Part shown: positions 1 through 64,000 of the stretch, in pieces | How the letters are laid out: every line of letters starts with the position of its first letter | Position numbering within the stretch: position 1 is the stretch's first letter | From: Limnohabitans planktonicus II-D5 | GTDB taxonomy: Bacteria; Pseudomonadota; Gammaproteobacteria; Burkholderiales; Burkholderiaceae_C | Assembly: GCF_001270065.2 (NCBI RefSeq) | Contig: NZ_LFYT02000020.1 | Span: 1-64,000 of the forward strand | DNA: 64,000 bases | Reading direction: 5' to 3' | Notes under the pieces: model-generated | Told to the model about the DNA's origin: nothing | Database searches by the model: none | What the model saw: the letters and a program-made list of their open reading frames with translations, nothing else | Translations under genes and position numbers: made by a program

Positions 1-468
1 GGCAATCCAGCGACTGAGGTCAAGCCATCGCCAATGCCATTGAAACTGCCGCTGCTGGATTGCCGCGTCGCAAGCTCCTCGCAATGACGGCCCTTTGTCA
101 TTACGAGCCGGACATCTGTTATTGGGCTCCCCAGTCATTGCGAGCGAAGCGCGGCAATCCAGCGACTGAGGTCAAGCCATCGCCAATGCGATTGCAAATG
201 CCGCTGCTGGATTGCCGCGTCGCAAGCTCCTCGCAATGACGGCCCTTTGTCATTGCGAGCCCTACATCTGTTATTGCGAGCCCCAGTCAATGCGAGCGAA
301 GCGCGGCAATCCAGCGACTGCGGTCAAGCCATCGCCAATGCCATTGAAACTGCCGCTGCTGGATTGCCGCGTCGCAAGCTCCTCGCAATGACGGCCCTTT
401 GTCATTGCGAGCCCCTTGCAACATTGCTCTGCCCCCCGTCATTGCGAGCGAAGCGCGGCAATCCAGCT
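1..468. repeat. Three tandem 152-bp repeat units plus start of a fourth
   Basis: The string GGCAATCCAGC recurs at 1, 153, 305 and 457, an exact 152-bp period, and the intervening sequence is nearly identical between units. Each unit contains two opposed arms of the widespread palindromic motif (GGATTGCCGCG..GCAATGAC and TCATTGCGAGCGAAGCGCGGCAATCC), so each can fold into long hairpins. No convincing coding potential is seen; reading frames through it only reflect the repetition. The array begins at the window edge and may extend further left. It lies downstream of gyrB. Confidence 0.9.
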
Positions 469-486
469 GATTTGTTTGGAGTTTTA

Positions 487-657
487 TTGATCCGGACCTT
501 TGAAGTCTGCAGGGTGACTTCAATCTTGCACCTTGTGGGAGCTAGCCCTGCTGGCGATCAGACGCTTGTGGACCACAGGCTTTTCTCTTGCAGTGCAAGC
601 TCCCACAAAATCCTCCCAACTTGGAACACACAGCTCTGACTTCATCGGGCCGAATCT
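487..657. mobile_element. MITE-like element, copy 1 (hairpin core type B)
   Basis: Terminal inverted repeats are visible: TTGATCCGGACCTTTGAAGT at the left end and the complement of GATTCGGCCCGATGAAGT at the right end. The core has inverted TGTGGGAGCT..AGCTCCCACA arms. A second copy in the opposite orientation is at 22443-22614. There is no transposase gene, so movement would need one supplied in trans. The boundaries are estimates to within a few bases. Confidence 0.7.
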
Positions 658-689
658 ATGAGATATCTCCGGATTCGGATTGATAAATC

Positions 690-3356
<2,667 letters not shown>

Positions 3357-3378
3357 CTATGGCCTGTTGGCTTTCGCC

Positions 3379-4488
3379 TTAAATGCGCATCGGCATCACC
3401 ACATATTTGAAGTTGTCGTTCTCGGGGATCGTGATCAGCGCCGAGCTGTTGGCATCGGCCAGGTCAATGCGCACCATGTCCTGACTCATATTGCTGAGCA
3501 CATCAATGATGTAGGTCACGTTGAAGCCGATCTCAATGCTGTCACCGCTGTAGTCGATGTCGAGTTCGTCCACGGCTTCTTCCTGCTCGGCGTTGGTGGA
3601 CGCCACGCGCAGGCTGCCGGGGTCGAGGTTCAGGCGCACACCCTTGAATTTGTCGCTGGTCAAAATGGCCGTGCGCTGCAGGCAGGACAGCAGGGCTTGA
3701 CGACCCAGGGTCATGTTGTTGCTGTGGCCTTTGGGGATCACGCGGTTGTAGTCGGGGAACTTGCCTTCGACCAGTTTGGTCACGAACTCCATGCCGTCAA
3801 AGCTGAACTTGGCCTGGTTGTTGGCAAACTGCATCTCAATCGCGCCGTCAGCGTCCGACAGCAAACGCTGCAATTCGAGCACGGTCTTGCGTGGCAGGAT
3901 GACTTCTTGTTTGGTGGGCACTTCCACGTCGAGTGTGGCGGCCGTGAAGGCCAGGCGGTGGCCATCGGTGGCGACCAAACTCAGGCGATTGCCTTCGGCC
4001 ACAAACAAGATGCCGTTGAGGTAGTAGCGAATGTCGTGCACGGCCATGGCAAACGAAACCTGACTCAGCAACTGCTTGAGGGTTTTTTGCGGCACGCTGA
4101 ACACGGGGCCAAAGGTGGCCGCCTCTTGCACCAGCGGAAAGTCTTCGGCCGGCAAGGTCTGCACGGTGAACTTGGACTTACCGCCCTTGAGGATCAGTTT
4201 GGCTTGCGAAGACTCCAGGCTCACGGTTTGGTCAGCCGGCATGGTGCGCAAGATGTCGATGAGTTTGCGGGCCCCCACGGTGGTGGTGAAGTCACCGGGG
4301 TCACCGTCCATCTCGGTCGTGGTGCGGATCTGGATTTCGAGATCGCTGGTGGTCAGCTGCACGGCGTGACCCGTTTTGCGGATCAGCACGTTGGCCAACA
4401 CGGGCATGGTGTGACGACGCTCCACAATGCCGGACACGGATTGCAACACGGACAGCAATTTGTCTTGAGTGGCCTTCAGAACGATCAT
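3379..4488 (-). CDS. dnaN: DNA polymerase III beta sliding clamp
   Basis: The ring-shaped processivity clamp, a homodimer that tethers DNA polymerase III and many repair proteins to DNA. The 369-residue length is typical. The N-terminus MIVLKATQDKLLSVLQSV and the C-terminal YVVMPMRI, which ends in the usual VMPMR(L/I) tail, are both intact. Three clamp folds fit the length. It follows dnaA on the same strand with a 166-bp gap holding a degenerate copy of the ATTGCGAG-type repeat, and it precedes gyrB. Confidence 0.98.
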   Translation of the reverse strand: MIVLKATQDKLLSVLQSVSGIVERRHTMPVLANVLIRKTGHAVQLTTSDLEIQIRTTTEMDGDPGDFTTTVGARKLIDILRTMPADQTVSLESSQAKLILKGGKSKFTVQTLPAEDFPLVQEAATFGPVFSVPQKTLKQLLSQVSFAMAVHDIRYYLNGILFVAEGNRLSLVATDGHRLAFTAATLDVEVPTKQEVILPRKTVLELQRLLSDADGAIEMQFANNQAKFSFDGMEFVTKLVEGKFPDYNRVIPKGHSNNMTLGRQALLSCLQRTAILTSDKFKGVRLNLDPGSLRVASTNAEQEEAVDELDIDYSGDSIEIGFNVTYIIDVLSNMSQDMVRIDLADANSSALITIPENDNFKYVVMPMRI

Positions 4489-4592
4489 TTGTCTACCTTT
4501 GATGGTTTTTCAAGCTTGAGCCTTGTGGGCTGGGGTGAGGTGGTCAACAGACGACATTTTCGCCTGTTTTTGGGTGCTTTTGAGGGGCATGG

Positions 4593-4626
4593 ACTGGATT
4601 GCCGTGTCGCAAACTCCTAGACATGA
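4593..4626. repeat. Degenerate single arm of the ATTGCGAG/GCAATCC repeat
   Basis: CTGGATTGCCGTGTCGCAAA followed by CTCC..ATGAC matches one arm of the 152-bp unit at the left edge of the window with several substitutions. It lies in the dnaA-dnaN gap. Confidence 0.6.
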
Positions 4627-4654
4627 CCCCAAAGCGTGAACTCATCTGGTCCTG

Positions 4655-6056
4655 TCAGCCCTTGAGGGTCTGCTCCAACACGTGCAGTTGCTGGTTCAGC
4701 TCAGTCATTTGCTGGCGCTCGGTGCCAATTTTGCGAACGGCATGCAGCACGGTGGTGTGATCACGGCCACCAAACAGCTCGCCAATTTCGGGCAGGCTTT
4801 TTTTGCGTCATTTCCTTGGCCAGGTACATGGCAATCTGGCGTGGCCGGGCAATGCTGGCGGGGCGCTTTTTGCTGTACATGTCCGCGACCTTGATCTTGT
4901 AGTAGTCGGCCACGGTCTTCTGGATGTTCTCGACGCTGATCTGGCGGTTCTGGATAGACAGCAAATCGCGCAGGGCGTCGCGCGCCAGCTGGATGGAGAT
5001 TTCCTTCTGGTTGAAACGCGAATAGGCCAGGATCTTGCGCAGCGCGCCTTCAAGCTCACGCACGTTGGAGCGGACGTTTTTGGCCACGAAAAACGCCACT
5101 TCCTCGGGCATTTCACTGCCTTCGCTGATGGCTTTGTTGATCAAAATGGCCACCCGCATTTCCAGCTCGGGCGGCTCCATGGCCACCGTGAGACCGGAAT
5201 CAAAGCGGGACACCAGACGCTCATGGATGTCCGCCAGCCCCTTGGGGTAGGTGTCGCTGGTCATCACGATGTGCGACTTTTTAGCCAGCAGGGCTTCAAA
5301 GGCGTTGAAGAATTCTTCTTGGGTGCGGTCCTTGTTGGCAAAGAACTGCACGTCGTCGATCAGCAGCAAATCGAGCGAGTGGTAGTGGTGCTTGAATTCG
5401 TCAAAAGTCTTGCGCTGATAGGCTTTAACCACATCCGACACAAATTGTTCGGCATGGATGTAGAGAACTTTGGATTCCGGACGGTCAGCCAGCAGCTTGT
5501 TGCCGATAGCGTGCATCAAATGGGTCTTGCCCAAGCCGACGCCGCCGTAGATGAACAAGGGGTTGTAAAGGTGCCCCGGAGAGCCCGCCACATGCATGGC
5601 AGCGGCGCGAGCCATGCGGTTGGCTGTGCCTTCCACCAGGGTGTCAAATGTCAGTGCTGTATTGAGGCGGCTGCGGAAGGTGTTGGCCACAGGCTCGTCT
5701 GGCACATCGAGCACTTCAGGCGCGCGCTCCATCGACGATGGCGTGGACAGGCGCACAGACTTGGCAGGACCTTCGCGCGGAGTAATCGCTAACTCAAGTT
5801 GAACAGGATGCCCCTGCAAACGCTCCAGCATGGCCGACAAACGACCCGCATATTGGGCACGGACCCAGTCAAGTTTGAAGCGGTTGGCGACGTATACCGT
5901 CAGACGCAATTGGTCTTCGGAAACCTGTGCGCTCAGGGGTTTGATCCAGGTGTTGAACTGCTGCTCTGGCAGTTCGCGGGACAGCTCATCGATGCAAGCC
6001 TGCCACAAGGATGCGCCAGCATCCGACTGGTATTCTGATGTGAGTCCCTCGTGCAT
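4655..6056 (-). CDS. dnaA: Chromosomal replication initiator DnaA, frameshifted near the 3' end
   Basis: The AAA+ initiator that binds DnaA boxes and opens oriC. The N-terminal DnaB/DiaA-interaction domain, a linker, and the ATPase with Walker A (GGVGLGKTH near residue 170) and Walker B (LLLIDDVQF) are normal. At the A7 run at 4798-4804 (complement strand) the frame breaks after AKEMTQKK and would stop at 4761, giving 431 residues without domain IV. Removing one A restores [19 protein letters not shown] through to the TGA at 4655-4657. The restored protein has 466 residues, matching the family length. Since dnaA is essential, a homopolymer sequencing error is the likeliest explanation; transcriptional slippage on A7 is an alternative. 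Confidence 0.95.
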
Positions 6057-6121
6057 TTGTATTTGTTTTATTGTGGACAGTAGGAGGCTGGAGCGGCTGG
6101 AAAAACTGATTTATCAAGAGC

Positions 6122-6130
6122 TTATCCACA
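6122..6130 (+). promoter_or_regulatory. DnaA box, perfect consensus
   Basis: TTATCCACA matches the high-affinity R1/R4 box exactly, about 65 bp upstream of the dnaA start codon. Confidence 0.8.
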
Positions 6131-6216
6131 TGCCGACTCGGCAATTGGGTGCTGATCATAAACCACATCCAGGCAATTTTGACGACCACCTCACGAAAGC
6201 CTTTCGCACCAATAAT

Positions 6217-6245
6217 TTGCCGTTCGCCAGAAAGTTTGCGATAAT
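6217..6245 (+). promoter_or_regulatory. Sigma-70 promoter of rpmH
   Basis: TTGCCG and GATAAT are separated by 17 bp, close to the -35/-10 consensus, and lie 50 bp upstream of the rpmH start with a GGAAGAG ribosome binding site in between. Confidence 0.75.
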
Positions 6246-6295
6246 CTTGGGTTTCGCCCAAAGCAGCTTATGGCTTTGGGCTCTAAGGAAGAGTT

Positions 6296-6430
6296 ATGAA
6301 ACGCACCTACCAACCATCCAAGACACGTCGCGCCCGTACCCACGGTTTCCTGGTTCGCATGAAAACCCGTGGTGGCCGTGCCGTGATCAACGCACGCCGC
6401 GCCAAGGGCCGCAAGCGTCTGGCTGTCTAA
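6296..6430 (+). CDS. rpmH: 50S ribosomal protein L34
   Basis: A 44-residue very basic protein, [18 protein letters not shown] at the start and KGRKRLAV at the end, the full canonical L34. It is a late-assembled protein of the large ribosomal subunit. It is the first gene rightwards from the origin, with a near-consensus promoter and an AGGAAGAG ribosome binding site, and is followed by rnpA as in most bacteria. Confidence 0.97.
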
Positions 6431-6497
6431 TGTCCGCGCAACCGTCTGGCAGTGATCTGATGTTGCTGCAGGCGGTTGGTGCTGGGGCCTGGCCACC

Positions 6498-6944
6498 GTG
6501 CAGCGTCTAAAAACACGCCCACAATTTCAGGCCGCCCTGGCTGGCGGTACGGTCTCGCGTACGGCGCACTTTGCGTTGCATCGCCTGAACCTGGTCGCAC
6601 CGACAGACACCTCTTTGGCACCCGCCGATCAAGTCGGGCCTGAACCTTCACAGGAGCAGGCCCTTTTTGACTTGGCCGATGTCTGGCTGGGTGCCATGGT
6701 GCCCAAACGCTGGGCACGCCGCGCCGTCACACGCAACGCCATCAAAAGGCAGATTTACAACGTGAGCGAGCACTTTGGTGATCGCCTGCCTGTGGCCGCC
6801 CATGTGGTTCGTTTGCGCACCACCTTTGACCGCAAGCAATTCATCAGCGCCACTTCTGAGGTCTTGAAGCAGGCTGTCCGACAAGAGCTCGTGCAATTGT
6901 TCGAGCGTGCCGTCCGACCCCTGACAACAGAGGCTCGCGCATGA
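6498..6944 (+). CDS. rnpA: Ribonuclease P protein component
   Basis: The protein subunit of RNase P, which helps the catalytic RNA trim the 5' leader of tRNA precursors. The 148-residue basic protein has the RNR signature region (TRNAIKRQIYNVSEHF, around residues 80-95). The start MQRLKTRPQFQAAL is the usual one for this group. It overlaps the next gene, yidD, by four bases (ATGA), so translation is coupled. Confidence 0.95.
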   Translation: MQRLKTRPQFQAALAGGTVSRTAHFALHRLNLVAPTDTSLAPADQVGPEPSQEQALFDLADVWLGAMVPKRWARRAVTRNAIKRQIYNVSEHFGDRLPVAAHVVRLRTTFDRKQFISATSEVLKQAVRQELVQLFERAVRPLTTEARA

Positions 6945-7216
6945 TCATTCAGCGTTTGTTGATGGGCGTGGTGCGCGGCTACCGCTTGCTGCTGAGTCCT
7001 TGGCTGGGATCGTCCTGCCGTTTTGAGCCTACGTGTTCGGCTTACGCCTTGCAAGCGCTGGAACTGCATGGCGCCGCTCAAGGGACTTATCTGACGGTTC
7101 ACCGCTTGGTGCGTTGCGGGCCTTGGTGCACTGGCGGCCATGACCCTGTTCCCACGCAAGCGCCTCGCTTGTTTTCTGCTTTGTTTTCTCCCACTTCGTC
7201 AAAGAAGACCCCATGA
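6941..7216 (+). CDS. yidD: Membrane protein insertion efficiency factor YidD
   Basis: A small (91 residues) membrane-associated protein thought to assist YidC-dependent insertion. It has the family signature SCRFEPTCSAYA followed by GGHDPVP near residue 70. It overlaps rnpA at its start and yidC at its end by four bases each, the classic rnpA-yidD-yidC arrangement. Confidence 0.95.
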   Translation: MIIQRLLMGVVRGYRLLLSPWLGSSCRFEPTCSAYALQALELHGAAQGTYLTVHRLVRCGPWCTGGHDPVPTQAPRLFSALFSPTSSKKTP

Positions 7217-8901
7217 ACGATATCCGTCGCACCATCCTTTGGGTGATTTTTGGTTTTTCCATGGTCCTGCTGTGGGATCAATGGCAGCTGCACAACGGCC
7301 ACAAAGCCACTTTCTTTCCAAAACCGGAAGTAGCCGCTCCTGCGATCAATGCCTCAACACCGGCTGCCAGCGCCAATGGCGTGCCCACAGCCAGCACCGC
7401 AGCGGTGACGGCCACACCTGGCCAAGTGCCTTCGTCTGCGCCTGCCGCCGCTGCCGTCCCCCGCGAGAAGATCGAAGTGGCCACCGATGTGCTCAAGCTC
7501 AGCTTTGACACCGAAGGCGGCTCTTTGGTGCGTACCGAATTCACAAAGCATGCTGACTTTGTTGACAGCAGCAAACCGTTTGTTTTGCTCGACCAAAGCA
7601 GTAGCCGCGTTTACATGGCCCAAACCGGCCTGATCGGCGGCGACTTTCCCACGCACAAATCGCCCATGAAGTTCAGCGGAGATCGCAGCCTGAAAGAGGG
7701 CCAGAACGAGCTGACCTTGCGTTTCGAGTCCGATGAGCAAAACGGCGTGAAACTGGTCAAGACCTACACCCTGAAGCGCGGCAGCTACGCCATTGGCGTC
7801 AAGCACGAAGTGATCAACACCGGCACCGCCAACGTATCGCCTCAGCTGTACTTGCAACTCGTGCGGGATGGCAACAAGCCTGCGGGTGAGTCGTCGTTCT
7901 ACTCCACCTTCACAGGTCCTGCTGTTTATACCGAGGCCAAAAAGTACCAGAAGGTTGAGTTCAGCGACATCGAAAAGAACAAGGCCGAAATTGACAAGAC
8001 ATCACCCAATGGCTATGTGGCCATGGTGCAGCACTACTTCGCAACCGCCTGGTTGCTGGCGGATGGCATTCAGCGCGAAAACTTCGTGCGCAAGGTGGAT
8101 ACCAATTTGTACGCCGTGGGCATGATCACACCTCTGGCCGATGTGGCACCCGGCCAATCCAAGAGTGTGAGCACCCAATTGTTCAGCGGCCCCCAGGAAG
8201 AAAAAGTGCTCGAAGCCTTGGCCCCCGGCCTGGACTTGGTGAAAGACTATGGCTGGCTGGCCATGCTGTCCAAGCCTTTGTACTGGTTGCTGGACAAGCT
8301 GTTTGGCTTCATCCAGAACTGGGGCTGGTCCATCGTGGCGCTGGTGCTCTTGCTCAAAATTGCTTTCTATTGGCTCAACGCCAAGGCTTACGCCAGCATG
8401 GCCAAGATGAAAGCCATCAACCCCAAGATCATGGACATGCGTGAACGTCTGAAAAACGATCCGCAAAAAATGCAGCAGGAGATGATGCGCATTTACCGCG
8501 AAGAAAAGGTCAACCCCATGGGGGGCTGCTTCCCGATCATGGTGCAGATCCCGGTGTTCATTGCCCTGTACTGGGTGCTGTTGTCCAGCGTTGAAATGCG
8601 CAATGCACCTTGGGTTCTCTGGATTCATGACCTGTCTGCACCCGATCCGTTCTTCATCCTGCCATTGGTCATGACCTTGACCACTTTGCTGCAAACCGCA
8701 CTCAACCCCGCGCCGCCAGACCCGATGCAGGCCAAGCTGATGTGGATCATGCCGCTGGTGTTTTCGGTGATGTTCTTCTTCTTCCCGGCTGGCTTGGTGC
8801 TGTACTGGATCACGAACAACATCTTGTCGATTGCCCAGCAGTGGATGATCAACACCCGCATGGGCGTGCCGCCACAATTCAACTTGCCCAAGTTCAAGTA
8901 A
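7213..8901 (+). CDS. yidC: Membrane protein insertase YidC
   Basis: Inserts and folds inner-membrane proteins, alone or with SecYEG. The 562-residue product has an N-terminal membrane segment ([15 protein letters not shown]). A large periplasmic beta domain (about residues 60-340) follows, then the conserved C-terminal 60KD_IMP core with five membrane segments (from about 365), including [14 protein letters not shown]-like TM2 and the family [15 protein letters not shown] near the end. Translation is coupled to yidD, and an intrinsic terminator follows directly. Confidence 0.97.
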
Positions 8902-8907
8902 ACCCCG

Positions 8908-8933
8908 AAGGGCCGCGCAAGCGGCCTTTTTTT
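8908..8933 (+). terminator. Intrinsic terminator after yidC
   Basis: A GGCCGC / GCGGCC stem with a GCAA tetraloop is followed by seven T residues, directly after the yidC stop. Confidence 0.85.
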
Positions 8934-8989
8934 GGCCTTGGCGCTTACGCATGGGCCACTTACCCCCATCTCGCCATTCACCACCGCCC

Positions 8990-10402
8990 ATGCTCGCCAG
9001 ACACCAGGAACCCATCGTCGCCATCGCCACTGCACCGGGACGCGGCGCGGTGGGCATCGTGCGGGTGTCGGGGCGCAAGCTGTCGTCCTTGATCGAGGCC
9101 TTGTGTGGGCGCAGCCTCAAACCGCGCGAAGCCACTTATCTGCCCTTTGCCGATGCCGATGGCAGCCCGATCGACCACGGCCTGGCGCTGAGCTTTGTGG
9201 CACCGCACTCATTCACTGGCGAAGACGTGCTGGAGTTGCAAGCGCACGGCGGGCCGGTGGTCTTGCAGCTGCTGGTGGCGCGTTGCCTGCAAGCAGCAGC
9301 CGAAATGGACACAGCCACAGGCCAGCCACGTTTGGCCGGTTTGCGCGTGGCGCAGCCGGGCGAATTTTCTGAGCGCGCTTTTTTGAATGACAAGATCGAC
9401 CTGGCACAAGCCGAGGCGATTGCCGACCTGATCGACGCCAGCACCGAGGCCGCTGCACGCAGCGCCAGCCGGTCCTTGGCGGGAGATTTTTCCAAAGAAA
9501 TCCATGGGCTGCGCGATGCCTTGATTCACCTGCGCATGCTGGTCGAGGCGACGCTGGACTTCCCCGAAGAAGAGATTGATTTCTTGCAAAAAGCCGATGC
9601 GCAAGGGCAACTGAATCGCTTGCAAACGGCCGTGATGACTGTGCTGGGCAAAGCCCGGCAAGGCGCATTGCTGCGCGAAGGCATCAAGGTGGTGATTGCG
9701 GGCCAGCCCAATGCCGGCAAGAGTTCTTTGCTCAATGCTTTGGCCGGGGCCGAGCTGGCCATCGTCACACCCATTGCGGGCACCACCCGCGATGTGGTGC
9801 AGCAAACGATACAGATCGAAGGCGTGCCGCTGCATGTGATCGACACCGCCGGGCTGCGCGAGGGCGAGGGCGTGGACGAGGTGGAGCAAATTGGCATTGC
9901 ACGCGCCTGGGGCCAGATTGAGAACGCCGATGCGGTGCTGTTTTTGCACGACCTGACGCGTGTCGGCCAGGCCGATTACGACAGCGCCGATGCCGAGATC
10001 TCCACCCGACTGCATAGCCGCCTGCCCGCCAGCGTGGCAGTGATCGATGTGTGGAACAAGGCCGACGCTGCGCCTGTGTCACTGGAGCGCACGGGCTTGA
10101 ACCTGTCTGCACGCACGGGTGAGGGGCTGCAGGCCCTGCGCCAGCAGCTGCTGCAACAAGCCGGTTGGCAGCAAGCCAGCGAGGGCCTGTTCATCGCCCG
10201 CGAGCGCCATGTGCAGGCCCTGCACCGTGTGCGCGAACATCTGGAAGTGGCCGACGCGCATTTGGCCGCGCAAGCGCAAAACCTGGACCTGCTGGCCGAA
10301 GAACTGCGACTGGGCCAAAACGCCCTGAACGAGATCACGGGCGAATTCAGCGCCGACGATTTGCTGGGTGTGATTTTTTCGAGTTTTTGCATCGGTAAGT
10401 GA
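8990..10402 (+). CDS. mnmE: tRNA uridine-5-carboxymethylaminomethyl modification GTPase MnmE
   Basis: With MnmG it modifies the wobble uridine of several tRNAs. The start is placed at [14 protein letters not shown]; an upstream in-frame ATG at 8951 adds a low-complexity lead that the family lacks. The N-terminal tetrahydrofolate-binding domain is followed by a G domain inside a helical domain: G1 [10 protein letters not shown] near residue 237, DTAGLRE and NKAD. The protein ends in the conserved CIGK tail. It has 470 residues, a normal length. Confidence 0.97.
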
Positions 10403-10496
10403 GCACAGGCATCGCTACGACAGAGAAACCTTTCGGTTTCTTGTTGTTGCCGATCAGCGGCTACCACCCCACCACGCGCCTGCGCCCGATCATCCA

Positions 10497-10571
10497 TGTC
10501 GGAGCTGAAGCTGCCGACCTACACATCAAAGCGTTGTTAGTCCCGTTGGTCGGCGGTCGAAGACCCCGACG
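10497..10571. repeat. GTCGG-type dispersed hairpin repeat
   Basis: TGTCGGAGCTGAAGCTGCCG and GGTCGGCGGTCGAAGACCCC are the two building blocks of a repeat seen again at 18083, 52561, 53500 and 55571. It occupies the 264-bp gap between mnmE and the desaturase; nothing else is recognised there. Confidence 0.65.
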
Positions 10572-10666
10572 TGCTGCCTGTACAAAGCGCCCTCAAAAGG
10601 TCGCCTCAGCGACTGATTTGAGCAACCTTCGGGCACAAGATAGCTGTTTCGACGCACGCAAACGCC

Positions 10667-11644
10667 ATGACCGCCGACGCCCAAGCCACCCTCAGCCTTG
10701 AACAAGACGCCTATTTGCGCAGCCGATCCGACTGGATGGGCGCTTACCTGGTGCTGCACGCTTGGGGTGTCATGGCTTTGGCCATGGCTGTTTTCATCGC
10801 ATGGCCCAACCCCTTGAGCTTCATCGTCGCCTTGGTCATCATTGGCGGGAGGCAGTTGGGGCTGGCGATCTTGATGCACGATGCGGCGCACCGCGCCTTG
10901 TTCAAGAACACCTGGCTCAATGACACCTTGGGTGCTTTTTTGTGCGGCTGGCCCGTGGGTGCGAGCCTCACGCTGTACCGCCCTTATCACCTGAGCCACC
11001 ACCGCCACACGCAGCAAAAGGAAGACCCCGACCTGATGTTGTCGGCCCCCTTTCCCATCACCCGACAAAGCTTCTGGCGCAAGATGCGGCGCGACATTTT
11101 GGGTGTCACGGCTTACCAGCGCCGCATGGAAATTTTCCGCATGGAAATGGGCCAAGACCCCAGCCGATGGCAGCGCCTGAAAAACCTGATCGCCTCAGAA
11201 AAGTACTTCTTCCTCAGCAACCTGACCATTTTCACCATCACCGCCGCTGCGGGCGTGTGGTGGGCTTACTTCGCCTTGTGGCTGCTGCCTTTGCTGACTT
11301 GGTACCAGGTGATCAGCCGCATCCGCAACATTGCCGAGCACGCAGTGGTGGGCGACAACAACGACCGCCTGCGCAACACCCGCACCACGCTGACGAACTG
11401 GGGCATGCGCATGGTGCTGGCCCCTTACTGGGTGAATTACCACCTGGAGCACCACCTGTTGGTGTTCACGCCTTGCTGGAAGCTGCCTGCCGCACACCGC
11501 CTGCTGATCTCGCAAGGCTTTGGCCCGCGCATGGAGTTGGCCCAAGGCTATCTGCAAGTGTTGCGCAAAGCAGTGTCCAGGCCGCATGACGATGTTGACC
11601 ACGGCGCGCCGGGCCATGCACGCAAACGGGCTCAACTCATCTGA
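10667..11644 (+). CDS. Fatty acid desaturase family protein
   Basis: A 325-residue integral membrane di-iron enzyme. The three histidine boxes are present in order: HDAAH (about residue 71), HLSHHRHT (about 108) and NYHLEHH (about 260). Hydrophobic segments lie at about 28-70, 90-105 and 185-225. Family members insert double bonds into acyl chains or hydroxylate related lipids using O2 and an electron donor. It may share a transcript with the SDR 50 bp downstream. The exact substrate cannot be read from the sequence. Confidence 0.9.
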   Translation: MTADAQATLSLEQDAYLRSRSDWMGAYLVLHAWGVMALAMAVFIAWPNPLSFIVALVIIGGRQLGLAILMHDAAHRALFKNTWLNDTLGAFLCGWPVGASLTLYRPYHLSHHRHTQQKEDPDLMLSAPFPITRQSFWRKMRRDILGVTAYQRRMEIFRMEMGQDPSRWQRLKNLIASEKYFFLSNLTIFTITAAAGVWWAYFALWLLPLLTWYQVISRIRNIAEHAVVGDNNDRLRNTRTTLTNWGMRMVLAPYWVNYHLEHHLLVFTPCWKLPAAHRLLISQGFGPRMELAQGYLQVLRKAVSRPHDDVDHGAPGHARKRAQLI

Positions 11645-11694
11645 TGGTCAGCACCTGACCGCTCTGCTGTGCACCCACAGTCAAAGGATTGAAC

Positions 11695-12477
11695 ATGGCA
11701 CATCGACTCGACCAACAAGTGGCCATCATCACCGGTGCCAGCCGTGGCATAGGCCGCGCAATCGCCGAGGCTTATGCCGCTGAAGGGGCCAGCCTGTGCC
11801 TGATCGCCACCGATGAATCCCGCCTGAACGAAGTCAAGGATGCGCTGGGCTTGCCGCCTGAGCGCATCATGACCACAGGCCTGAACGTGACCGACCGCGA
11901 TGCGTGCTTTGCAGCGGTGGCACAAGTCGAACATCGCTTTGGCCGCGTGGATGTGCTGGTCAACAACGCTGGCGTGTACCGGGCCAAGCCTTTCATGGAC
12001 TATGTTCCGCAAGACTTTCAGGACATGCTCGATGTGAACCTGTTTGGCGTGCTGCACTTCACCCAAGCGTGTTTGCCCGGCATGCAGGCGCGAGAGCATG
12101 GCCGCATCATCAACATGGCGTCGACCGCGGGCAAATGGGGGTCGCGCAACCAAAGCGCCTACAACGTGAGCAAGCACGCGGTGGTGGGGTTGACGCGTTG
12201 TCTGGCGCTTGAAGCGAGCCCCTACAAAGTCACTGTCAATGCCATTTGTCCCGGTTTCATCCAGACCGACATGGTGGAAGAACTCAAGGCACAGGTGGCC
12301 CTCAGCTCGGGCATCAGTGGCGATGACATGGTCAAGGCGGTGTTGACACGCGTGCCGCTGGGCCGTGTGCTGGAGCCTTGCGAGATTGCGAGTTTGGCGG
12401 TGTACCTGGGCTCTGCCGAGTCACGGGGCATGACAGGGCAATCCATTCATTTGGATGGCGGCATGGTCTTGAGTTGA
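11695..12477 (+). CDS. Short-chain dehydrogenase/reductase (3-hydroxyacyl or 3-oxoacyl type)
   Basis: A 260-residue classical SDR: cofactor motif TGASRGIG (about residue 15), NNAG (about 91), catalytic Ser, then YNVSK (about 157), and a PG..TDM motif. The C-terminal GQSIHLDGGMVLS is typical of FabG/3-hydroxybutyrate dehydrogenase-like members. The start is set at ATG MAHRLDQQ with AAAGGA upstream, rather than the TTG six bases earlier. It lies between a desaturase and a liv-type transporter; a shared pathway is possible but unproven. Confidence 0.9.
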   Translation: MAHRLDQQVAIITGASRGIGRAIAEAYAAEGASLCLIATDESRLNEVKDALGLPPERIMTTGLNVTDRDACFAAVAQVEHRFGRVDVLVNNAGVYRAKPFMDYVPQDFQDMLDVNLFGVLHFTQACLPGMQAREHGRIINMASTAGKWGSRNQSAYNVSKHAVVGLTRCLALEASPYKVTVNAICPGFIQTDMVEELKAQVALSSGISGDDMVKAVLTRVPLGRVLEPCEIASLAVYLGSAESRGMTGQSIHLDGGMVLS

Positions 12478-12639
12478 GTTTTTTTCAACGCCTTTGTGAA
12501 TCGCACGGGGCGTTCAGACACTTGTGAGACAAGCGTTCGGGATAACCACTACGCACTTTTGCGGCGATCAACTCAGAATGCATCAGGCCGTGCAGCGATC
12601 TGGAAGCAGGGCCATTAACAGGAACCTTGTTCACAAGTC

Positions 12640-13416
12640 ATGTCCAAAGATTTCATTCTCGAAACCCGTGAGCTCGTCAAGGAGTTCAAGGGATTTGTCG
12701 CCGTCAACAGTGTCAACCTGGGGGTCCAGCGCGGGCAAATCCATGCTTTGATCGGCCCCAACGGTGCAGGCAAAACCACGGTGTTCAATCTGTTGACCAA
12801 GTTCCTGATCCCCACCAAGGGACAGATTGTGTTCAACGGCCATGACATCACCGCAGAAAAACCCTCACAGGTGGCGCGGCGTGGCATTGTGCGGTCCTTC
12901 CAGATTTCGGCCACCTTCCCCAACCTGACGGTGATGGAAAACGTGCGCATCGGTTTGCAACGCGCCACCGGTACGTCGCTGCACTTTTGGCGCTCCGAGC
13001 GCAGCCTGAACCAGCTCAATGACAAAGCCATGGCACTGCTGGATGAGGTCGACCTGGGCGGCATGGCCGACCTGACGGCGGTGGAGCTGCCTTATGGCCG
13101 CAAGCGTGCCCTGGAAATTGCCACCACCTTGGCCATGGACCCCGAGCTGATGCTGCTCGACGAGCCCACACAAGGCATGGGCCATGAAGACGTGGACCGG
13201 GTCACGCAGTTGATCAAAAAAGTCGGTGCCAACCGCACCATCTTGATGGTGGAGCACAACATGAATGTGGTGTCCAAAATTGCAGACACCATCAGTGTCT
13301 TGCAGCGCGGACAAGTGATTGCAGAAGGACCCTACGCCGTGGTGTCACAAAACCCGCAAGTGCTCGAAGCCTATATGGGCACCACCGACAACCAGCTGGA
13401 GGGTGCCCATGGCTGA
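12640..13416 (+). CDS. livG: Branched-chain amino acid-type ABC transporter ATP-binding protein LivG
   Basis: One of two ATPases of a HAAT-family importer. The 258-residue protein has Walker A GPNGAGKTT (about residue 45), Walker B LMLLDEP and the H-loop MVEHN. The ABC signature is the degenerate LPYGRKRALEIA form usual for LivG. It also has the C-terminal BCA_ABC_TP_C tail (VLEAYMGT). Its last eight bases overlap the livF start (ATGGCTGA), indicating translational coupling. The operon continues livF, livK-like, livH, livM. Confidence 0.95.
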   Translation: MSKDFILETRELVKEFKGFVAVNSVNLGVQRGQIHALIGPNGAGKTTVFNLLTKFLIPTKGQIVFNGHDITAEKPSQVARRGIVRSFQISATFPNLTVMENVRIGLQRATGTSLHFWRSERSLNQLNDKAMALLDEVDLGGMADLTAVELPYGRKRALEIATTLAMDPELMLLDEPTQGMGHEDVDRVTQLIKKVGANRTILMVEHNMNVVSKIADTISVLQRGQVIAEGPYAVVSQNPQVLEAYMGTTDNQLEGAHG

Positions 13417-14119
13417 GCCCAAAGAAATGCTGCGCATCAGCAACTTGCAAGCCTGGTACGGCGAATCGCACATCCTGCACGGGGTGGACCTGACAGTGAA
13501 CGAAGGCGAAGTGGTGACGCTGCTGGGCCGCAATGGCGCGGGTCGCACCACCACGGTCAAATCCATTTTGGGCCTGGTGGGACGGCGCACCGGCTCCATC
13601 ACCATCAAGGGCCAGGAAACCGTGAACTGGGCACCACACGAGATCGCCAAACTCGGACTGGGCTATTGCCCTGAAGAGCGCGGTATTTTCTCAGCTCTGA
13701 CATGCGAAGAAAACCTGCTGCTGCCACCCGTGATTGCCCCCAACGGCATGTCGGTCGAAGAAATCTACGACATGTTTCCCAACCTGCTGGAGCGGCGCAA
13801 CAGCCCCGGCACACGCCTGTCCGGTGGCGAGCAGCAAATGCTGGCCGTGGGCCGCATTCTGCGAACCGGCGCACGTTTTTTGTTGCTGGATGAAATTTCC
13901 GAAGGCCTGGCCCCCGTCATCGTGCAAGCCCTGGGCCGCATGATCAAGGCCCTCAAGGCCAAGGGTTTCACCATCATCATGGTGGAGCAGAACTTCAGGT
14001 TTGCCGCGCCCTTGGCAGACCGGTTTTACGTGATGGAACATGGTCAGATGGTAGAGAGCTTTACCTCACAAGAGCTGTCCTCCAAGATGGGCATGTTGAA
14101 CGAGTACCTGGGTGTCTGA
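13409..14119 (+). CDS. livF: Branched-chain amino acid-type ABC transporter ATP-binding protein LivF
   Basis: The second ATPase of the importer, 236 residues, start at MAEPKEMLRISN overlapping the end of livG. The signature LSGGEQQ, Walker B LLLDE and H-loop VEQN are intact. The Walker A reads GRNGAGRTTT (about residue 41), with arginine in place of the catalytic lysine; this may be a conservative variant found in some LivF proteins, but it is unusual for ABC ATPases generally. LivG keeps the lysine, so at least one site should hydrolyse ATP. Confidence 0.94.
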   Translation: MAEPKEMLRISNLQAWYGESHILHGVDLTVNEGEVVTLLGRNGAGRTTTVKSILGLVGRRTGSITIKGQETVNWAPHEIAKLGLGYCPEERGIFSALTCEENLLLPPVIAPNGMSVEEIYDMFPNLLERRNSPGTRLSGGEQQMLAVGRILRTGARFLLLDEISEGLAPVIVQALGRMIKALKAKGFTIIMVEQNFRFAAPLADRFYVMEHGQMVESFTSQELSSKMGMLNEYLGV

Positions 14120-14143
14120 TTTTTTCTAACTGGAGACAACACG

Positions 14144-15358
14144 ATGAAACGCAAACTTCTTTCCCTCGCAGCTTTGGCCACTTGCGCCTTTGCAGGCTCG
14201 GCCCACGCACAGATCTCTGACGGCATCGTCAAGATCGGTGTGCTCAACGACATGTCGGGTCTGTACTCAGACATCACCGGCCCCGGCTCGGTCACTGCGG
14301 CTCGCATGGCCGTGGAGGACTACATCAAGGCGACCAAGAGCACGCTCAAAGTCGAAATCGTCAGCGCTGACCACCAAAACAAACCCGACGTGGGCTCCAA
14401 CGTGGCGCGCCAGTGGTATGACACCGACAAGGTGGACATGATCGCCGACGTGCCCACATCATCCGTGGGCTTGGCCATCGCAAAATTGTCTGCTGACAAG
14501 GGCAAACTGCACGTCAACTCGGGTTCTGCCACAGCCGACCTGACCGGCAAGGCCTGTAACGCCAACACCATCCACTGGGCGTATGACACCTGGATGTTGG
14601 CCAACGGCACCGGCAAAGCCATTGTCAAAAGCGGAGGTGACACCTGGTTCTTCCTGACCGCTGACTACGCTTTCGGTCAAGCTCTGGAGCGCGACACCGA
14701 AGCTGTGGTGCTCAAAAACGGCGGCAAGGTGGTGGGCAAAGTGCGCACACCCTTCCCGACACAAGACTTCTCTTCTTTCTTGCTGCAAGCGCAAGCTTCC
14801 AAAGCCAAGATCATTGGTCTGGCCAACGCAGGCGGTGACACCACCAACTCGATCAAGCAAGCCGCCGAGTTCGGCATCACCAAAGGCGGCCAGAACCTGG
14901 CTGGCTTGCTGGTGTTCTTGCCCGACGTGCACTCGCTGGGTCTGAACATCGCACAAGGCCTGAAGTTGACCGAAACCTTTTATTGGGACCTGAACGACAA
15001 CACCCGCGCTTTCACCAAGCGTTTTGCAGCAGCTCAGGGCGGCAAATACCCATCCATGGTTCAAGCGGGCGTTTACTCCAGCGTGATCCATTACCTGAAG
15101 GCCGTGGACGCCGCCAAAACCGATGACGGCACCAAAGTCGCCGCCAAGATGAAAGAGCTGCCCACCGATGATCCTTTGTTTGGCAAAGGCACCGTGCGTG
15201 CTGACGGTCGCAAAATCCACCCAGCCTACCTGTTCGAAGTCAAAAAGCCTGCCGAATCCAAAGGTCCATACGACTATTACAAGCTGGTGTCGACCATTCC
15301 GGCCAACGAGGCCTTCCGCCCCCTGGCTGAGAGCGAGTGCCCGCTGGTCAAGAAGTAA
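14144..15358 (+). CDS. Periplasmic substrate-binding protein of the liv-type transporter
   Basis: A 404-residue type I periplasmic binding protein (Peripla_BP_6). A clear signal peptide ends near AHA|Q at residue 22, and the mature protein opens with the family motif IKIGVLNDMSG-like. It would capture the ligand and deliver it to LivHM. Its position between livF and livH places it in the operon. Ligand identity is not deducible; this family binds amino acids, amides, urea and aromatic acids. Confidence 0.92.
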   Translation: MKRKLLSLAALATCAFAGSAHAQISDGIVKIGVLNDMSGLYSDITGPGSVTAARMAVEDYIKATKSTLKVEIVSADHQNKPDVGSNVARQWYDTDKVDMIADVPTSSVGLAIAKLSADKGKLHVNSGSATADLTGKACNANTIHWAYDTWMLANGTGKAIVKSGGDTWFFLTADYAFGQALERDTEAVVLKNGGKVVGKVRTPFPTQDFSSFLLQAQASKAKIIGLANAGGDTTNSIKQAAEFGITKGGQNLAGLLVFLPDVHSLGLNIAQGLKLTETFYWDLNDNTRAFTKRFAAAQGGKYPSMVQAGVYSSVIHYLKAVDAAKTDDGTKVAAKMKELPTDDPLFGKGTVRADGRKIHPAYLFEVKKPAESKGPYDYYKLVSTIPANEAFRPLAESECPLVKK

Positions 15359-15391
15359 TCACACCCCTTTGTTCTAGCAAGTCGAATCATC

Positions 15392-16276
15392 ATGGAAATC
15401 TTTGGCATACCTTCGCAAGCCTTGTTTGGGCAATTGCTGATCGGGCTGATCAACGGCTCTTTTTACGCATTGCTCTCGCTGGGCCTGGCCGTGATTTTCG
15501 GCTTGCTGAACATCATCAATTTCACCCACGGTGCCCAGTACATGCTGGGCGCCTTTGTGGCCTATCTGGGATTGACCAAACTCGGCATCAACTACTGGGT
15601 CGCGTTGGTGGTGACGCCTTTGGTGGTGGGTGCCACCGGCATGCTGATTGAGCGCACCATGCTCAAGCAGCTGTACAAGCTGGACCACCTGTATGGCCTG
15701 CTGCTCACCTTCGGACTGGCCTTGATCATTCAGGGTCTGTTTCGCCACGAGTTCGGCTCTTCGGGCATGCCTTATCCGGTGCCCGAAGTCTTCAAGGGTG
15801 CTTACAACACCGGCTTCATGTTCCTGCCCAAGTACCGCGCCTGGGTCATTGTGGCCTCGCTGGTGGTGTGCCTGTCCACCTGGTACGTGATCGAGCGTAC
15901 CAAGCTGGGTGCCTATCTGCGCGCCGCCACCGAAAACCCCAGTCTGGTGCAAGCGTTTGGCGTCAACGTGCCGCGCATGATCACCCTGACCTATGGCTTC
16001 GGCGTTGGCTTGGCCGCCTTTGCAGGCGTGATGGCCGCGCCCATTTACCAGGTCAACCCAACCATGGGCGCTGACATCATCATTGTGGTGTTTGCGGTGG
16101 TGGTGATTGGCGGCATGGGCTCCATCATGGGGGCCATCCTGACCGGTTTCGGTTTGGGCCTGATTGAGGGCCTGACCAAGGTGTTCTACCCCGAAGCCTC
16201 CAGCACGGTGATTTTCATCATCATGACCATTGTTCTCCTGATCAAGCCAGCCGGGCTGTTCGGCACCCAGAAGTAA
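15392..16276 (+). CDS. livH: Branched-chain amino acid-type ABC transporter permease LivH
   Basis: The first inner-membrane subunit, 294 residues with about eight membrane segments. The family features LINGSFYALLSLGLAVIFG near the N-terminus and the GMGSIMGAILTGFGLGL loop near residue 245 are visible. It lies four bases upstream of livM, which indicates a tight operon. Confidence 0.94.
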   Translation: MEIFGIPSQALFGQLLIGLINGSFYALLSLGLAVIFGLLNIINFTHGAQYMLGAFVAYLGLTKLGINYWVALVVTPLVVGATGMLIERTMLKQLYKLDHLYGLLLTFGLALIIQGLFRHEFGSSGMPYPVPEVFKGAYNTGFMFLPKYRAWVIVASLVVCLSTWYVIERTKLGAYLRAATENPSLVQAFGVNVPRMITLTYGFGVGLAAFAGVMAAPIYQVNPTMGADIIIVVFAVVVIGGMGSIMGAILTGFGLGLIEGLTKVFYPEASSTVIFIIMTIVLLIKPAGLFGTQK

Positions 16277-16280
16277 GACC

Positions 16281-17240
16281 ATGACCACTGTCCCGACACC
16301 CTCCATCAAGGCCCAGTCGTTCACGCACCAATGGGTGGCCTTTGCCATCATGGTGCTGGTCTTGGCCATCGCGCCCATCTGGGTTTATCCGATCTTCCTC
16401 ATGAAGGTCATGTGCTTTGCCTTGTTTGCCTGCGCCTTCAACTTGCTCATTGGCTTTGGCGGCTTGCTGTCTTTTGGCCACGCCATGTTTTTGGGCACAG
16501 CGGGCTATGCAGCGGCACACGCCGCCAAGGTGTGGGGCTGGAACCCTGAGCTGGCGGTGCTGTTTGCAACCGGCTGCTCGGCCTTGCTGGCTTTGGTGAC
16601 AGGCATGCTGGCGATCCGCAGGCAAGGCATTTACTTTGCGATGATCACCTTGGCTTTTTCGCAAATGGTCTATTTTTTCTATTTGCAAACGCCGTTCACA
16701 GGCGGTGAAGACGGCATCCAGTCGGTGCCACGCGGCATGTTGTTTGGCCTGTTTGATCTGAACGACAACACAGCCATGTACATGTTTGTACTGGCGATTT
16801 TCCTGGCCGGTTTTGCCCTGATCTGGCGCATCATTTACTCGCCTTTTGGTCAGATCCTCAAGGCCATCCGCGAAAACCAGGACCGTGCGATTTCGCTGGG
16901 TTACGACACCGACATGTTCAAACTCATTGCCTTTGTGATTTCGGGTGCTTTGGCGGGCACGGCCGGGGCCACCAAGTCACTGGTGTTCCAGTTGGCCTCG
17001 CTGACCGATGTGCATTGGTCCATGTCGGGCGAGGTGGTCTTGATGACGCTGCTGGGCGGTCTGGGCACCTTGTTCGGGCCCGTGCTGGGCGCTGCCGTGA
17101 TCGTGAGTATGCAAAATTACCTGGCCCAATTTGGAGCGTGGGTCACCATCATTCAAGGTGTGATCTTTGTGGTCTGCGTGCTGGCTTTCCGCCGGGGCAT
17201 CATTGGTGAGATCGCCAATTGGATCAAGAAGCCCCTCTGA
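16281..17240 (+). CDS. livM: Branched-chain amino acid-type ABC transporter permease LivM
   Basis: The second permease subunit, 319 residues. It has the conserved NLLIGFGGLLSFGHAMFLG region (residues 53-72) and the cytoplasmic EAA-like loop (RAIS-type ILKAIRENQDRAISLGYD near 195). The stop codon TGA is also the first three bases of a 14-bp tandem repeat. The operon ends here before a two-way terminator. Confidence 0.94.
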   Translation: MTTVPTPSIKAQSFTHQWVAFAIMVLVLAIAPIWVYPIFLMKVMCFALFACAFNLLIGFGGLLSFGHAMFLGTAGYAAAHAAKVWGWNPELAVLFATGCSALLALVTGMLAIRRQGIYFAMITLAFSQMVYFFYLQTPFTGGEDGIQSVPRGMLFGLFDLNDNTAMYMFVLAIFLAGFALIWRIIYSPFGQILKAIRENQDRAISLGYDTDMFKLIAFVISGALAGTAGATKSLVFQLASLTDVHWSMSGEVVLMTLLGGLGTLFGPVLGAAVIVSMQNYLAQFGAWVTIIQGVIFVVCVLAFRRGIIGEIANWIKKPL

Positions 17241-17293
17241 GGTCGTGCCTTTGAGGTCGTGCCTTTGAGGTCGTGCCTGTGTGGTCGTGCCTC
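17238..17293 (+). repeat. Four tandem copies of a 14-bp repeat at the livM stop
   Basis: TGAGGTCGTGCCTT is repeated at 17238, 17252, 17266 and 17280, the last two copies with one to three changes. Three of the four units begin with TGA in successive frames; since 14 is not a multiple of three, stop codons appear in more than one frame. Confidence 0.9.
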
Positions 17294-17311
17294 TGAGCTG
17301 CGGCTCAACAC

Positions 17312-17350
17312 CCAGAAAAAAACCGCTCAACCAAGTGGTTTTTTTTCTGG
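17312..17350. terminator. Bidirectional intrinsic terminator between livM and the cupin gene
   Basis: CCAGAAAAAAACC..AGTGG..TTTTTTTTCTGG is an inverted repeat with A-rich and T-rich flanks, so it can terminate both the plus-strand liv operon and the convergent minus-strand cupin gene. Confidence 0.85.
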
Positions 17351-17362
17351 CAGCGAGGTGGA

Positions 17363-17899
17363 TCAGCGCATGAAGGTCTTCACGTAATCCGCCCCCAGGC
17401 CCACGGCCTCAAAGTGGGCGCGGTACTTTTCGATGCGGGTGAACACGTCGTCGTAGCCCGTGGCATTGCCCTGAGTGTCCACGTACATCAATGCGCCATG
17501 CACGGTGAACATCGTCACCATGTCCTGACAGTCATCGGGCACGACCAGGGTGTGGGTCTCGCCCGGGGGCTCGAACACGTAACTGCCTTCTTCGGCCACC
17601 CAATCGTGCTCCAGATACAGCCATTTACCCCGCAGCACATGGGCATGCACCATGCCCGAATGGCGGTGGCGCTGCAGCAGGCCCGAGCGTTTGACCTTGA
17701 GCAGGTGCACATAAAAGCCGCCCGTCACATTCAGGTGCAGCGGGCGCGACCAGATGCCTGGGGCAATCGGGGCCCACAAGCGCTCGTCGTCGGTCTGCAC
17801 ATCGTGCACCACCATGTCAGGGGCCATGCCCCAGGGCTGAGGTTTGGCATAGGGCAGGCGGTCGTCACCCGCTGCTGCCGGGCTTGAAACGAGTGTCAT
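17363..17899 (-). CDS. Cupin protein of the 2,4'-dihydroxyacetophenone dioxygenase type
   Basis: A 178-residue single-domain ChrR-like cupin. The metal-binding pattern is seen as QRHRHSGMVHAHVLRG (about residues 85-100) with a later PPGETHTL histidine near 127, as in the small Fe(II) dioxygenase that cleaves 2,4'-dihydroxyacetophenone. It is a lone gene with no aromatic pathway beside it, so the substrate may differ. The upstream region holds a GTCGG-type hairpin. Confidence 0.7.
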   Translation of the reverse strand: MTLVSSPAAAGDDRLPYAKPQPWGMAPDMVVHDVQTDDERLWAPIAPGIWSRPLHLNVTGGFYVHLLKVKRSGLLQRHRHSGMVHAHVLRGKWLYLEHDWVAEEGSYVFEPPGETHTLVVPDDCQDMVTMFTVHGALMYVDTQGNATGYDDVFTRIEKYRAHFEAVGLGADYVKTFMR

Positions 17900-18039
17900 G
17901 AGAACTTCCGATCAATCAGAAGTCGGCAGCTTAAGCGCCACAGCCCGGACTGTCTGCACTGTGGGCGACAGCCTGTGCGGAGCCCCACTGCCGGGGTCTG
18001 CGAACACCGAGCGACGAGACGTCTGCGCAGCTTTAAGTT

Positions 18040-18101
18040 GGTGGCTTGAGCCCCGACATTGCGGGTTTCGGCGCAGGCCGGGTGTCGGGGCTGAAGCCAC
18101 C
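18040..18101. repeat. GTCGG-type inverted repeat
   Basis: Arms at 18040-18058 and 18083-18101 (GGTGGCTTGAGCCCCGACA and its near-perfect complement, one mismatch) are separated by 24 bases. It lies in the 252-bp gap between the cupin and antiporter genes; no gene is seen there. Confidence 0.8.
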
Positions 18102-18151
18102 GACCTACGGGGTCACTTGACGCAAACATGATCTGCAGACCCAGGCCGCGT

Positions 18152-20137
18152 TCAGCCTCGCAACAGCTTTTCCTCAGCCACGGCCAAGGTCTGCAGTTTC
18201 CCGGACAGCACCAGCGTGTCGCCCGTCTGCAGTTCGGTCTCATCACTCACTCGCTGGGTCAGACCGTTGGCGCGGCGCAGGCTGACCACACGCACACCCA
18301 TGGCGTGCAGCGCCAGGTCTTGCACCTGCTTGCCCAGCCAAGGCGATGCAAATGGCAAGCTCACGGGTGTCAGTCGCTCATGGTCAATCTCGTCCAGCGT
18401 GTCGTCGTCTGCCCCATGAAAATAGCCTTTGAGCAGGTTGTAACGCGCATCGCGCTGGTCTTGCACCACACGGATCACACGGCGCATGGGCACACCCACC
18501 AGCGCCAGCGCGTGGCTGGCCAGCATGAGCGAGCCTTCCAGGGCTTCGGGCACGACTTCGGTGGCACCCGCCAGTTGCAGTTTTTCCAGATCCAGATCGT
18601 CTTTCGTGCGCACGATCACCGGCACCTGTGGCGCGTGGCTGTGGGCGTGGTCCAGCACTTTCATGGCAGCCGGTACGTCCAGATAAGTGATGACCACGGC
18701 GCTGGCGCGGGCAAGCCCTGCCGCCATGAGCGATTGCAAGCGCCCCGCATCGCCAAACACCACCGAGTCCCCGGCTGCAGCCGCCTGACGCACGCGGTCC
18801 GGGTCCAGATCAAGCGCCATGTAGGGGATATTTTCTTTTTCCAGCATGCGCGCCAGGTTCTGCCCACAGCGGCCATAACCACAAATGATGACGTGTTTAC
18901 TGGTGTTGATCGACTTGCGCGCAATGGTGGTCATTTGCAGCGATTGCTGCAGCCATTCACTGGCCACCACCTTCATGACGAAGGTGTTGGCGTGCATGAT
19001 GATGAAGGGCGTGGCCAGCATCGACAACACCATGCTGGCCATGACCGGGTTGAGCAAGCTGGGCGGAATCACCCCGTTTTGCGAGCCCAAGGTGAGCAGC
19101 ACAAAGCCGAATTCACCGGCTTGCGCCAAATACAAGCCGGTGCGCAAGGCCACACCGTTGGTGGCACCGGTCAGCTTGGCCAGTGTCGCCACCAGCAGCA
19201 ACTTGAACAACACCGGCAAAGTGGTCAGCACCAGCATCAGGTGCCAGCGCTCGAACACGATGTGCCAGTCCAGCATCATGCCGATGGTGATGAAAAAAAG
19301 GCCCAGCAAGATGTCATGGAATGGCCGGATATCGAGCTCCACCTGGTGCTTGTATTCCGTCTCTGAAATCAGCATGCCCGCAATGAAGGCCCCCAGCGCC
19401 AGACTCAAACCGGCCAGCTCGGTGATCCATGCCAGCCCCAAAGTGACCAGCAGCAGGTTGAGAACAAACAGCTCTTCACTTTTGCGCCGAGCCACCAGCG
19501 TGAGCCACCAGCGCATGATGCGCTGCCCACCGGTCAAGAGCAAGGTGATCAACAAGACGGCTTTGGCCCCGGCCAGCAACAAGGCACCTAACAATTGCTC
19601 GGGTGCCGAACCCAAAGCAGGGATCAGCACCAGCAAAGGCACCACGGCCAGATCCTGAAACAGCAGAACGCCAATCACGCGTTTGCCGTGCTCACTCTCC
19701 AGTTCGATGCGGTCGGCCATCATCTTGACCACAATGGCCGTGCTGCTCATGGCCATTGCGCCGGACAAGGCCAGCGCGGTTTGCCAATCCATTTTCCACA
19801 GAGTCGGTGCCAAGGTGGCCAGAAACAATGAGGCCAGCGTGACGAGCAGCAAGGTGAGCACCACCTGCAACAAGCCCAGACCGAACACATGTTTCCGCAT
19901 GGACCGCAGCTTGGGCAAGTTGAATTCCAGCCCGATCACAAACATCAGGAACACCACGCCAAACTCAGCCAGGTGCTTCACGCCTTCGGAGTTTTGCGCC
20001 AACGCCAGCGCATTGGGGCCGATGACCACGCCCACCACCAGGTAGCCCAGCATGGGCGGCAGTTTGAGCATGCGGCACCCCACCACACCCAGCACAGCGG
20101 CCAGCAAATACATCAGTGTCAGTTCCAGGGTACTCAT
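18152..20137 (-). CDS. Monovalent cation:proton antiporter-2 (KefB/KefC-type)
   Basis: A 661-residue inner-membrane protein. An N-terminal Na+/H+ exchanger domain (residues 1 to about 385, about 12 membrane segments, with GVVIGPNALAL and FVIGLEFNL motifs) is followed by an RCK/TrkA-N nucleotide-binding domain (IICGYGRCGQNLARML near 416) and a TrkA-C domain (about 560-650). This layout is that of glutathione-gated K+ efflux systems. The start is placed at MSTLELTLMYLL; longer in-frame sequence upstream overlaps the divergent kdsD region and lacks family resemblance. No KefF/KefG ancillary gene is adjacent. Confidence 0.93.
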   Translation of the reverse strand: MSTLELTLMYLLAAVLGVVGCRMLKLPPMLGYLVVGVVIGPNALALAQNSEGVKHLAEFGVVFLMFVIGLEFNLPKLRSMRKHVFGLGLLQVVLTLLLVTLASLFLATLAPTLWKMDWQTALALSGAMAMSSTAIVVKMMADRIELESEHGKRVIGVLLFQDLAVVPLLVLIPALGSAPEQLLGALLLAGAKAVLLITLLLTGGQRIMRWWLTLVARRKSEELFVLNLLLVTLGLAWITELAGLSLALGAFIAGMLISETEYKHQVELDIRPFHDILLGLFFITIGMMLDWHIVFERWHLMLVLTTLPVLFKLLLVATLAKLTGATNGVALRTGLYLAQAGEFGFVLLTLGSQNGVIPPSLLNPVMASMVLSMLATPFIIMHANTFVMKVVASEWLQQSLQMTTIARKSINTSKHVIICGYGRCGQNLARMLEKENIPYMALDLDPDRVRQAAAAGDSVVFGDAGRLQSLMAAGLARASAVVITYLDVPAAMKVLDHAHSHAPQVPVIVRTKDDLDLEKLQLAGATEVVPEALEGSLMLASHALALVGVPMRRVIRVVQDQRDARYNLLKGYFHGADDDTLDEIDHERLTPVSLPFASPWLGKQVQDLALHAMGVRVVSLRRANGLTQRVSDETELQTGDTLVLSGKLQTLAVAEEKLLRG

Positions 20138-20248
20138 GCTGGAATGGTAACAAGACGCCGTGAGGCATACGGGCGTTGTCAGCGACTGATGACGGTCATT
20201 TTGTCTGCTGCTTGAATGAAACAAGCGATTTCCGAGGTGCCCGATAAA

Positions 20249-21235
20249 ATGACCATCATGCCTGTCAACCCACACCACACCCTGCAACTCGCCCGCGACA
20301 CACTCGACATTGAGGCCGCTGCTCTGCTTCAACTCAAAGCACGTCTGGACGAGCGTTTTATCCAAGCTGTTGACATGATGCTTGTCGTACAAGGCCGCGT
20401 GGTGGTCACTGGCATGGGCAAAAGTGGGCACATCGGCCGCAAGATCGCCGCCACACTCGCCTCCACCGGCACACCGGCCATGTTTGTACACCCCGGTGAA
20501 GCCAGCCACGGTGACTTGGGCATGATCAAAATCGTGGACGTGGTGCTGGCCATTTCCAACAGCGGCGAAAGCGACGAGCTGGTCGCCATTTTGCCCATGC
20601 TCAAGCGCCAGGGCGTACCCCTGATTGCCATGACCGGTGGCTTGAACTCTTCATTGGCCAGACATGCAAATGTGGTGCTGGACACCTCGGTCGACAAGGA
20701 AGCCTGCCCCCTGAATCTGGCACCCACAGCCAGTACCACCGCTCAGTTGGCCATGGGCGACGCCCTGGCGGTAGCCTTGCTGGATGCACGCGGCTTCAAA
20801 CCTGAAGACTTTGCCCGCTCACACCCCGGCGGTTCGCTGGGTCGCAAACTGCTCACCCATGTGAGCGACGTGATGCGCCAAGGCGCAGAAGTTCCCCGTG
20901 TGGGACCTGATGCCAGCTTCACCGATTTGATGCGCGAGATGAGCAGCAAAGGCTTGGGTGCCTCATCTGTGGTCGATCAAGACGGCCGCGTATTAGGTGT
21001 GTTCACCGACGGTGACTTGCGCCGCCTGATTGAAAAAGGCGCCGACCTGCGCGAACTGAAAGCCCGCGATGTGATGCACCCCCAGCCCCACACCATTCGC
21101 GCTGAAGCCCTGGCGGTTGAAGCCGCTGAGTTGATGGAGTTGCATCGCATCACCAGCATTCTCGTGGTCGACGAGGTCGGACTGCTGTGCGGTGCCCTCA
21201 ACTCCAACGACCTGATGCGTTCCAAGGTCATCTGA
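20249..21235 (+). CDS. kdsD: Arabinose-5-phosphate isomerase
   Basis: Converts ribulose 5-phosphate to arabinose 5-phosphate, the first step of Kdo synthesis for lipopolysaccharide. An N-terminal SIS domain (VVTGMGKSGHIGRKIAATLAS, SNSGESDEL, then the HPGGSLGRKL motif) is followed by paired CBS domains (about residues 200-328). The start is uncertain: ATG 20249 is chosen because GAGG precedes it; 20216 and 20258 are alternatives. It is two bases from kdsC and divergent from the antiporter. Confidence 0.96.
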   Translation: MTIMPVNPHHTLQLARDTLDIEAAALLQLKARLDERFIQAVDMMLVVQGRVVVTGMGKSGHIGRKIAATLASTGTPAMFVHPGEASHGDLGMIKIVDVVLAISNSGESDELVAILPMLKRQGVPLIAMTGGLNSSLARHANVVLDTSVDKEACPLNLAPTASTTAQLAMGDALAVALLDARGFKPEDFARSHPGGSLGRKLLTHVSDVMRQGAEVPRVGPDASFTDLMREMSSKGLGASSVVDQDGRVLGVFTDGDLRRLIEKGADLRELKARDVMHPQPHTIRAEALAVEAAELMELHRITSILVVDEVGLLCGALNSNDLMRSKVI

Positions 21236-21236
21236 C

Positions 21237-21815
21237 ATGCGCCCACTGATCCCCGCTTTGCATTACCCGCCCGAATTGCTGTTGCAGGCACAGGGCATTC
21301 GCGTGGCTTTTTTCGATGTGGACGGCGTGCTGACCGACGCCGGCCTTTACTTCACGGAAAGTGGCGAAAGCATCAAACGCTTCAATACCCTGGATGGGCA
21401 AGGCATCAAGCTTTTGCAACAAGCAGGCATCACACCCGTGGTCATCACAGGACGTGACTCAGCACCTTTGCGCCTGCGCCTGAAGGCCCTGGGCATCACG
21501 CATGTGCGCTTTGGCACCGAAGACAAGCGGCCTGCTGCCGAAGAAATTTTGCAAGCGCTGGGCCTGAGCTGGGCGCAAGCAGCCGCCATGGGCGATGACT
21601 GGCCAGACCTGCCCGTCATGCAGCGCGTGGCTTTTGCCTGTGCCCCGGCCAATGCGCATGCCCAAGCCAAAGCCATCGCACACCATGTCACCGAAGAGCG
21701 GGGCGGAGAAGGGGCAGCACGCGCTTTTTGTGATGTCTTGTTGGTAGCCAGTGGGCGGTACGCTCAGCTGCTGACCCAGGTGGGAGAGAGCGCACACAAG
21801 GGGCCTTCAGCATGA
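21237..21815 (+). CDS. kdsC: 3-deoxy-D-manno-octulosonate 8-phosphate phosphatase
   Basis: A HAD-family phosphatase that releases Kdo from Kdo-8-phosphate. The 192-residue protein shows the DVDGVLTDAGLYF motif I (about residue 26), the GRDSAPL region and the GDDWPDLPVM motif IV. Its stop overlaps the lptC start (ATGA). It works one step downstream of kdsD in the same pathway. Confidence 0.96.
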   Translation: MRPLIPALHYPPELLLQAQGIRVAFFDVDGVLTDAGLYFTESGESIKRFNTLDGQGIKLLQQAGITPVVITGRDSAPLRLRLKALGITHVRFGTEDKRPAAEEILQALGLSWAQAAAMGDDWPDLPVMQRVAFACAPANAHAQAKAIAHHVTEERGGEGAARAFCDVLLVASGRYAQLLTQVGESAHKGPSA

Positions 21816-22414
21816 GTCGCACAGGCATTTCACAAGTGGTCATAGACAAAATGACACTGTCACTGCCACTGATCGTCCTGGGCTTGCTGGCCATGGGCAG
21901 TTGGTGGCTGGTACGGAGCATGCCCGAACTGCTGAGCGCCACAACTACCAGTACCGTTCGCCAAGAGCCCGACTACACCCTTGAGAATTTTTCACTCAGG
22001 GCTTTCGATGCTACGGGTCGCATGACCCATGAATTACACGGTGAACAAGCCAAGCATTACCCGGCCAGCGACGAGCTTTACATTCAGAACGTGCGGGTAG
22101 TCTCTATCAGCGAGACCGGCTCCAGAATCAATGCACAGGCCATGCAAGGCATCGCTACCGGCGATGGGAAGCAAGTCACACTCATTGGAGAGGCTCAAGC
22201 CATACGCCCTGCATTGGGCGAATTGCCGCGCCTTGAACTTCATGGTGAGCGCTTGCTGGCTCTGGTCGAGGAGCACCAACTTCTGTCATCCGATCCGGTC
22301 AAAATCATTCGCGATCAGGATGTCTTCACGGGTAACAGCATGAACTTCAACAGCGACAGCGGCGCATACATCCTGCAAGGGCGTGTACGTGGCGTTTTGG
22401 CACCTCAACCCTGA
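21812..22414 (+). CDS. lptC: LPS export protein LptC
   Basis: A bitopic inner-membrane protein that hands LPS from the LptBFG transporter to LptA. The 200-residue protein has one N-terminal membrane segment (LPLIVLGLLAMGSWWLV) and a beta-jellyroll periplasmic domain (about 60-195) of the LptC family. In related genomes lptA and lptB normally follow; here a MITE-like element and then an unrelated gene follow instead. Confidence 0.92.
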   Translation: MSRTGISQVVIDKMTLSLPLIVLGLLAMGSWWLVRSMPELLSATTTSTVRQEPDYTLENFSLRAFDATGRMTHELHGEQAKHYPASDELYIQNVRVVSISETGSRINAQAMQGIATGDGKQVTLIGEAQAIRPALGELPRLELHGERLLALVEEHQLLSSDPVKIIRDQDVFTGNSMNFNSDSGAYILQGRVRGVLAPQP

Positions 22415-22442
22415 AGCCTCAACGCGCCGGAATTTTGGACTA

Positions 22443-22614
22443 TTGAATCGGCCCGATGAAGTGTGAACCGTGTGTTGCCAGCTGGGAAGATTTTGCGGGA
22501 GCTTGCCAGCCAAGCGAAAAGCCTGTGGTCCACAAGCGTCTGATCGCCAGCAGGGCTAGCTCCCACAGGGTGCAAGATTGAAGTCATTCTGCAGACTTCA
22601 TAGGGCCGGATCAA
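22443..22614. mobile_element. MITE-like element, copy 2 (hairpin core type B, inverted relative to copy 1)
   Basis: The ends TTGAATCGGCCCGATGAAGT and the complement of TTGATCCGGCCCTATGAAGT form terminal inverted repeats. The interior carries GGGAGCTTGCC..GCTAGCTCCCAC arms and matches 487-657 in reverse complement over nearly its whole length. It sits immediately after lptC. Confidence 0.75.
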
Positions 22615-22712
22615 TAACAAGACCCGCAGAACCTGTCTTGACTGCTCAGTGGTCGATGGTCGGTGGTCGAAGTCCCCTGCAAATGCTTGCTCAGGCCGAG
22701 CATTCGTAAACA

Positions 22713-22749
22713 CCACACAAACAACAAAGCCCTGCTCTGCAGGGCTTTG
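22713..22749 (-). terminator. Intrinsic terminator of the RNA-binding protein gene
   Basis: A 10-bp perfect stem CAAAGCCCTG / CAGGGCTTTG with a 5-base loop is followed on the minus strand by TTGTTTGTGTGG. It lies about 45 bp downstream of the gene's stop. Confidence 0.75.
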
Positions 22750-22793
22750 CATGAGACGCAAGGGCTGATGTTCAGATCAGCCGAAAACGTGAA

Positions 22794-23309
22794 TCAATAA
22801 CCGCCGCCGTAGCCGCCACCGCCGCCTTCGCGACGACCGCCGCCGCTACCGCCGCGAGGGCCAGCACCGTAGGGGCTGCGGAAACCACCGCCACCACCTT
22901 CACGGCCACCACCACCGCCACCGCCGCCGTAACCACCGCCGCCGCCTTCACGACCGCCGCCGTAACCGCCGCCACCGCCGCCTTCACGACGACCGCCGCC
23001 GTAACCGCCGCCGCCGCCGCCACCACCGAAGCCACCGCCACCAGTACGTGGTGGACGTGCCTCCATGGGACGGGCTTCGTTCACAACGACGTTACGGCCG
23101 CCCAAAGGCTGACCGTTCATGCCGTTGATCGCAGCTTGGGCTTCGTCGTCGCTGGCCATTTCCACAAAACCAAAGCCTTTGGAACGGCCAGTGTCGCGCT
23201 CCATCATGACTTTGGCGCTGGTCACAGCACCGAATTCACCGAAAGCTTGTTCCAGATCGCCGTCGCGAACCGAGTAAGGCAGGTTGCCGACGTAAAGTTT
23301 GTTGCCCAT
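22794..23309 (-). CDS. RNA-binding protein with one RRM and a glycine-rich tail
   Basis: A 171-residue protein. Residues 1-80 form one RNA recognition motif with RNP2 LYVGNLPY and RNP1 KGFGFVEM. Residues 85-171 are a Gly/Arg/Tyr-rich low-complexity tail (GGGGYGGG and GGRREGGG repeats). This architecture resembles cyanobacterial and proteobacterial cold-induced RNA-binding proteins. The 5' leader is long (over 150 bp to the next gene), which could allow RNA-level regulation. The tail is prone to length change through its GGC/GGT repeats. Confidence 0.93.
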   Translation of the reverse strand: MGNKLYVGNLPYSVRDGDLEQAFGEFGAVTSAKVMMERDTGRSKGFGFVEMASDDEAQAAINGMNGQPLGGRNVVVNEARPMEARPPRTGGGGFGGGGGGGGYGGGRREGGGGGGYGGGREGGGGGYGGGGGGGGREGGGGGFRSPYGAGPRGGSGGGRREGGGGGYGGGY

Positions 23310-23537
23310 GAAAGGGACTCCTCAAAACACAGAGATAAAAGCGATGGAGCTCCGAAAGCGCATTCAACAAACCTGAAAACATCGGAAGGGAAGCGAAACT
23401 GACCTGGTCACCGCGAACATTGCGCTGCCATTTTTCTACAGCAGCACTCGGCCATTATGCGCCATAAACACAATAAAGTTGCAAGGGCTATCCCTGCAAG
23501 GCGCACAGGTGTTGGCTTGGACACACAAATATGCGGC

Positions 23538-24740
23538 TCACCAACTCACTTCACGGTCTGGCGTAGCACTGATTTTGTGCACGGTCAAATCTGCGCCGTC
23601 ATATTCTTCTTCGGGGCTGAGCTTCAGCCCCAAAGTCAGTTTGAGCAAGCCATACACAGCCAAGCCTGCCAGCAGGGCCCACACCACACCCATGGCGGTG
23701 CCAATCACTTGAGCCGTCAGATTGACACCGCCCAAACCGCCCATGGCCTTGAGGCCAAAGATGCCAGCGGCAATGCCACCCCAAGCACCACACAAACCAT
23801 GCAAAGGCCAAACACCCAGCACGTCGTCAATTTTCCATATGTTTTGTGTCCAGGTGAACATCACAACAAACAAGCCACCTGCAACAGCGCCTACCGCCAA
23901 CGCACCAAAAGGGTGCATCAAGTCAGATCCTGCACACACAGCGACCAGACCCGCCAAAGGGCCGTTGTGGACGAAACCGGGGTCGTTTTTTCCCAACAAA
24001 AGGGCCATCAGTGTGCCGCCGACCATGGCCATGAGGGAGTTGACCGCCACCAGACCGGATATTTTGTCCAGCGTTTGAGCGCTCATCACATTGAAGCCAA
24101 ACCAGCCGACGATCAAAATCCAGGCACCCAGCGCCAGGAAAGGGATGCTCGATGGGGGGTGGGCTGACACCTGGCCGTCTTTGCGGTAACGGTTGTAACG
24201 CGCACCCAGCAAGATCACGGCAGGCAGCGCAATCCAGCCGCCCATGGCGTGGACTACCACCGAGCCAGCAAAGTCATGGAACTCGTCACCCGTGACGGCT
24301 TTGATCCAGGCTTGCACGCCAAAGTGCTGGTTCCAGACAATGCCCTCAAAGAAAGGGTAGACAAAGCCCACGATGACTGCCGTGGCAATCAACTGCGGCC
24401 AGAACTTGGCCCGCTCGGCAATGCCGCCCGAAATGATGGCGGGAATGGCGGCGGCAAAGGTCAGCAAAAAGAAGAACTTGACCAGGTCATAGCCATTTTT
24501 GGCCGCCAATTGTTCAGCGCCAACAAAAAATCCCGTACCGTAGGCCACGCTGTAACCAACCACAAAATACATCACGGTGGACACAGAGAAATCCACCAAG
24601 ATTTTCACCAGCGCATTGACCTGGTTCTTTTTGCGGACCGTGCCCAGCTCCAGAAAAGCAAAACCGGCGTGCATGGCCAACACCATGATGCCGCCCAACA
24701 AAATAAATAGCGCATCTGCGCCCTGTTTCAGTGCATCCAT
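23538..24740 (-). CDS. amtB: Ammonium transporter
   Basis: A trimeric inner-membrane channel that conducts NH3/NH4+. The ~400-residue protein has about 11 membrane segments. The twin pore histidines are visible in VVVHAMGGW and WPLHGLCGAWGG. Start M3 (MDALKQGADALF) is preferred over the ATG six bases upstream because GAGAG is then well spaced. There is no recognisable extra signal peptide and no glnK upstream, unlike many amtB loci. Palindromic TTGGTGCACC sites lie upstream. Confidence 0.95.
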   Translation of the reverse strand: MDALKQGADALFILLGGIMVLAMHAGFAFLELGTVRKKNQVNALVKILVDFSVSTVMYFVVGYSVAYGTGFFVGAEQLAAKNGYDLVKFFFLLTFAAAIPAIISGGIAERAKFWPQLIATAVIVGFVYPFFEGIVWNQHFGVQAWIKAVTGDEFHDFAGSVVVHAMGGWIALPAVILLGARYNRYRKDGQVSAHPPSSIPFLALGAWILIVGWFGFNVMSAQTLDKISGLVAVNSLMAMVGGTLMALLLGKNDPGFVHNGPLAGLVAVCAGSDLMHPFGALAVGAVAGGLFVVMFTWTQNIWKIDDVLGVWPLHGLCGAWGGIAAGIFGLKAMGGLGGVNLTAQVIGTAMGVVWALLAGLAVYGLLKLTLGLKLSPEEEYDGADLTVHKISATPDREVSW

Positions 24741-24769
24741 AACCATCTCTCAAGAATTTTTGATTTGAA

Positions 24770-24807
24770 TTGGTGCATCAGGAGCTCAAAACCCCTTGGT
24801 GCACCAA
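24770..24807. promoter_or_regulatory. Paired TTGGTGCA sites upstream of amtB
   Basis: A perfect 12-bp palindrome TTGGTGCACCAA at 24796-24807 and a direct partial copy TTGGTGCATC at 24770-24779 lie 30-70 bp upstream of amtB. The half-site TGGTGCA matches the NtrC recognition half-site, but the arrangement differs from the usual TGCACCA-N5-TGGTGCA, and no clear -24/-12 sigma-54 promoter was found. Confidence 0.4.
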
Positions 24808-24892
24808 ACTTAAGCAAGATGTAGGCCCAAATTAATGCATGTCATATGCGGTGGCGAGTCTGGGCCGTTTGCACAGTGAGGCGTCTTCCTGT

Positions 24893-24930
24893 TTATGGAT
24901 TCGGTCCTGTGAAGTTTTCAATGCTCAAAG
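24893..24930. repeat. Solo MITE terminal repeat
   Basis: GATTCGGTCCTGTGAAGTTT and the following TCAATGCTCAAAGA match one terminus of the MITE family (compare 53481 and the complement at 59145-59168). No second end or hairpin core follows. The rest of the 24747-25229 gap contains only weak short reading frames and a terminator. Confidence 0.55.
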
Positions 24931-25168
24931 ACGTTATCCATGGGATTGATCAAGCCTGCCGATGAAAAAACAATTCGGCTCGACATCCAGAAAATGTTGA
25001 CAGCTGAAGAAATGTTCATAAACAATCATTTTGTGTTCACAAAAGCCGCCATTGCCACCAACTTTGCACAACTGCTGCAAATGGGCACATCTATGTGCGC
25101 GCTGACTCTGTGCAGCCGACGATGGCGGCCCTTGTGACACCCCGGCAGTGACCCACTGCCACCCCTCC

Positions 25169-25197
25169 AAGGCCCGCTCACCCAGCGGGCCTTTTTG
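25169..25197 (+). terminator. Intrinsic terminator upstream of the acetyltransferase gene
   Basis: AAGGCCCGCT / AGCGGGCCTT stem, four-base loop, then TTTTTG. It points rightward but no recognised gene ends here, so it may terminate a small RNA or a 65-codon reading frame of doubtful reality at 24940-25137. Confidence 0.75.
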
Positions 25198-25229
25198 TTT
25201 GTGCGATCCACCACCCACAGGAGCCTTTC

Positions 25230-25754
25230 ATGACCGCGTCCCCGATCACCCTCCGAAGCGTTCAGCTGCAAGACGCCGCTGTCATCGCCACATTAATGTC
25301 CGACCCCGAGGTCTTTAGCAACTCGCTGTCAGGTCCTTATGCCAATGAAGAGGACTGGGCCAAACGGCTGAGCACACCTCAAACAGGCAGCAGTTTGAGA
25401 CTGGTCGCGATACAAGCCGAGCAGGTCGTGGGGCTGGCCAACCTGCACGACATGGGGCGTGTGCGGCGCAGCCACGCTGTCGGTCTGGCCATAGCGGTCG
25501 CCAAACACGCCCAAGGCCAGGGGGTTGGCTCCGCCCTGATGCGTGGATTGACGGATTACGCCGACCAATGGGGACACATCCTGCGCACCGAGCTGACGGT
25601 GTTTGCCGACAATGCCCGGGCCATTGCGCTGTATGAGCGCTTTGGCTTTGAACATGAAGGACGGCACAAGGGTTATGCCTTGCGCAACGGCCAATACAGC
25701 GATGTGTTGTGCATGGCCCGCTGGCACCCCAAGCCGCATGGTCTGCACCCCTAA
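25230..25754 (+). CDS. GNAT family N-acetyltransferase
   Basis: A 174-residue single-domain acetyltransferase. The acetyl-CoA loop is seen as KHAQGQGVGSALMRGL (Q/R-x-x-G-x-G/A; about residues 91-106), followed by NARAIALYERFGFEHEGRHKGY near 129-150, as in the RimJ/RimL/PhnO-like group. The start MTASPITLRSVQ is preceded by CAGGAG. Substrate unknown. Confidence 0.88.
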   Translation: MTASPITLRSVQLQDAAVIATLMSDPEVFSNSLSGPYANEEDWAKRLSTPQTGSSLRLVAIQAEQVVGLANLHDMGRVRRSHAVGLAIAVAKHAQGQGVGSALMRGLTDYADQWGHILRTELTVFADNARAIALYERFGFEHEGRHKGYALRNGQYSDVLCMARWHPKPHGLHP

Positions 25755-25871
25755 ACCCATGCGGCCATGCCCCGGCAGAGATGGAGCCCAACAGGCCGGG
25801 GGACGCAGCCCTCCCGTAAGATCAGGCTCTTTTGATTTTGAGGCGGGCTGGTCGCCCGCTGTTTGTGCTGT

Positions 25872-26429
25872 ATGGAAGCTTTCCTCGTCTCTACCGGCAT
25901 CGTGGCCCTGGCCGAAATGGGTGACAAAACCCAGCTTTTGTCACTCGTGCTGGCCGCCCGTTTTCGCAAACCCTGGCCCATCGTGCTGGGCATTTTGGTG
26001 GCCACTTTGGCCAACCATGGCCTGGCCGGGGCGGTCGGCAGCTGGGTGACCACCGTGATGGGGCCCGATGTGCTGCGCTGGGTGCTGGGCGCGTCCTTCA
26101 TCGCCATGGCCGTGTGGATGCTGATTCCCGACAAATTTGACGAAGATGACGTCAAAGATGCACCCCGCATGGGCGTTTTCCTGACCACCGTGGTCGCTTT
26201 CTTTTTGGCCGAGATGGGTGACAAAACCCAAATTGCCACCGTGATGCTGGCCGCCCAATACCAGGCATGGTTCATGGTGGTGACGGGCACCACGCTGGGC
26301 ATGATGCTGGCCAATGCCCCTGTGGTGTGGCTGGGCGAAGCCATCACCCGGCGCGTGCCGCTGCGCCTGGTGCACCTGATCTCGGCGGGCATCTTCACCG
26401 TGCTGGGCGTGATCGTATTGCTCAGCTGA
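25872..26429 (+). CDS. TMEM165/GDT1 family cation exporter (UPF0016)
   Basis: A 185-residue membrane protein with two copies of the signature EMGDKTQ, at about residues 15-21 and 115-121, each at the start of a three-helix repeat. Characterised bacterial members export Mn2+ and eukaryotic ones move Mn2+/Ca2+ against protons. ATG 25872 is used instead of the TTG nine bases upstream. It is convergent with rsmA, 38 bp away. Confidence 0.92.
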   Translation: MEAFLVSTGIVALAEMGDKTQLLSLVLAARFRKPWPIVLGILVATLANHGLAGAVGSWVTTVMGPDVLRWVLGASFIAMAVWMLIPDKFDEDDVKDAPRMGVFLTTVVAFFLAEMGDKTQIATVMLAAQYQAWFMVVTGTTLGMMLANAPVVWLGEAITRRVPLRLVHLISAGIFTVLGVIVLLS

Positions 26430-26467
26430 GCGACTGCGGGCGCGTTGCTCAAGCAAGCGCCCGGTTG

Positions 26468-27241
26468 TCACACCGCCTGGGCCAGCGCCACAAACTCCGC
26501 GACAGGCACCTCTTCGGCGCGACGCTGCACATCGAATTCGCCGCCAAATCCTTTTTCATCCAGCCATTTGCCCAGGGTATTGCGCAAAATCTTTCGCCGC
26601 TGGCTGAAAGCGACTTGCACCAGGGTTTCCAACGTTCTGACATCGACCACAGGAGGCTTGGCCAGGGGCAACATGCGCACCACGGCACTGTCCACACGCG
26701 GGGGTGGGTCAAAGCTTTCTGGCGGCACGAACAGCACATTGTCCATGTCGTAGCGCCACTGCAGCATGACCGACAAACGGCTGTAATCAGACGTGCAGGG
26801 CTTGGCCACCATGCGGTCAATGACTTCTTTTTGCAACATGAAGTGCTGGTCTTCAATCACCTCCACATGCGCCAACAAATGAAACAAGATGGGCGTGGAG
26901 ATGTTGTAGGGCAGATTGCCCACCACCCGAATGCGCTGCGGCAAGTCGGCGCTTTGTTGCATCTGTGCGGCCAAAGCCGTGAAATCGACCTTCAACACGT
27001 CCGACTCCACCACCGAAAGATGCGGGTGTTCGCGCAATCGCACCGCCAGATCACGGTCAAGCTCAACCACCGTCAGATGGCCCAGCCGCTCGACCAAGGG
27101 CTGGGTCAGTGCGGCCAGGCCCGGGCCGATCTCGACCATGGGTTGTCCGGCTTGCGGGGCAATGGCATCAACGATGGCATCAATGATGCCGCCGTCGGTC
27201 AAAAAGTGTTGTCCGAAGCGTTTTCGCGCAATGTGCTTCAT
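26468..27241 (-). CDS. rsmA: 16S rRNA dimethyladenosine transferase RsmA (KsgA)
   Basis: Dimethylates A1518 and A1519 of 16S rRNA late in 30S assembly. The 257-residue protein starts [14 protein letters not shown] and has SAM motif [11 protein letters not shown] (about residue 42) and the catalytic NLPYNIS motif (about 110). The longer upstream frame lies within surA. Its ATG overlaps the surA stop (ATGA), so it is translated as part of lptD-surA-rsmA. Confidence 0.96.
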
Positions 27242-28578
27242 TGCGCGGGCTCGCGCATCTCGACGTAGGCACGCCCTCGCACATCTTCCACCCAAGCTGC
27301 GTAGGCCTCTTCCAGCTTTTTCTCGCGCAGGGCATTGCGCGCGAAGCTGCGCTGGTCCTGCTCGCTCATGGGCGCATTGCGGCGATCCGTCACCTCGATC
27401 AAATGAACCCCGAAACGCGACACCAAAGGCTCACCGACTTGACCGGGACGCAAGCTGTTCATGACTTGCTCGAACTCCGGCACAAACATGCCTGCGTTCG
27501 CCCACCCCAGATCGCCCCCTTGCTGGGCGCTGCCGTCTTGCGAGAGCTGGCGGGCCAACGCTGCAAAATCGGCTTTGCCCGACACAATGCTCTGCCTAAC
27601 CTCACTCAAACGGGCCACAGCCTGCGCCTGCGACATCTGGGCAGAAGGCCGCAGCAAAATGTGGCGAGCACGCGTCTGTGTGGCCATCAGAGTGGCCGGG
27701 CCTTGACGCCGCTCCATCAGTTTGAGGATGTGAAAACCAGCACCGGAGCGCACCACATCCGATGTCATGCCGACCTGAAGCTTGCGTGTGGCTTCTACAA
27801 ACAGTTCAGGGTAGCGCTCTGCGGGTCGCAAGCCCATTACGCCGCCATTGGCACCACGGTCGCTGGCTTGGGAAAAGCTTTTGGCCAGCTCGGCAAAGTT
27901 GTCCCCACTTCGGGCACGCCGTGCCACCACGGTCGCCTTCTCGGACAAGACCTTGATCTGCGCCTCGCTGGAGTTTTCAGGCACTTCAATCAAGATCATG
28001 GCCAGATTCAGGTCCACCTGCCCTTGTGCGCCCTGGTCTTTCAGAAGCTCTCGCAGGTGCTGCTCCACCTCCAGATCGCTCACCCGAATGCGACCTTCAA
28101 CATCGCGCTCCCGAACGCGGGAAATCATCAGCTGTTGACGCAATTGCTCTCGGTAGCTGGCCACACTCATGCCGTCTTGTACCAGCCGCTTGCGAAATTC
28201 ATCGCGCGTGAGCTGGTTGCTGCTGGCCACATTCATTTCTGCCTGGTCCAGCGCTTCGTCGTCGATCCTGATGCCGCTTTCGCGGGCCTGTTGGACTTGC
28301 GCTTTTTGGTTGATCAATTGCTCCAGCGCCAAGCGGGCGATGTCCTCGGCACTGGTTTTTTGCCCCTGGGCTGCGGCCTCTTTGATCATGCGCTGGCGCA
28401 ATGCCTGCACTTCCTGGTTGGTGATGGGTTCTGAATTGACCACCGCCACAATGAAGTCGGCTTGCCGAACGGCGGTAGCGGGCGCTTGAGCCCAGGCGCC
28501 GGAGAGCCCCAACAAACTGGAAAGCCCGAATGCGCCGACCAGGCAGGCCGAACGGGCAGAGAAAAAACGATCATTCAT
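27238..28578 (-). CDS. surA: Periplasmic chaperone / peptidyl-prolyl isomerase SurA
   Basis: Chaperones unfolded outer-membrane proteins, including LptD, across the periplasm. The start is placed at [12 protein letters not shown], giving a signal peptide cleaved near GAWAQA. The 446-residue protein has an N-terminal SurA domain followed by two parvulin PPIC domains (about 175-275 and 295-395, the second opening with ARHILLR). The ATG overlaps the lptD stop (ATGAATGA), which favours coupled synthesis with its main client. Confidence 0.95.
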
Positions 28579-31000
28579 AGTGCTGAAATCGACTGGGTTG
28601 AACGGTGCTGTCACGCAAAAATTGGTAACGCGGAATATTGGTTTTGAGTGCCTGCAATGGACTGGAGCCCACACTGGCCAGCCCCACAAACTCGATCTGG
28701 AACAACAAGCGGCTGGTGGCCGAAGTCACGGTGCTTTGCAGCCGCTCCAAGGCGATGCGGCCCAGCCAGCAGCCCGCATCGTATTCGAGACCCATCAGCG
28801 AGTCCACGACACGGTTTTCTTTCAAACTGAAATTGAGCCGCCCGACAGAGTACCAGCGGTCAGGCCCCAGGCCCTGACCGGCAGTGCGCGTCCAAGCCGA
28901 TTCGGCTTGCCGGTCAGAGCGCCCAAGCAAATCACTCAGGGGCCACTGCCAGCCTACATCGAGCATCTCGGTGGATGGCGTCAACTGGTTGTTCAGGCGA
29001 TAGGCCGCATTGAACACGCGGTAAGGGCTGGGGGTGTAACGCGCTTGCAACGTGGTGCGGCTGATCTGGTCAGTCTGGCTGTTGACCTGAATGGTTGAAT
29101 CAAATGCCCAGCGGTCATCCCAGCGAATACCTGCACCCAGCAAAAGATCACTCAGGCCGCTGGCAGCAGCAGCCTGGCCCGGCAACACCACCTGTTGACT
29201 TGCAAAGCGGATGCGTTGGGCCATGCCCACACGCAACATCTCTGCGCCCGTGCTGGCATCAAAGAATCGGCTGTTCACGCCCAAGGTGACCGCATCGGTG
29301 TCCACCAAACGATCCTGGCCCACATAGGGGTTTTCGCTGTAAATGGTGGACAAATTGAAGTCCGCAGGACCGCTGTCATAGACCGGCAGCTGGCTTTGCT
29401 GGCGGTAGGGGGTGCGGGCATAAAAGGCCCTCGGCTCCAAAGTCTGCACCACATCGCGGCCAAACCACTGGGTTTCGCGCTCGAACACCAGGCCCGAATC
29501 CACACTGAAAGTGGGCAATACCCGGTTGACGGAGGTCGCGCCATCGTCCAGCGCACGGTCCATTTGATAGCGCGTGGCATGCAACTGTATTTTGGGCGTG
29601 ACAAAACCCCAGGGCCTGATCCACGGGCGGCTGACCTGGGCTTGCACATAACTGCGTTCGCCATTGCGCAAGCTGGCCAATGTGGCAGCGCTCACATTCG
29701 GCATGCGGGAATAATCGGCCTCAAACCGAGTGGTGTCGCCCACCACGGACCAGTCCAAACCCTCTGGATTCCACTGGCCATAGCGCATGGTGATTTGAGG
29801 CGCGCGGTCGTAAGGCGGGGTAATGGCCGAGCTCACATCCTGCAGGGTTTGCCAGCGCTGCACCATGGCGCTCATGCTGAAATTGCCCCGCCCCCAGGAC
29901 AAAACACCCGTGGACGGCAGCAAGCGCTGCTTGAGCGCCAGACCGGCACGAGAAAAATCGCGCCAATAGTTGTCATCACTCACGCGGTTAAGGGTCAAAC
30001 CCAGGCCCACTCGCCCCACCCCATCAATACCCGTCTCAATGGAGCCGCTGTGCTGAGTGCTCAAGCCCCAGCGATTGGTTTGTCGCAATTTGTCCGTCGG
30101 CATCAGGTTCAGCCTGACCTGCCCTCGGTAATCCGGCTCCAGATAGCGGAACTCACTGTCTGCGGCCACCCCCCGATTGCTCATGATCTCGGTGGTGACC
30201 GTCAGATCGCGGTTGGGCGCCAGGTCCATGTAGTAGGGTTGTGAAATCAGCACCCCACTGGTGGTGTCCACGCCCACCAAAGCCGGCAGCAGACCCGACT
30301 GCCGCCCCGATGTCAGCGGGAAACTGACCACGGGTGAGGCCAGAATCGGCACCCCCTGAAAGCGCAGCTGCACGTTTTCGGCGCGGGCGCGCTGCTCCTC
30401 TTCGTCAATCGTCATCTGCGTGGACTTGAGCACCCAATCGGGCAACCACTCCGGGCCAGGAATGCGGCGGCAAGTGGTGTAAGTGGCTTGGCGCACGATG
30501 GCCCGCTTGTCATCGACGAACTCCACCTCTGAAGCTGTGCCATAGCCGCCTGTGCCATAAAGCTCGAAATCGGGTTTTTCAAACTTGCCCTTGAAACTGT
30601 CCATTTGCAGCGTCAAGCGCGGCCCGACAAACAAACTGCCGTCGCGGCTCACGCGCACCTGGCCTGTGGCCTGCACCACGTCCTGTGTCTGGTCGTAATC
30701 CAGTCTGTTCGCTTGCACACTCAAGCCGGGGCGCCGGATCATCGCCTGGCCAAGAATCTGCATGTCCATGTCTGGACGGGCGGTCACCTGCTCGCCGCCC
30801 AGAAACACAGCCCCCTCGCTTTGCTGGCGACTGGAAATCTTTTCCTCCAGCATCGGGCTGGTGCGCAAAATCAAACCCTGGGCCTGCGCCTGAACGGCCC
30901 CTGCATCCAGCGCCAACAACACAGCCACCACCACGGCACGCAAGGCGCAGGGGGATTGAAGAGCAAGCGGCAAAGAATTCAAGGCCAAACGTTGGGTCAC
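28571..31000 (-). CDS. lptD: LPS-assembly outer-membrane protein LptD
   Basis: The outer-membrane barrel that, plugged by LptE, places LPS in the outer leaflet. 809 residues: an N-terminal signal region (cleavage near AVQAQA, residue 40), an LptA-like OstA jellyroll (about 65-200; VTARPDMDMQ, VVQATGQVRVSRDG) and a large C-terminal beta-barrel with alternating aromatic strands. It heads the lptD-surA-rsmA operon and is divergent from amgK across 81 bp. Confidence 0.95.
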   Translation of the reverse strand: MTQRLALNSLPLALQSPCALRAVVVAVLLALDAGAVQAQAQGLILRTSPMLEEKISSRQQSEGAVFLGGEQVTARPDMDMQILGQAMIRRPGLSVQANRLDYDQTQDVVQATGQVRVSRDGSLFVGPRLTLQMDSFKGKFEKPDFELYGTGGYGTASEVEFVDDKRAIVRQATYTTCRRIPGPEWLPDWVLKSTQMTIDEEEQRARAENVQLRFQGVPILASPVVSFPLTSGRQSGLLPALVGVDTTSGVLISQPYYMDLAPNRDLTVTTEIMSNRGVAADSEFRYLEPDYRGQVRLNLMPTDKLRQTNRWGLSTQHSGSIETGIDGVGRVGLGLTLNRVSDDNYWRDFSRAGLALKQRLLPSTGVLSWGRGNFSMSAMVQRWQTLQDVSSAITPPYDRAPQITMRYGQWNPEGLDWSVVGDTTRFEADYSRMPNVSAATLASLRNGERSYVQAQVSRPWIRPWGFVTPKIQLHATRYQMDRALDDGATSVNRVLPTFSVDSGLVFERETQWFGRDVVQTLEPRAFYARTPYRQQSQLPVYDSGPADFNLSTIYSENPYVGQDRLVDTDAVTLGVNSRFFDASTGAEMLRVGMAQRIRFASQQVVLPGQAAAASGLSDLLLGAGIRWDDRWAFDSTIQVNSQTDQISRTTLQARYTPSPYRVFNAAYRLNNQLTPSTEMLDVGWQWPLSDLLGRSDRQAESAWTRTAGQGLGPDRWYSVGRLNFSLKENRVVDSLMGLEYDAGCWLGRIALERLQSTVTSATSRLLFQIEFVGLASVGSSPLQALKTNIPRYQFLRDSTVQPSRFQHYE

Positions 31001-31081
31001 AAATGGGGGAGAAGTTCGGAGATCGGCGCGTCAGGAGACTCAAGAGAGCGTGCAAACAGGCTTTGTAAAATGCGATTATCC

Positions 31082-32188
31082 ATGAGCCCACACGCCCCCT
31101 CCCTCCCCACCGACGCAGTCACCTGGACCGACCCGGCCCGCCACGCCTTGTTTGACCGCTGGATCACCGACATCGCCCCCTCCCAAGGGCTCGTGTCCAC
31201 TTCACTGCGCATCGCCTCTGCAGACGCCAGCTTTCGCCGCTACCTGCGGGTGGACACCGTGCAGGGCGAAAGCCGCATCGTCATGGACGCGCCACCCGAC
31301 AAGGAAAACTCCGAGCCCTTTGTGCGCATTGCCGCCTTGATGAAGGCCGCAGGTCTGAATGCACCCGAGGTGCTGGACTGGCACGAAGCCCACGGCTTCA
31401 TGCTGTTGACCGACCTGGGTGACGCCACCATGATGTCGGCCATCGACCCCGAGCGCCCCCAGGCCAACCATGGCCTCTACATGCAGGCGGTGGACACGCT
31501 AGTGCAGTGGCAGCTGGCCTCGCGCCCCGGCGTGCTGCCGCCCTATGATGCCGATTTGCTGAACCGCGAACTGAGCCTGTTTCCTGATTGGTATTTGGCC
31601 CAGCACCGGGGCGTGCAGCTGCAAGGTGCGCAGCGCGAGGTGTTTGACAAGGCCTTCGCCTTGATCGTGCAACGCAACCTGGCCGCGCCCAGCGTGTATG
31701 TGCACCGCGACTTCATGCCGCGCAATTTGATGATGCCGTTTGGCGCGAATCCACAGCTGGGCGCCCAACTCGGCGTTTTGGACTTCCAGGACGCGGTCTA
31801 CGGCCCCATCAGCTACGACATCGCCAGCCTGATGCGCGACGCCTTCCTCACCTGGGACGAAGACTTTGTGCTCGACATCACCATCCGCTATTGGGAAAAA
31901 GCCCGCAAGGCGGGGCTGATGGACTTTGAAGACTGGCACAGCGACTTTGGTGCGTTTTACCGCGCCGTGGAATGGATGGGCCTGCAGCGCCACCTGAAAG
32001 TGGCCGGCATCTTTGCCCGCCTGACCTTGCGCGACGGCAAACCCAAATACCTGGCCGATGCGCCGCGCTTCATCCACTACATCCGCAGCACCTGTGACCG
32101 TTACCGCGAACTGGGCCCGCTGCTGAAATTGATCGACGAGATCGAAGGCACCACGCCTCAGGTCGGCTTTGCCTACGGGCGCATGTGA
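31082..32188 (+). CDS. amgK: Aminoglycoside phosphotransferase-family sugar kinase (AmgK-like)
   Basis: A 368-residue APH-fold kinase. The catalytic loop VYVHRDFMPRNLM (about residues 205-218) and metal-binding LDFQD (about 238) are intact. Its position divergent from lptD matches that of AmgK, the anomeric MurNAc/GlcNAc kinase of the peptidoglycan recycling shortcut. The usual partner murU (nucleotidyltransferase) does not follow; rsmE does, two bases after the stop. The function is assigned by family and position. Confidence 0.8.
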   Translation: MSPHAPSLPTDAVTWTDPARHALFDRWITDIAPSQGLVSTSLRIASADASFRRYLRVDTVQGESRIVMDAPPDKENSEPFVRIAALMKAAGLNAPEVLDWHEAHGFMLLTDLGDATMMSAIDPERPQANHGLYMQAVDTLVQWQLASRPGVLPPYDADLLNRELSLFPDWYLAQHRGVQLQGAQREVFDKAFALIVQRNLAAPSVYVHRDFMPRNLMMPFGANPQLGAQLGVLDFQDAVYGPISYDIASLMRDAFLTWDEDFVLDITIRYWEKARKAGLMDFEDWHSDFGAFYRAVEWMGLQRHLKVAGIFARLTLRDGKPKYLADAPRFIHYIRSTCDRYRELGPLLKLIDEIEGTTPQVGFAYGRM

Positions 32189-32190
32189 GC

Positions 32191-32892
32191 ATGCCGCGCT
32201 TTTATTGCCCCGCCCCTTTGGCCACAGGCTTGGCGCTCAGCCTGCCCGCTGGCGCGGCCCGCCATGTGCAAGTGTTGCGAATGCAGCCGGGCGATGTGAT
32301 CACCTTGTTCAACGGGGAAGGCGGCGAGTTTGACGCCACCGTCACCCGCATGGGCCGCAGCGATGTGGAGGTGGAAGTGGGGGCGCACCACGCGGTGGAG
32401 CGTGAAGCCGCCCGCGCCGTGCATTTGCTGGCCGGTATCACCGCCAATGAGCGCATGGACTGGCTGGTCGAAAAAGCCACTGAGCTGGGCGTGGCCAGCA
32501 TCACACCCCTGGTGGCCGAGCGCAGCGTGCTCAAGCTCAAAGGCGAACGCGCCGAGAAAAAACTGGCGCACTGGCAAGGCGTGGCCGTGGCTGCGGCTGA
32601 GCAGTGCGGCCGCAACCGGGTGCCCACGGTGCACGCGGCCGTCACCCTCAAAGAGTGGTTGGCGCGGGCCGAAGCCGGGGAGCGCTGGGTGTTGTCTTTG
32701 TCAGAAGGCACACAAGGCCTGTCAGCCATGACCGGCAGCGGCCCCGTCACGGTGCTCAGCGGCCCCGAAGGGGGCCTGAGCCCCAGCGAAGAAGCCAGCG
32801 CCCTGGCCGCAGGATTTACCCCCATCACATTGGGCCCACGCGTGCTGCGGGCCGAAACCGCGCCCTTGGCGGTGCTGGCCATTTGCGCCTGA
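32191..32892 (+). CDS. rsmE: 16S rRNA (uracil-1498-N3)-methyltransferase RsmE
   Basis: A SPOUT-class methyltransferase that modifies U1498 of 16S rRNA. The 233-residue protein has an N-terminal PUA-like part (MPRFYCP, then AARHVQVLRMQPGD) and a C-terminal knot domain with GPEGGLSPSEE (about 190) and LGPRVLRAETAPLAVL. It starts two bases after amgK, so the two are likely co-transcribed. Confidence 0.95.
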   Translation: MPRFYCPAPLATGLALSLPAGAARHVQVLRMQPGDVITLFNGEGGEFDATVTRMGRSDVEVEVGAHHAVEREAARAVHLLAGITANERMDWLVEKATELGVASITPLVAERSVLKLKGERAEKKLAHWQGVAVAAAEQCGRNRVPTVHAAVTLKEWLARAEAGERWVLSLSEGTQGLSAMTGSGPVTVLSGPEGGLSPSEEASALAAGFTPITLGPRVLRAETAPLAVLAICA

Positions 32893-32911
32893 CCTTGCCA
32901 GCGATGGGTTC

Positions 32912-32976
32912 CTGTCTAGGAGCCCACACCGTGGGCGATGGGTTGTGGTCCGCAGGGCATCGCTTGCAGGCAAGCT
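32912..32976. repeat. GTAGGAGC-type palindromic repeat
   Basis: CTAGGAGCCCACACCGTGGG, then CGATGG..GCATCGCTTGCAGGCAAGCT, a partial copy of the hairpin family also seen at 43384, 49388 and 56935. The rest of the 220-bp gap before the MFS gene shows nothing recognisable. Confidence 0.6.
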
Positions 32977-33113
32977 ATAAAGACCAGCAGCCACAGATTC
33001 GTAACCATCTCACACAGAGGTGGGTGAGACTGGGGGCTTCAGCCAAGGCAACAGGTTTTTATTTGAGCCAAGGCGACACATCTTCATAAGTGGCTGGCGA
33101 TACACTGCCCTTC

Positions 33114-34292
33114 ATGAACCCCAACTTGATCCTCCTGACGCTCTGCCAGGGCCTGTTTTTCACCAACAACGTCACCTTCATCGCCATCAATGGACTGGTG
33201 GGTTTGTCCATGGCCCCGCTGGGCTGGATGGCCACTTTGCCCGTCATGGGCTATGTGGTGGGCGGTGCGCTGTCGACCGGGCTGGTGGCCAAGAGTCAGT
33301 CGCGCTGGGGGCGCAAAGTGTCTTTTCAGCTGGGGCTGGTGGTGGCTTTGTTTTCGGCGCTGCTGGCCGCTTATGCCGCCTGGAGCCACAACTTCTGGTT
33401 GCTGGTGGCGGCTACGGTCATTGCGGGTTACTACAGCGCCAACGGCCAGTTGTACCGTTTTGCAGCCGCCGAGTTGGCGGCGGACGGTTTCAAGGAAAAA
33501 GCGGTTTCGCTCGTTTTGGCCGGTGGCTTGATCGGCGCCATCGTCGGCCCCAACCTGGCGTCTCGCACACGCACCTTGTACGAGGTGCCTTTTTTGGGCG
33601 CTTACATGGCGCTGGGCATTGTGGCCATTTTGGCCATGGTGTGCATGGCCTTCATCCGCTTTCCGGCAGTGCCTGCCAAAAAGCCGGGCGACAGCGTGGG
33701 CAGGCCCCTGTCAGAGATCATGCGCCAGCCGGTGTTCATTGTGGCGGCGGCCGCTGCGGCGCTGAGCTACGGCGTGATGAACCTGCTGATGGCCGCCACG
33801 CCGCTGGCCATGCAGGTGTGCGGCTTCAGTTTTGACGATGCGGCGCTGGTGTTGGAGTGGCATGTGATCGGCATGTTCGCGCCGGGCTTTTTCACGGGGC
33901 ACCTGATCAAGAAATTTGGCACGCTGCAGATCATGGCGGTGGGCGTGTTGATCAACTTTGTGTGCATCGCGATTGCCCTGTCGGGCGTGGAGTTGCACCA
34001 GTTCCTGATCTCGCTGTTCTTGCTGGGGCTGGGCTGGAATTTCCTGTTCACCGGCAGCACCACGCTGGCCATGAAGGCATGGACCCCCGCCGAGAAAGAC
34101 CGGGGTCAGGCGGCCATCAACTTCTTTGTGTTCGCCACCATGGCCGTGACCTCGTTCGCATCAGGCGCTTTGGTCACCACACAGGGCTGGACTTGGCTCA
34201 ACATCGGCTCGCTCTTGCCTGTGGCCCTGACGGGCGCAGCCTTGGTGTGGATGGTGGTCAAGCAGAAAAACGTGCCAGCAACCACGGCTTGA
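33114..34292 (+). CDS. Major facilitator superfamily transporter
   Basis: A 392-residue protein with about 12 membrane segments; the family loop between segments 2 and 3 is degenerate (KSQSRWGRKVS). The start is set at MNPNLILLTL; an ATG 24 bases upstream is possible. The general type is that of uncharacterised MFS_1 drug or metabolite exporters. Its 3' end overlaps the convergent hydrolase gene by 35 bp. Substrate unknown. Confidence 0.85.
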   Translation: MNPNLILLTLCQGLFFTNNVTFIAINGLVGLSMAPLGWMATLPVMGYVVGGALSTGLVAKSQSRWGRKVSFQLGLVVALFSALLAAYAAWSHNFWLLVAATVIAGYYSANGQLYRFAAAELAADGFKEKAVSLVLAGGLIGAIVGPNLASRTRTLYEVPFLGAYMALGIVAILAMVCMAFIRFPAVPAKKPGDSVGRPLSEIMRQPVFIVAAAAAALSYGVMNLLMAATPLAMQVCGFSFDDAALVLEWHVIGMFAPGFFTGHLIKKFGTLQIMAVGVLINFVCIAIALSGVELHQFLISLFLLGLGWNFLFTGSTTLAMKAWTPAEKDRGQAAINFFVFATMAVTSFASGALVTTQGWTWLNIGSLLPVALTGAALVWMVVKQKNVPATTA

Positions 34293-35115
34293 GCAGGCTG
34301 TAGACCTGCTCGCGCTCGGGGTCGTGAAAGATCTCGTGGTACATGGCCTCAAAGCAATGCGCCTGCACCACCTCTGCGGGCGCTGAGCGGGCAAAGGCCG
34401 CACTGGCTCCCGCTTGCACCAGGTGGTCATCGCCCGCATACAGCAGCAAGGTGGGCACCGACCAGCGCGCAGCCTCTTCGACGGTGCGCGTGCCTTGCGA
34501 CAAAATCCACGCGGCCAGCCCGATCGAAATGCGCCGGTGCACCCGCGGGTCGGCCTTGTAGGCCTGCACCTCGGCCGCATCCCGCGCGACAAAGTTGGCA
34601 TCCAACCCGTTGTCCACGCACAGGTGCGGGGCCAGCTTGGGCAAGGTGGCCAGCAAGAGTTTTTGCAGCACATTGGGCGAAGCCCCGAGTGCGGGGGACG
34701 ACAGCACCGCTGCGTCAACAGGGCGCAGCTGCTCGGCCAAGGCGCGGGCCACCACCAGGCCGCCCATGCTGTGGCCCAGCAGCACCAGGGGCAAATTGGC
34801 GCTGTGCGGGTGCTGGCGCGTGGCGTCGATCACGCGGCCCAGATCAGCTTGCAGGCTGCCGGGGTGCAGCATGTCGCCGCGTGCGCCCTCAGACTGGCCG
34901 TGGCCTTGCTGGTCGTAAGCACGCACAATGAAACCCCAGCTGCGCAATTGGGCAGCCAGTTCACCATAGCGCCCGGCGTGTTCGCCCAGCCCGTGCACCA
35001 GCAACACCGTGCCCAAGCCTGGTGTTACGTCGGGAAGTGGCCAGTCGTAGACCGCCAGCATGCCCGCTTCACCTTGCAAATCCGAGCGTGTGGGCTGAAA
35101 GGGTGGCTGGCTCAT
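34258..35115 (-). CDS. Alpha/beta hydrolase, monoacylglycerol lipase-like
   Basis: A 285-residue Hydrolase_4/lysophospholipase-type serine hydrolase. The oxyanion region LVHGLGEHAGRY (about 41-52), nucleophile elbow GHSMGG (Ser near 120), and late Asp (YAGDDHLV) and His (YHEIFHDPER) complete the triad. It likely hydrolyses glycerides or other esters in the cytoplasm. Its start overlaps the stop of the upstream M20 peptidase gene by four bases, so the two form a unit. Confidence 0.88.
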   Translation of the reverse strand: MSQPPFQPTRSDLQGEAGMLAVYDWPLPDVTPGLGTVLLVHGLGEHAGRYGELAAQLRSWGFIVRAYDQQGHGQSEGARGDMLHPGSLQADLGRVIDATRQHPHSANLPLVLLGHSMGGLVVARALAEQLRPVDAAVLSSPALGASPNVLQKLLLATLPKLAPHLCVDNGLDANFVARDAAEVQAYKADPRVHRRISIGLAAWILSQGTRTVEEAARWSVPTLLLYAGDDHLVQAGASAAFARSAPAEVVQAHCFEAMYHEIFHDPEREQVYSLLKPWLLARFSA

Positions 35116-36593
35116 GGCATGCGGGCCATGACTTCGGCCACGGATGCCGTCAGCTTTTTGGCGTAGGGCACATGCAAGAACTCATTGGGCCCGTGTGCGT
35201 TGCTCTTGGGGCCGAGCACACCGCAGACCATCATCTGCGCTTTGGGGAAACCGGCACTCAGCATGTTCATGAGCGGGATGGTGCCGCCTTGGCCGATGTA
35301 ACCCACACCAGCACCAAAGTGCGCCTGACTCGAGGCGTTGAGGGCTTGCTCGAACCATGGCAAGGTGTCGGGCGCGTTCCACCCCGTGGCACCGCCGCCT
35401 GATTCGAAGGTGACCTTGGCTTGGTAAGGCGCGTTGTCTTCGAGCAGGGCTTTCATCTCGGCCACGGCTTGCGCCGCGTCCACCAGGGGCGGCAGGCGCA
35501 GGCTGAGCTTGAAGGCGGTGTAGGGCCGCAGCACATTGCCCGCGTCTTTCAGCGCCGGAAAGCCTTCGGCCCCGGTCACGCTCAGCGTGGGTGTCCAGGT
35601 GCGGTTGAGCAAGGCTTGCGTGGGGTCGGTGGTGGTGGGCAGCGCAAAGCTGGTCGAGCCGCCGCAATCGTAGTGCGCCCAGGGGAAGCGCTTGTACACC
35701 TCGTCGCCCAAAATGGCGGCCGTGGCTTGCGCTTGCGCCAAGCGCTCGGCCGGCACTTCGCAGTGGAAGCTCGCGGGCAGCAGGCGGCCGGTGGCGCTGT
35801 CTTCCAACCGGTCAAGCACCTGGCGCATGATGCGAAAGCTCGACGGCACCAGGCCCGAGGCATCGCCCGAGTGGATGCCCTCGGTCAGCACCTGCACCTT
35901 GAGCGTGCCGCTGGCCATGCCGCGCAGGCTGGTGGTGAGCCACAGCTGGTCGTAGTTGCCCGCGCCGCTGTCCAGGCAAATCACCAGGCCCACATCGCCC
36001 ATGCGGGTGCGCAGCGCGTCCACATAAGGCAGCAAGTCATAAGAGCCGGATTCTTCGCAGGTCTCGATCAGGCCGACGATGCGCGGGTGCGGAGTCTTCT
36101 GGCTTTTGAGCGCCTGCACGGCCGCGATGCTGGCGTAGACCGCGTAACCATCGTCTGCGCCGCCTCGGCCATAAAGCTTGCCGTCTTCATAAACAGGGGT
36201 CCATGGGCCAAGATCGTTGCGCCAGCCGTTGAACTCGGGCTGCTTGTCCAGGTGGCCGTACATCAGCACCGTTTGCCCCGAGCCCTCGCTGGCAGCGCGG
36301 GTGGCCGCCACTTCAAAAAACATGACCGGCGTGCGCCCGGGCAACTGGATGATCTCGAGCGACAGGCCTTCCACCTTCTGCGCCTCAACCCATTGCGCGG
36401 CGCGGCGCAGCACCGATTCGATGTGGCCGTGCGCGGCCCAGTCGGCGTCAAACGCGGGTGATTTGGCGGGGATTTCGATGTAATTTTTCAGCTCGGGCAC
36501 GATGGTGCTGTCCCAGGCTTGGGTGACGTCGTTCAAGGCGCGGGCGCTGTCGAGCAGGCTGCCGGGCATTTCGCGGTGCAGGGGGGCGTTCAT
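35112..36593 (-). CDS. M20 family metallopeptidase
   Basis: A 493-residue di-zinc exopeptidase/deacylase-like enzyme. Metal and catalytic residues are visible in MYGHLDKQP, GRGGADDGYA, ETCEESGSYD and the late AHGPNEFLHV. A lid/dimerisation domain occupies about residues 205-390. The start is set at MNAPLHREMPGS, preceded by GGAG; the longer upstream frame is not conserved-looking. The family includes carnosine- and cysteinylglycine-type dipeptidases. Confidence 0.92.
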   Translation of the reverse strand: MNAPLHREMPGSLLDSARALNDVTQAWDSTIVPELKNYIEIPAKSPAFDADWAAHGHIESVLRRAAQWVEAQKVEGLSLEIIQLPGRTPVMFFEVAATRAASEGSGQTVLMYGHLDKQPEFNGWRNDLGPWTPVYEDGKLYGRGGADDGYAVYASIAAVQALKSQKTPHPRIVGLIETCEESGSYDLLPYVDALRTRMGDVGLVICLDSGAGNYDQLWLTTSLRGMASGTLKVQVLTEGIHSGDASGLVPSSFRIMRQVLDRLEDSATGRLLPASFHCEVPAERLAQAQATAAILGDEVYKRFPWAHYDCGGSTSFALPTTTDPTQALLNRTWTPTLSVTGAEGFPALKDAGNVLRPYTAFKLSLRLPPLVDAAQAVAEMKALLEDNAPYQAKVTFESGGGATGWNAPDTLPWFEQALNASSQAHFGAGVGYIGQGGTIPLMNMLSAGFPKAQMMVCGVLGPKSNAHGPNEFLHVPYAKKLTASVAEVMARMP

Positions 36594-36867
36594 GTTGGGG
36601 GCTCCTCGGGTCGGCTCAAAAGAAAAACACTGTAGCGCGTTTGGGATCGGCTGGCCACGGCGAGCACGCAAGCCAATGAAAGCGCCATGGATGCAGCGCG
36701 CCAAGCCCGGTCGGGTCAAGCAAGAGGCTGGGTAGAACGCCGCCGTCAGGCATGACCCCAATCGTTGTTACAGTCTCGCCAACGCCCACCCCACCCACAG
36801 CCTTCGGGCCTGAGGGGGGCTCACACCGACAACAAGCCGCCCAACAAGCAGCGAAAAAGGCTATCGC

Positions 36868-37611
36868 ATGGACCCTAAAACCACCGCCAACCCCAGCCTG
36901 TACTTGTTTGAAAAGTTCGAGGCCGGGGTCATTCACCTGGATGCCCAGCGCAATGTGCTGGCCATGAACGACTTTGCGCGCCGGGTTTTGCCGGTGGACG
37001 AAAAACAGCCTTTCAATAAACTCGTCACCTCCTTCCATCCTGAGCGCTCCAAACCCAAGGTCAATTTTTTACTCGACGAGGCTTCGGGCTGCCCCATGGC
37101 CAATGCGGTGCCGATGACCATGATCATCAACATCCCCGAGCAGGTGCTGCTGATCAAAGTCAGCCGTCTGGGCGATGCCCAAGGTGTCACCACCGGTTTT
37201 GCCTTGGTGTTTTACGACGTGACCCAAGTGGTCAGCCAGGAACTGCCCGTGGTGGAGCCACCTGCCAAAAACATGCGCCTGTCGCGCATCCCGATGGTGG
37301 CCGATCAGAAAGTCTCTTTTGTGGACACCGCCGATGTGCTGAGTCTGGAATCGCAAGCCCACTACACCCGTGTACTGACGCGCGAGGGCTACCACTTTTG
37401 CAACCTGAGCATTGGCGATCTGGCGCTGCGCCTGGACCCGGCGCAGTTCATGCGGGTACACCGCTGTTTCATCGTCAATTTGCAGGCCGTGCAGTCCTTG
37501 GGGCGCGAGGGCAGCAAAACCCACATCTTGCTCAAAGGCAAAAACACCCAAGCCGTGCCCGTATCACGCGGCGAAGTCGCCCGCTTGCGCGAGGCGCTGG
37601 GCTTGGGCTGA
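36868..37611 (+). CDS. rcoM: CO-sensing PAS-LytTR transcription regulator, RcoM type
   Basis: A 247-residue one-component regulator. Residues about 15-118 form a PAS domain and about 140-245 a LytTR DNA-binding domain (RVHRCFIVNL near 192). Known RcoM-2 haem ligands are His74, Cys94 and Met104 (spacing 20 and 30). Here His57 (SFHPERSK), Cys75 (SGCPM) and Met85 (MTMIINIP) keep the order with spacing 18 and 28, consistent with a two-residue gap. The haem would bind CO and switch on DNA binding. It lies directly upstream of coxMSL, the expected target. Binding of CO itself is inferred. Confidence 0.87.
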   Translation: MDPKTTANPSLYLFEKFEAGVIHLDAQRNVLAMNDFARRVLPVDEKQPFNKLVTSFHPERSKPKVNFLLDEASGCPMANAVPMTMIINIPEQVLLIKVSRLGDAQGVTTGFALVFYDVTQVVSQELPVVEPPAKNMRLSRIPMVADQKVSFVDTADVLSLESQAHYTRVLTREGYHFCNLSIGDLALRLDPAQFMRVHRCFIVNLQAVQSLGREGSKTHILLKGKNTQAVPVSRGEVARLREALGLG

Positions 37612-37679
37612 ACCCCCTGTAGTTGCAAGGCCTCGCAGCGATCAAGCCGAGAAAACCACCCCCACCCCCCTACACCCCT

Positions 37680-37710
37680 GGGTATTCAGCAGAAAAACCG
37701 AGGGTATTCA
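37680..37710 (+). promoter_or_regulatory. Candidate RcoM/LytTR direct-repeat operator upstream of coxM
   Basis: GGGTATTCA occurs at 37680-37688 and 37702-37710, a 22-bp step that places both copies on the same DNA face, as LytTR regulators need. It is about 205-230 bp upstream of coxM in a 301-bp gap. A 12-bp imperfect palindrome GACTGTTCAGTC at 37841-37852 lies closer to the gene. No convincing promoter boxes were picked out. Confidence 0.45.
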
Positions 37711-37912
37711 CTTAACTTTATCAACGTAAGGACATTCCCTGATTGCGAGTTCAGAAAAGTCTGTTCAATTCATTTCATGCTCAATAAAGTGCATTTCGTG
37801 CAATAAATCGACCATAAAGAGACGATTTTGAATAAAGCCTGACTGTTCAGTCGGAAAAGGACTCTCCTCAATACTGGCCTCCTGTTTTCCAACAAAACTC
37901 AGGAGACCTTTG

Positions 37913-38776
37913 ATGATTCCACCGCGTTTTGAATACCACGCGCCCAAAACTGTAGGTGAGGCGGTTGCCTTGCTCGGCCAGTTGGGCTCTGACGCCAAGC
38001 TGCTGGCAGGCGGCCACAGCCTGCTGCCGATGATGAAACTGCGTTTTGCGCAGCCCGAACACCTGATCGACATCAACCGCATTCCTGAACTCAAGGGCAT
38101 TCGCGAAGAAGGTGCCACCGTGGTGATCGGTGCGATGACGGTGGAAAACGACCTGATCCGCTCCCCCATCTTGCAAGCCAAAGTGCCTTTGCTGTGCGAA
38201 GCCGCCAAGCTGATCGCTGACCCCCAGGTGCGCAACCGCGGCACGATTGGTGGCGACATCGCCCACGGCGACCCCGGCAACGACCACCCTGCTCTGTCCA
38301 TCGCCATCGACGCCTCGTTTGTGCTGGAAGGCCCCAATGGCCGCCGCACCGTGGCCGCTGACGGCTTTTTCCTCGGCACCTACATGACGCTGCTCGAAGA
38401 AAACGAAGTCATGTGCGAAATCCGTGTGCCCGCCTTTGCACCCGGCACCGGCTCGTCTTACGAAAAGCTCAAGCGCAAAACCGGCGACTGGGCCACAGCC
38501 GGTTGCGCCGTGGTCATCCGCAAATCGGGTGACCAAGTCAGCCATGTGCGCATTGCACTGACCAACGTGGCCCCCACCGCCTTGCGTGCCGAAGCCGCCG
38601 AAGCCGCGCTGCTGAACAAGCCCTTCAACGCCGCCAACGTGCAAGCCGCCGTCGAAGCGGCGATTGCGATTTGCGACCCCGCGGAAGACCTGCGCGGTGA
38701 CATCGAATACAAGACCGCCATGGCCGGTGAGATGGTCAAGCGGGCCCTGAACAAAGCCTGGTCGCGCTGCGCTTAA
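37913..38776 (+). CDS. coxM: Aerobic CO dehydrogenase medium (FAD) subunit
   Basis: The flavoprotein subunit that takes electrons from the iron-sulfur subunit to the quinone pool. The 287-residue protein carries both FAD motifs, AGGHS at 32-36 and TIGGD at 111-115, at the positions known for CoxM. ATG 37913 with AGGAG seven bases upstream is chosen over a TTG three bases earlier. It is the first gene of coxMSL; the long leader upstream holds possible RcoM sites. Confidence 0.95.
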
Positions 38777-38793
38777 AGCATAAGGAAAACAAC

Positions 38794-39279
38794 ATGTCCA
38801 AAAAACTCGTCACCGTTTCCGTCAATGGCAAAAAAGAAGAAAAAGCCGTTGAACCACGCACCTTGCTGATCCACTTCTTGCGCGAAGAACTCAACCTGAC
38901 CGGCGCCCACATTGGCTGCGAGACCAGCCACTGCGGCGCTTGCACCGTGGACATCGATGGCCAATCGGTCAAGTCCTGCACCCACCTGGCGGTGCAGTGC
39001 GATGGCTCGGAAGTGCTCACCGTCGAAGGCCTGGCCAACAAGGGCGTGCTGCACGCGGTGCAAGAAGGCTTTTACAAAGAACACGGCCTGCAGTGCGGCT
39101 TTTGCACGCCCGGCATGCTCATGCGTGCCTACCGCTTCTTGCAAGAGAACCCCAACCCGAGCGAAGACGAAATTCGCCACGGCATGGCGGGCAACCTGTG
39201 CCGCTGCACCGGTTACCAAAACATCGTCAAAGCCGTCCAGTACGCCGCCAAAAAACTGCAAGAGCCCGTTGCGGCTTGA
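38794..39279 (+). CDS. coxS: Aerobic CO dehydrogenase small (2Fe-2S) subunit
   Basis: A 161-residue subunit with two [2Fe-2S] clusters. Plant-ferredoxin-like cysteines are C42, C47, C50 and C62; the second cluster uses C101, C104, C136 and C138 (CGFC and CRC). All eight are present. It passes electrons from the Mo/Cu site in CoxL to FAD in CoxM. Confidence 0.96.
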
Positions 39280-39308
39280 TGCGACAAACCATTTGATCGG
39301 AGACACAC

Positions 39309-41720
39309 ATGAACGCACCGGTACAAACCGCTGAAGCCCGCGAACTCGCGCTGGCCGGCATGGGCGCTTCGCGCCTGCGCAAAGAAGACGCCCGTTTCAT
39401 CCAGGGCAAGGGCAACTACGTCGATGACATCAAGATGCCCGGCATGTTGCACATGGACATCGTGCGCAGCCCGATTGCCCACGGCCGCATCGTCAAAATC
39501 AACAAAGAAGCCGCGCTCGCCATCCCCGGCGTGCACGCCGTGCTCACGGCCGACGACTTGAAGCCCCTGAAGCTTCACTGGATGCCCACCCTGGCCGGTG
39601 ACGTGGCCGCTGTGCTGGCCGACGAGAAGGTCCACTTCCAGATGCAAGAAGTGGCCATCGTGATTGCCGATGACCGTTACATCGCCGCCGACGCGGTCGA
39701 AGCCGTCGAGATCGAATACGAAGAGCTGCCCGTGGTGCTGGACCCCTATGCCGCGCTGCAACCCGGCGCCCCCGTCATTCGTGACGATCTGGCCGGCAAG
39801 ACCGAAGGCGCACACGGCAAGCGTGACCACCACAACCACATCTTCACTTGGGATGCCGGTGACAAGTCGGCTGCCGACGCCGCTTTTGACAAGGCCGAAG
39901 TGACCGTGTCGCAGCACATGTACTACCCCCGCGTGCACCCTTGCCCGCTGGAGACCTGCGGCTGCGTGGCCAGCTTTGACCCGATCAAGGGTGACCTGAC
40001 CACCTTCATCACCTCGCAAGCCCCTCACGTGGTGCGCACCGTGGTGTCCATGCTCTCGGGCATCCCCGAATCCAAAGTGCGCATCGTCAGCCCCGACATC
40101 GGTGGCGGCTTTGGCAACAAGGTCGGCATCTACCCCGGCTATGTGTGCGCCATCGTGGCCTCCATCGTGCTGGGTCGCCCCGTCAAGTGGGTCGAAGACC
40201 GCATCGAGAACATCTCGTCCACCGCCTTCGCCCGCGATTACCACATGGACGGCGAACTGGCTGCGACTGCCGACGGCAAGATCACCGGCCTGCGCGTGAA
40301 CGTGGTAGCCGACCACGGCGCGTTTGACGCCTGTGCCGACCCGACCAAGTTCCCTGCGGGCATGTTCCACATCGTGTCTGGCTCTTATGACATTCCAGCG
40401 GCACACGCGAGCGTCAAAGGTGTTTACACCAACAAGGCCCCCGGTGGCGTGGCTTACCGCTGCTCCTTCCGCGTGACCGAAGCGGTGTACCTGATCGAGC
40501 GCATGGTCGACGTGCTGGCGCAAAAGCTGGGCATGGACAAGGCCGAGATCCGCGCCAAGAACTTCGTCAAGAAAGAGCAGTTCCCCTACACCAGCGCCTT
40601 CGGTTTTGAATACGACTCGGGCGACTACCAAACGGCACTCGACAAAGTGCTCGAAGCCGTGGACTACAAAGGCCTGCGCGCCGAGCAAGCGGCCAAACGC
40701 GCCGACCCCAACAGCCCCACGCTGATGGGCATTGGCTTGGTGACCTTCACCGAAGTGGTGGGTGCCGGACCATCGAAGATGTGCGACATCCTGGGCGTGG
40801 GCATGTTCGACTCTTGCGAAATCCGCATCCACCCCACCGGCAGCGCCATCGCCCGCATGGGCACGATCACGCAGGGTCAAGGCCACCAGACCACCTATGC
40901 TCAGATCATCGCCACCGAGCTGGGGATTCCGTCTGAAGTGATTCAGGTGGAAGAAGGCGACACGTCCACCGCGCCTTACGGCCTGGGCACCTACGGTTCG
41001 CGCTCCACCCCCGTGGCCGGTGCCGCCATTGCCTTGGCTGCCCGCAAGATCCACGCGAAGGCCCGCAAGATCGCCGCCCACATGCTCGAAGTCAATGAAA
41101 ACGACCTCGACTGGGAAGTGGACCGCTTCAAGGTCAAGGGCGACGACAGCAAGTTCAAAACCATGGCCGATGTGGCGTGGCAGGCCTACCACCAGCCACC
41201 AGACGGTTTGGAGCCTGGCTTGGAAGCCGTGCATTACTACGACCCACCGAACTTCACCTTCCCCTTCGGCATCTACCTGTGCGTGGTGGACATTGATCGC
41301 GCCACCGGCGAGACCAAAATCCGCCGCTTCTATGCGCTGGACGACTGCGGCACCCGCATCAACCCGATGATCATCGAAGGGCAGATCCACGGCGGTCTGA
41401 CCGAAGGTTTTGCCGTGGCCATGGGCCAGCAAATGCCATTCGATGCCCAAGGCAACTTGCTGGGCAACACGCTGATGGACTACTTCTTGCCCACCTTCGT
41501 GGAAACCCCGCACTGGGAAACCGACCACACCGTGACCCCTTCGCCACACCACCCTCTGGGTGCCAAGGGCGTGGCCGAGTCGCCGCACGTCGGCTCGATC
41601 CCGACCTTCACCTCGGCTGTGGTCGATGCCTTCTCGCACCTGGGTGTCACGCACCTGGACATGCCGCACAACGCTTTCCGCACCTGGAAAGCGCTGCGCG
41701 AGCACGGCGCCGCTTTGTAA
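39309..41720 (+). CDS. coxL: Aerobic CO dehydrogenase large subunit, form I
   Basis: The catalytic subunit with the [CuSMoO2] site that oxidises CO with water to CO2. The 803-residue protein contains AYRCSFR with Cys385, the copper-binding loop that separates true (form I) CO dehydrogenase from form II look-alikes. Glu757 in GAKGVAES corresponds to the active-site base, and GGGFGNKVG is the pterin-binding loop. It lies 13 bp before coxG. Confidence 0.97.
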   Translation: MNAPVQTAEARELALAGMGASRLRKEDARFIQGKGNYVDDIKMPGMLHMDIVRSPIAHGRIVKINKEAALAIPGVHAVLTADDLKPLKLHWMPTLAGDVAAVLADEKVHFQMQEVAIVIADDRYIAADAVEAVEIEYEELPVVLDPYAALQPGAPVIRDDLAGKTEGAHGKRDHHNHIFTWDAGDKSAADAAFDKAEVTVSQHMYYPRVHPCPLETCGCVASFDPIKGDLTTFITSQAPHVVRTVVSMLSGIPESKVRIVSPDIGGGFGNKVGIYPGYVCAIVASIVLGRPVKWVEDRIENISSTAFARDYHMDGELAATADGKITGLRVNVVADHGAFDACADPTKFPAGMFHIVSGSYDIPAAHASVKGVYTNKAPGGVAYRCSFRVTEAVYLIERMVDVLAQKLGMDKAEIRAKNFVKKEQFPYTSAFGFEYDSGDYQTALDKVLEAVDYKGLRAEQAAKRADPNSPTLMGIGLVTFTEVVGAGPSKMCDILGVGMFDSCEIRIHPTGSAIARMGTITQGQGHQTTYAQIIATELGIPSEVIQVEEGDTSTAPYGLGTYGSRSTPVAGAAIALAARKIHAKARKIAAHMLEVNENDLDWEVDRFKVKGDDSKFKTMADVAWQAYHQPPDGLEPGLEAVHYYDPPNFTFPFGIYLCVVDIDRATGETKIRRFYALDDCGTRINPMIIEGQIHGGLTEGFAVAMGQQMPFDAQGNLLGNTLMDYFLPTFVETPHWETDHTVTPSPHHPLGAKGVAESPHVGSIPTFTSAVVDAFSHLGVTHLDMPHNAFRTWKALREHGAAL

Positions 41721-41732
41721 TCAGGAACCATC

Positions 41733-42365
41733 ATGGAAGTCAAACTCGACAAACAATACCCGCTGGATGTGGACGCGGCACGGGCCTGGGCCCTGCTGAC
41801 CGACCTGAAAGCCACGGCCAACTGCATGCCCGGTGCTGAAATCACCGAGCAGCTGTCTGAGACCTCGTTCAAGGGCGGCGTCAAGGTCAAGGTCGGCCCG
41901 GCTGTGGCCCAGTTTGGCGGCACGGTGGACGTGGTCGAAGCCGTGCCCGCTGAACGCAAGATGGTCTTGCGCGGCAAAGGTGCCGACAAGGGCGGCTCGT
42001 CCGCCTCGATGGACCTGACCGCGATCATCACCGCCGACCCGGCCAACCCGGCGCACTGCGTGCTGAATGGCCAAGCGGCGGTGATCGTGAACGGCAAGTT
42101 CGCACAGTTCGGCGGCCGCATGATGGTGCAAGTGTCCGACATGCTGCTGGCGCAGTTTGTCGAGAACTTCCGCCAGACTGCGCTCACCTTGCCTGCGGCC
42201 GAGGGCTCGCCCGCGGCTGCGCAGGCTGCTGCATCAGGTGGCGACGCTGCGGTGCCTGCTGCTGCGCCCACCGCCCCCGTGGTGGCCCGCGAGATCAACG
42301 GCCTGGCCATCTTCTGGGCTTTGCTCAAGAGCTGGTTTGGCGGCTTGGTCGGCAAGAAAGCCTGA
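41733..42365 (+). CDS. coxG: CoxG, SRPBCC-domain membrane-recruitment factor
   Basis: A 210-residue protein. Residues 1-145 form the CoxG/SRPBCC fold (MEVKLDKQYPLDVDAARAW, CMPGAEI). An Ala/Pro-rich linker (about 150-180) leads to a hydrophobic C-terminal segment (GLAIFWALLKSWFGGLVG). In other bacteria CoxG anchors CO dehydrogenase at the membrane and passes quinone, which fits this design. It is two bases from coxD. Confidence 0.93.
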   Translation: MEVKLDKQYPLDVDAARAWALLTDLKATANCMPGAEITEQLSETSFKGGVKVKVGPAVAQFGGTVDVVEAVPAERKMVLRGKGADKGGSSASMDLTAIITADPANPAHCVLNGQAAVIVNGKFAQFGGRMMVQVSDMLLAQFVENFRQTALTLPAAEGSPAAAQAAASGGDAAVPAAAPTAPVVAREINGLAIFWALLKSWFGGLVGKKA

Positions 42366-42367
42366 GC

Positions 42368-43366
42368 ATGACGACGCCAGACCTGAGCGCCACCGCTGCC
42401 ACCCCCGCTGAGCAAGAGCGCTTGCTGCGTGAGCGGCTGCAGCGCTCGGGTTATCTGGCCGATGCCGACCTGGCCACCACCGTGTGGCTGGCGTCTGCTT
42501 TGCAGCGCCCGCTGTTGCTCGAAGGCGACGCGGGCGTGGGCAAAACCGCCTTGGCCACGGCCTTGGCCCAAACACAAAACGCCACCTTGGTTCGGCTGCA
42601 ATGCTTTGAAGGCTTGGACCTGGCACAAGCCGCTTACGAGTGGAACTATGGCCGCCAGTTGATGGCGATCCGCATGAGCGAAGCGGCCCAAAATAGCGGC
42701 AGTCATAACGGCGGCAATCATGATGGCGCAGGCCGTGTGCGCGAGTCCGATGTGTTCAGCCGCGAATTTTTGCTCGAGCGCCCCTTGCTTCGCGCCATCA
42801 GCCAGACCGGCCCCTGCGTGCTCTTGATCGACGAGATCGACCGCGCCGACGAAGCCTTTGAAGCCTTTTTGCTCGAAGTGCTGGCCGAGTACCAAATCAC
42901 CGTGCCCGAGATCGGCACCATCCGCGCCACGCACATCCCGCAGGTGATTTTGACCAGCAACGGCACGCGTGAGCTGTCAGACGCATTGCGCCGCCGCTGC
43001 CTGTACCACTACCTCGATTACCCGACGCTGGCGCGAGAAATCGCCATCGTCAAAACCGCCTTGCCCGAGGCCGACACCCGGCTGGTGGAAGACGCGGTGC
43101 AGTTCGTGCAGCGCCTGCGCCGCGAAGACCTGGCCAAGATCCCCGGCATTGCCGAGACGCTGGACTGGGTGCGTGCGCTGTTCCAGCTGCGCCACACCCA
43201 TTTGCCCGAAGACATGTCGGCCGTGCTGGGCACCCTGGGCTGCCTGCTCAAGACCCGCGAAGACCGCTTTGTGATGGGCCCCGACCGCCTGCGCCAGCTG
43301 GTCGAAGGCCGCCGCACCGTGGGCGTGGCCGAAAACAGCACCGAGCAGGCCAAGGCCGCCGCATGA
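42368..43366 (+). CDS. coxD: CoxD, AAA+ MoxR-type ATPase for CO dehydrogenase maturation
   Basis: A 332-residue AAA+ protein with Walker A EGDAGVGKTAL (about 52-62), Walker B VLLIDEIDRADE (about 150) and the sensor-1 LTSNGTRELS. CoxD drives sulfuration of the molybdenum centre during active-site assembly. It normally acts with the VWA protein CoxE, which follows after a 112-bp gap with a repeat. Confidence 0.94.
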   Translation: MTTPDLSATAATPAEQERLLRERLQRSGYLADADLATTVWLASALQRPLLLEGDAGVGKTALATALAQTQNATLVRLQCFEGLDLAQAAYEWNYGRQLMAIRMSEAAQNSGSHNGGNHDGAGRVRESDVFSREFLLERPLLRAISQTGPCVLLIDEIDRADEAFEAFLLEVLAEYQITVPEIGTIRATHIPQVILTSNGTRELSDALRRRCLYHYLDYPTLAREIAIVKTALPEADTRLVEDAVQFVQRLRREDLAKIPGIAETLDWVRALFQLRHTHLPEDMSAVLGTLGCLLKTREDRFVMGPDRLRQLVEGRRTVGVAENSTEQAKAAA

Positions 43367-43383
43367 CAACCCGGCCCCATCCC

Positions 43384-43440
43384 CCTGTAGGAGCCCACCC
43401 TGTGGGCGATGGGGCGTGGCACAGGCCCACAAAACCATCG
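43384..43440. repeat. GTAGGAGC-type repeat inside the cox operon
   Basis: CTGTAGGAGCCCACCCTGTG followed by GGCGATGGGGCGTGG matches the family at 32912, 49388 and 56935. It separates coxD from coxE, which are usually adjacent or overlapping. Confidence 0.65.
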
Positions 43441-43478
43441 TGCACAGGGTCGCCTCCTGCGTCAAAGAACGTGGCTGT

Positions 43479-44696
43479 ATGACCCCCCACCTGGCCGCAC
43501 CAACCACCCCTGCGCAGGCCACCGCGCCCTCAGAGCGGCTGGCAGGTTTCGCTGCGCTTTTGCGCGACCACGGCCTCACGGTGGGCGTGGCCGAGCAGCA
43601 GGCCATGTTGCAAGCCATGCTGTACTTTGGCCCTATTCACGAACGCCCATTGCAAGCCGCTTGGCGCGCCATTGCCTGCCACAGCCACCGCGAATGGCAG
43701 CTGTGGGCAGATGTGTACGAGCGCTTTTGGCACCCCGAAAAACTTCGCGGCGGCGTCAAGGTCAGCGGCCAAACCCGGCCCAGCCGCAACCTGCGCCAAA
43801 GCGTGCAGGCCCTGCACGATCAAATGGACGCGGCCCAAAAACCCGCCAGCTCACCGGCCAGCCAACCCGGCCAGAACGCCGCACCCCAAACCGCTGGCGA
43901 CTCGGCATCGAGCCTGCATGACGAACAGGGCAGCGGTACGCCCCGCGCCCAAGGCGGTGCCAGCCGCACCGAAGCCCTGCACCAGCGCGACGGCCAGATG
44001 TGGATGCCGCAAGAACTCAGCGCCCTGCAAAGTCTGGCCCGCCAGATCACGGCCAAGCTGCAACCTCGCGCCACCCGCCGCTGGCGCGTGGCCCCACGCG
44101 GGCAGCGCCTGGACTTGCGCCAAACCCTGCGCCGCAGCGTGGGCTGGGGCGGCGAGTTGCTGCAACCGGCCTGGAAAGTCAAACGCGCCCTGCCCCCGCG
44201 CCTGTTCATCCTGGCCGATGTGAGCCGGTCCATGGAGTCGCACGCCGCGCTGTTTTTGCGCGTGGCCCGCGCTTTTGCCTTAGAGGCCGATGCCCGTGTC
44301 TTTGTGTTTCACACCCGCCTGGCCGAAGTCACGCCCTACATGCAGCGCGACACCCCCGCCATTCAGGAAAAAGTGAACGCTGTGACGGCTGGTTTTGGTG
44401 GCGGCACCCGCATTGCCACCAGCTTGCAAGACTTTGCCCGGCACCACGCCCGCGCCCAGCTCAACCGGGGTGCCCGTGTGTGGGTGTTCTCGGACGGCTT
44501 TGACACCGATGGGCCTGAATTTTTGAGCGCAGCGCTGCAGGAGGTGCGTGCACGCGGTGCCCGCATCACCTGGTTTCACCCCACGCGCCAGGTGCCCGCC
44601 GCTGGGGCCTTGCAGCGAGCGCGGGCCATGATTGACCGCTTTGTGCCCCTGGCCAGTTTGGCCGACTTGGCCGCTGCCCGCCATGTGTTGCACTGA
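43479..44696 (+). CDS. coxE: CoxE, von Willebrand factor A domain protein
   Basis: A 405-residue partner of CoxD. The C-terminal half is a VWA domain with MIDAS motif DVSRSM (about residue 245) and the FSDGFDTDGPEF strand. The middle (about 105-170) is a low-complexity Ala/Gln/Ser linker. It likely presents CoxD to the immature CoxL. The start is MTPHLAAP; the longer frame upstream would run through the repeat. Confidence 0.92.
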   Translation: MTPHLAAPTTPAQATAPSERLAGFAALLRDHGLTVGVAEQQAMLQAMLYFGPIHERPLQAAWRAIACHSHREWQLWADVYERFWHPEKLRGGVKVSGQTRPSRNLRQSVQALHDQMDAAQKPASSPASQPGQNAAPQTAGDSASSLHDEQGSGTPRAQGGASRTEALHQRDGQMWMPQELSALQSLARQITAKLQPRATRRWRVAPRGQRLDLRQTLRRSVGWGGELLQPAWKVKRALPPRLFILADVSRSMESHAALFLRVARAFALEADARVFVFHTRLAEVTPYMQRDTPAIQEKVNAVTAGFGGGTRIATSLQDFARHHARAQLNRGARVWVFSDGFDTDGPEFLSAALQEVRARGARITWFHPTRQVPAAGALQRARAMIDRFVPLASLADLAAARHVLH

Positions 44697-44720
44697 CATT
44701 TGACATCCAAGGAGAACGCC

Positions 44721-45821
44721 ATGAACCGCAACGAATGGATCACGCAGGCCGCACGCTTGCAAGCCGCCGACCAGCCCTTTGCGCTGGTCACGGTGCTCAG
44801 CGCCCAAGCGCCCACTTCGGGCAAGGCGGGCGACAAGGCGGTGGTCACGCCCGACGGCCAGATTCATGGCTGGATTGGCGGTGGCTGTGCCCAACCGGCA
44901 GTCATCAAGACCGTGCGCCGTGCTTTGCTCGACGGCCAGCCGCGCAAGATCCGCATTGCCCCCTCAGACGAAAGCGCCGAGCGCGATCTGGGCGATGTGC
45001 TCGAATTTGGCATGGCCTGCCACTCGGGCGGCACGCTCGAATTGTTCATTGACCCGGTCATGCCCTCGGCCATGTTGACCGTGGTGGGCGACTCGCCCGT
45101 GGCACGTGCACTGGTGGGCCTGGCCCCCCGCGTGGGTTTGCGCGTGGCGGTGGTGGCGCAGGGCGCACAGGCCGCTGATTTTCCCGATGCCGACACGGTG
45201 CTGAACAGCGACGAGGCCTCGCAAGTGAGCGCCCGGCTGTCTTCACCCTTTGTGGTGGTGGCCACACAAGGCCGCCGCGACCTGCAAGGCCTCAAAGCCG
45301 CACTCGCCCTGCAGCCGCAAGGCCTGTGGTTTGTGGCCAGCGCGCGCAAAGCCGGTGTGCTGCTCGACACCTTGGTGACCAGCGGCGAAGACCCTGCAGC
45401 CGTGGCCCGCATCGTGGCCCCGGCGGGTGAATTCATTGGTGCGCAAACGCCCGAAGAAATCGCCTTGTCGGTGCTGACTTCGGTGGTGGCGGCACGGCGT
45501 GGGCGTGAATCCTCAGCGCCTGCGGCTCAGGCTGCTTTGACAGCGTCCATGGCTTCTTCAGCGCTTACATCATCTGTTGCAGCGGCGGCTGCTGGGTCGT
45601 CTTCTTGCTGCTCAACCACTGCGGCCACCGAGCCCAAGGAGGCCACCAACACCAAGGCGCTTGCGCCGGTGGCGGCCAGCGCTTGCTGCGGCGGGTCCAA
45701 ACAGGCCGCAGGCCAAGCCGCTGCCACGGCGTCCGATGTCGTCCCAAGCCGGACCGTCGAGCCTGCATTGGCCCTGGCGGCTGTGCCAGCATCGGTCAAA
45801 TCTTCTTGCTGCGGAGGCTGA
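44721..45821 (+). CDS. coxF: CoxF, XdhC-family maturation factor with a cysteine-pair tail
   Basis: A 366-residue protein. The N-terminal XdhC/CoxI part (residues 1 to about 110, with GWIGGGCAQP and GMACHSGGTLE) and a Rossmann-like XdhC_C part (about 115-265) resemble CoxF, which helps insert copper into CO dehydrogenase. After about residue 270 there is an Ala/Ser/Thr-rich tail with three Cys-Cys pairs: 296-297, 322-323 and 363-364, the last two as CCGG, one at the extreme C-terminus. The tail looks metal-binding. The start is MNRNEWITQ with AAGGAGA upstream. Confidence 0.88.
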   Translation: MNRNEWITQAARLQAADQPFALVTVLSAQAPTSGKAGDKAVVTPDGQIHGWIGGGCAQPAVIKTVRRALLDGQPRKIRIAPSDESAERDLGDVLEFGMACHSGGTLELFIDPVMPSAMLTVVGDSPVARALVGLAPRVGLRVAVVAQGAQAADFPDADTVLNSDEASQVSARLSSPFVVVATQGRRDLQGLKAALALQPQGLWFVASARKAGVLLDTLVTSGEDPAAVARIVAPAGEFIGAQTPEEIALSVLTSVVAARRGRESSAPAAQAALTASMASSALTSSVAAAAAGSSSCCSTTAATEPKEATNTKALAPVAASACCGGSKQAAGQAAATASDVVPSRTVEPALALAAVPASVKSSCCGG

Positions 45822-45823
45822 AC

Positions 45824-46504
45824 ATGGGTTGCATTCTCAAAGGGGGCGGGGGCTTGTACAGCCGCGTGGCGGTGGGCGCGGTGCTGCTGGCTGCGGGTTC
45901 GGGCTCGCGCATGGGGCACCGTCCCAAAAGTTTGCTCGAATTGGGCGGCGTGCCACTCATTCGCCGCCAGCTGATCGCATTGTCGGGCGCGGGCATGGAC
46001 GAGGTGGTGGTGGTGCTGGGCCACTACGCGGATCGCATCGAAGAGGCCGTCAAGGAATTTCCGGTGACGCTGGTGCGCAACCCTGACCCGGACGCTGGGC
46101 AGATTTCATCGCTGCGGCTGGGCTTGCAGGCGCTGTCGCCCAAGCTGGATGCGGTACTGGTGGCGCTGGCGGACCAGCCGCTCATCAACTCGCAAGACAT
46201 CAACGACCTGATTGGGGCTTACAAAAAGCGCCCAACAGGCACGCAAGTCGTGCAACCCACGGTCGATGGCTTGCCGGGCAACCCGGTCATGTTCAGCACC
46301 GAGGTGCGCGAACAAATTCTGGCGGGCGCAGCGAACGTGGGTTGCCGCCAATGGCAGTCGGCCCATCCCGACCAAGTGCACCACTGGGCTTGCAGCAACA
46401 ACCGCTACCGCACCGATGTGGACACGCTGGAAGACATTGCCGCGCTGGCTGCACGCACCGGACACCAGCTCAAGTGGCCAGCTGATTTGATGGTCACCGC
46501 TTGA
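45824..46504 (+). CDS. MobA/MocA-like molybdenum cofactor nucleotidyltransferase
   Basis: A 226-residue NTP-transferase. The nucleotide-binding motif LLAAGSGSRMG (about 21-31) is followed by KSLLELGG and the LADQPLI metal-binding region. By family and position it attaches CMP to molybdopterin for CoxL, giving the molybdopterin cytosine dinucleotide that CO dehydrogenase uses. It starts two bases after coxF. Confidence 0.87.
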   Translation: MGCILKGGGGLYSRVAVGAVLLAAGSGSRMGHRPKSLLELGGVPLIRRQLIALSGAGMDEVVVVLGHYADRIEEAVKEFPVTLVRNPDPDAGQISSLRLGLQALSPKLDAVLVALADQPLINSQDINDLIGAYKKRPTGTQVVQPTVDGLPGNPVMFSTEVREQILAGAANVGCRQWQSAHPDQVHHWACSNNRYRTDVDTLEDIAALAARTGHQLKWPADLMVTA

Positions 46505-46521
46505 AACCGACAGGCACCGCC

Positions 46522-47223
46522 ATGATCCAGCCCGACCCACTCCACACGCTGTGGCACACGCCCATCGGCGTGCACCGGTTTGCGCAAGCCGAGGCGATCA
46601 ACGAGGTGCTGGTGCGGGTGTTTCAGACCATGCGGGCCACGGATGTGGCTCAGGCCGGGACGGTGCCCAAAGCCTTTTACGCCAGCCGTGACGATTTGCT
46701 GCAACGCATTCGTCTGTCGGAATGGGAACAGCTGGTGGGCTTCATTGTGGACAGCGTGCGCCAGACCGTGGTGCTGGCCAACCAAGGGGCTTGGCCCGAG
46801 GCCAAGCCGGGTTTTCAGATCGCGCTGCGCGGCATCTGGTTCCAGATCTCCAGCCAGGGCAGCCACCACGATGTGCACACGCACGGCAACTGTTCGTGGT
46901 CGGGCGTGTATTGCCTGCAGGTCGATCCCCCCGAGCAGCGCTGCCAGCACCCGGTGCTGGGCGCGGCCAATGGTGTGACGCGTTTTTATGGTCCCCACTT
47001 CAACCGCCTGGGCGGCGCGGCCATGGATTTTGGCAACGCTTATTTGCAAAACGCCCACCTCGACATCGACCCCGTGCCGGGCCAGTTGGTGGTGTTTCCG
47101 TCTTGGCTGGCGCACCAGGCCATGCCCTATCACGGCACGGCTGACCGGGTGATCGTGTCCTTCAATGTGAGCGTGCACGCGGCCGGGGGTTCGGACCAAT
47201 TGCATGGGTATGCGCATGTCTGA
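46522..47223 (+). CDS. Putative 2-oxoglutarate/Fe(II) oxygenase-like protein (TIGR02466-like)
   Basis: A 233-residue protein. The double-stranded beta-helix signature appears as HHDVHTHGNCSWSGVYCLQ (about 117-135) and the later FPSWLAHQAMPYHGTADRVIVSFN (about 192-215), supplying likely iron ligands and an arginine. The start is MIQPDPLHTL; a TTG seven codons upstream is possible. It overlaps the next membrane-protein gene by eight bases. It lies inside the cox island, but no role in CO oxidation is known to me. Confidence 0.7.
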   Translation: MIQPDPLHTLWHTPIGVHRFAQAEAINEVLVRVFQTMRATDVAQAGTVPKAFYASRDDLLQRIRLSEWEQLVGFIVDSVRQTVVLANQGAWPEAKPGFQIALRGIWFQISSQGSHHDVHTHGNCSWSGVYCLQVDPPEQRCQHPVLGAANGVTRFYGPHFNRLGGAAMDFGNAYLQNAHLDIDPVPGQLVVFPSWLAHQAMPYHGTADRVIVSFNVSVHAAGGSDQLHGYAHV

Positions 47224-48322
47224 TTTGCGCCGCGCATCAGCGACCCGGCACAGCGCTTTGGCCCATGCCGGCGAAGTGGCGCAGTGGGTGATGCTGCTCT
47301 TGGGCTGGTTGTGGCTGGGCGAGCAGGGCATGCGCCTGGGGTGGTCACTGGCCAGTGGGGTGCTGGCGGTGGTGCTGTGGTGGGCCGCGCGTTTGCTGTG
47401 CAGGGGCAGCCGCTGGGCATTGAGGGCCAGCCCGTCCGTGATGGCGGTGTGCGGCGGCCTGAGCGCCTTGGGCGTGTGGTTGCCAGAGGCTCTGGCTGCC
47501 ACAAACCTGGCCCATCTTGGTCTCTTGGCCGTGGCACTGGTGTGGGGGGCGTGGAGCGGCTTGGTCGAAACTCTCAGCCGTGTCAGCACCTTTGATCTCG
47601 CTCCAGTGGCCTGGCACCCGGTGTTGGCCGCTGCTGCGGTGAGTTGGCTGTGGTGGGCACCAGTGGAGGGAATCTCGGCCACCGTGGCAACGAGTGTGTT
47701 GCTGGCGGTCTGCGCGGCCGTCTTGCACGCACGCGAGCTGGCGACGACGGATACGCTGCGGATGTGTCGAGGTCAACGTGCTGGTCTGTCCCAAGTGCTG
47801 GCCCCTTCAGCCATGGGCTTGATGATGGGCAGCTTGTGGCTGGGCAATGTGTGGTGTGCAGGTCTGGGTTGGACCACCCAAGAGATGGTGTTGGGGCACC
47901 TGGCCATGATGGCGGTATTGCCCACACTGGTGGCTTTGGTGGGCCGCGACGGTGTTGAGCGTCCCCAGTTTCGGCCATTACTGAGCCTGGCAATGCTGGC
48001 GCTGGGGGCTTTGATGCTGTTGGGGCAAAGTGCGTTGTACAACTTTTTGGCCATGCTGCTGCCCTCGCTGGCCTGGGCTGTGCACTGCAGCCGACCGCGT
48101 ATGGCCCAGGTTTTTTCAAGCGGTGCATCCGCTTGGCTGATGCGCAGCATGGCGCTGGCACTGGGTCCGGGCTTGCTGCTCTGGGTCGGCATGGCCAGCC
48201 CGGCGCATGGCCCGCTGGCCATGCAAAGCGCCATGGCACTGCTGGGCACTTTGGCTGCAGTGCAGGTGCTGGTCTTGCGCGCACACCCCCCTGTCGCCTA
48301 CCCGTCTTGGTCCACCCCTTGA
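47216..48322 (+). CDS. Multi-pass membrane protein of unknown function in the cox island
   Basis: A 368-residue, very hydrophobic protein with about 10 predicted membrane segments, rich in Leu, Ala and Trp. I do not recognise a family. It overlaps the preceding oxygenase-like gene by eight bases, so the two are probably made together, and coxI follows 54 bp later. Possible roles are metal or ligand transport, or a membrane partner of the oxygenase; none is shown by motifs. Confidence 0.6.
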   Translation: MSDLRRASATRHSALAHAGEVAQWVMLLLGWLWLGEQGMRLGWSLASGVLAVVLWWAARLLCRGSRWALRASPSVMAVCGGLSALGVWLPEALAATNLAHLGLLAVALVWGAWSGLVETLSRVSTFDLAPVAWHPVLAAAAVSWLWWAPVEGISATVATSVLLAVCAAVLHARELATTDTLRMCRGQRAGLSQVLAPSAMGLMMGSLWLGNVWCAGLGWTTQEMVLGHLAMMAVLPTLVALVGRDGVERPQFRPLLSLAMLALGALMLLGQSALYNFLAMLLPSLAWAVHCSRPRMAQVFSSGASAWLMRSMALALGPGLLLWVGMASPAHGPLAMQSAMALLGTLAAVQVLVLRAHPPVAYPSWSTP

Positions 48323-48376
48323 TCACCCTAAGATTTCTGTACAAACCACCCGCCCAATTCATCCACGGAGACAAGC

Positions 48377-49381
48377 ATGAACAGCATCGACATTGACGTG
48401 ATCCGCACCGCCCTCGACTGGCAAAGCCGGGGCCACCGCGTGGTGATGGGCACGGTGGTGCGCACCTGGGGTTCGGCCCCACGGCCCCCTGGCTCGCTCA
48501 TGATCATTCGGGATGATGGCCAAGTGGCTGGATCGGTCTCGGGCGGCTGCATCGAAGACGATTTGATCCGCCGTGTGGCCGCAGGCGAGCTGGCCCTGCG
48601 CCTGCCCGACACCACCACCTACGGCCAGACGGCCGAAGAGGTGCGCCGCTTTGGCCTGCCCTGCGGCGGCTCGGTGCAGGTGGTGCTGGAGCCACTGTCG
48701 GCCCAATCGCAGCTGCGCGAATTGCTGGTGCTGATCGAGCAACACCAGCGCGTGGAGCGCCGCATGGACATGGCCACGGGCATGGTCCGCATGAGTGCGG
48801 CCACCGAAGGCGACAAGTTGCAGTTTGACGGCCAAAGCCTGACCACGGTGCACGGCCCACGCCTGCGCTTGCTCATCATCGGTGGCGGGCAACTCTCGCG
48901 CTATTTGGCCCATATGGCCGTGATGCTGGACTACCAGGTCACGGTGTGCGAGCCGCGCGTCGAATACCACGAAGGCTGGGAAGCCATGACAGGCGTGACC
49001 TTGTCCAAAGAGATGCCCGACGACTTGGTGCTGGCCATGCGCCTGGACCACAACAGCGCGGTGGTAGCCGTCACACACGACCCCAAACTCGACGACCTGG
49101 CCCTGATGGAGGCGCTGCGTACCCCCGCGTTTTATGTCGGCGCATTGGGCTCGCAGCACAACAACGCGCAGCGCCGCAAACGCTTGCTCGACTTTGATGT
49201 GAGCGAAGAAGAAGTGCGCCAACTGCACGGCCCCGTGGGCCTGAACCTGGGCGCTTTGACACCCCCCGAAATTGCGCTGAGCATCGTGGCCGAAATGACC
49301 GCCTTGCGCCGGGGCACCGATTTGAGCCAGGCGCTGAGCAATTGGTCAGGCTCGAAGACGGTGTGTGGGCTGAGCGCCTGA
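48377..49381 (+). CDS. coxI: XdhC/CoxI family molybdoenzyme maturation protein
   Basis: A 334-residue member of the family that carries and sulfurates the molybdenum cofactor. The N-terminal domain (GTVVRTWGSAPRPPGS, SVSGGCIEDD, LPCGGSVQVVLEP) and the C-terminal Rossmann domain (LLIIGGGQLSRYLA, YVGALGSQHN, LNLGALTPPEIALSI) are complete. It could serve CoxL, the second hydroxylase that follows, or both. AGACAAGC precedes the start. Confidence 0.92.
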   Translation: MNSIDIDVIRTALDWQSRGHRVVMGTVVRTWGSAPRPPGSLMIIRDDGQVAGSVSGGCIEDDLIRRVAAGELALRLPDTTTYGQTAEEVRRFGLPCGGSVQVVLEPLSAQSQLRELLVLIEQHQRVERRMDMATGMVRMSAATEGDKLQFDGQSLTTVHGPRLRLLIIGGGQLSRYLAHMAVMLDYQVTVCEPRVEYHEGWEAMTGVTLSKEMPDDLVLAMRLDHNSAVVAVTHDPKLDDLALMEALRTPAFYVGALGSQHNNAQRRKRLLDFDVSEEEVRQLHGPVGLNLGALTPPEIALSIVAEMTALRRGTDLSQALSNWSGSKTVCGLSA

Positions 49382-49387
49382 GTCTTT

Positions 49388-49486
49388 TGTAGGCGTCGCA
49401 CCCCGTGCGCAATGGGCGTGGTACACGTCCTGATCTGTGGCCCGCACGCGGCCCCATCGCCCACAGGTTGGGCTCCTACAGGGAAA
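49388..49486. repeat. GTAGGAGC-type long inverted repeat
   Basis: TGTAGGCGTCGCACCCCGTG at the left and CATCGCCCACAGGTTGGGCT followed by CCTACA at the right form imperfect outer arms, with an inner GGCCGCGTGCGGGCC-like arm. The 271-bp gap before the iron-sulfur gene shows nothing else. Confidence 0.7.
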
Positions 49487-49652
49487 GGGCTTTGCGCCAC
49501 ACCACCCCTCAGGGTTTGCCCGTGTTTGAGCCTTGGGCGACAAGCCGACTTGAGCGATCGCTTTAACTTCTTTTTTTCACGGTGCAGGCGCAAGACATGG
49601 GTTTTGCGCGGCCACAGTCAGGCTGCATCGGTTGACACCACTGGAGACACGC

Positions 49653-50126
49653 ATGGTTCGATTGAAAGTCAATGGCGAGGCCGTGTCGGTCGATGCCAAG
49701 CCGGAGACCCCTTTGCTGTGGATCATCCGCGAAAAGCTCAACCTCACCGGCACCAAGTTCGGCTGCGGCATTGCGCAGTGCGGTGCCTGCACCGTGCACC
49801 TGAACGGTCAGCCGGTGCGTTCATGCGCGCTGCCCCTGTCGGCAGCCGAGGGCAAAGACATCACCACGGTGGAAGGCCTGATGAAAACGCCCACAGGCCA
49901 GGCACTGCAAGCCGGTTGGGTCAAAGCACAAGCACCGCAATGCGGCTACTGCCAGTCGGGTCAGCTCATGACAGCGGCCAAGGTGATCAGCGTGGTCAAA
50001 AAGAACCTCAGCCGCACTGAGATTTTGGAAGCCATGAGCGGCAACATCTGCCGCTGCGGCACCTACAACCAGATCGCCAGCGCGGTCTCGCACGCGCAGA
50101 AAACCCTCCAAGGAGGCAAGGCATGA
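49653..50126 (+). CDS. (2Fe-2S)-binding subunit of a molybdenum hydroxylase (IorA-like)
   Basis: A 157-residue protein with the two-cluster layout of xanthine oxidase-family small subunits: C38, C43, C46, C58 and C97, C100, C133, C135. The start is ATG MVRLKVNGEAV with GGAG upstream; an earlier TTG is less likely. The stop overlaps the start of the large-subunit gene (ATGA). CGYCQSGQ is the form typical of isoquinoline 1-oxidoreductase-type enzymes rather than CO dehydrogenase. Confidence 0.92.
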   Translation: MVRLKVNGEAVSVDAKPETPLLWIIREKLNLTGTKFGCGIAQCGACTVHLNGQPVRSCALPLSAAEGKDITTVEGLMKTPTGQALQAGWVKAQAPQCGYCQSGQLMTAAKVISVVKKNLSRTEILEAMSGNICRCGTYNQIASAVSHAQKTLQGGKA

Positions 50127-52300
50127 AAACCATGAACACCCCTTTGACACCGAGCGTATCGCGCCGCTCCTTCATCCTCGGCTCGGGCGGTCTGGCCCTG
50201 GGCCTGTCCTTTGGCCTGACGCAAACCGAGCTGGCGCTGGCCCAAGCCCCCGGCGCGGCAGGCATGGCCCCCAACAGCTGGATCAACATTGGCCTGGACG
50301 GGGTGGTCACCTTGATGTCGCCCGCCTCCGAAATGGGCCAAGGCACCATGACCGCCATGCCCATGCTTTTGGCCGAAGAGATGGACCTGGACTGGAGCCA
50401 GGTGCGCGTGTTGCAGTCGCCCAGTGACCCCAAACGCTTTGGCAATCCCCGCTTTGGTGGCGGCATGACCACCGGCGCATCGCGCACGGTGCAAGGCTAT
50501 TACGAGCCTCTGCGCCTGGCTGGTGCCCAGGCCCGTTTGGTGATGGTGAACGCTGCGGCCCAAGCCATGGGCGTGCCTGCTGGCGAGCTGCGCACCGAAG
50601 CCAGCCGCGTGATCCACAGCAGCGGCCGCGCCATGACTTACGCCGACATTGCCAAGGTGGCCAAGCCCCCGGCCGAGCTGCCCAAGGTGGACAAGAGCAT
50701 GCTCAAGCCGATGGCGCAGTTCCGCCTGATCGGCAAAGACATTCCCCGCGTGGACGTGCCCGCCAAATCGAGCGGCCAGGCGCTGTACGGCATTGACCAG
50801 CGTTTGCCCGGCATGCTGTGGGCATCGGTGCTGCGTGCGCCGGTGCAAGGCGAGGTACCCGAAAGCGTGGACGACAGCGCTGCCCGTGCGGTGGCCGGTG
50901 TGAAAAACGTGGTGCGATTGCCCTACGGCGTGGCCGTGGTGGCCGATTCGTTTTTCACGGCCAAGACCGCACGCGACCAGCTCAAGGTGGTGTGGAGCCG
51001 CAACTCCAAAGCCCGCGTGCAGTACACCGACCAAATGCGCGTGGAATACACCAAGCGCGCCGAAGACCTGACGGACAAAGGCGTGGCCTTCATCGCGCAC
51101 GGCGACGCAGCGGCCAAGTTGGCGGGCGCCAGCAAAACCTTCAGTGCGTCCTACATCAGCGAGATGGTCAGCCACATTTGCCTGGAGCCCATGAACTGCA
51201 CAGCGCGTGTGGACGGCGACAAGATCGAAGTCTGGGCACCGGCGCAATCGGCCTCGTTTGTGACCGGCACGGTGGCGGGCGCGGGCGGCTTCAAGCCGGA
51301 AAACATCACCGTCAACATCACCTTGCTTGGGGGTGGTTTCGGCCGCCGCGTGGAAGCCGATTACTCGGCCGATGCAGCCCTTGTCGCCAAGGCCATGCCA
51401 GGCACGCCCATTCAGGTGATCTGGACCCGCGAAGACGACATGGTGCACGACAAGTACCGCCCCATGACCGGCCAGCACCTGGTGGCCGGGGTGGACGCAC
51501 AGGGCAAGATCGTGGGCCTGCTGCACCGCGTGGTGTCCGAGGGCATTTATTCACGCGTGGTGCCACCGGCTTTCAAAGCAGCTGGAGGCAAAGACGCCCC
51601 CGTGATGGAAGGGGTCGAAATCACCTACGACATCCCCGACCACAGCGCGCAGTTCATGATCGAAGAGCGCGGCATCCAGGCCGGCTTCTGGCGTGCAGTG
51701 GGCCCGGGCTACACCAAGTTCGCCATCGAGACCCTGATCGATGAAGTGGCGCGTGGCGTGAAAGCAGACCCAATGGCCTACCGCATGGACTTGCTGAAAA
51801 AACACCCGCGTGGCCAAGCCGTGCTCAAGGCCGTGGGCGACATGTCGCAATGGGGCAAAGCCAAGCTGCCCAAAGGCCATGCACTGGGCCTGGCATATTC
51901 AGATGCGTGGAACACCTATTGCGGCATGGTGGTGCAAGTGTCCATCGTCAAGGGCCGCCCCAAGGTGCACAAGGTCTGGGCAGCGGTGGACTGCGGTCAC
52001 GCTTTGCAGCCGCAAAACATCCAGGCGCAGATCGAAGGCTCAGTCATCTTTGGCTTGTCGGCCGCCTTGCACGAACGCATGGATTTCAGGGCCGGTGAAC
52101 CCCTGCAAACCAACCTGAACACCTACCAGGTGCTGCGCGCCAACGAAACGCCCGAAGTGTTCGTGAAGGTGATGCCCACCGACAACCACCCCGGTGGCAT
52201 TGGTGAAGTGGGCCTGCCGCCCTTGGCCCCGGCCATTGCCAATGCGATCGCGTCAATCAACGGCAAGCGCTTGCGTGCTTTGCCGCTGCCGATGGTGTGA
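50123..52300 (+). CDS. Molybdopterin-binding large subunit of an IorB-like aldehyde/isoquinoline oxidoreductase
   Basis: A 725-residue catalytic subunit. The N-terminus has a twin-arginine signal (SRRSFILGSGGLALGLSFGL, residues 13-32), so the complex acts in the periplasm. GGGFGRRVEADY and GEVGLPPLAPAIANA are pterin-binding and active-site loops. No FAD subunit and no cytochrome c gene are adjacent; relatives pass electrons to cytochrome. Substrate unknown; candidates are aldehydes and N-heterocycles. Confidence 0.9.
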   Translation: MKTMNTPLTPSVSRRSFILGSGGLALGLSFGLTQTELALAQAPGAAGMAPNSWINIGLDGVVTLMSPASEMGQGTMTAMPMLLAEEMDLDWSQVRVLQSPSDPKRFGNPRFGGGMTTGASRTVQGYYEPLRLAGAQARLVMVNAAAQAMGVPAGELRTEASRVIHSSGRAMTYADIAKVAKPPAELPKVDKSMLKPMAQFRLIGKDIPRVDVPAKSSGQALYGIDQRLPGMLWASVLRAPVQGEVPESVDDSAARAVAGVKNVVRLPYGVAVVADSFFTAKTARDQLKVVWSRNSKARVQYTDQMRVEYTKRAEDLTDKGVAFIAHGDAAAKLAGASKTFSASYISEMVSHICLEPMNCTARVDGDKIEVWAPAQSASFVTGTVAGAGGFKPENITVNITLLGGGFGRRVEADYSADAALVAKAMPGTPIQVIWTREDDMVHDKYRPMTGQHLVAGVDAQGKIVGLLHRVVSEGIYSRVVPPAFKAAGGKDAPVMEGVEITYDIPDHSAQFMIEERGIQAGFWRAVGPGYTKFAIETLIDEVARGVKADPMAYRMDLLKKHPRGQAVLKAVGDMSQWGKAKLPKGHALGLAYSDAWNTYCGMVVQVSIVKGRPKVHKVWAAVDCGHALQPQNIQAQIEGSVIFGLSAALHERMDFRAGEPLQTNLNTYQVLRANETPEVFVKVMPTDNHPGGIGEVGLPPLAPAIANAIASINGKRLRALPLPMV

Positions 52301-52344
52301 TTTTGGAGTCGCTCAGGCCAAGGCAACCTGCGCCTTGGCCTGAA

Positions 52345-52526
52345 TGATCCGGCTCGCTGAAGTTTGCAATGTGTGAGACATGTCCTCTCGCCACTCGCCA
52401 CTCGCCACTCGCCACTCGCCACTCGCAGAGTACGACATGATGGGTTTCGGCGCAGGCCCATGTCGGGGTCTTCGACCGCCGACCTACAACATCTTTGCGC
52501 ATTGAAAACTTCACAAGGCCGCATCC
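52345..52526. mobile_element. MITE-like element, copy 3 (GTCGG core)
   Basis: The left end GATCCGGCTCGCTGAAGTTT and the right end, the complement of GATGCGGCCTTGTGAAGTTT, are inverted repeats. The core holds the GTCGG hairpin. A 7-bp microsatellite expansion lies inside. It is directly downstream of the IorB-like gene; the 52301-52725 gap holds only this and one more hairpin. Confidence 0.75.
52387..52426. repeat. 7-bp microsatellite within MITE copy 3
   Basis: CTCGCCA is repeated five times in perfect tandem, followed by CTCGC. Sister copies of the element have a single CACTCGC at this point. Confidence 0.9.
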
Positions 52527-52560
52527 ACAGATTCGAAAGGGGTGGTGGTGATCGGGCACT

Positions 52561-52622
52561 TGTCGGGGCTAAAGCCACCGACCTACGGGGGACTTTGTAG
52601 GTCGGCAGCTTTAGCTCCGACA
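52561..52622. repeat. GTCGG-type hairpin, long arms
   Basis: Arms 52561-52586 and 52597-52622 pair at 23 of 26 positions around a 10-base loop (TGTCGGGGCTAAAGCC and GGCAGCTTTAGCTCCGACA). Confidence 0.85.
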
Positions 52623-52725
52623 GGGTTAGTCGGGGCTGCATGTCAACTCTGTTGCCACAAACTTACCGGAATGCAGTAGCAAAACCATGTCAGTCTTCAT
52701 AAGGCCGCATCTATTGCGCCAGGCA

Positions 52726-53469
52726 TCAAGCCCAAATCACGTCCACGATCAGTTTGATGGAAATCAGCAGCAAGCCCACTTGCACCCCTTTGAAGAACCA
52801 GTCATCAGCGATCTTGCGTGTGAGGTAGGCGCCCGCCACGGTGCCCGCCAAGGCAAACGGGATCAGCACCAAGGCGCCCATCAGTTCGCTCGGGCCATAC
52901 GGCTGTAGCGCGTGGTAAGGCCCCAGCTTGGCCAGGTTGATGCATGCAAAATACAAGGTCGAGGTGCCCGCAAACACCAACTTGGGCAGTTTTTGGGGCA
53001 AGAGGTAAACCTGAAACGGTGGCCCACCCGCATGCGAGATGAAGCTGGTGCAACCCGACAAACCGCCCCAAAACAATCCCTTTTTCCAGTTCGCGGGGCG
53101 TGGCGCTTGCGCGTTTTTGCGCTTGCGCCAGGCGTTGAGCACAAAGCCCACGCCCATGAGGCCGATCATCATTTTCACGGCCGTGTCCGACACCAACGAA
53201 GCGGTGAGCCATCCCACCAGCACCCCGCCCACGCCTGCGGGTATGAGGATTTTCAGGTTGATGGCACTGAAGTTTTTGCGGTAAAGCCACAAGCCCACCG
53301 CGTCAGAGATGATGTAAATCGGCAGCAGCATCACCACCGCTTTGACCGGGGACATGAACAGCGAAAGAATGGGCACAGACAGCATGCCCACGGTGGGCAA
53401 GCCGCCTTTGGACAGGCCCACCAGGGCCGCCGCCAGCCCTGCCCAGATCAGGTAAGTTGCATCTGCCAT
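52726..53469 (-). CDS. TauE/SafE family sulfite exporter-like permease
   Basis: A 247-residue membrane protein with about eight segments and the duplicated TauE core (GLSKGGLPTVGMLSVPIL near residue 18; GGLSGCTSFISHAGGPPF near 135). The family exports sulfite, sulfoacetate or other small anions. The start is MADATYLIWAG; the longer frame starts inside MITE copy 4. It stands alone, with no sulfur genes nearby. Confidence 0.9.
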   Translation of the reverse strand: MADATYLIWAGLAAALVGLSKGGLPTVGMLSVPILSLFMSPVKAVVMLLPIYIISDAVGLWLYRKNFSAINLKILIPAGVGGVLVGWLTASLVSDTAVKMMIGLMGVGFVLNAWRKRKNAQAPRPANWKKGLFWGGLSGCTSFISHAGGPPFQVYLLPQKLPKLVFAGTSTLYFACINLAKLGPYHALQPYGPSELMGALVLIPFALAGTVAGAYLTRKIADDWFFKGVQVGLLLISIKLIVDVIWA

Positions 53470-53480
53470 GTCATATTTTT

Positions 53481-53639
53481 GATTCGGCCCTATGAAGTGT
53501 TCAATACTCAAAAATGTTGCAGGTCGGCGGTCGAAGACCCCGACATGGGCCAGTGCCGAGACCCATCATGTCGGACTCTGCGAGTACCGACCTACGAGAT
53601 GAAATTTCTCACACATTTCAAACTTCAGCGTCCCGGATG
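53481..53639. mobile_element. MITE-like element, copy 4 (GTCGG core)
   Basis: GATTCGGCCCTATGAAGTGT at the left and the complement of CATCCGGGACGCTGAAGTTT at the right are terminal inverted repeats. Inside are GGTCGGCGGTCGAAGACCCC and ATGTCGGACTCTGCGAGTAC. It lies just upstream of the TauE-like gene start. Confidence 0.78.
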
Positions 53640-53694
53640 TATGGGCGCTGCTCTGTGCTCAGCCCTGATCGCACCCCTGTTCGAATCTGCGTGC

Positions 53695-54528
53695 TCATAA
53701 ATAGCCGCGCGCCCAGCCCAGGCCGCGTGAAGTACCGCCCGCCGACGCATCGGCCGGGTTGTACTCGCAGCCAATCCATCCGTCCCAACCGCATTCGGCG
53801 CTGACTTTGTCAATCGTCTGGAAGATGTGTGTCCAGTTCACCTCGCCCGTGCCCGGCTCGTGGCGGTGCGGCACTTCGGCAATCTGAAAATGCCCCACCC
53901 GACCCGTGGGCAGGTACTGGGCAATCTTGGCGCTCAAGTCACCCTCGACGATCTGGCAATGAAACAGGTCCATCTGCACCTTGACGTTGTCTGCGCCCAC
54001 CGCACGCACGATGCGGTGTGCGTGGTCTTGTCGGTTGAGGTGAAAGCCCGGCACGCTGCGGGTGTTGATCGGCTCGATCAGCACATCGCGCCCGGCCTTG
54101 GCGGCTTCGACGGCGGCCCATTGCAAGTTGCTGATGAGTGTGGCGTCGGCCGCTTCAGCTTCTGCGCCTGATGCACGCAAGCCGACCATGGCGTGGATGC
54201 GCGGGCAGTTCAGCGCATCGGCATACACCAAAGCTTGTTCTATACCGACCCTGAACTCGGCTTCGCGCCCGGGCACACTGGCCGTGCCCCGGCTGCCGCT
54301 CTCCCAAGCTTGGGTGAAGCTCGCGCTGTCGGTGCCACCGGGTGGCGTGTTGAACAGCACCTGCTGCAAGCCGTTGGCCTTCAAGCGGGCGACCAGCTCT
54401 TGTGCTGGGAATGCGTAGGGAAACAAGTACTCCACGGCCTTGAAACCGTCTTTGGCCGCGGCTTCAAAGCGGTCCAGAAATGGCAGGTCGGGGTACATCA
54501 TGGAGAGGTTGGCGGCAAAACGGGGCAT
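53695..54528 (-). CDS. otnI: 2-oxo-tetronate isomerase OtnI (hydroxypyruvate isomerase family)
   Basis: A 277-residue TIM-barrel of the xylose isomerase-like superfamily. FAANLSMMYPDLPFLDRF opens the protein; metal ligands fall in LIEPINTR, QMDLFHCQ and the late YNP segment. In four-carbon acid catabolism OtnI converts 2-oxo- to 3-oxo-tetronate. Its place in a row with otnC, otnK and an ltnD-like gene supports this role over plain hydroxypyruvate isomerase. Confidence 0.9.
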   Translation of the reverse strand: MPRFAANLSMMYPDLPFLDRFEAAAKDGFKAVEYLFPYAFPAQELVARLKANGLQQVLFNTPPGGTDSASFTQAWESGSRGTASVPGREAEFRVGIEQALVYADALNCPRIHAMVGLRASGAEAEAADATLISNLQWAAVEAAKAGRDVLIEPINTRSVPGFHLNRQDHAHRIVRAVGADNVKVQMDLFHCQIVEGDLSAKIAQYLPTGRVGHFQIAEVPHRHEPGTGEVNWTHIFQTIDKVSAECGWDGWIGCEYNPADASAGGTSRGLGWARGYL

Positions 54529-54571
54529 GGGTTTTCTTTCGGTCAGTGTTGATGGTGATGGACGACACGCA

Positions 54572-54672
54572 TGGATTGCCGCGCTTGGCTCGCAATGACA
54601 AAACCAGCGTCATCGCGAGGCGGGAGGCTACACACCGCCACGTCATCGCGAGGTACGAAGCGATCCATGGCA
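54572..54672. repeat. ATTGCGAG/GCAATCC-type palindromic repeat
   Basis: ATGGATTGCCGCGCTTGGCT followed by CGCAATGAC, then GTCATCGCGAGGTACGAAGC and GATCCATGG: opposed arms of the family that forms the 152-bp array. It fills the otnI-otnC gap. Confidence 0.75.
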
Positions 54673-54676
54673 GCGC

Positions 54677-55336
54677 TCACCACTTCGCGCCAAAGGTCTG
54701 GCGCAGTTCCTCCAGTTCGCTGGCGGTCAATGGCGTGGTGTGGGTGGCCAACAGCATGAGCCGCGCGGTTTCTTCGAGTTCTTCGAGCGTGGCCATGGCG
54801 GCCGCAGGCGTGTCGTGCCACACATTGGGCCCCAGACGCGGCAGCATCACGGCGCGAATGGGTGTGCCTTGCGCGGCATGGCTGCGGATCAGGTCGGCCA
54901 CCTCTTGCGCCGCCTGAGTGCTGCCGGGGCGGTGATAGGGCAACAGCGGCACATGGCCGACTTTCATCACAAAGTAGGGGGTGATGGGTGCCAGCAACTC
55001 AGGACCGACGGCGTTCAGGCTGAGCGCCACGCAATGCGTGCTGTGGGTATGGATGACGCAACGTGTGTCCGCATCGGTTTCGCAAGCAGCGGCGTAAATT
55101 TGGCGGTGCAAGGCGATGGTTTTGCTGCCCTTGTCGCCGCTGACTTGTTTGCCCTGCACATCCAGCTTGGCCAGTCGTGCCGGGTCCAGAAAACCCAGAC
55201 AGGCGTCGGTGGGGGTGATCAAAAAGCCGTCATCGAGACGCACGCTGATGTTGCCCGCCGTGGCGTGCACATAGCCCCGCTCAAACAAGCTGCGGCCCAC
55301 GCGGCAGATCTCTTCGCGTGCTTGGGATTCATTCAT
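54677..55336 (-). CDS. otnC: 3-oxo-tetronate 4-phosphate decarboxylase OtnC (class II aldolase family)
   Basis: A 219-residue aldolase/adducin-fold zinc protein. Metal histidines lie in IHTHSTHC (about residues 98-105) and VGHVPLLPYHRPG (about 130-142). In the pathway it decarboxylates 3-oxo-tetronate 4-phosphate to dihydroxyacetone phosphate. It is separated from otnK by a 271-bp repeat-filled gap. Confidence 0.9.
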   Translation of the reverse strand: MNESQAREEICRVGRSLFERGYVHATAGNISVRLDDGFLITPTDACLGFLDPARLAKLDVQGKQVSGDKGSKTIALHRQIYAAACETDADTRCVIHTHSTHCVALSLNAVGPELLAPITPYFVMKVGHVPLLPYHRPGSTQAAQEVADLIRSHAAQGTPIRAVMLPRLGPNVWHDTPAAAMATLEELEETARLMLLATHTTPLTASELEELRQTFGAKW

Positions 55337-55387
55337 GCGAGGTCTCCAAAACTCGTTGCAGCATTCAAAAATACGGACTCTTTCAAA

Positions 55388-55570
55388 ATGTCGGACTCTT
55401 CGAGTGCCGACCTACAAGATAGCCTGCCCTGACATGCCCTGCCCTGACATGCGCACGCGCTACGCTGAAATTGCGTTTGCGTATTGCCTGCATCACACCG
55501 ACGACATCCAACTCTGTGTCACGACCATGTCGGACTCTTCGAGTGCCGACCTACAAGATAGCTTGCCCTG
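55388..55570. repeat. Two 44-bp direct repeats in the otnC-otnK gap
   Basis: ATGTCGGACTCTTCGAGTGC and the sequence that follows, ending in TGCCCTG, occur at 55388-55431 and 55527-55570 with one mismatch. They belong to the GTCGG family, and a GTCGGTGGTCGAAGACCCCG block follows the second copy. Confidence 0.88.
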
Positions 55571-55607
55571 TAGGTCGGTGGTCGAAGACCCCGACGTTGG
55601 GGAGCGT

Positions 55608-56876
55608 TCAACGCAACACCCCAAAGGCTTTGCTGAAAAAGTCTTCGGTGCCGAAGTTACCTGACTTGAGCGTGATGTGCACACCTGAAGGTGCATGGCA
55701 CCACGGCACACCGGGGTCGATTTGTGGGCCAATTTGCAACTGCGCAACGCCCAGCGCCTGCACACAAGCGCCCGAGGTCTCGCCGCCCGCCACGACCAGC
55801 TGCTTCACGCCCAAATCGGCCAAGCCACGCGCCACAGCGGCCAGCGCGTGTTCAACCAAAGCGCCCGCCTCGGCCACACCCAACTGCGTCTGCACGGCTT
55901 TGACGGCCTCGGGCTCGGCGGTGGAATACACCAGCACCGGGCCGTCCTGGAGCAGCGGCGCGGCCCAAGCCAGCACCTGCTGTACAACCGCGTCGCTTTG
56001 GCCGTGCATCAGCGCCGCAGGGTTGATCGCCATCGCGGGGCGGCCGGAAGCTTTGAAGTGCGCCACTTGCGCATTGGTGGCCAAAGAGCAACTGCCCGAG
56101 ACCACGGCTTGCCAACCACCAGCCGCTGGCAACTGGCTGGCTTGCAAAGAAGGCTCCAGACCAAAGTTGGCGGGCAGGCCAATCGCCACGCCCGAACCGG
56201 CGGTCACCAGCGGCATGTCCTTCAAGGCAGGCCCCAGAAGATGCAGGTCGTCGTTGCTGGTCGCGTCCACCACGGCCACGCCCACACCTTCGGCACGTAG
56301 CGCGGCAATCCGTTCGCGGATGGCCGCCGCGCCAAGGACGACGGTTTTGTAGTCGATCAGGCCCACCTTGCGTTTCGTTTGTGCTTGCATCACGCGCACC
56401 AGGTTCGCATCCTGCATGGGCGTTAGAGGGTGGTTTTGCATGCCCGATTCGTTGAGCAGCACATTGCCCGCGAACAGGTAACCTTTGAACACGGTGCGGC
56501 CGTTGTCCGGAAAGGCGGGGGTGGCGATGGTGAAGTCCGTGCCCAGCGCGTCCATCAGCGCTTCGGTCACGGGGCCGATGTTGCCTTCGGGCGTGCTGTC
56601 AAAGGTCGAGCAGTATTTGAAATAAATCTGCTGCGCCCCTTGGGCCTGCAACCACTTCAAGGCGTCGAGCGACTGCGCGATGGCCTCAGCAGCCGCAATG
56701 GTGCGCGACTTGAGCGCCACCACCACCGCATCCACATCGGTGGCCAGTGGCCCAGTGGGCACGCCAATGGTTTGCACCACCCGCATGCCCGAGCGCACCA
56801 GGTTGTTGGCGAGGTCCGTCGCACCGGTGAAGTCGTCGGCGATGCATCCGAGTTTCAAGCAAGCGTTATTCGGCAT
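55608..56876 (-). CDS. otnK: 3-oxo-tetronate 4-kinase OtnK (DUF1537 family)
   Basis: A 422-residue four-carbon acid sugar kinase. The N-terminal domain opens with LGCIADDFTGATDLANNLV and the C-terminal domain carries GGETSGACVQALG near residue 375. It phosphorylates 3-oxo-tetronate before OtnC acts. Start MPNNACLKLG is chosen because AAGGA is seven bases upstream; an ATG two codons earlier is too close to it. Confidence 0.92.
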   Translation of the reverse strand: MPNNACLKLGCIADDFTGATDLANNLVRSGMRVVQTIGVPTGPLATDVDAVVVALKSRTIAAAEAIAQSLDALKWLQAQGAQQIYFKYCSTFDSTPEGNIGPVTEALMDALGTDFTIATPAFPDNGRTVFKGYLFAGNVLLNESGMQNHPLTPMQDANLVRVMQAQTKRKVGLIDYKTVVLGAAAIRERIAALRAEGVGVAVVDATSNDDLHLLGPALKDMPLVTAGSGVAIGLPANFGLEPSLQASQLPAAGGWQAVVSGSCSLATNAQVAHFKASGRPAMAINPAALMHGQSDAVVQQVLAWAAPLLQDGPVLVYSTAEPEAVKAVQTQLGVAEAGALVEHALAAVARGLADLGVKQLVVAGGETSGACVQALGVAQLQIGPQIDPGVPWCHAPSGVHITLKSGNFGTEDFFSKAFGVLR

Positions 56877-56934
56877 GTCCATGTCCTTGGCTATTGTTTC
56901 AAACGATGGCAAGAGGGGTAGATGTGTAGGAGCT

Positions 56935-56992
56935 TGCCTGCAAGCGATCCCCCGTGGACCGCAAGCCATCGCCAACAGGCTGGCTCCTGCAA
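56935..56992. repeat. GTAGGAGC-type hairpin between otnK and ltnD
   Basis: TGTAGGAGCTTGCCTGCAAG and CAACAGGCTGGCTCCTGCA are opposed arms with an inner GCGAT..ATCGC pair, the best-preserved hairpin of this family in the window. Confidence 0.8.
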
Positions 56993-56997
56993 ACGAA

Positions 56998-57903
56998 TCA
57001 AAGTTGAGTTGCGCTTTTGGGCAACTCAATGCCCGGGAAAATCTTGATGACCGCGCTGTCGTCTTCCTTGGCAAAGCCCGCTGTGCTGGCCTGCATGAAC
57101 ATCTGGTGCGCGGTGCTCGACAGTGGCAGCGGGAACTTGCTGGCACGCGCCATGTCGAGCACGATGCCCAAATCCTTCACAAAAATGTCCACGGCCGACA
57201 ACGGCGTGTAGTCGGCCGCCAACACATGGGCCATGCGGTTTTCAAACATCCAGCTGTTGCCCGCACTGTTCGTGATCACCTCGTACAAAGCGGCCGGGTC
57301 CACACCCTCGCGCAAGCCGAGCGCCATGGCTTCGGCTGCAGCGGCAATGTGCACGCCCGCCAGCAACTGGTTGATGATCTTGACCTTGCTGCCCGCGCCT
57401 GCGCTGTCGCCCAGTTTGTAAACCTTGGCAGCCATGGCGTTCAAGAAGGGCTCGGCCAGCGCATAGGCCTCAGGCTTGCCCGCTGTCATCATGGTCATCT
57501 GGCCGGATGCCGCTTTGGCAGCGCCACCCGAGATGGGCGCGTCCACATAACGCAGACCCATGGCTTCCAAGCGCTCTTCCAAAGCCACCGACCAGTTGGG
57601 GTCCACGGTGGAGCACATCACGAACACGCTGCCCGGCTTCATGCTGGCCGCGCAACCCGGGGTGCTGCCATCGCCAAACAACACGGCTTCGGTCTGCGCG
57701 GCATTGACCACCACCGACACGATCACGTCACACGCCGCGCCCAGCGAGGCCAGCGAGTCGTGCGCGGTGCCGCCCTCTTTGGCAAACGCAGCGGCCACCT
57801 CGCGGCGCACATCAAACACCTGCACGCTGTGCCCGGCGCGGCGCAGCGATGCGGCCATGCCCGAGCCCATGGCCCCCAAACCAATCAAACCGACTGTCGT
57901 CAT
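56998..57903 (-). CDS. ltnD: L-threonate dehydrogenase-like (3-hydroxyisobutyrate dehydrogenase family)
   Basis: A 301-residue NAD(P)-dependent beta-hydroxyacid dehydrogenase. GLIGLGAMGSGMA is the Rossmann motif (6-18), DAPISGGAAKAASGQMT the substrate loop (about 120), and GSKVKIINQ carries the catalytic lysine (about 171). In this operon it would oxidise threonate or erythronate to 2-oxo-tetronate for OtnI. LtnD versus DenD (erythronate) cannot be separated by eye. Confidence 0.85.
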   Translation of the reverse strand: MTTVGLIGLGAMGSGMAASLRRAGHSVQVFDVRREVAAAFAKEGGTAHDSLASLGAACDVIVSVVVNAAQTEAVLFGDGSTPGCAASMKPGSVFVMCSTVDPNWSVALEERLEAMGLRYVDAPISGGAAKAASGQMTMMTAGKPEAYALAEPFLNAMAAKVYKLGDSAGAGSKVKIINQLLAGVHIAAAAEAMALGLREGVDPAALYEVITNSAGNSWMFENRMAHVLAADYTPLSAVDIFVKDLGIVLDMARASKFPLPLSSTAHQMFMQASTAGFAKEDDSAVIKIFPGIELPKSATQL

Positions 57904-57953
57904 CTCATCTCTCCCGTGTCAATCGCTGCACCCCGCTTGGCAAAGCGTGGGGG

Positions 57954-58928
57954 TCAATCCAAAGTGATCTTGGCGAAGCTCGCCACTTTTTTCCATTGCG
58001 CCGTGTCGGCCTGCATGAAGCTGGCCATGCCTTGGGCGTTCACCCAGGTCGGCTCGGCACCGGCTTTCTGCATGGCGGCCTGGACTTCGGGCTGCTTGGC
58101 CACACGCTCCAGCGCTTGTTCCAGCTTTTGCGCAACCGGTGCAGGCAGGCCCGCAGGCGCGGCCACACCAAACCAGGCAAACACCTGATAGCCCTTCATG
58201 CCGGCCTCTTCCATGGTGGGCACATGGGGCAAAGCGCTGCTGCGCTGGGGCGTGGTCACGGCCAGGGCCTTGAGCTTGCCGCCGTTGATCAGGCCCAGCG
58301 CCGAGGGCAGGTTGTCAAACATCATGTTCACTTCGCCCGCCATCAGGCCCGTGAGACCTGCGGCCGCGCCGCGATAAGGGATGTGCGTGACGAACGCGCC
58401 CGACTGGCTTTTGTACAACTCCGCACTCAGGTGCAGCGAGGTGCCCTGCCCGTTCGAGGCGTAATTGAGCTGGCCCGGCTTGGACTTGGCAAGCGCCGTG
58501 AGTTCGGCCACCGTGTTGATGCCCGAAGCCGGGTTGACCACCAGCACATTGGGCACGCGGCCCAGCAGGGCCACCGGGACAATTTGCTCGGGCTTGTAAG
58601 GCAGTTTGCTGTACAGCGCCGGGCTGATGGTGAGCGGCGGCGAGGCCATGAGCAAGGTGTAGCCATCGGCCGCCGCACGCGCCGCCTCGGCCGCGCCCAG
58701 GTTGCCACCCGCACCGGGCTTGTTGTCAATGACGATGGACTGGCCCAACTCCAGCGCCAGCTTGGGCGCGACCAGACGGGCCATGTTGTCAATCAGGCCA
58801 CCGGGCGGAAAAGGCACCACCAGCTTGATGGGGCGGGTGGGCCAGGCTTGGGCCGAAGCGGTGCTGGCCATAAATGGCGAAGCGGCTAGGCATACGGCCG
58901 CTGCCGCGATCCAGTTTCTGCGTTGCAT
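57954..58928 (-). CDS. Bug-family periplasmic receptor (TctC-like, TTT system)
   Basis: A 324-residue substrate-binding protein. The signal peptide ends near ASTASAQA, followed by the Bug hallmark WPTRPIKLVVPFPPGGLIDN (about 29-48) and DNKPGAGGNLGA. It heads the otn operon 50 bp upstream of ltnD, so the ligand may be threonate or a related sugar acid. No TctA/TctB membrane genes are adjacent. Confidence 0.9.
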   Translation of the reverse strand: MQRRNWIAAAAVCLAASPFMASTASAQAWPTRPIKLVVPFPPGGLIDNMARLVAPKLALELGQSIVIDNKPGAGGNLGAAEAARAAADGYTLLMASPPLTISPALYSKLPYKPEQIVPVALLGRVPNVLVVNPASGINTVAELTALAKSKPGQLNYASNGQGTSLHLSAELYKSQSGAFVTHIPYRGAAAGLTGLMAGEVNMMFDNLPSALGLINGGKLKALAVTTPQRSSALPHVPTMEEAGMKGYQVFAWFGVAAPAGLPAPVAQKLEQALERVAKQPEVQAAMQKAGAEPTWVNAQGMASFMQADTAQWKKVASFAKITLD

Positions 58929-59013
58929 GGGGTGTCCTGATTCGAATTGATCAGGTCATCATACAAATTTTGGGTAGGGTTGGCATCAGGGTGATCACGG
59001 GGGCATGTTCTTT

Positions 59014-59171
59014 CTGCTCCGGCACGCTGAAGTTTGGAATGCGTGAGAAATGTCATCTTGTAGGTCGGCACTCGCAGAGTCCGACATGATGGGTTTCGGC
59101 ACAGGCCCATTTCAGGATCTTTGAACGCCGACAACACCCTTGAGCATTGAAATCTTCACAGAGCCTAATCA
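59014..59171. mobile_element. MITE-like element, copy 5 (GTCGG core)
   Basis: GCTCCGGCACGCTGAAGTTT at the left and the complement of GATTAGGCTCTGTGAAGATT at the right form the ends. The inner part matches copies 3 and 4. Its right end touches the truncated 5' end of the SDR pseudogene. Confidence 0.75.
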
Positions 59172-59721
59172 ATACCAAAGCTGACTCGGTTGATCAGTCC
59201 GTACAGCAAGTATTGAGTAGCTGGGGTGGTTTGCATGTGGCGGTTAACAGCCCCGATATTCCGTCGCCCAAAGCTCAAGTTGCTGGTACCGATCGGGCAG
59301 TCTGGAGCCTGTTCTGGATCTCAATCTGACTGGCATGTTTTATTGCCTGCGCAGTGAAATTCCAGCGATTTTGGCCAGTGGTAGCGGTGACACAGTGAGC
59401 TTGTCGTCGATTCTGGGACTCAACAGCATGGCCGGTCGAGCAGCATATGTTGCCATCCAACATGGTGTTGTGGGCCTGATCAAATAAGCCATCCTGGACT
59501 ATGCACGAACAGGGCGGCGCATCCATACGGTTGAACCAGCTTATGTCGATACACCCCTTCTGAAAGATCGCACCGCTGATGAGCGTCAAAGCATTGCCCA
59601 GATGCATGCAATGGGGAGGATGGCAAGGCCTCAGGAAATCGCGGAGATCGTTGCTTTCTGCCCGAGCATTTTTCATCACTGGGCAAACGTAAGGGTAAAT
59701 GGTGGCTCATCAGCACGTTGA
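59165..59721 (+). pseudogene. Decayed short-chain dehydrogenase/reductase gene
   Basis: Two frames together read as an SDR without its N-terminal cofactor motif. A first part (VLSSWGGLHVAVNSP, equivalent to the LVNNAG strand) shifts frame near 59307 into DLNLTGMFYCLRSEI, SLSSILGL, AAYVAIQHGVVGLIK. An in-frame TAA follows at about 59486, then the frame continues with AILDYARTGRRI, DTPLL, ARPQEIAEIV and RVNGGSSAR before a TGA. At least one frameshift and one stop make it non-functional. MITE copy 5 abuts the break. Confidence 0.82.
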
Positions 59722-59819
59722 CCAGCACATGCGCAACATTTTAAAATTTTGAATTGCATGGCATCTTGATCGATTGACCATTACTCAGCCACCTCCACTT
59801 TTACTTGCAGAGATATCCA

Positions 59820-59954
59820 ATGAATGAGCGCAGTGTGATCGTTTCCGAGGAAGTCGATGTCAATCAGGCTGAGCCTGTTAGCCCCTGGTTTACCTTCGTG
59901 ATTGCCTGCTTGCTTGTTGCGATTTTTTTTGCACTTTTCATCGCGACTTTTTGA
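59820..59954 (+). CDS. Predicted 44-residue single-pass membrane protein
   Basis: An acidic N-terminus (MNERSVIVSEEVDVNQAEPV) precedes one hydrophobic helix (WFTFVIACLLVAIFFALFIA, residues 22-41). It has an ATG and a weak AGAG upstream. It lies alone, convergent with tonB, and no family is recognised. It could be a real small protein or a chance frame; the clean charge/hydrophobic layout favours the former. The following 59955-60213 stretch shows nothing recognisable. Confidence 0.45.
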   Translation: MNERSVIVSEEVDVNQAEPVSPWFTFVIACLLVAIFFALFIATF

Positions 59955-60213
59955 TGAAATTATCCAAGGTCATCAGAAGATAGACTGCTCCGGATCGTGT
60001 AGAAACGGTCGGTGGTGATCGACGTTGTTCTGGCTAGAAGCAGTCTTCATCTCTTTCAAAACAAATACCGCTTTGGGTCGGCTACCGACGGCAATTCGGC
60101 GTGTGGTGGTCCGCTTGCACCCTTAATCACAGTGGTGCCCGAATCGCAAGCCGAATGGCATCGGCCTGCGTCAGGGGCTGCCTGCTGAAACTCAACGCAA
60201 CATTTGCGCTTCA

Positions 60214-60867
60214 TCACTCATTCTTGAAAACGAACTCCTGGGTCGCGGTGATTTCACCGGATTCGGCTGTGCACTTGTATTGCAGCATCGCCGCTCTGAC
60301 TGCTGCGTGAAAAACGCTCGGTCCAGACAGAATCGTCACCTCCTTGACAGCACCCTCTTTGATCAGAGCTTGCGCTCTGACGACCCCTTCAGTTCCATGC
60401 TGAATCGCCCTTCGAGGCATTTCCGGTTGAACTTGAGTCGGGCAGGCCACTCTGATATCCGATCGATTGGGGGCCGGCTTGGGTGGCGCCGGTAACACTG
60501 GCGGGGCAATCACTGGAAGCGTTGGCGGAGGAGTTGAAACTGATTGAACCACCGGTGCAGTCGACGTTGCGGGGGGCGCAACGTCAGGCGGAGGCACAAA
60601 CGGAGGCGGTGGCGCTTCGACCCTGGGCACCTCTTGTGGTTTGATTGGCTTCGGCGGTGGTGGTGGAGGCGGCGGTGGAATGATGACTTCCTGGATCACG
60701 ACCGCTTCGAGTGGCTTTTTCAAAGCCACCAGCGCGTTCTTGGCCGTGCCCGAGACGATGGCCCAGCCAATCAAAATGTGCAGTGCAACCACAATCGCGA
60801 TGCCTTTGTAGCGCCGCGAGGGGTCCTTCGGTTTGTAGACCGGATGCAAGCCAGAGCGTGTATTCAT
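60214..60867 (-). CDS. tonB: Energy transducer TonB
   Basis: A 217-residue protein. One N-terminal membrane segment (GIAIVVALHILIGWAIVSG, about 23-41) is followed by a long Pro-rich spacer (runs of P near 64-75 and 85-130). The C-terminal TonB fold spans about 135-217 (VACPTQVQPEMPRRAIQHGT, VRAQALIKEG). It carries proton-motive energy from ExbBD to outer-membrane receptors. It overlaps the exbD gene by four bases. Confidence 0.93.
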   Translation of the reverse strand: MNTRSGLHPVYKPKDPSRRYKGIAIVVALHILIGWAIVSGTAKNALVALKKPLEAVVIQEVIIPPPPPPPPPKPIKPQEVPRVEAPPPPFVPPPDVAPPATSTAPVVQSVSTPPPTLPVIAPPVLPAPPKPAPNRSDIRVACPTQVQPEMPRRAIQHGTEGVVRAQALIKEGAVKEVTILSGPSVFHAAVRAAMLQYKCTAESGEITATQEFVFKNE

Positions 60868-61292
60868 TGGACGAACTGCTCACTTCCAATCACGGCCATC
60901 TTTGTCAGTCCCTTTCGTTTGGACGTGGACAGGACATTGGCAAAGACGGCATATTGCGAAGCCTTATTAGGCCGGATATGCACCTCGGGCTGTGAAACCA
61001 ATTGACCAATGGAGGCCATTTTGGCTTCCAGTTGCTCTGCGGACACCGCCTGACCTTGCCAATAAACCACACTGTTTTCATCAATGTCGATTTGGATTTT
61101 TTCAGGCTTGATGCTGTTGGTCGGTGGTGTGCCTACTGGCATATCCAGATTGACCGAGTGCAACTGAATCGGAATGGTGATGATCAGCATCACCAGCAGC
61201 ACCAGCATCACGTCAATCAATGGCGTCGTGTTGATGTCCATCATCACTTCTGGATCGCCAGCGCCAGAACCGGATCTTATGTTCATGGCCAT
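60864..61292 (-). CDS. exbD: Biopolymer transport protein ExbD (second copy)
   Basis: A 142-residue protein with one N-terminal helix starting at the conserved INTTPLIDVMLVLLVMLIIT, which contains the proton-coupled aspartate, and a periplasmic domain. It sits between the first exbD and tonB and is clearly diverged from its neighbour. Two exbD genes in one operon suggest a mixed or specialised motor. Confidence 0.93.
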   Translation of the reverse strand: MAMNIRSGSGAGDPEVMMDINTTPLIDVMLVLLVMLIITIPIQLHSVNLDMPVGTPPTNSIKPEKIQIDIDENSVVYWQGQAVSAEQLEAKMASIGQLVSQPEVHIRPNKASQYAVFANVLSTSKRKGLTKMAVIGSEQFVQ

Positions 61293-61294
61293 GC

Positions 61295-61726
61295 TTAGCC
61301 TCCCAGAGGTGGTGGTTCAGTGATGAAGGCCACTTTGACAATTCCGGCACGCTGGCATGCGTACAAGATCTTGCCAACGCCTTCGTAACGTGACGCCATA
61401 TCACCGCGAATTTGCACTTCGGGCTGTGGGGTGACGGTGGACACTTTCTTCAACTTGTCCACCAGTGCTTCCACGTTGGCCACTTTCTGGTCATACCAGT
61501 AGATGCCACCCATGGTGTCCACTGAAATGATGATGTTTTCTGGTTTGGATTGCCGAATCTCCACCCGTTCCTTGGGCAAAGAAACCGGAATGGATGTAGT
61601 GACCACGGGTATGGTGATCAGAAAGATGATGAGCATGACCAGCATCACGTCCACAAGGGGCGTGGTGTTGATGGTTGAGATCACTGCCCCGTCATCTCCG
61701 TCTGGACTTCCTACGTTCATCGACAT
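61295..61726 (-). CDS. exbD: Biopolymer transport protein ExbD (first copy)
   Basis: A 143-residue ExbD with INTTPLVDVMLVMLIIFLIT (about 19-38), holding the key aspartate, and a periplasmic part ending EPPPLGG. It starts 33 bases after exbB and ends two bases before the second exbD. Confidence 0.93.
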   Translation of the reverse strand: MSMNVGSPDGDDGAVISTINTTPLVDVMLVMLIIFLITIPVVTTSIPVSLPKERVEIRQSKPENIIISVDTMGGIYWYDQKVANVEALVDKLKKVSTVTPQPEVQIRGDMASRYEGVGKILYACQRAGIVKVAFITEPPPLGG

Positions 61727-61759
61727 AGCGCCACCCTTTTGCGTACGGTATGCAATGAA

Positions 61760-62605
61760 TTAGTTCTTGGCTGAGGTGGAAGCCACAAGCACGGCATTCA
61801 AGTCATGGCCGAAGCTGCGCACGTCATCCATGACATCTTTGTTGCGATTGACCAGCCAGTTGTAGCCCAACACGGCGGGGACGGCAACGGCCAAGCCGAT
61901 GGCGGTCATGATCAAGGCCTCACCCACGGGGCCAGCCACCTTATCGATGGAGGCCTGGCCAGAAATACCAATGGCCGACAGCGCGTGGTAGATGCCCCAC
62001 ACAGTACCAAACAGACCGACGAAGGGAGAAACCGAACCGACGGTGGCCAAAAAGGACAGGCCACTTTGCATTTCGCGGTTCACCCGGTCAACGGCGCGCT
62101 GCATGCTCATGCTGATCCAGTCCGCCATGGGAATGGGGCTCATGAGTCCACCGTGTTTTTTGCTGGCTTCCAGACCAGAAGCAGCAATGAACTGATAAGG
62201 ACTGTCCTGGGTCAAAGCAGAGGCTCCCTGCGCGAGGGAGCTGGCACTCCAGAATTTTTCGACTGCTTCACGACCCAAACGAGCCACCTTGCGCTGCTCA
62301 AGAACCTTGACAGCCAAAATGTACCAACTGCCCATGCTCATGATGACCAGGATCAACAGCACGCCTTTTGCAACAGAGTCCGAAGTTGTCCAGACAGCAG
62401 CCATGCCATAGGGGTTGTCGGCGGCTGCCGGGGTTTCAGCCTTTTGTGGTGTCACTTGCGCCGTCTGGGACACTGCAGTCGCAGGCCCAGCTGCTGGTGC
62501 AGCGGATTGGGCTAACGCATTGGTTGAAATGCCGACCATTGAAGCAAATACCAATCCGAGTGCCAAGGCCCAGGTGCGTATCCACACGTTAATTTTTGTC
62601 TCCAT
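61760..62605 (-). CDS. exbB: MotA/TolQ/ExbB proton channel family protein
   Basis: A 281-residue ExbB with an N-terminal signal-like segment (WALALGLVFASMVG, cleavage near ALAQS), an Ala/Pro-rich stretch, and three membrane helices (about 85-105, 190-215, 230-255). The FVGLFGTVWGIYHAL signature lies near 200. It forms the stator with both ExbDs to energise TonB. A strong AAAGGAGAT ribosome binding site precedes METKINVWIRT. Confidence 0.94.
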   Translation of the reverse strand: METKINVWIRTWALALGLVFASMVGISTNALAQSAAPAAGPATAVSQTAQVTPQKAETPAAADNPYGMAAVWTTSDSVAKGVLLILVIMSMGSWYILAVKVLEQRKVARLGREAVEKFWSASSLAQGASALTQDSPYQFIAASGLEASKKHGGLMSPIPMADWISMSMQRAVDRVNREMQSGLSFLATVGSVSPFVGLFGTVWGIYHALSAIGISGQASIDKVAGPVGEALIMTAIGLAVAVPAVLGYNWLVNRNKDVMDDVRSFGHDLNAVLVASTSAKN

Positions 62606-62696
62606 GACGATCTCCTTTATAAAATGAAATTCAAACTTCTTTTGCACTCGGATGGGTCGCCCAAAATGCGACTTTTTGTGGTGAATCCAAACAGAT

Positions 62697-62873
62697 TCAA
62701 TCTCTTCTTTCACTCGACACGCTCAATATTTTCCCGGGGTTCAGTATTCCTGTCGGATCGAAGGAGTGTTTCACCTGACTCATCAAACTGCCCGTGCATT
62801 CGCGCGGTCTGTCTAATGCTGGCCTGAAGTCCCACCCAAGCTGTATCTCGGTGGAGGTGGATTGAGTGCCCAT
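62697..62873 (-). pseudogene. Remnant of an FAD-linked oxidase C-terminus (58-codon frame)
   Basis: A 58-codon frame ends with SQVKHSFDPTGILNPGK, a close match to the C-terminal tail of FAD-linked oxidases such as glycolate or D-lactate dehydrogenases; the preceding 30 residues show no such match. The catalytic and FAD domains are absent. It begins seven bases after the stop of the DUF3445 gene on the same strand. The rest of the 62606-62879 gap upstream of exbB is featureless. Confidence 0.6.
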
Positions 62874-62879
62874 GCGCGA

Positions 62880-63980
62880 CTAAGCGTTGCCGTCAGCCGA
62901 CATACCCAGCAAGGCCATCAGGACTTCGTGGCGCCCCCTCATGTACTCGCGGGTCTCGGGCCACGTGCGCTGCGCGGCAACTTCAAGGGCGCTGCGGACC
63001 TGCGGATCCGCCAACATGTCCCGCACGGGCCAGAGATAGTTCTTCAGTCCGAACGCGATCGCAGCACTGCGCGGCAGTTTCACCAGCGTCTGGTGCTCGG
63101 AACGGATGAATCCTTGCTCCAGCAGTCGTTCAGGTGTCATCGGTGGGACCAGGTCCAGCGCATCGGCATGTCGAAACAGCCTAGGCGACAGGTGGGGACC
63201 CCAGTTTCGCCTCCAGACCACCCGTTCAGGTCGCATGGCATGAAACGCACGGTCTACCGATGTTGCGAGGTGGGCCTCGTATTGCGGCACGCTGCCCTGG
63301 TGAATCTCCCGTGTCGTCCGACCCAGCTTCGCCCGTTCGTGGCTCAAGTTGCGGTCCTCTTCCCACTGCGCGCGCTGTTGCTCGTGCTCTGGACCTGGGT
63401 CAGGCCGATCGAAGTAACTGCGCAACGACCAGCCGTTTGGAAACAGCAGTGCGCCGCTCATCAGACGGTAGGTGACCTGGCCCTGCGCATCCGTTTCTGA
63501 GGGCAGCATGAGCAGGAAATCCTCGGTGGTCAGTGCCGCCACGGCAACCATCGGCTGCGCGCCCTGCGGACCGACATCGACGACCACACCAGTCAGATGG
63601 CAAGTGACGTGATCGCCTTGCCGGCTGAACGCGAGCGGATGCTGCGTTGTGAGCCACTGCACGACGCGATCACGCAACTCGGTCTCGGCCAGCAAGACCG
63701 TCTGCGAGTCCAGCCGGTCGACCACCCAGGTGCGCCGTGTTGCCAGCAGCGCCAAGCGCTGCCTCATCTGCTCGGGGTAGGTCGAGTCAATCTGCAGCCA
63801 GCTCGGGTCGCCCGCCGGATAGGCATTCATCAACACCGTCTGCGGAGGGGGCAGCAGGCGCTGCATGTGATCGCCCGGCAGGGCGCGCACCTGTTCCGCA
63901 TCCACTGGCACCGCATCCAGCTGGAGGCCATGCGGTACATCGCGAGTGGGTGATGCGGACTCGACGAACTCGAGTCCCAT
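62880..63980 (-). CDS. DUF3445 family, haem-dependent oxidative N-demethylase-like subunit
   Basis: A 366-residue protein whose C-terminal part shows the DUF3445 features: ERLLEQGFIRSEHQTLVKLP followed by RSAAIAFGLKNYL (about 285-320), matching the family's R-x-E-x-Q-T-L-x-R-L-P pattern. In the characterised enzyme this subunit is a PAS-fold haem protein that demethylates dimethylamine. The start at 63980 has AGGGGG upstream, but the frame stays open to the window edge, so a longer N-terminus cannot be ruled out. Partner subunits may lie beyond the edge. Confidence 0.75.
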   Translation of the reverse strand: MGLEFVESASPTRDVPHGLQLDAVPVDAEQVRALPGDHMQRLLPPPQTVLMNAYPAGDPSWLQIDSTYPEQMRQRLALLATRRTWVVDRLDSQTVLLAETELRDRVVQWLTTQHPLAFSRQGDHVTCHLTGVVVDVGPQGAQPMVAVAALTTEDFLLMLPSETDAQGQVTYRLMSGALLFPNGWSLRSYFDRPDPGPEHEQQRAQWEEDRNLSHERAKLGRTTREIHQGSVPQYEAHLATSVDRAFHAMRPERVVWRRNWGPHLSPRLFRHADALDLVPPMTPERLLEQGFIRSEHQTLVKLPRSAAIAFGLKNYLWPVRDMLADPQVRSALEVAAQRTWPETREYMRGRHEVLMALLGMSADGNA

Positions 63981-64000
63981 CAGCCCCCTCGGTTTGTCAA

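Follow-up and report, generated by a model that had tools for sequence, protein, structure and literature searches.

A predicted RcoM-type haem regulator very probably controlling the adjoining form I CO dehydrogenase genes of Limnohabitans planktonicus II-D5

RcoM-1 and RcoM-2 of Paraburkholderia xenovorans LB400 are the closest described relatives of the regulator considered here. We take His74 and Cys94 to be haem ligand positions of these proteins. An RcoM is expected to bind haem, to have nanomolar affinity for CO and to activate cox transcription in response to CO. A study by Marvin of 2008 is said to describe a cysteine-ligated haem with a redox-mediated ligand switch, and Met104 is reportedly, from work by Bowman in 2016, the ligand that CO replaces. 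In reduced RcoM, 'histidine and methionine' serve as ligands according to the accessible part of PMC9670170. The published RcoM site comprises three TTCNNGCA direct repeats with 12–13 bp between them (accessible part of PMC11347149). RcoM is also of practical interest: its haem domain has a very high affinity for CO, and work is under way to turn it into a CO scavenger (accessible part of PMC11160397).

RcoM-type regulators are spread beyond Burkholderia. They are described for Rubrivivax, Geobacter, Pelobacter and R. rubrum in the accessible parts of PMC4257681 and PMC4703632, and that of PMC11771112 adds Cupriavidus and Paraburkholderia, where they adjoin form I cox genes. As in the present case, the proteins of Rubrivivax gelatinosus CBS, Geobacter sulfurreducens and Rhodospirillum rubrum are predicted from genomes, in the text accessible to us, to be PAS-LytTR regulators of CO metabolism. 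However, the same text places the Rubrivivax and Geobacter genes with anaerobic CooS-type CO dehydrogenase genes and that of R. rubrum beside cowN, whereas the present gene accompanies an aerobic Mo-Cu enzyme. CoxC of Afipia carboxidovorans OM5 is likewise a CO-sensing LytTR regulator of a cox cluster, but it represses and carries a membrane MHYT domain with copper in place of the PAS sensor found here (accessible part of PMC11347149). CooA is likewise a haem-based single-component CO sensor, but it belongs to the CRP/FNR superfamily and has a helix-turn-helix DNA-binding domain (same part of PMC11347149). A preliminary description of the present DNA had stressed a lineage outside the Burkholderia proteins studied. 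As a claim of novelty this is overstated, since RcoM-type regulators outside Burkholderia are already published and Cupriavidus is known to carry the type next to form I cox genes. Our literature search, which reached few subscription papers, found no mention of a Comamonadaceae RcoM in the accessible part of PMC11771112. It also found no experiments on the present protein or its branch in the literature covered, the main RcoM papers lying outside its scope.

The window, that is, the whole stretch of DNA analysed, comprises 64,000 nucleotides of L. planktonicus II-D5 (contig NZ_LFYT02000020.1). A PAS-LytTR open reading frame upstream of coxMSL had been noticed in it from the sequence alone, and this is confirmed at 36868–37611, with coxMSL following on the same strand from 37910. 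The regulator and the cox genes are arranged as follows.

36868–37611, + strand: rcoM, a PAS-LytTR single-component regulator of 247 aa with an ATG start (ORF, Pfam, alignment)
36907–37230, + strand: PAS sensor domain, residues 14–121 (sub-cut-off PAS_4, AlphaFold2 model, structure matches)
37312–37599, + strand: LytTR DNA-binding domain, residues 149–244 (Pfam, structure match 3d6w)
37910–38776, + strand: coxM, FAD subunit; the ATG at 37913, after GGAGA, is the likelier start (ORF list, Pfam)
38794–39279, + strand: coxS, 2Fe-2S subunit (ORF list, Pfam)
39309–41720, + strand: coxL, form I CO dehydrogenase large subunit with AYRCSFR at residue 382 (motif, TIGR02416)
41733–42365, + strand: coxG (Pfam)
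42368–43366, + strand: coxD-like AAA ATPase (Pfam)
43482–44696, + strand: coxE (VWA_CoxE), start uncertain, open frame from 43416 (ORF list, Pfam)
44700–45821, + strand: coxF-like XdhC/CoxI family protein (Pfam)
45605–46504, + strand: MocA-like molybdenum cofactor cytidylyltransferase, TIGR03310 under cut-off (profile match)

The true start of the MocA-like gene probably lies downstream of 45605, as the match begins at residue 92. The AYXCSFR motif is presumably the mark of a form I CoxL. The form I enzyme that had been proposed to adjoin RcoM is borne out by AYRCSFR at residue 382 and by a TIGR02416 score of 1561.9 bits against a cut-off of 991.15.

Pfam assigns residues 149–244 of the open reading frame at 36868–37611 to LytTR (E 2.6e-18) and reports PAS_4 at 20.3 bits, under the cut-off of 23.1. 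No further family appeared at E 0.001, and there was neither a receiver nor a kinase domain. The AlphaFold2 model of the 247-aa protein, made from a 53-row alignment, has a mean pLDDT of 86.9 and a pTM of 0.80. Its C-terminal part superposes on solved LytTR domains (3d6w, Z 15.8, rmsd 1.8 over 108 residues) and residues 16–122 match many PAS domains. The haem PAS domains of Aer2 (4hi4) and DosP (9ce0) were among the Foldseek matches, with weak E-values and without standing out. Modelling of the PAS domain had been suggested as a check, and both the predicted model and its structure matches support a PAS fold. Confidence is low at residues 71–90 (block means 71 and 67), where Cys75, Met83 and Met85 lie, so that the ligand geometry is unreadable from this model. 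Sequence matches to solved structures comprised LytTR domains, the PAS domains of WalK, DosP, FixL and others at weak E-values, and a few evident chance hits. A solved RcoM structure was not found by these sequence searches, and no RcoM was among the 50 matches listed for each structure comparison, which does not argue for its absence. As closer families, CoxC is ruled out by the absence of an MHYT match in Pfam and by the PAS fold found instead, and CooA by a Pfam result of PAS_4 and LytTR only.

Both RcoM genes of LB400, fetched by name from chromosome 3 (L045) and chromosome 1 (L050), were used as references. The window protein is 36% identical to each over its full length. It resembles them in the PAS-LytTR arrangement, the His/Cys/Met positions, the place beside coxMSL and the type of operator box. 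It differs from them by gaps of 8 and 2 residues, by Thr and Ala in place of Cys127 and Cys130, and by Ile in place of Met105. In the 112-row and three-row alignments, the columns of His74, Cys94 and Met104 of LB400 hold the following codons of the window.

37036–37038, + strand: His57, counterpart of LB400 His74, putative proximal haem ligand (alignments)
37090–37092, + strand: Cys75, counterpart of LB400 Cys94, putative Fe(III) ligand (alignments)
37120–37122, + strand: Met85, counterpart of LB400 Met104, putative CO-replaceable Fe(II) ligand (alignments)

The by-eye placing of these three residues on the LB400 ligands thus survives alignment with both LB400 proteins and with the other relatives. 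The His–Cys and His–Met distances are 18 and 28 residues in the window and 20 and 30 in LB400. A single two-residue gap had been offered as the explanation, and the alignment to both LB400 RcoMs does place one such gap between His and Cys; the 8-residue gap is a separate one, before His. The full-length identity of 36%, together with a histidine in all 112 rows, makes the ligand match a matter of homology rather than chance. From this homology we infer haem and CO binding by the window protein, and with them a Cys/Met redox switch, the exact ligand exchange being held with lower confidence than RcoM-type control by CO.

The relatives were gathered by a scan of which the best 80 of 263 were kept, ranked by similarity to a Paraburkholderia protein; the genome searches used whole proteins. 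The 112 alignment rows include the window itself and omit a copy of its own locus (L002). Start codons were taken by nearness to the expected start, the first residue being written as M. Across these rows, His is present in 112, Cys in 107 (His in 3, Gly in 2) and Met in 109 (Leu in 3). A quick tree of 111 rows, rooted at its midpoint and carrying long-branch warnings, separates a 44-row branch with the window protein, which includes named Comamonadaceae, from a 67-row branch with LB400 (SH-aLRT of the split, 100). The tree and the branch counts exclude one shortened open frame (L092, 197 aa). The window's branch keeps His in 44/44, Cys in 44/44 and Met85 in 41/44, and the LB400 branch His in 67/67, Cys in 62/67 and Met in 67/67; the Met85 counts from the scan lean high because one of the two patterns it searched with includes the Met104 counterpart. 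The counterpart of LB400 Cys130 occurs in 66/67 rows of its own branch and 0/44 of the window's, and that of Cys127 in 38/67 and 1/44, respectively. Cys75 is the sole cysteine in residues 1–135 of the window protein. In the same region, 26 of the 44 branch members have one cysteine, 17 have two and one has three. The 36 family genomes with an rcoM match, examined as 35 loci plus a truncated copy in G338, carry His in 35, Cys in 35, Met83 in 35 and Met85 in all 36, G019 being the exception.

Several relatives depart from the usual ligand set. At five loci (L076, L078, L079, L080 and L081) the Cys94 column holds His or Gly, and the stretch from the His ligand to the Met ligand is free of cysteine; four of them are from Acidisoma, Acidocella or Acidiphilium, and L078 is an unclassified MAG. 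In L079, L080 and L081, Gly/His-rich insertions in this stretch leave the exact column in doubt. All five adjoin cox genes, their CoxL being 74–75% identical to that of the window. A full-length homologue in G019 (L124:177–911), outside the 112 rows, lacks counterparts of His57, Cys75 and Met83, and the same genome has, on a different contig, a form I coxL with 92% identity to that of the window. In the draft genome G338 (L165:606–926), the match to rcoM breaks off after residue 110, and a coxM match starts within 50 bases of it; the LytTR part seems to have been lost. A Leu at the Met104 counterpart, with Met83 kept in every case, was seen at L100, L102, L103, L156–L159 and L162, which are Ramlibacter, a Comamonadaceae MAG and same-genus genomes, some possibly one genome twice. 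The divergent branch, the natural Met-to-Leu and Cys-to-His/Gly changes and the ligand-less homologues offer ready-made comparisons on the roles of the ligands.

The regulator is closely tied to the cox genes. The rcoM stop and the coxM start are 298 bp apart in the window, and 107 of the 112 rows have a coxM on the locus that was fetched. The rows lacking it are L025, where the contig ends 234 bp after rcoM, L068, L089, L094 and L096. The window's branch has coxM downstream of rcoM on the same strand in 43 of 44 rows, L025 being the 44th. The 67-row branch has it divergent in 55 (including both LB400 loci, whose rcoM points away from coxM whereas that of the window is co-directional), co-directional in 8 and absent from the locus in 4. 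Among 399 family genomes sampled, the window's included, 36 have rcoM, 38 have a CoxL above the TIGR02416 cut-off and 35 have both, which gives a Fisher p of 1.3e-45 (1.4e-44 without the window's genome) with shared ancestry ignored. The one genome with rcoM and no coxL (G336) has a contig ending in coxM. The three of 38 with coxL only (G017, G124 and G247) gave no full-length rcoM in a laxer search, and five further genomes from the genus of the window gave neither an rcoM match nor a CoxL above the TIGR02416 cut-off.

Ahead of coxM, two candidate operator boxes were first spotted by eye, with a period of 21 and a spacing of 13 bp.

37774–37781, + strand: candidate operator box 1, TTCATGCT (box scoring)
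37795–37802, + strand: candidate operator box 2, TTCGTGCA (box scoring)

For comparison, the rcoM–coxM intergenic stretch, oriented towards coxM, was scored in 105 of 112 loci; the five loci without coxM and two outside 40–1200 bp (L033, L035) make up the rest. As a positive control, both LB400 loci give TTCGCGCA-TTCACGCA-TTCGGGAA with 21-bp periods. The mean box score out of 18 was 14.5 forward against 11.5 reverse and 11.1 shuffled in the 51 co-directional stretches, and 14.8 against 11.9 and 11.6 in the 54 divergent ones. The observed score was reached by at most 3 of 60 shuffles in 43/51 co-directional and 42/54 divergent stretches. The window is not among these, its three-box score being reached by 4/60 shuffles. 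For two boxes, a test adopted once the boxes had been seen, its score was reached by 6/3000 shuffles. At this score, the 64-kb window holds one place on the + strand (37774–37802) and three on the − strand. On the shuffle and 64-kb scan results, the two boxes are credible and the third would be missing or degenerate. A three-box operator in the window is unproven, as its best third box scores poorly; the window shows two clear boxes where LB400 has three. The comparison across loci supports the two putative operator boxes ahead of coxM. A simple scan of 36560–37920, which includes the rcoM–coxM gap, found no sigma-70-like promoter.

The window protein is homologous to both LB400 RcoMs, carries counterparts of their haem ligands and adjoins the cox genes, and it is a sound, if unremarkable, representative of its family. 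Gene order, co-occurrence and the candidate boxes fit an expression of cox under the control of CO. We give a probability of about 0.88 to the gene encoding an RcoM-type, CO-responsive haem activator of the cox cluster, which very probably switches on the adjoining genes of the CO-oxidising enzyme. By extension from the work on the LB400 RcoMs, it would sense CO in the cytoplasm as a single-component protein and activate transcription, and its PAS domain would hold a b-type haem on His57. Cys75 would be a ligand of the ferric iron, Met85 would replace it upon reduction, and CO would in turn displace Met85. The LytTR domain of the CO form would then bind the boxes at 37774–37802, and the bound form would turn on coxMSL and the downstream cox genes.

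Two alternatives to CO control carry little weight. A haem sensor of the RcoM fold might respond mainly to redox, O2 or NO, with cox as just one target, and the PAS model does match the haem PAS domains of Aer2 (4hi4) and DosP (9ce0) as well, with weak E-values. However, the gene is closely linked to form I CO dehydrogenase genes and co-occurs with them, and all three RcoM ligand counterparts are present, which makes such a signal very improbable. Even less probable is a haem-less or degenerate RcoM relative with constitutive control of cox. The G019 homologue without His57, Cys75 and Met83 counterparts shows that such forms exist, but the window protein retains all three residues as well as Met85.

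A weightier alternative, still an unlikely one, concerns the distal Fe(II) ligand within an RcoM, which could be Met83, or be shared between Met83 and Met85, so that the CO-replaceable ligand would not simply be the Met104 counterpart.

37114–37116, + strand: Met83, present in 44/44 of the window's branch, a rival or second distal ligand (branch alignment)

Met83 precedes Met85 by two residues. Its invariance in the window's branch, where Met85 stands at 41/44, favours this alternative when set against the LB400 branch, in which the column is Met in 14/67 and Val in 46/67. The genus of Ramlibacter monticola points the same way: its 10 RcoM matches, from 60 genomes searched (E 1e-60) and including the monticola genome itself (L100), have Leu for Met85 in 6/10 and Met83 in 10/10. 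There, and possibly here, Met83 or Met86 may therefore serve. These counts leave the Fe(II) ligand of the window's branch less certain than that of LB400. On the other hand, the family genomes keep Met85 in 36/36 and Met83 in 35/36, and it is Met85 that aligns with the ligand tested in LB400. The conservation of Met83 may also reflect a role in the haem pocket or core, and Met86 (LB400 Met105) is a further candidate in the Ramlibacter variants. Met85 as the sole distal ligand is thus likely but not certain. A wider version, which we regard as rather doubtful, is that the window's branch represents a second kind of RcoM haem site with a Met-x-Met pair, of which Met83 or Met85 binds Fe(II), the Ramlibacter lineages being already without the Met104 counterpart. 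If so, any redox switch would have to use Cys75 alone, as the only cysteine in residues 1–135.

Two minor observations concern the surroundings of the regulator. Identity to the CoxL of the window separates the CoxL proteins into two groups, with 84–88% in L075, L082, L101, L104, L106–L109 and L113 and 69–77% in the other loci where CoxL was found. In L075 and L082, a CoxL of the closer type adjoins a divergent rcoM that belongs to the LB400 branch, a pairing of CoxL and rcoM that hints at exchange between clusters. Additionally, a short conserved block lies upstream of the candidate operator boxes.

37730–37746, + strand: conserved block GGACATTCCCTGATTGC, with a TTCCC core 39 bp ahead of operator box 1 (branch comparison)

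This block is possibly the site of a second regulator. Among the 33 branch loci that extend far enough to reveal it, 14 have a TTCCC core 39–41 bp upstream of the first RcoM box.
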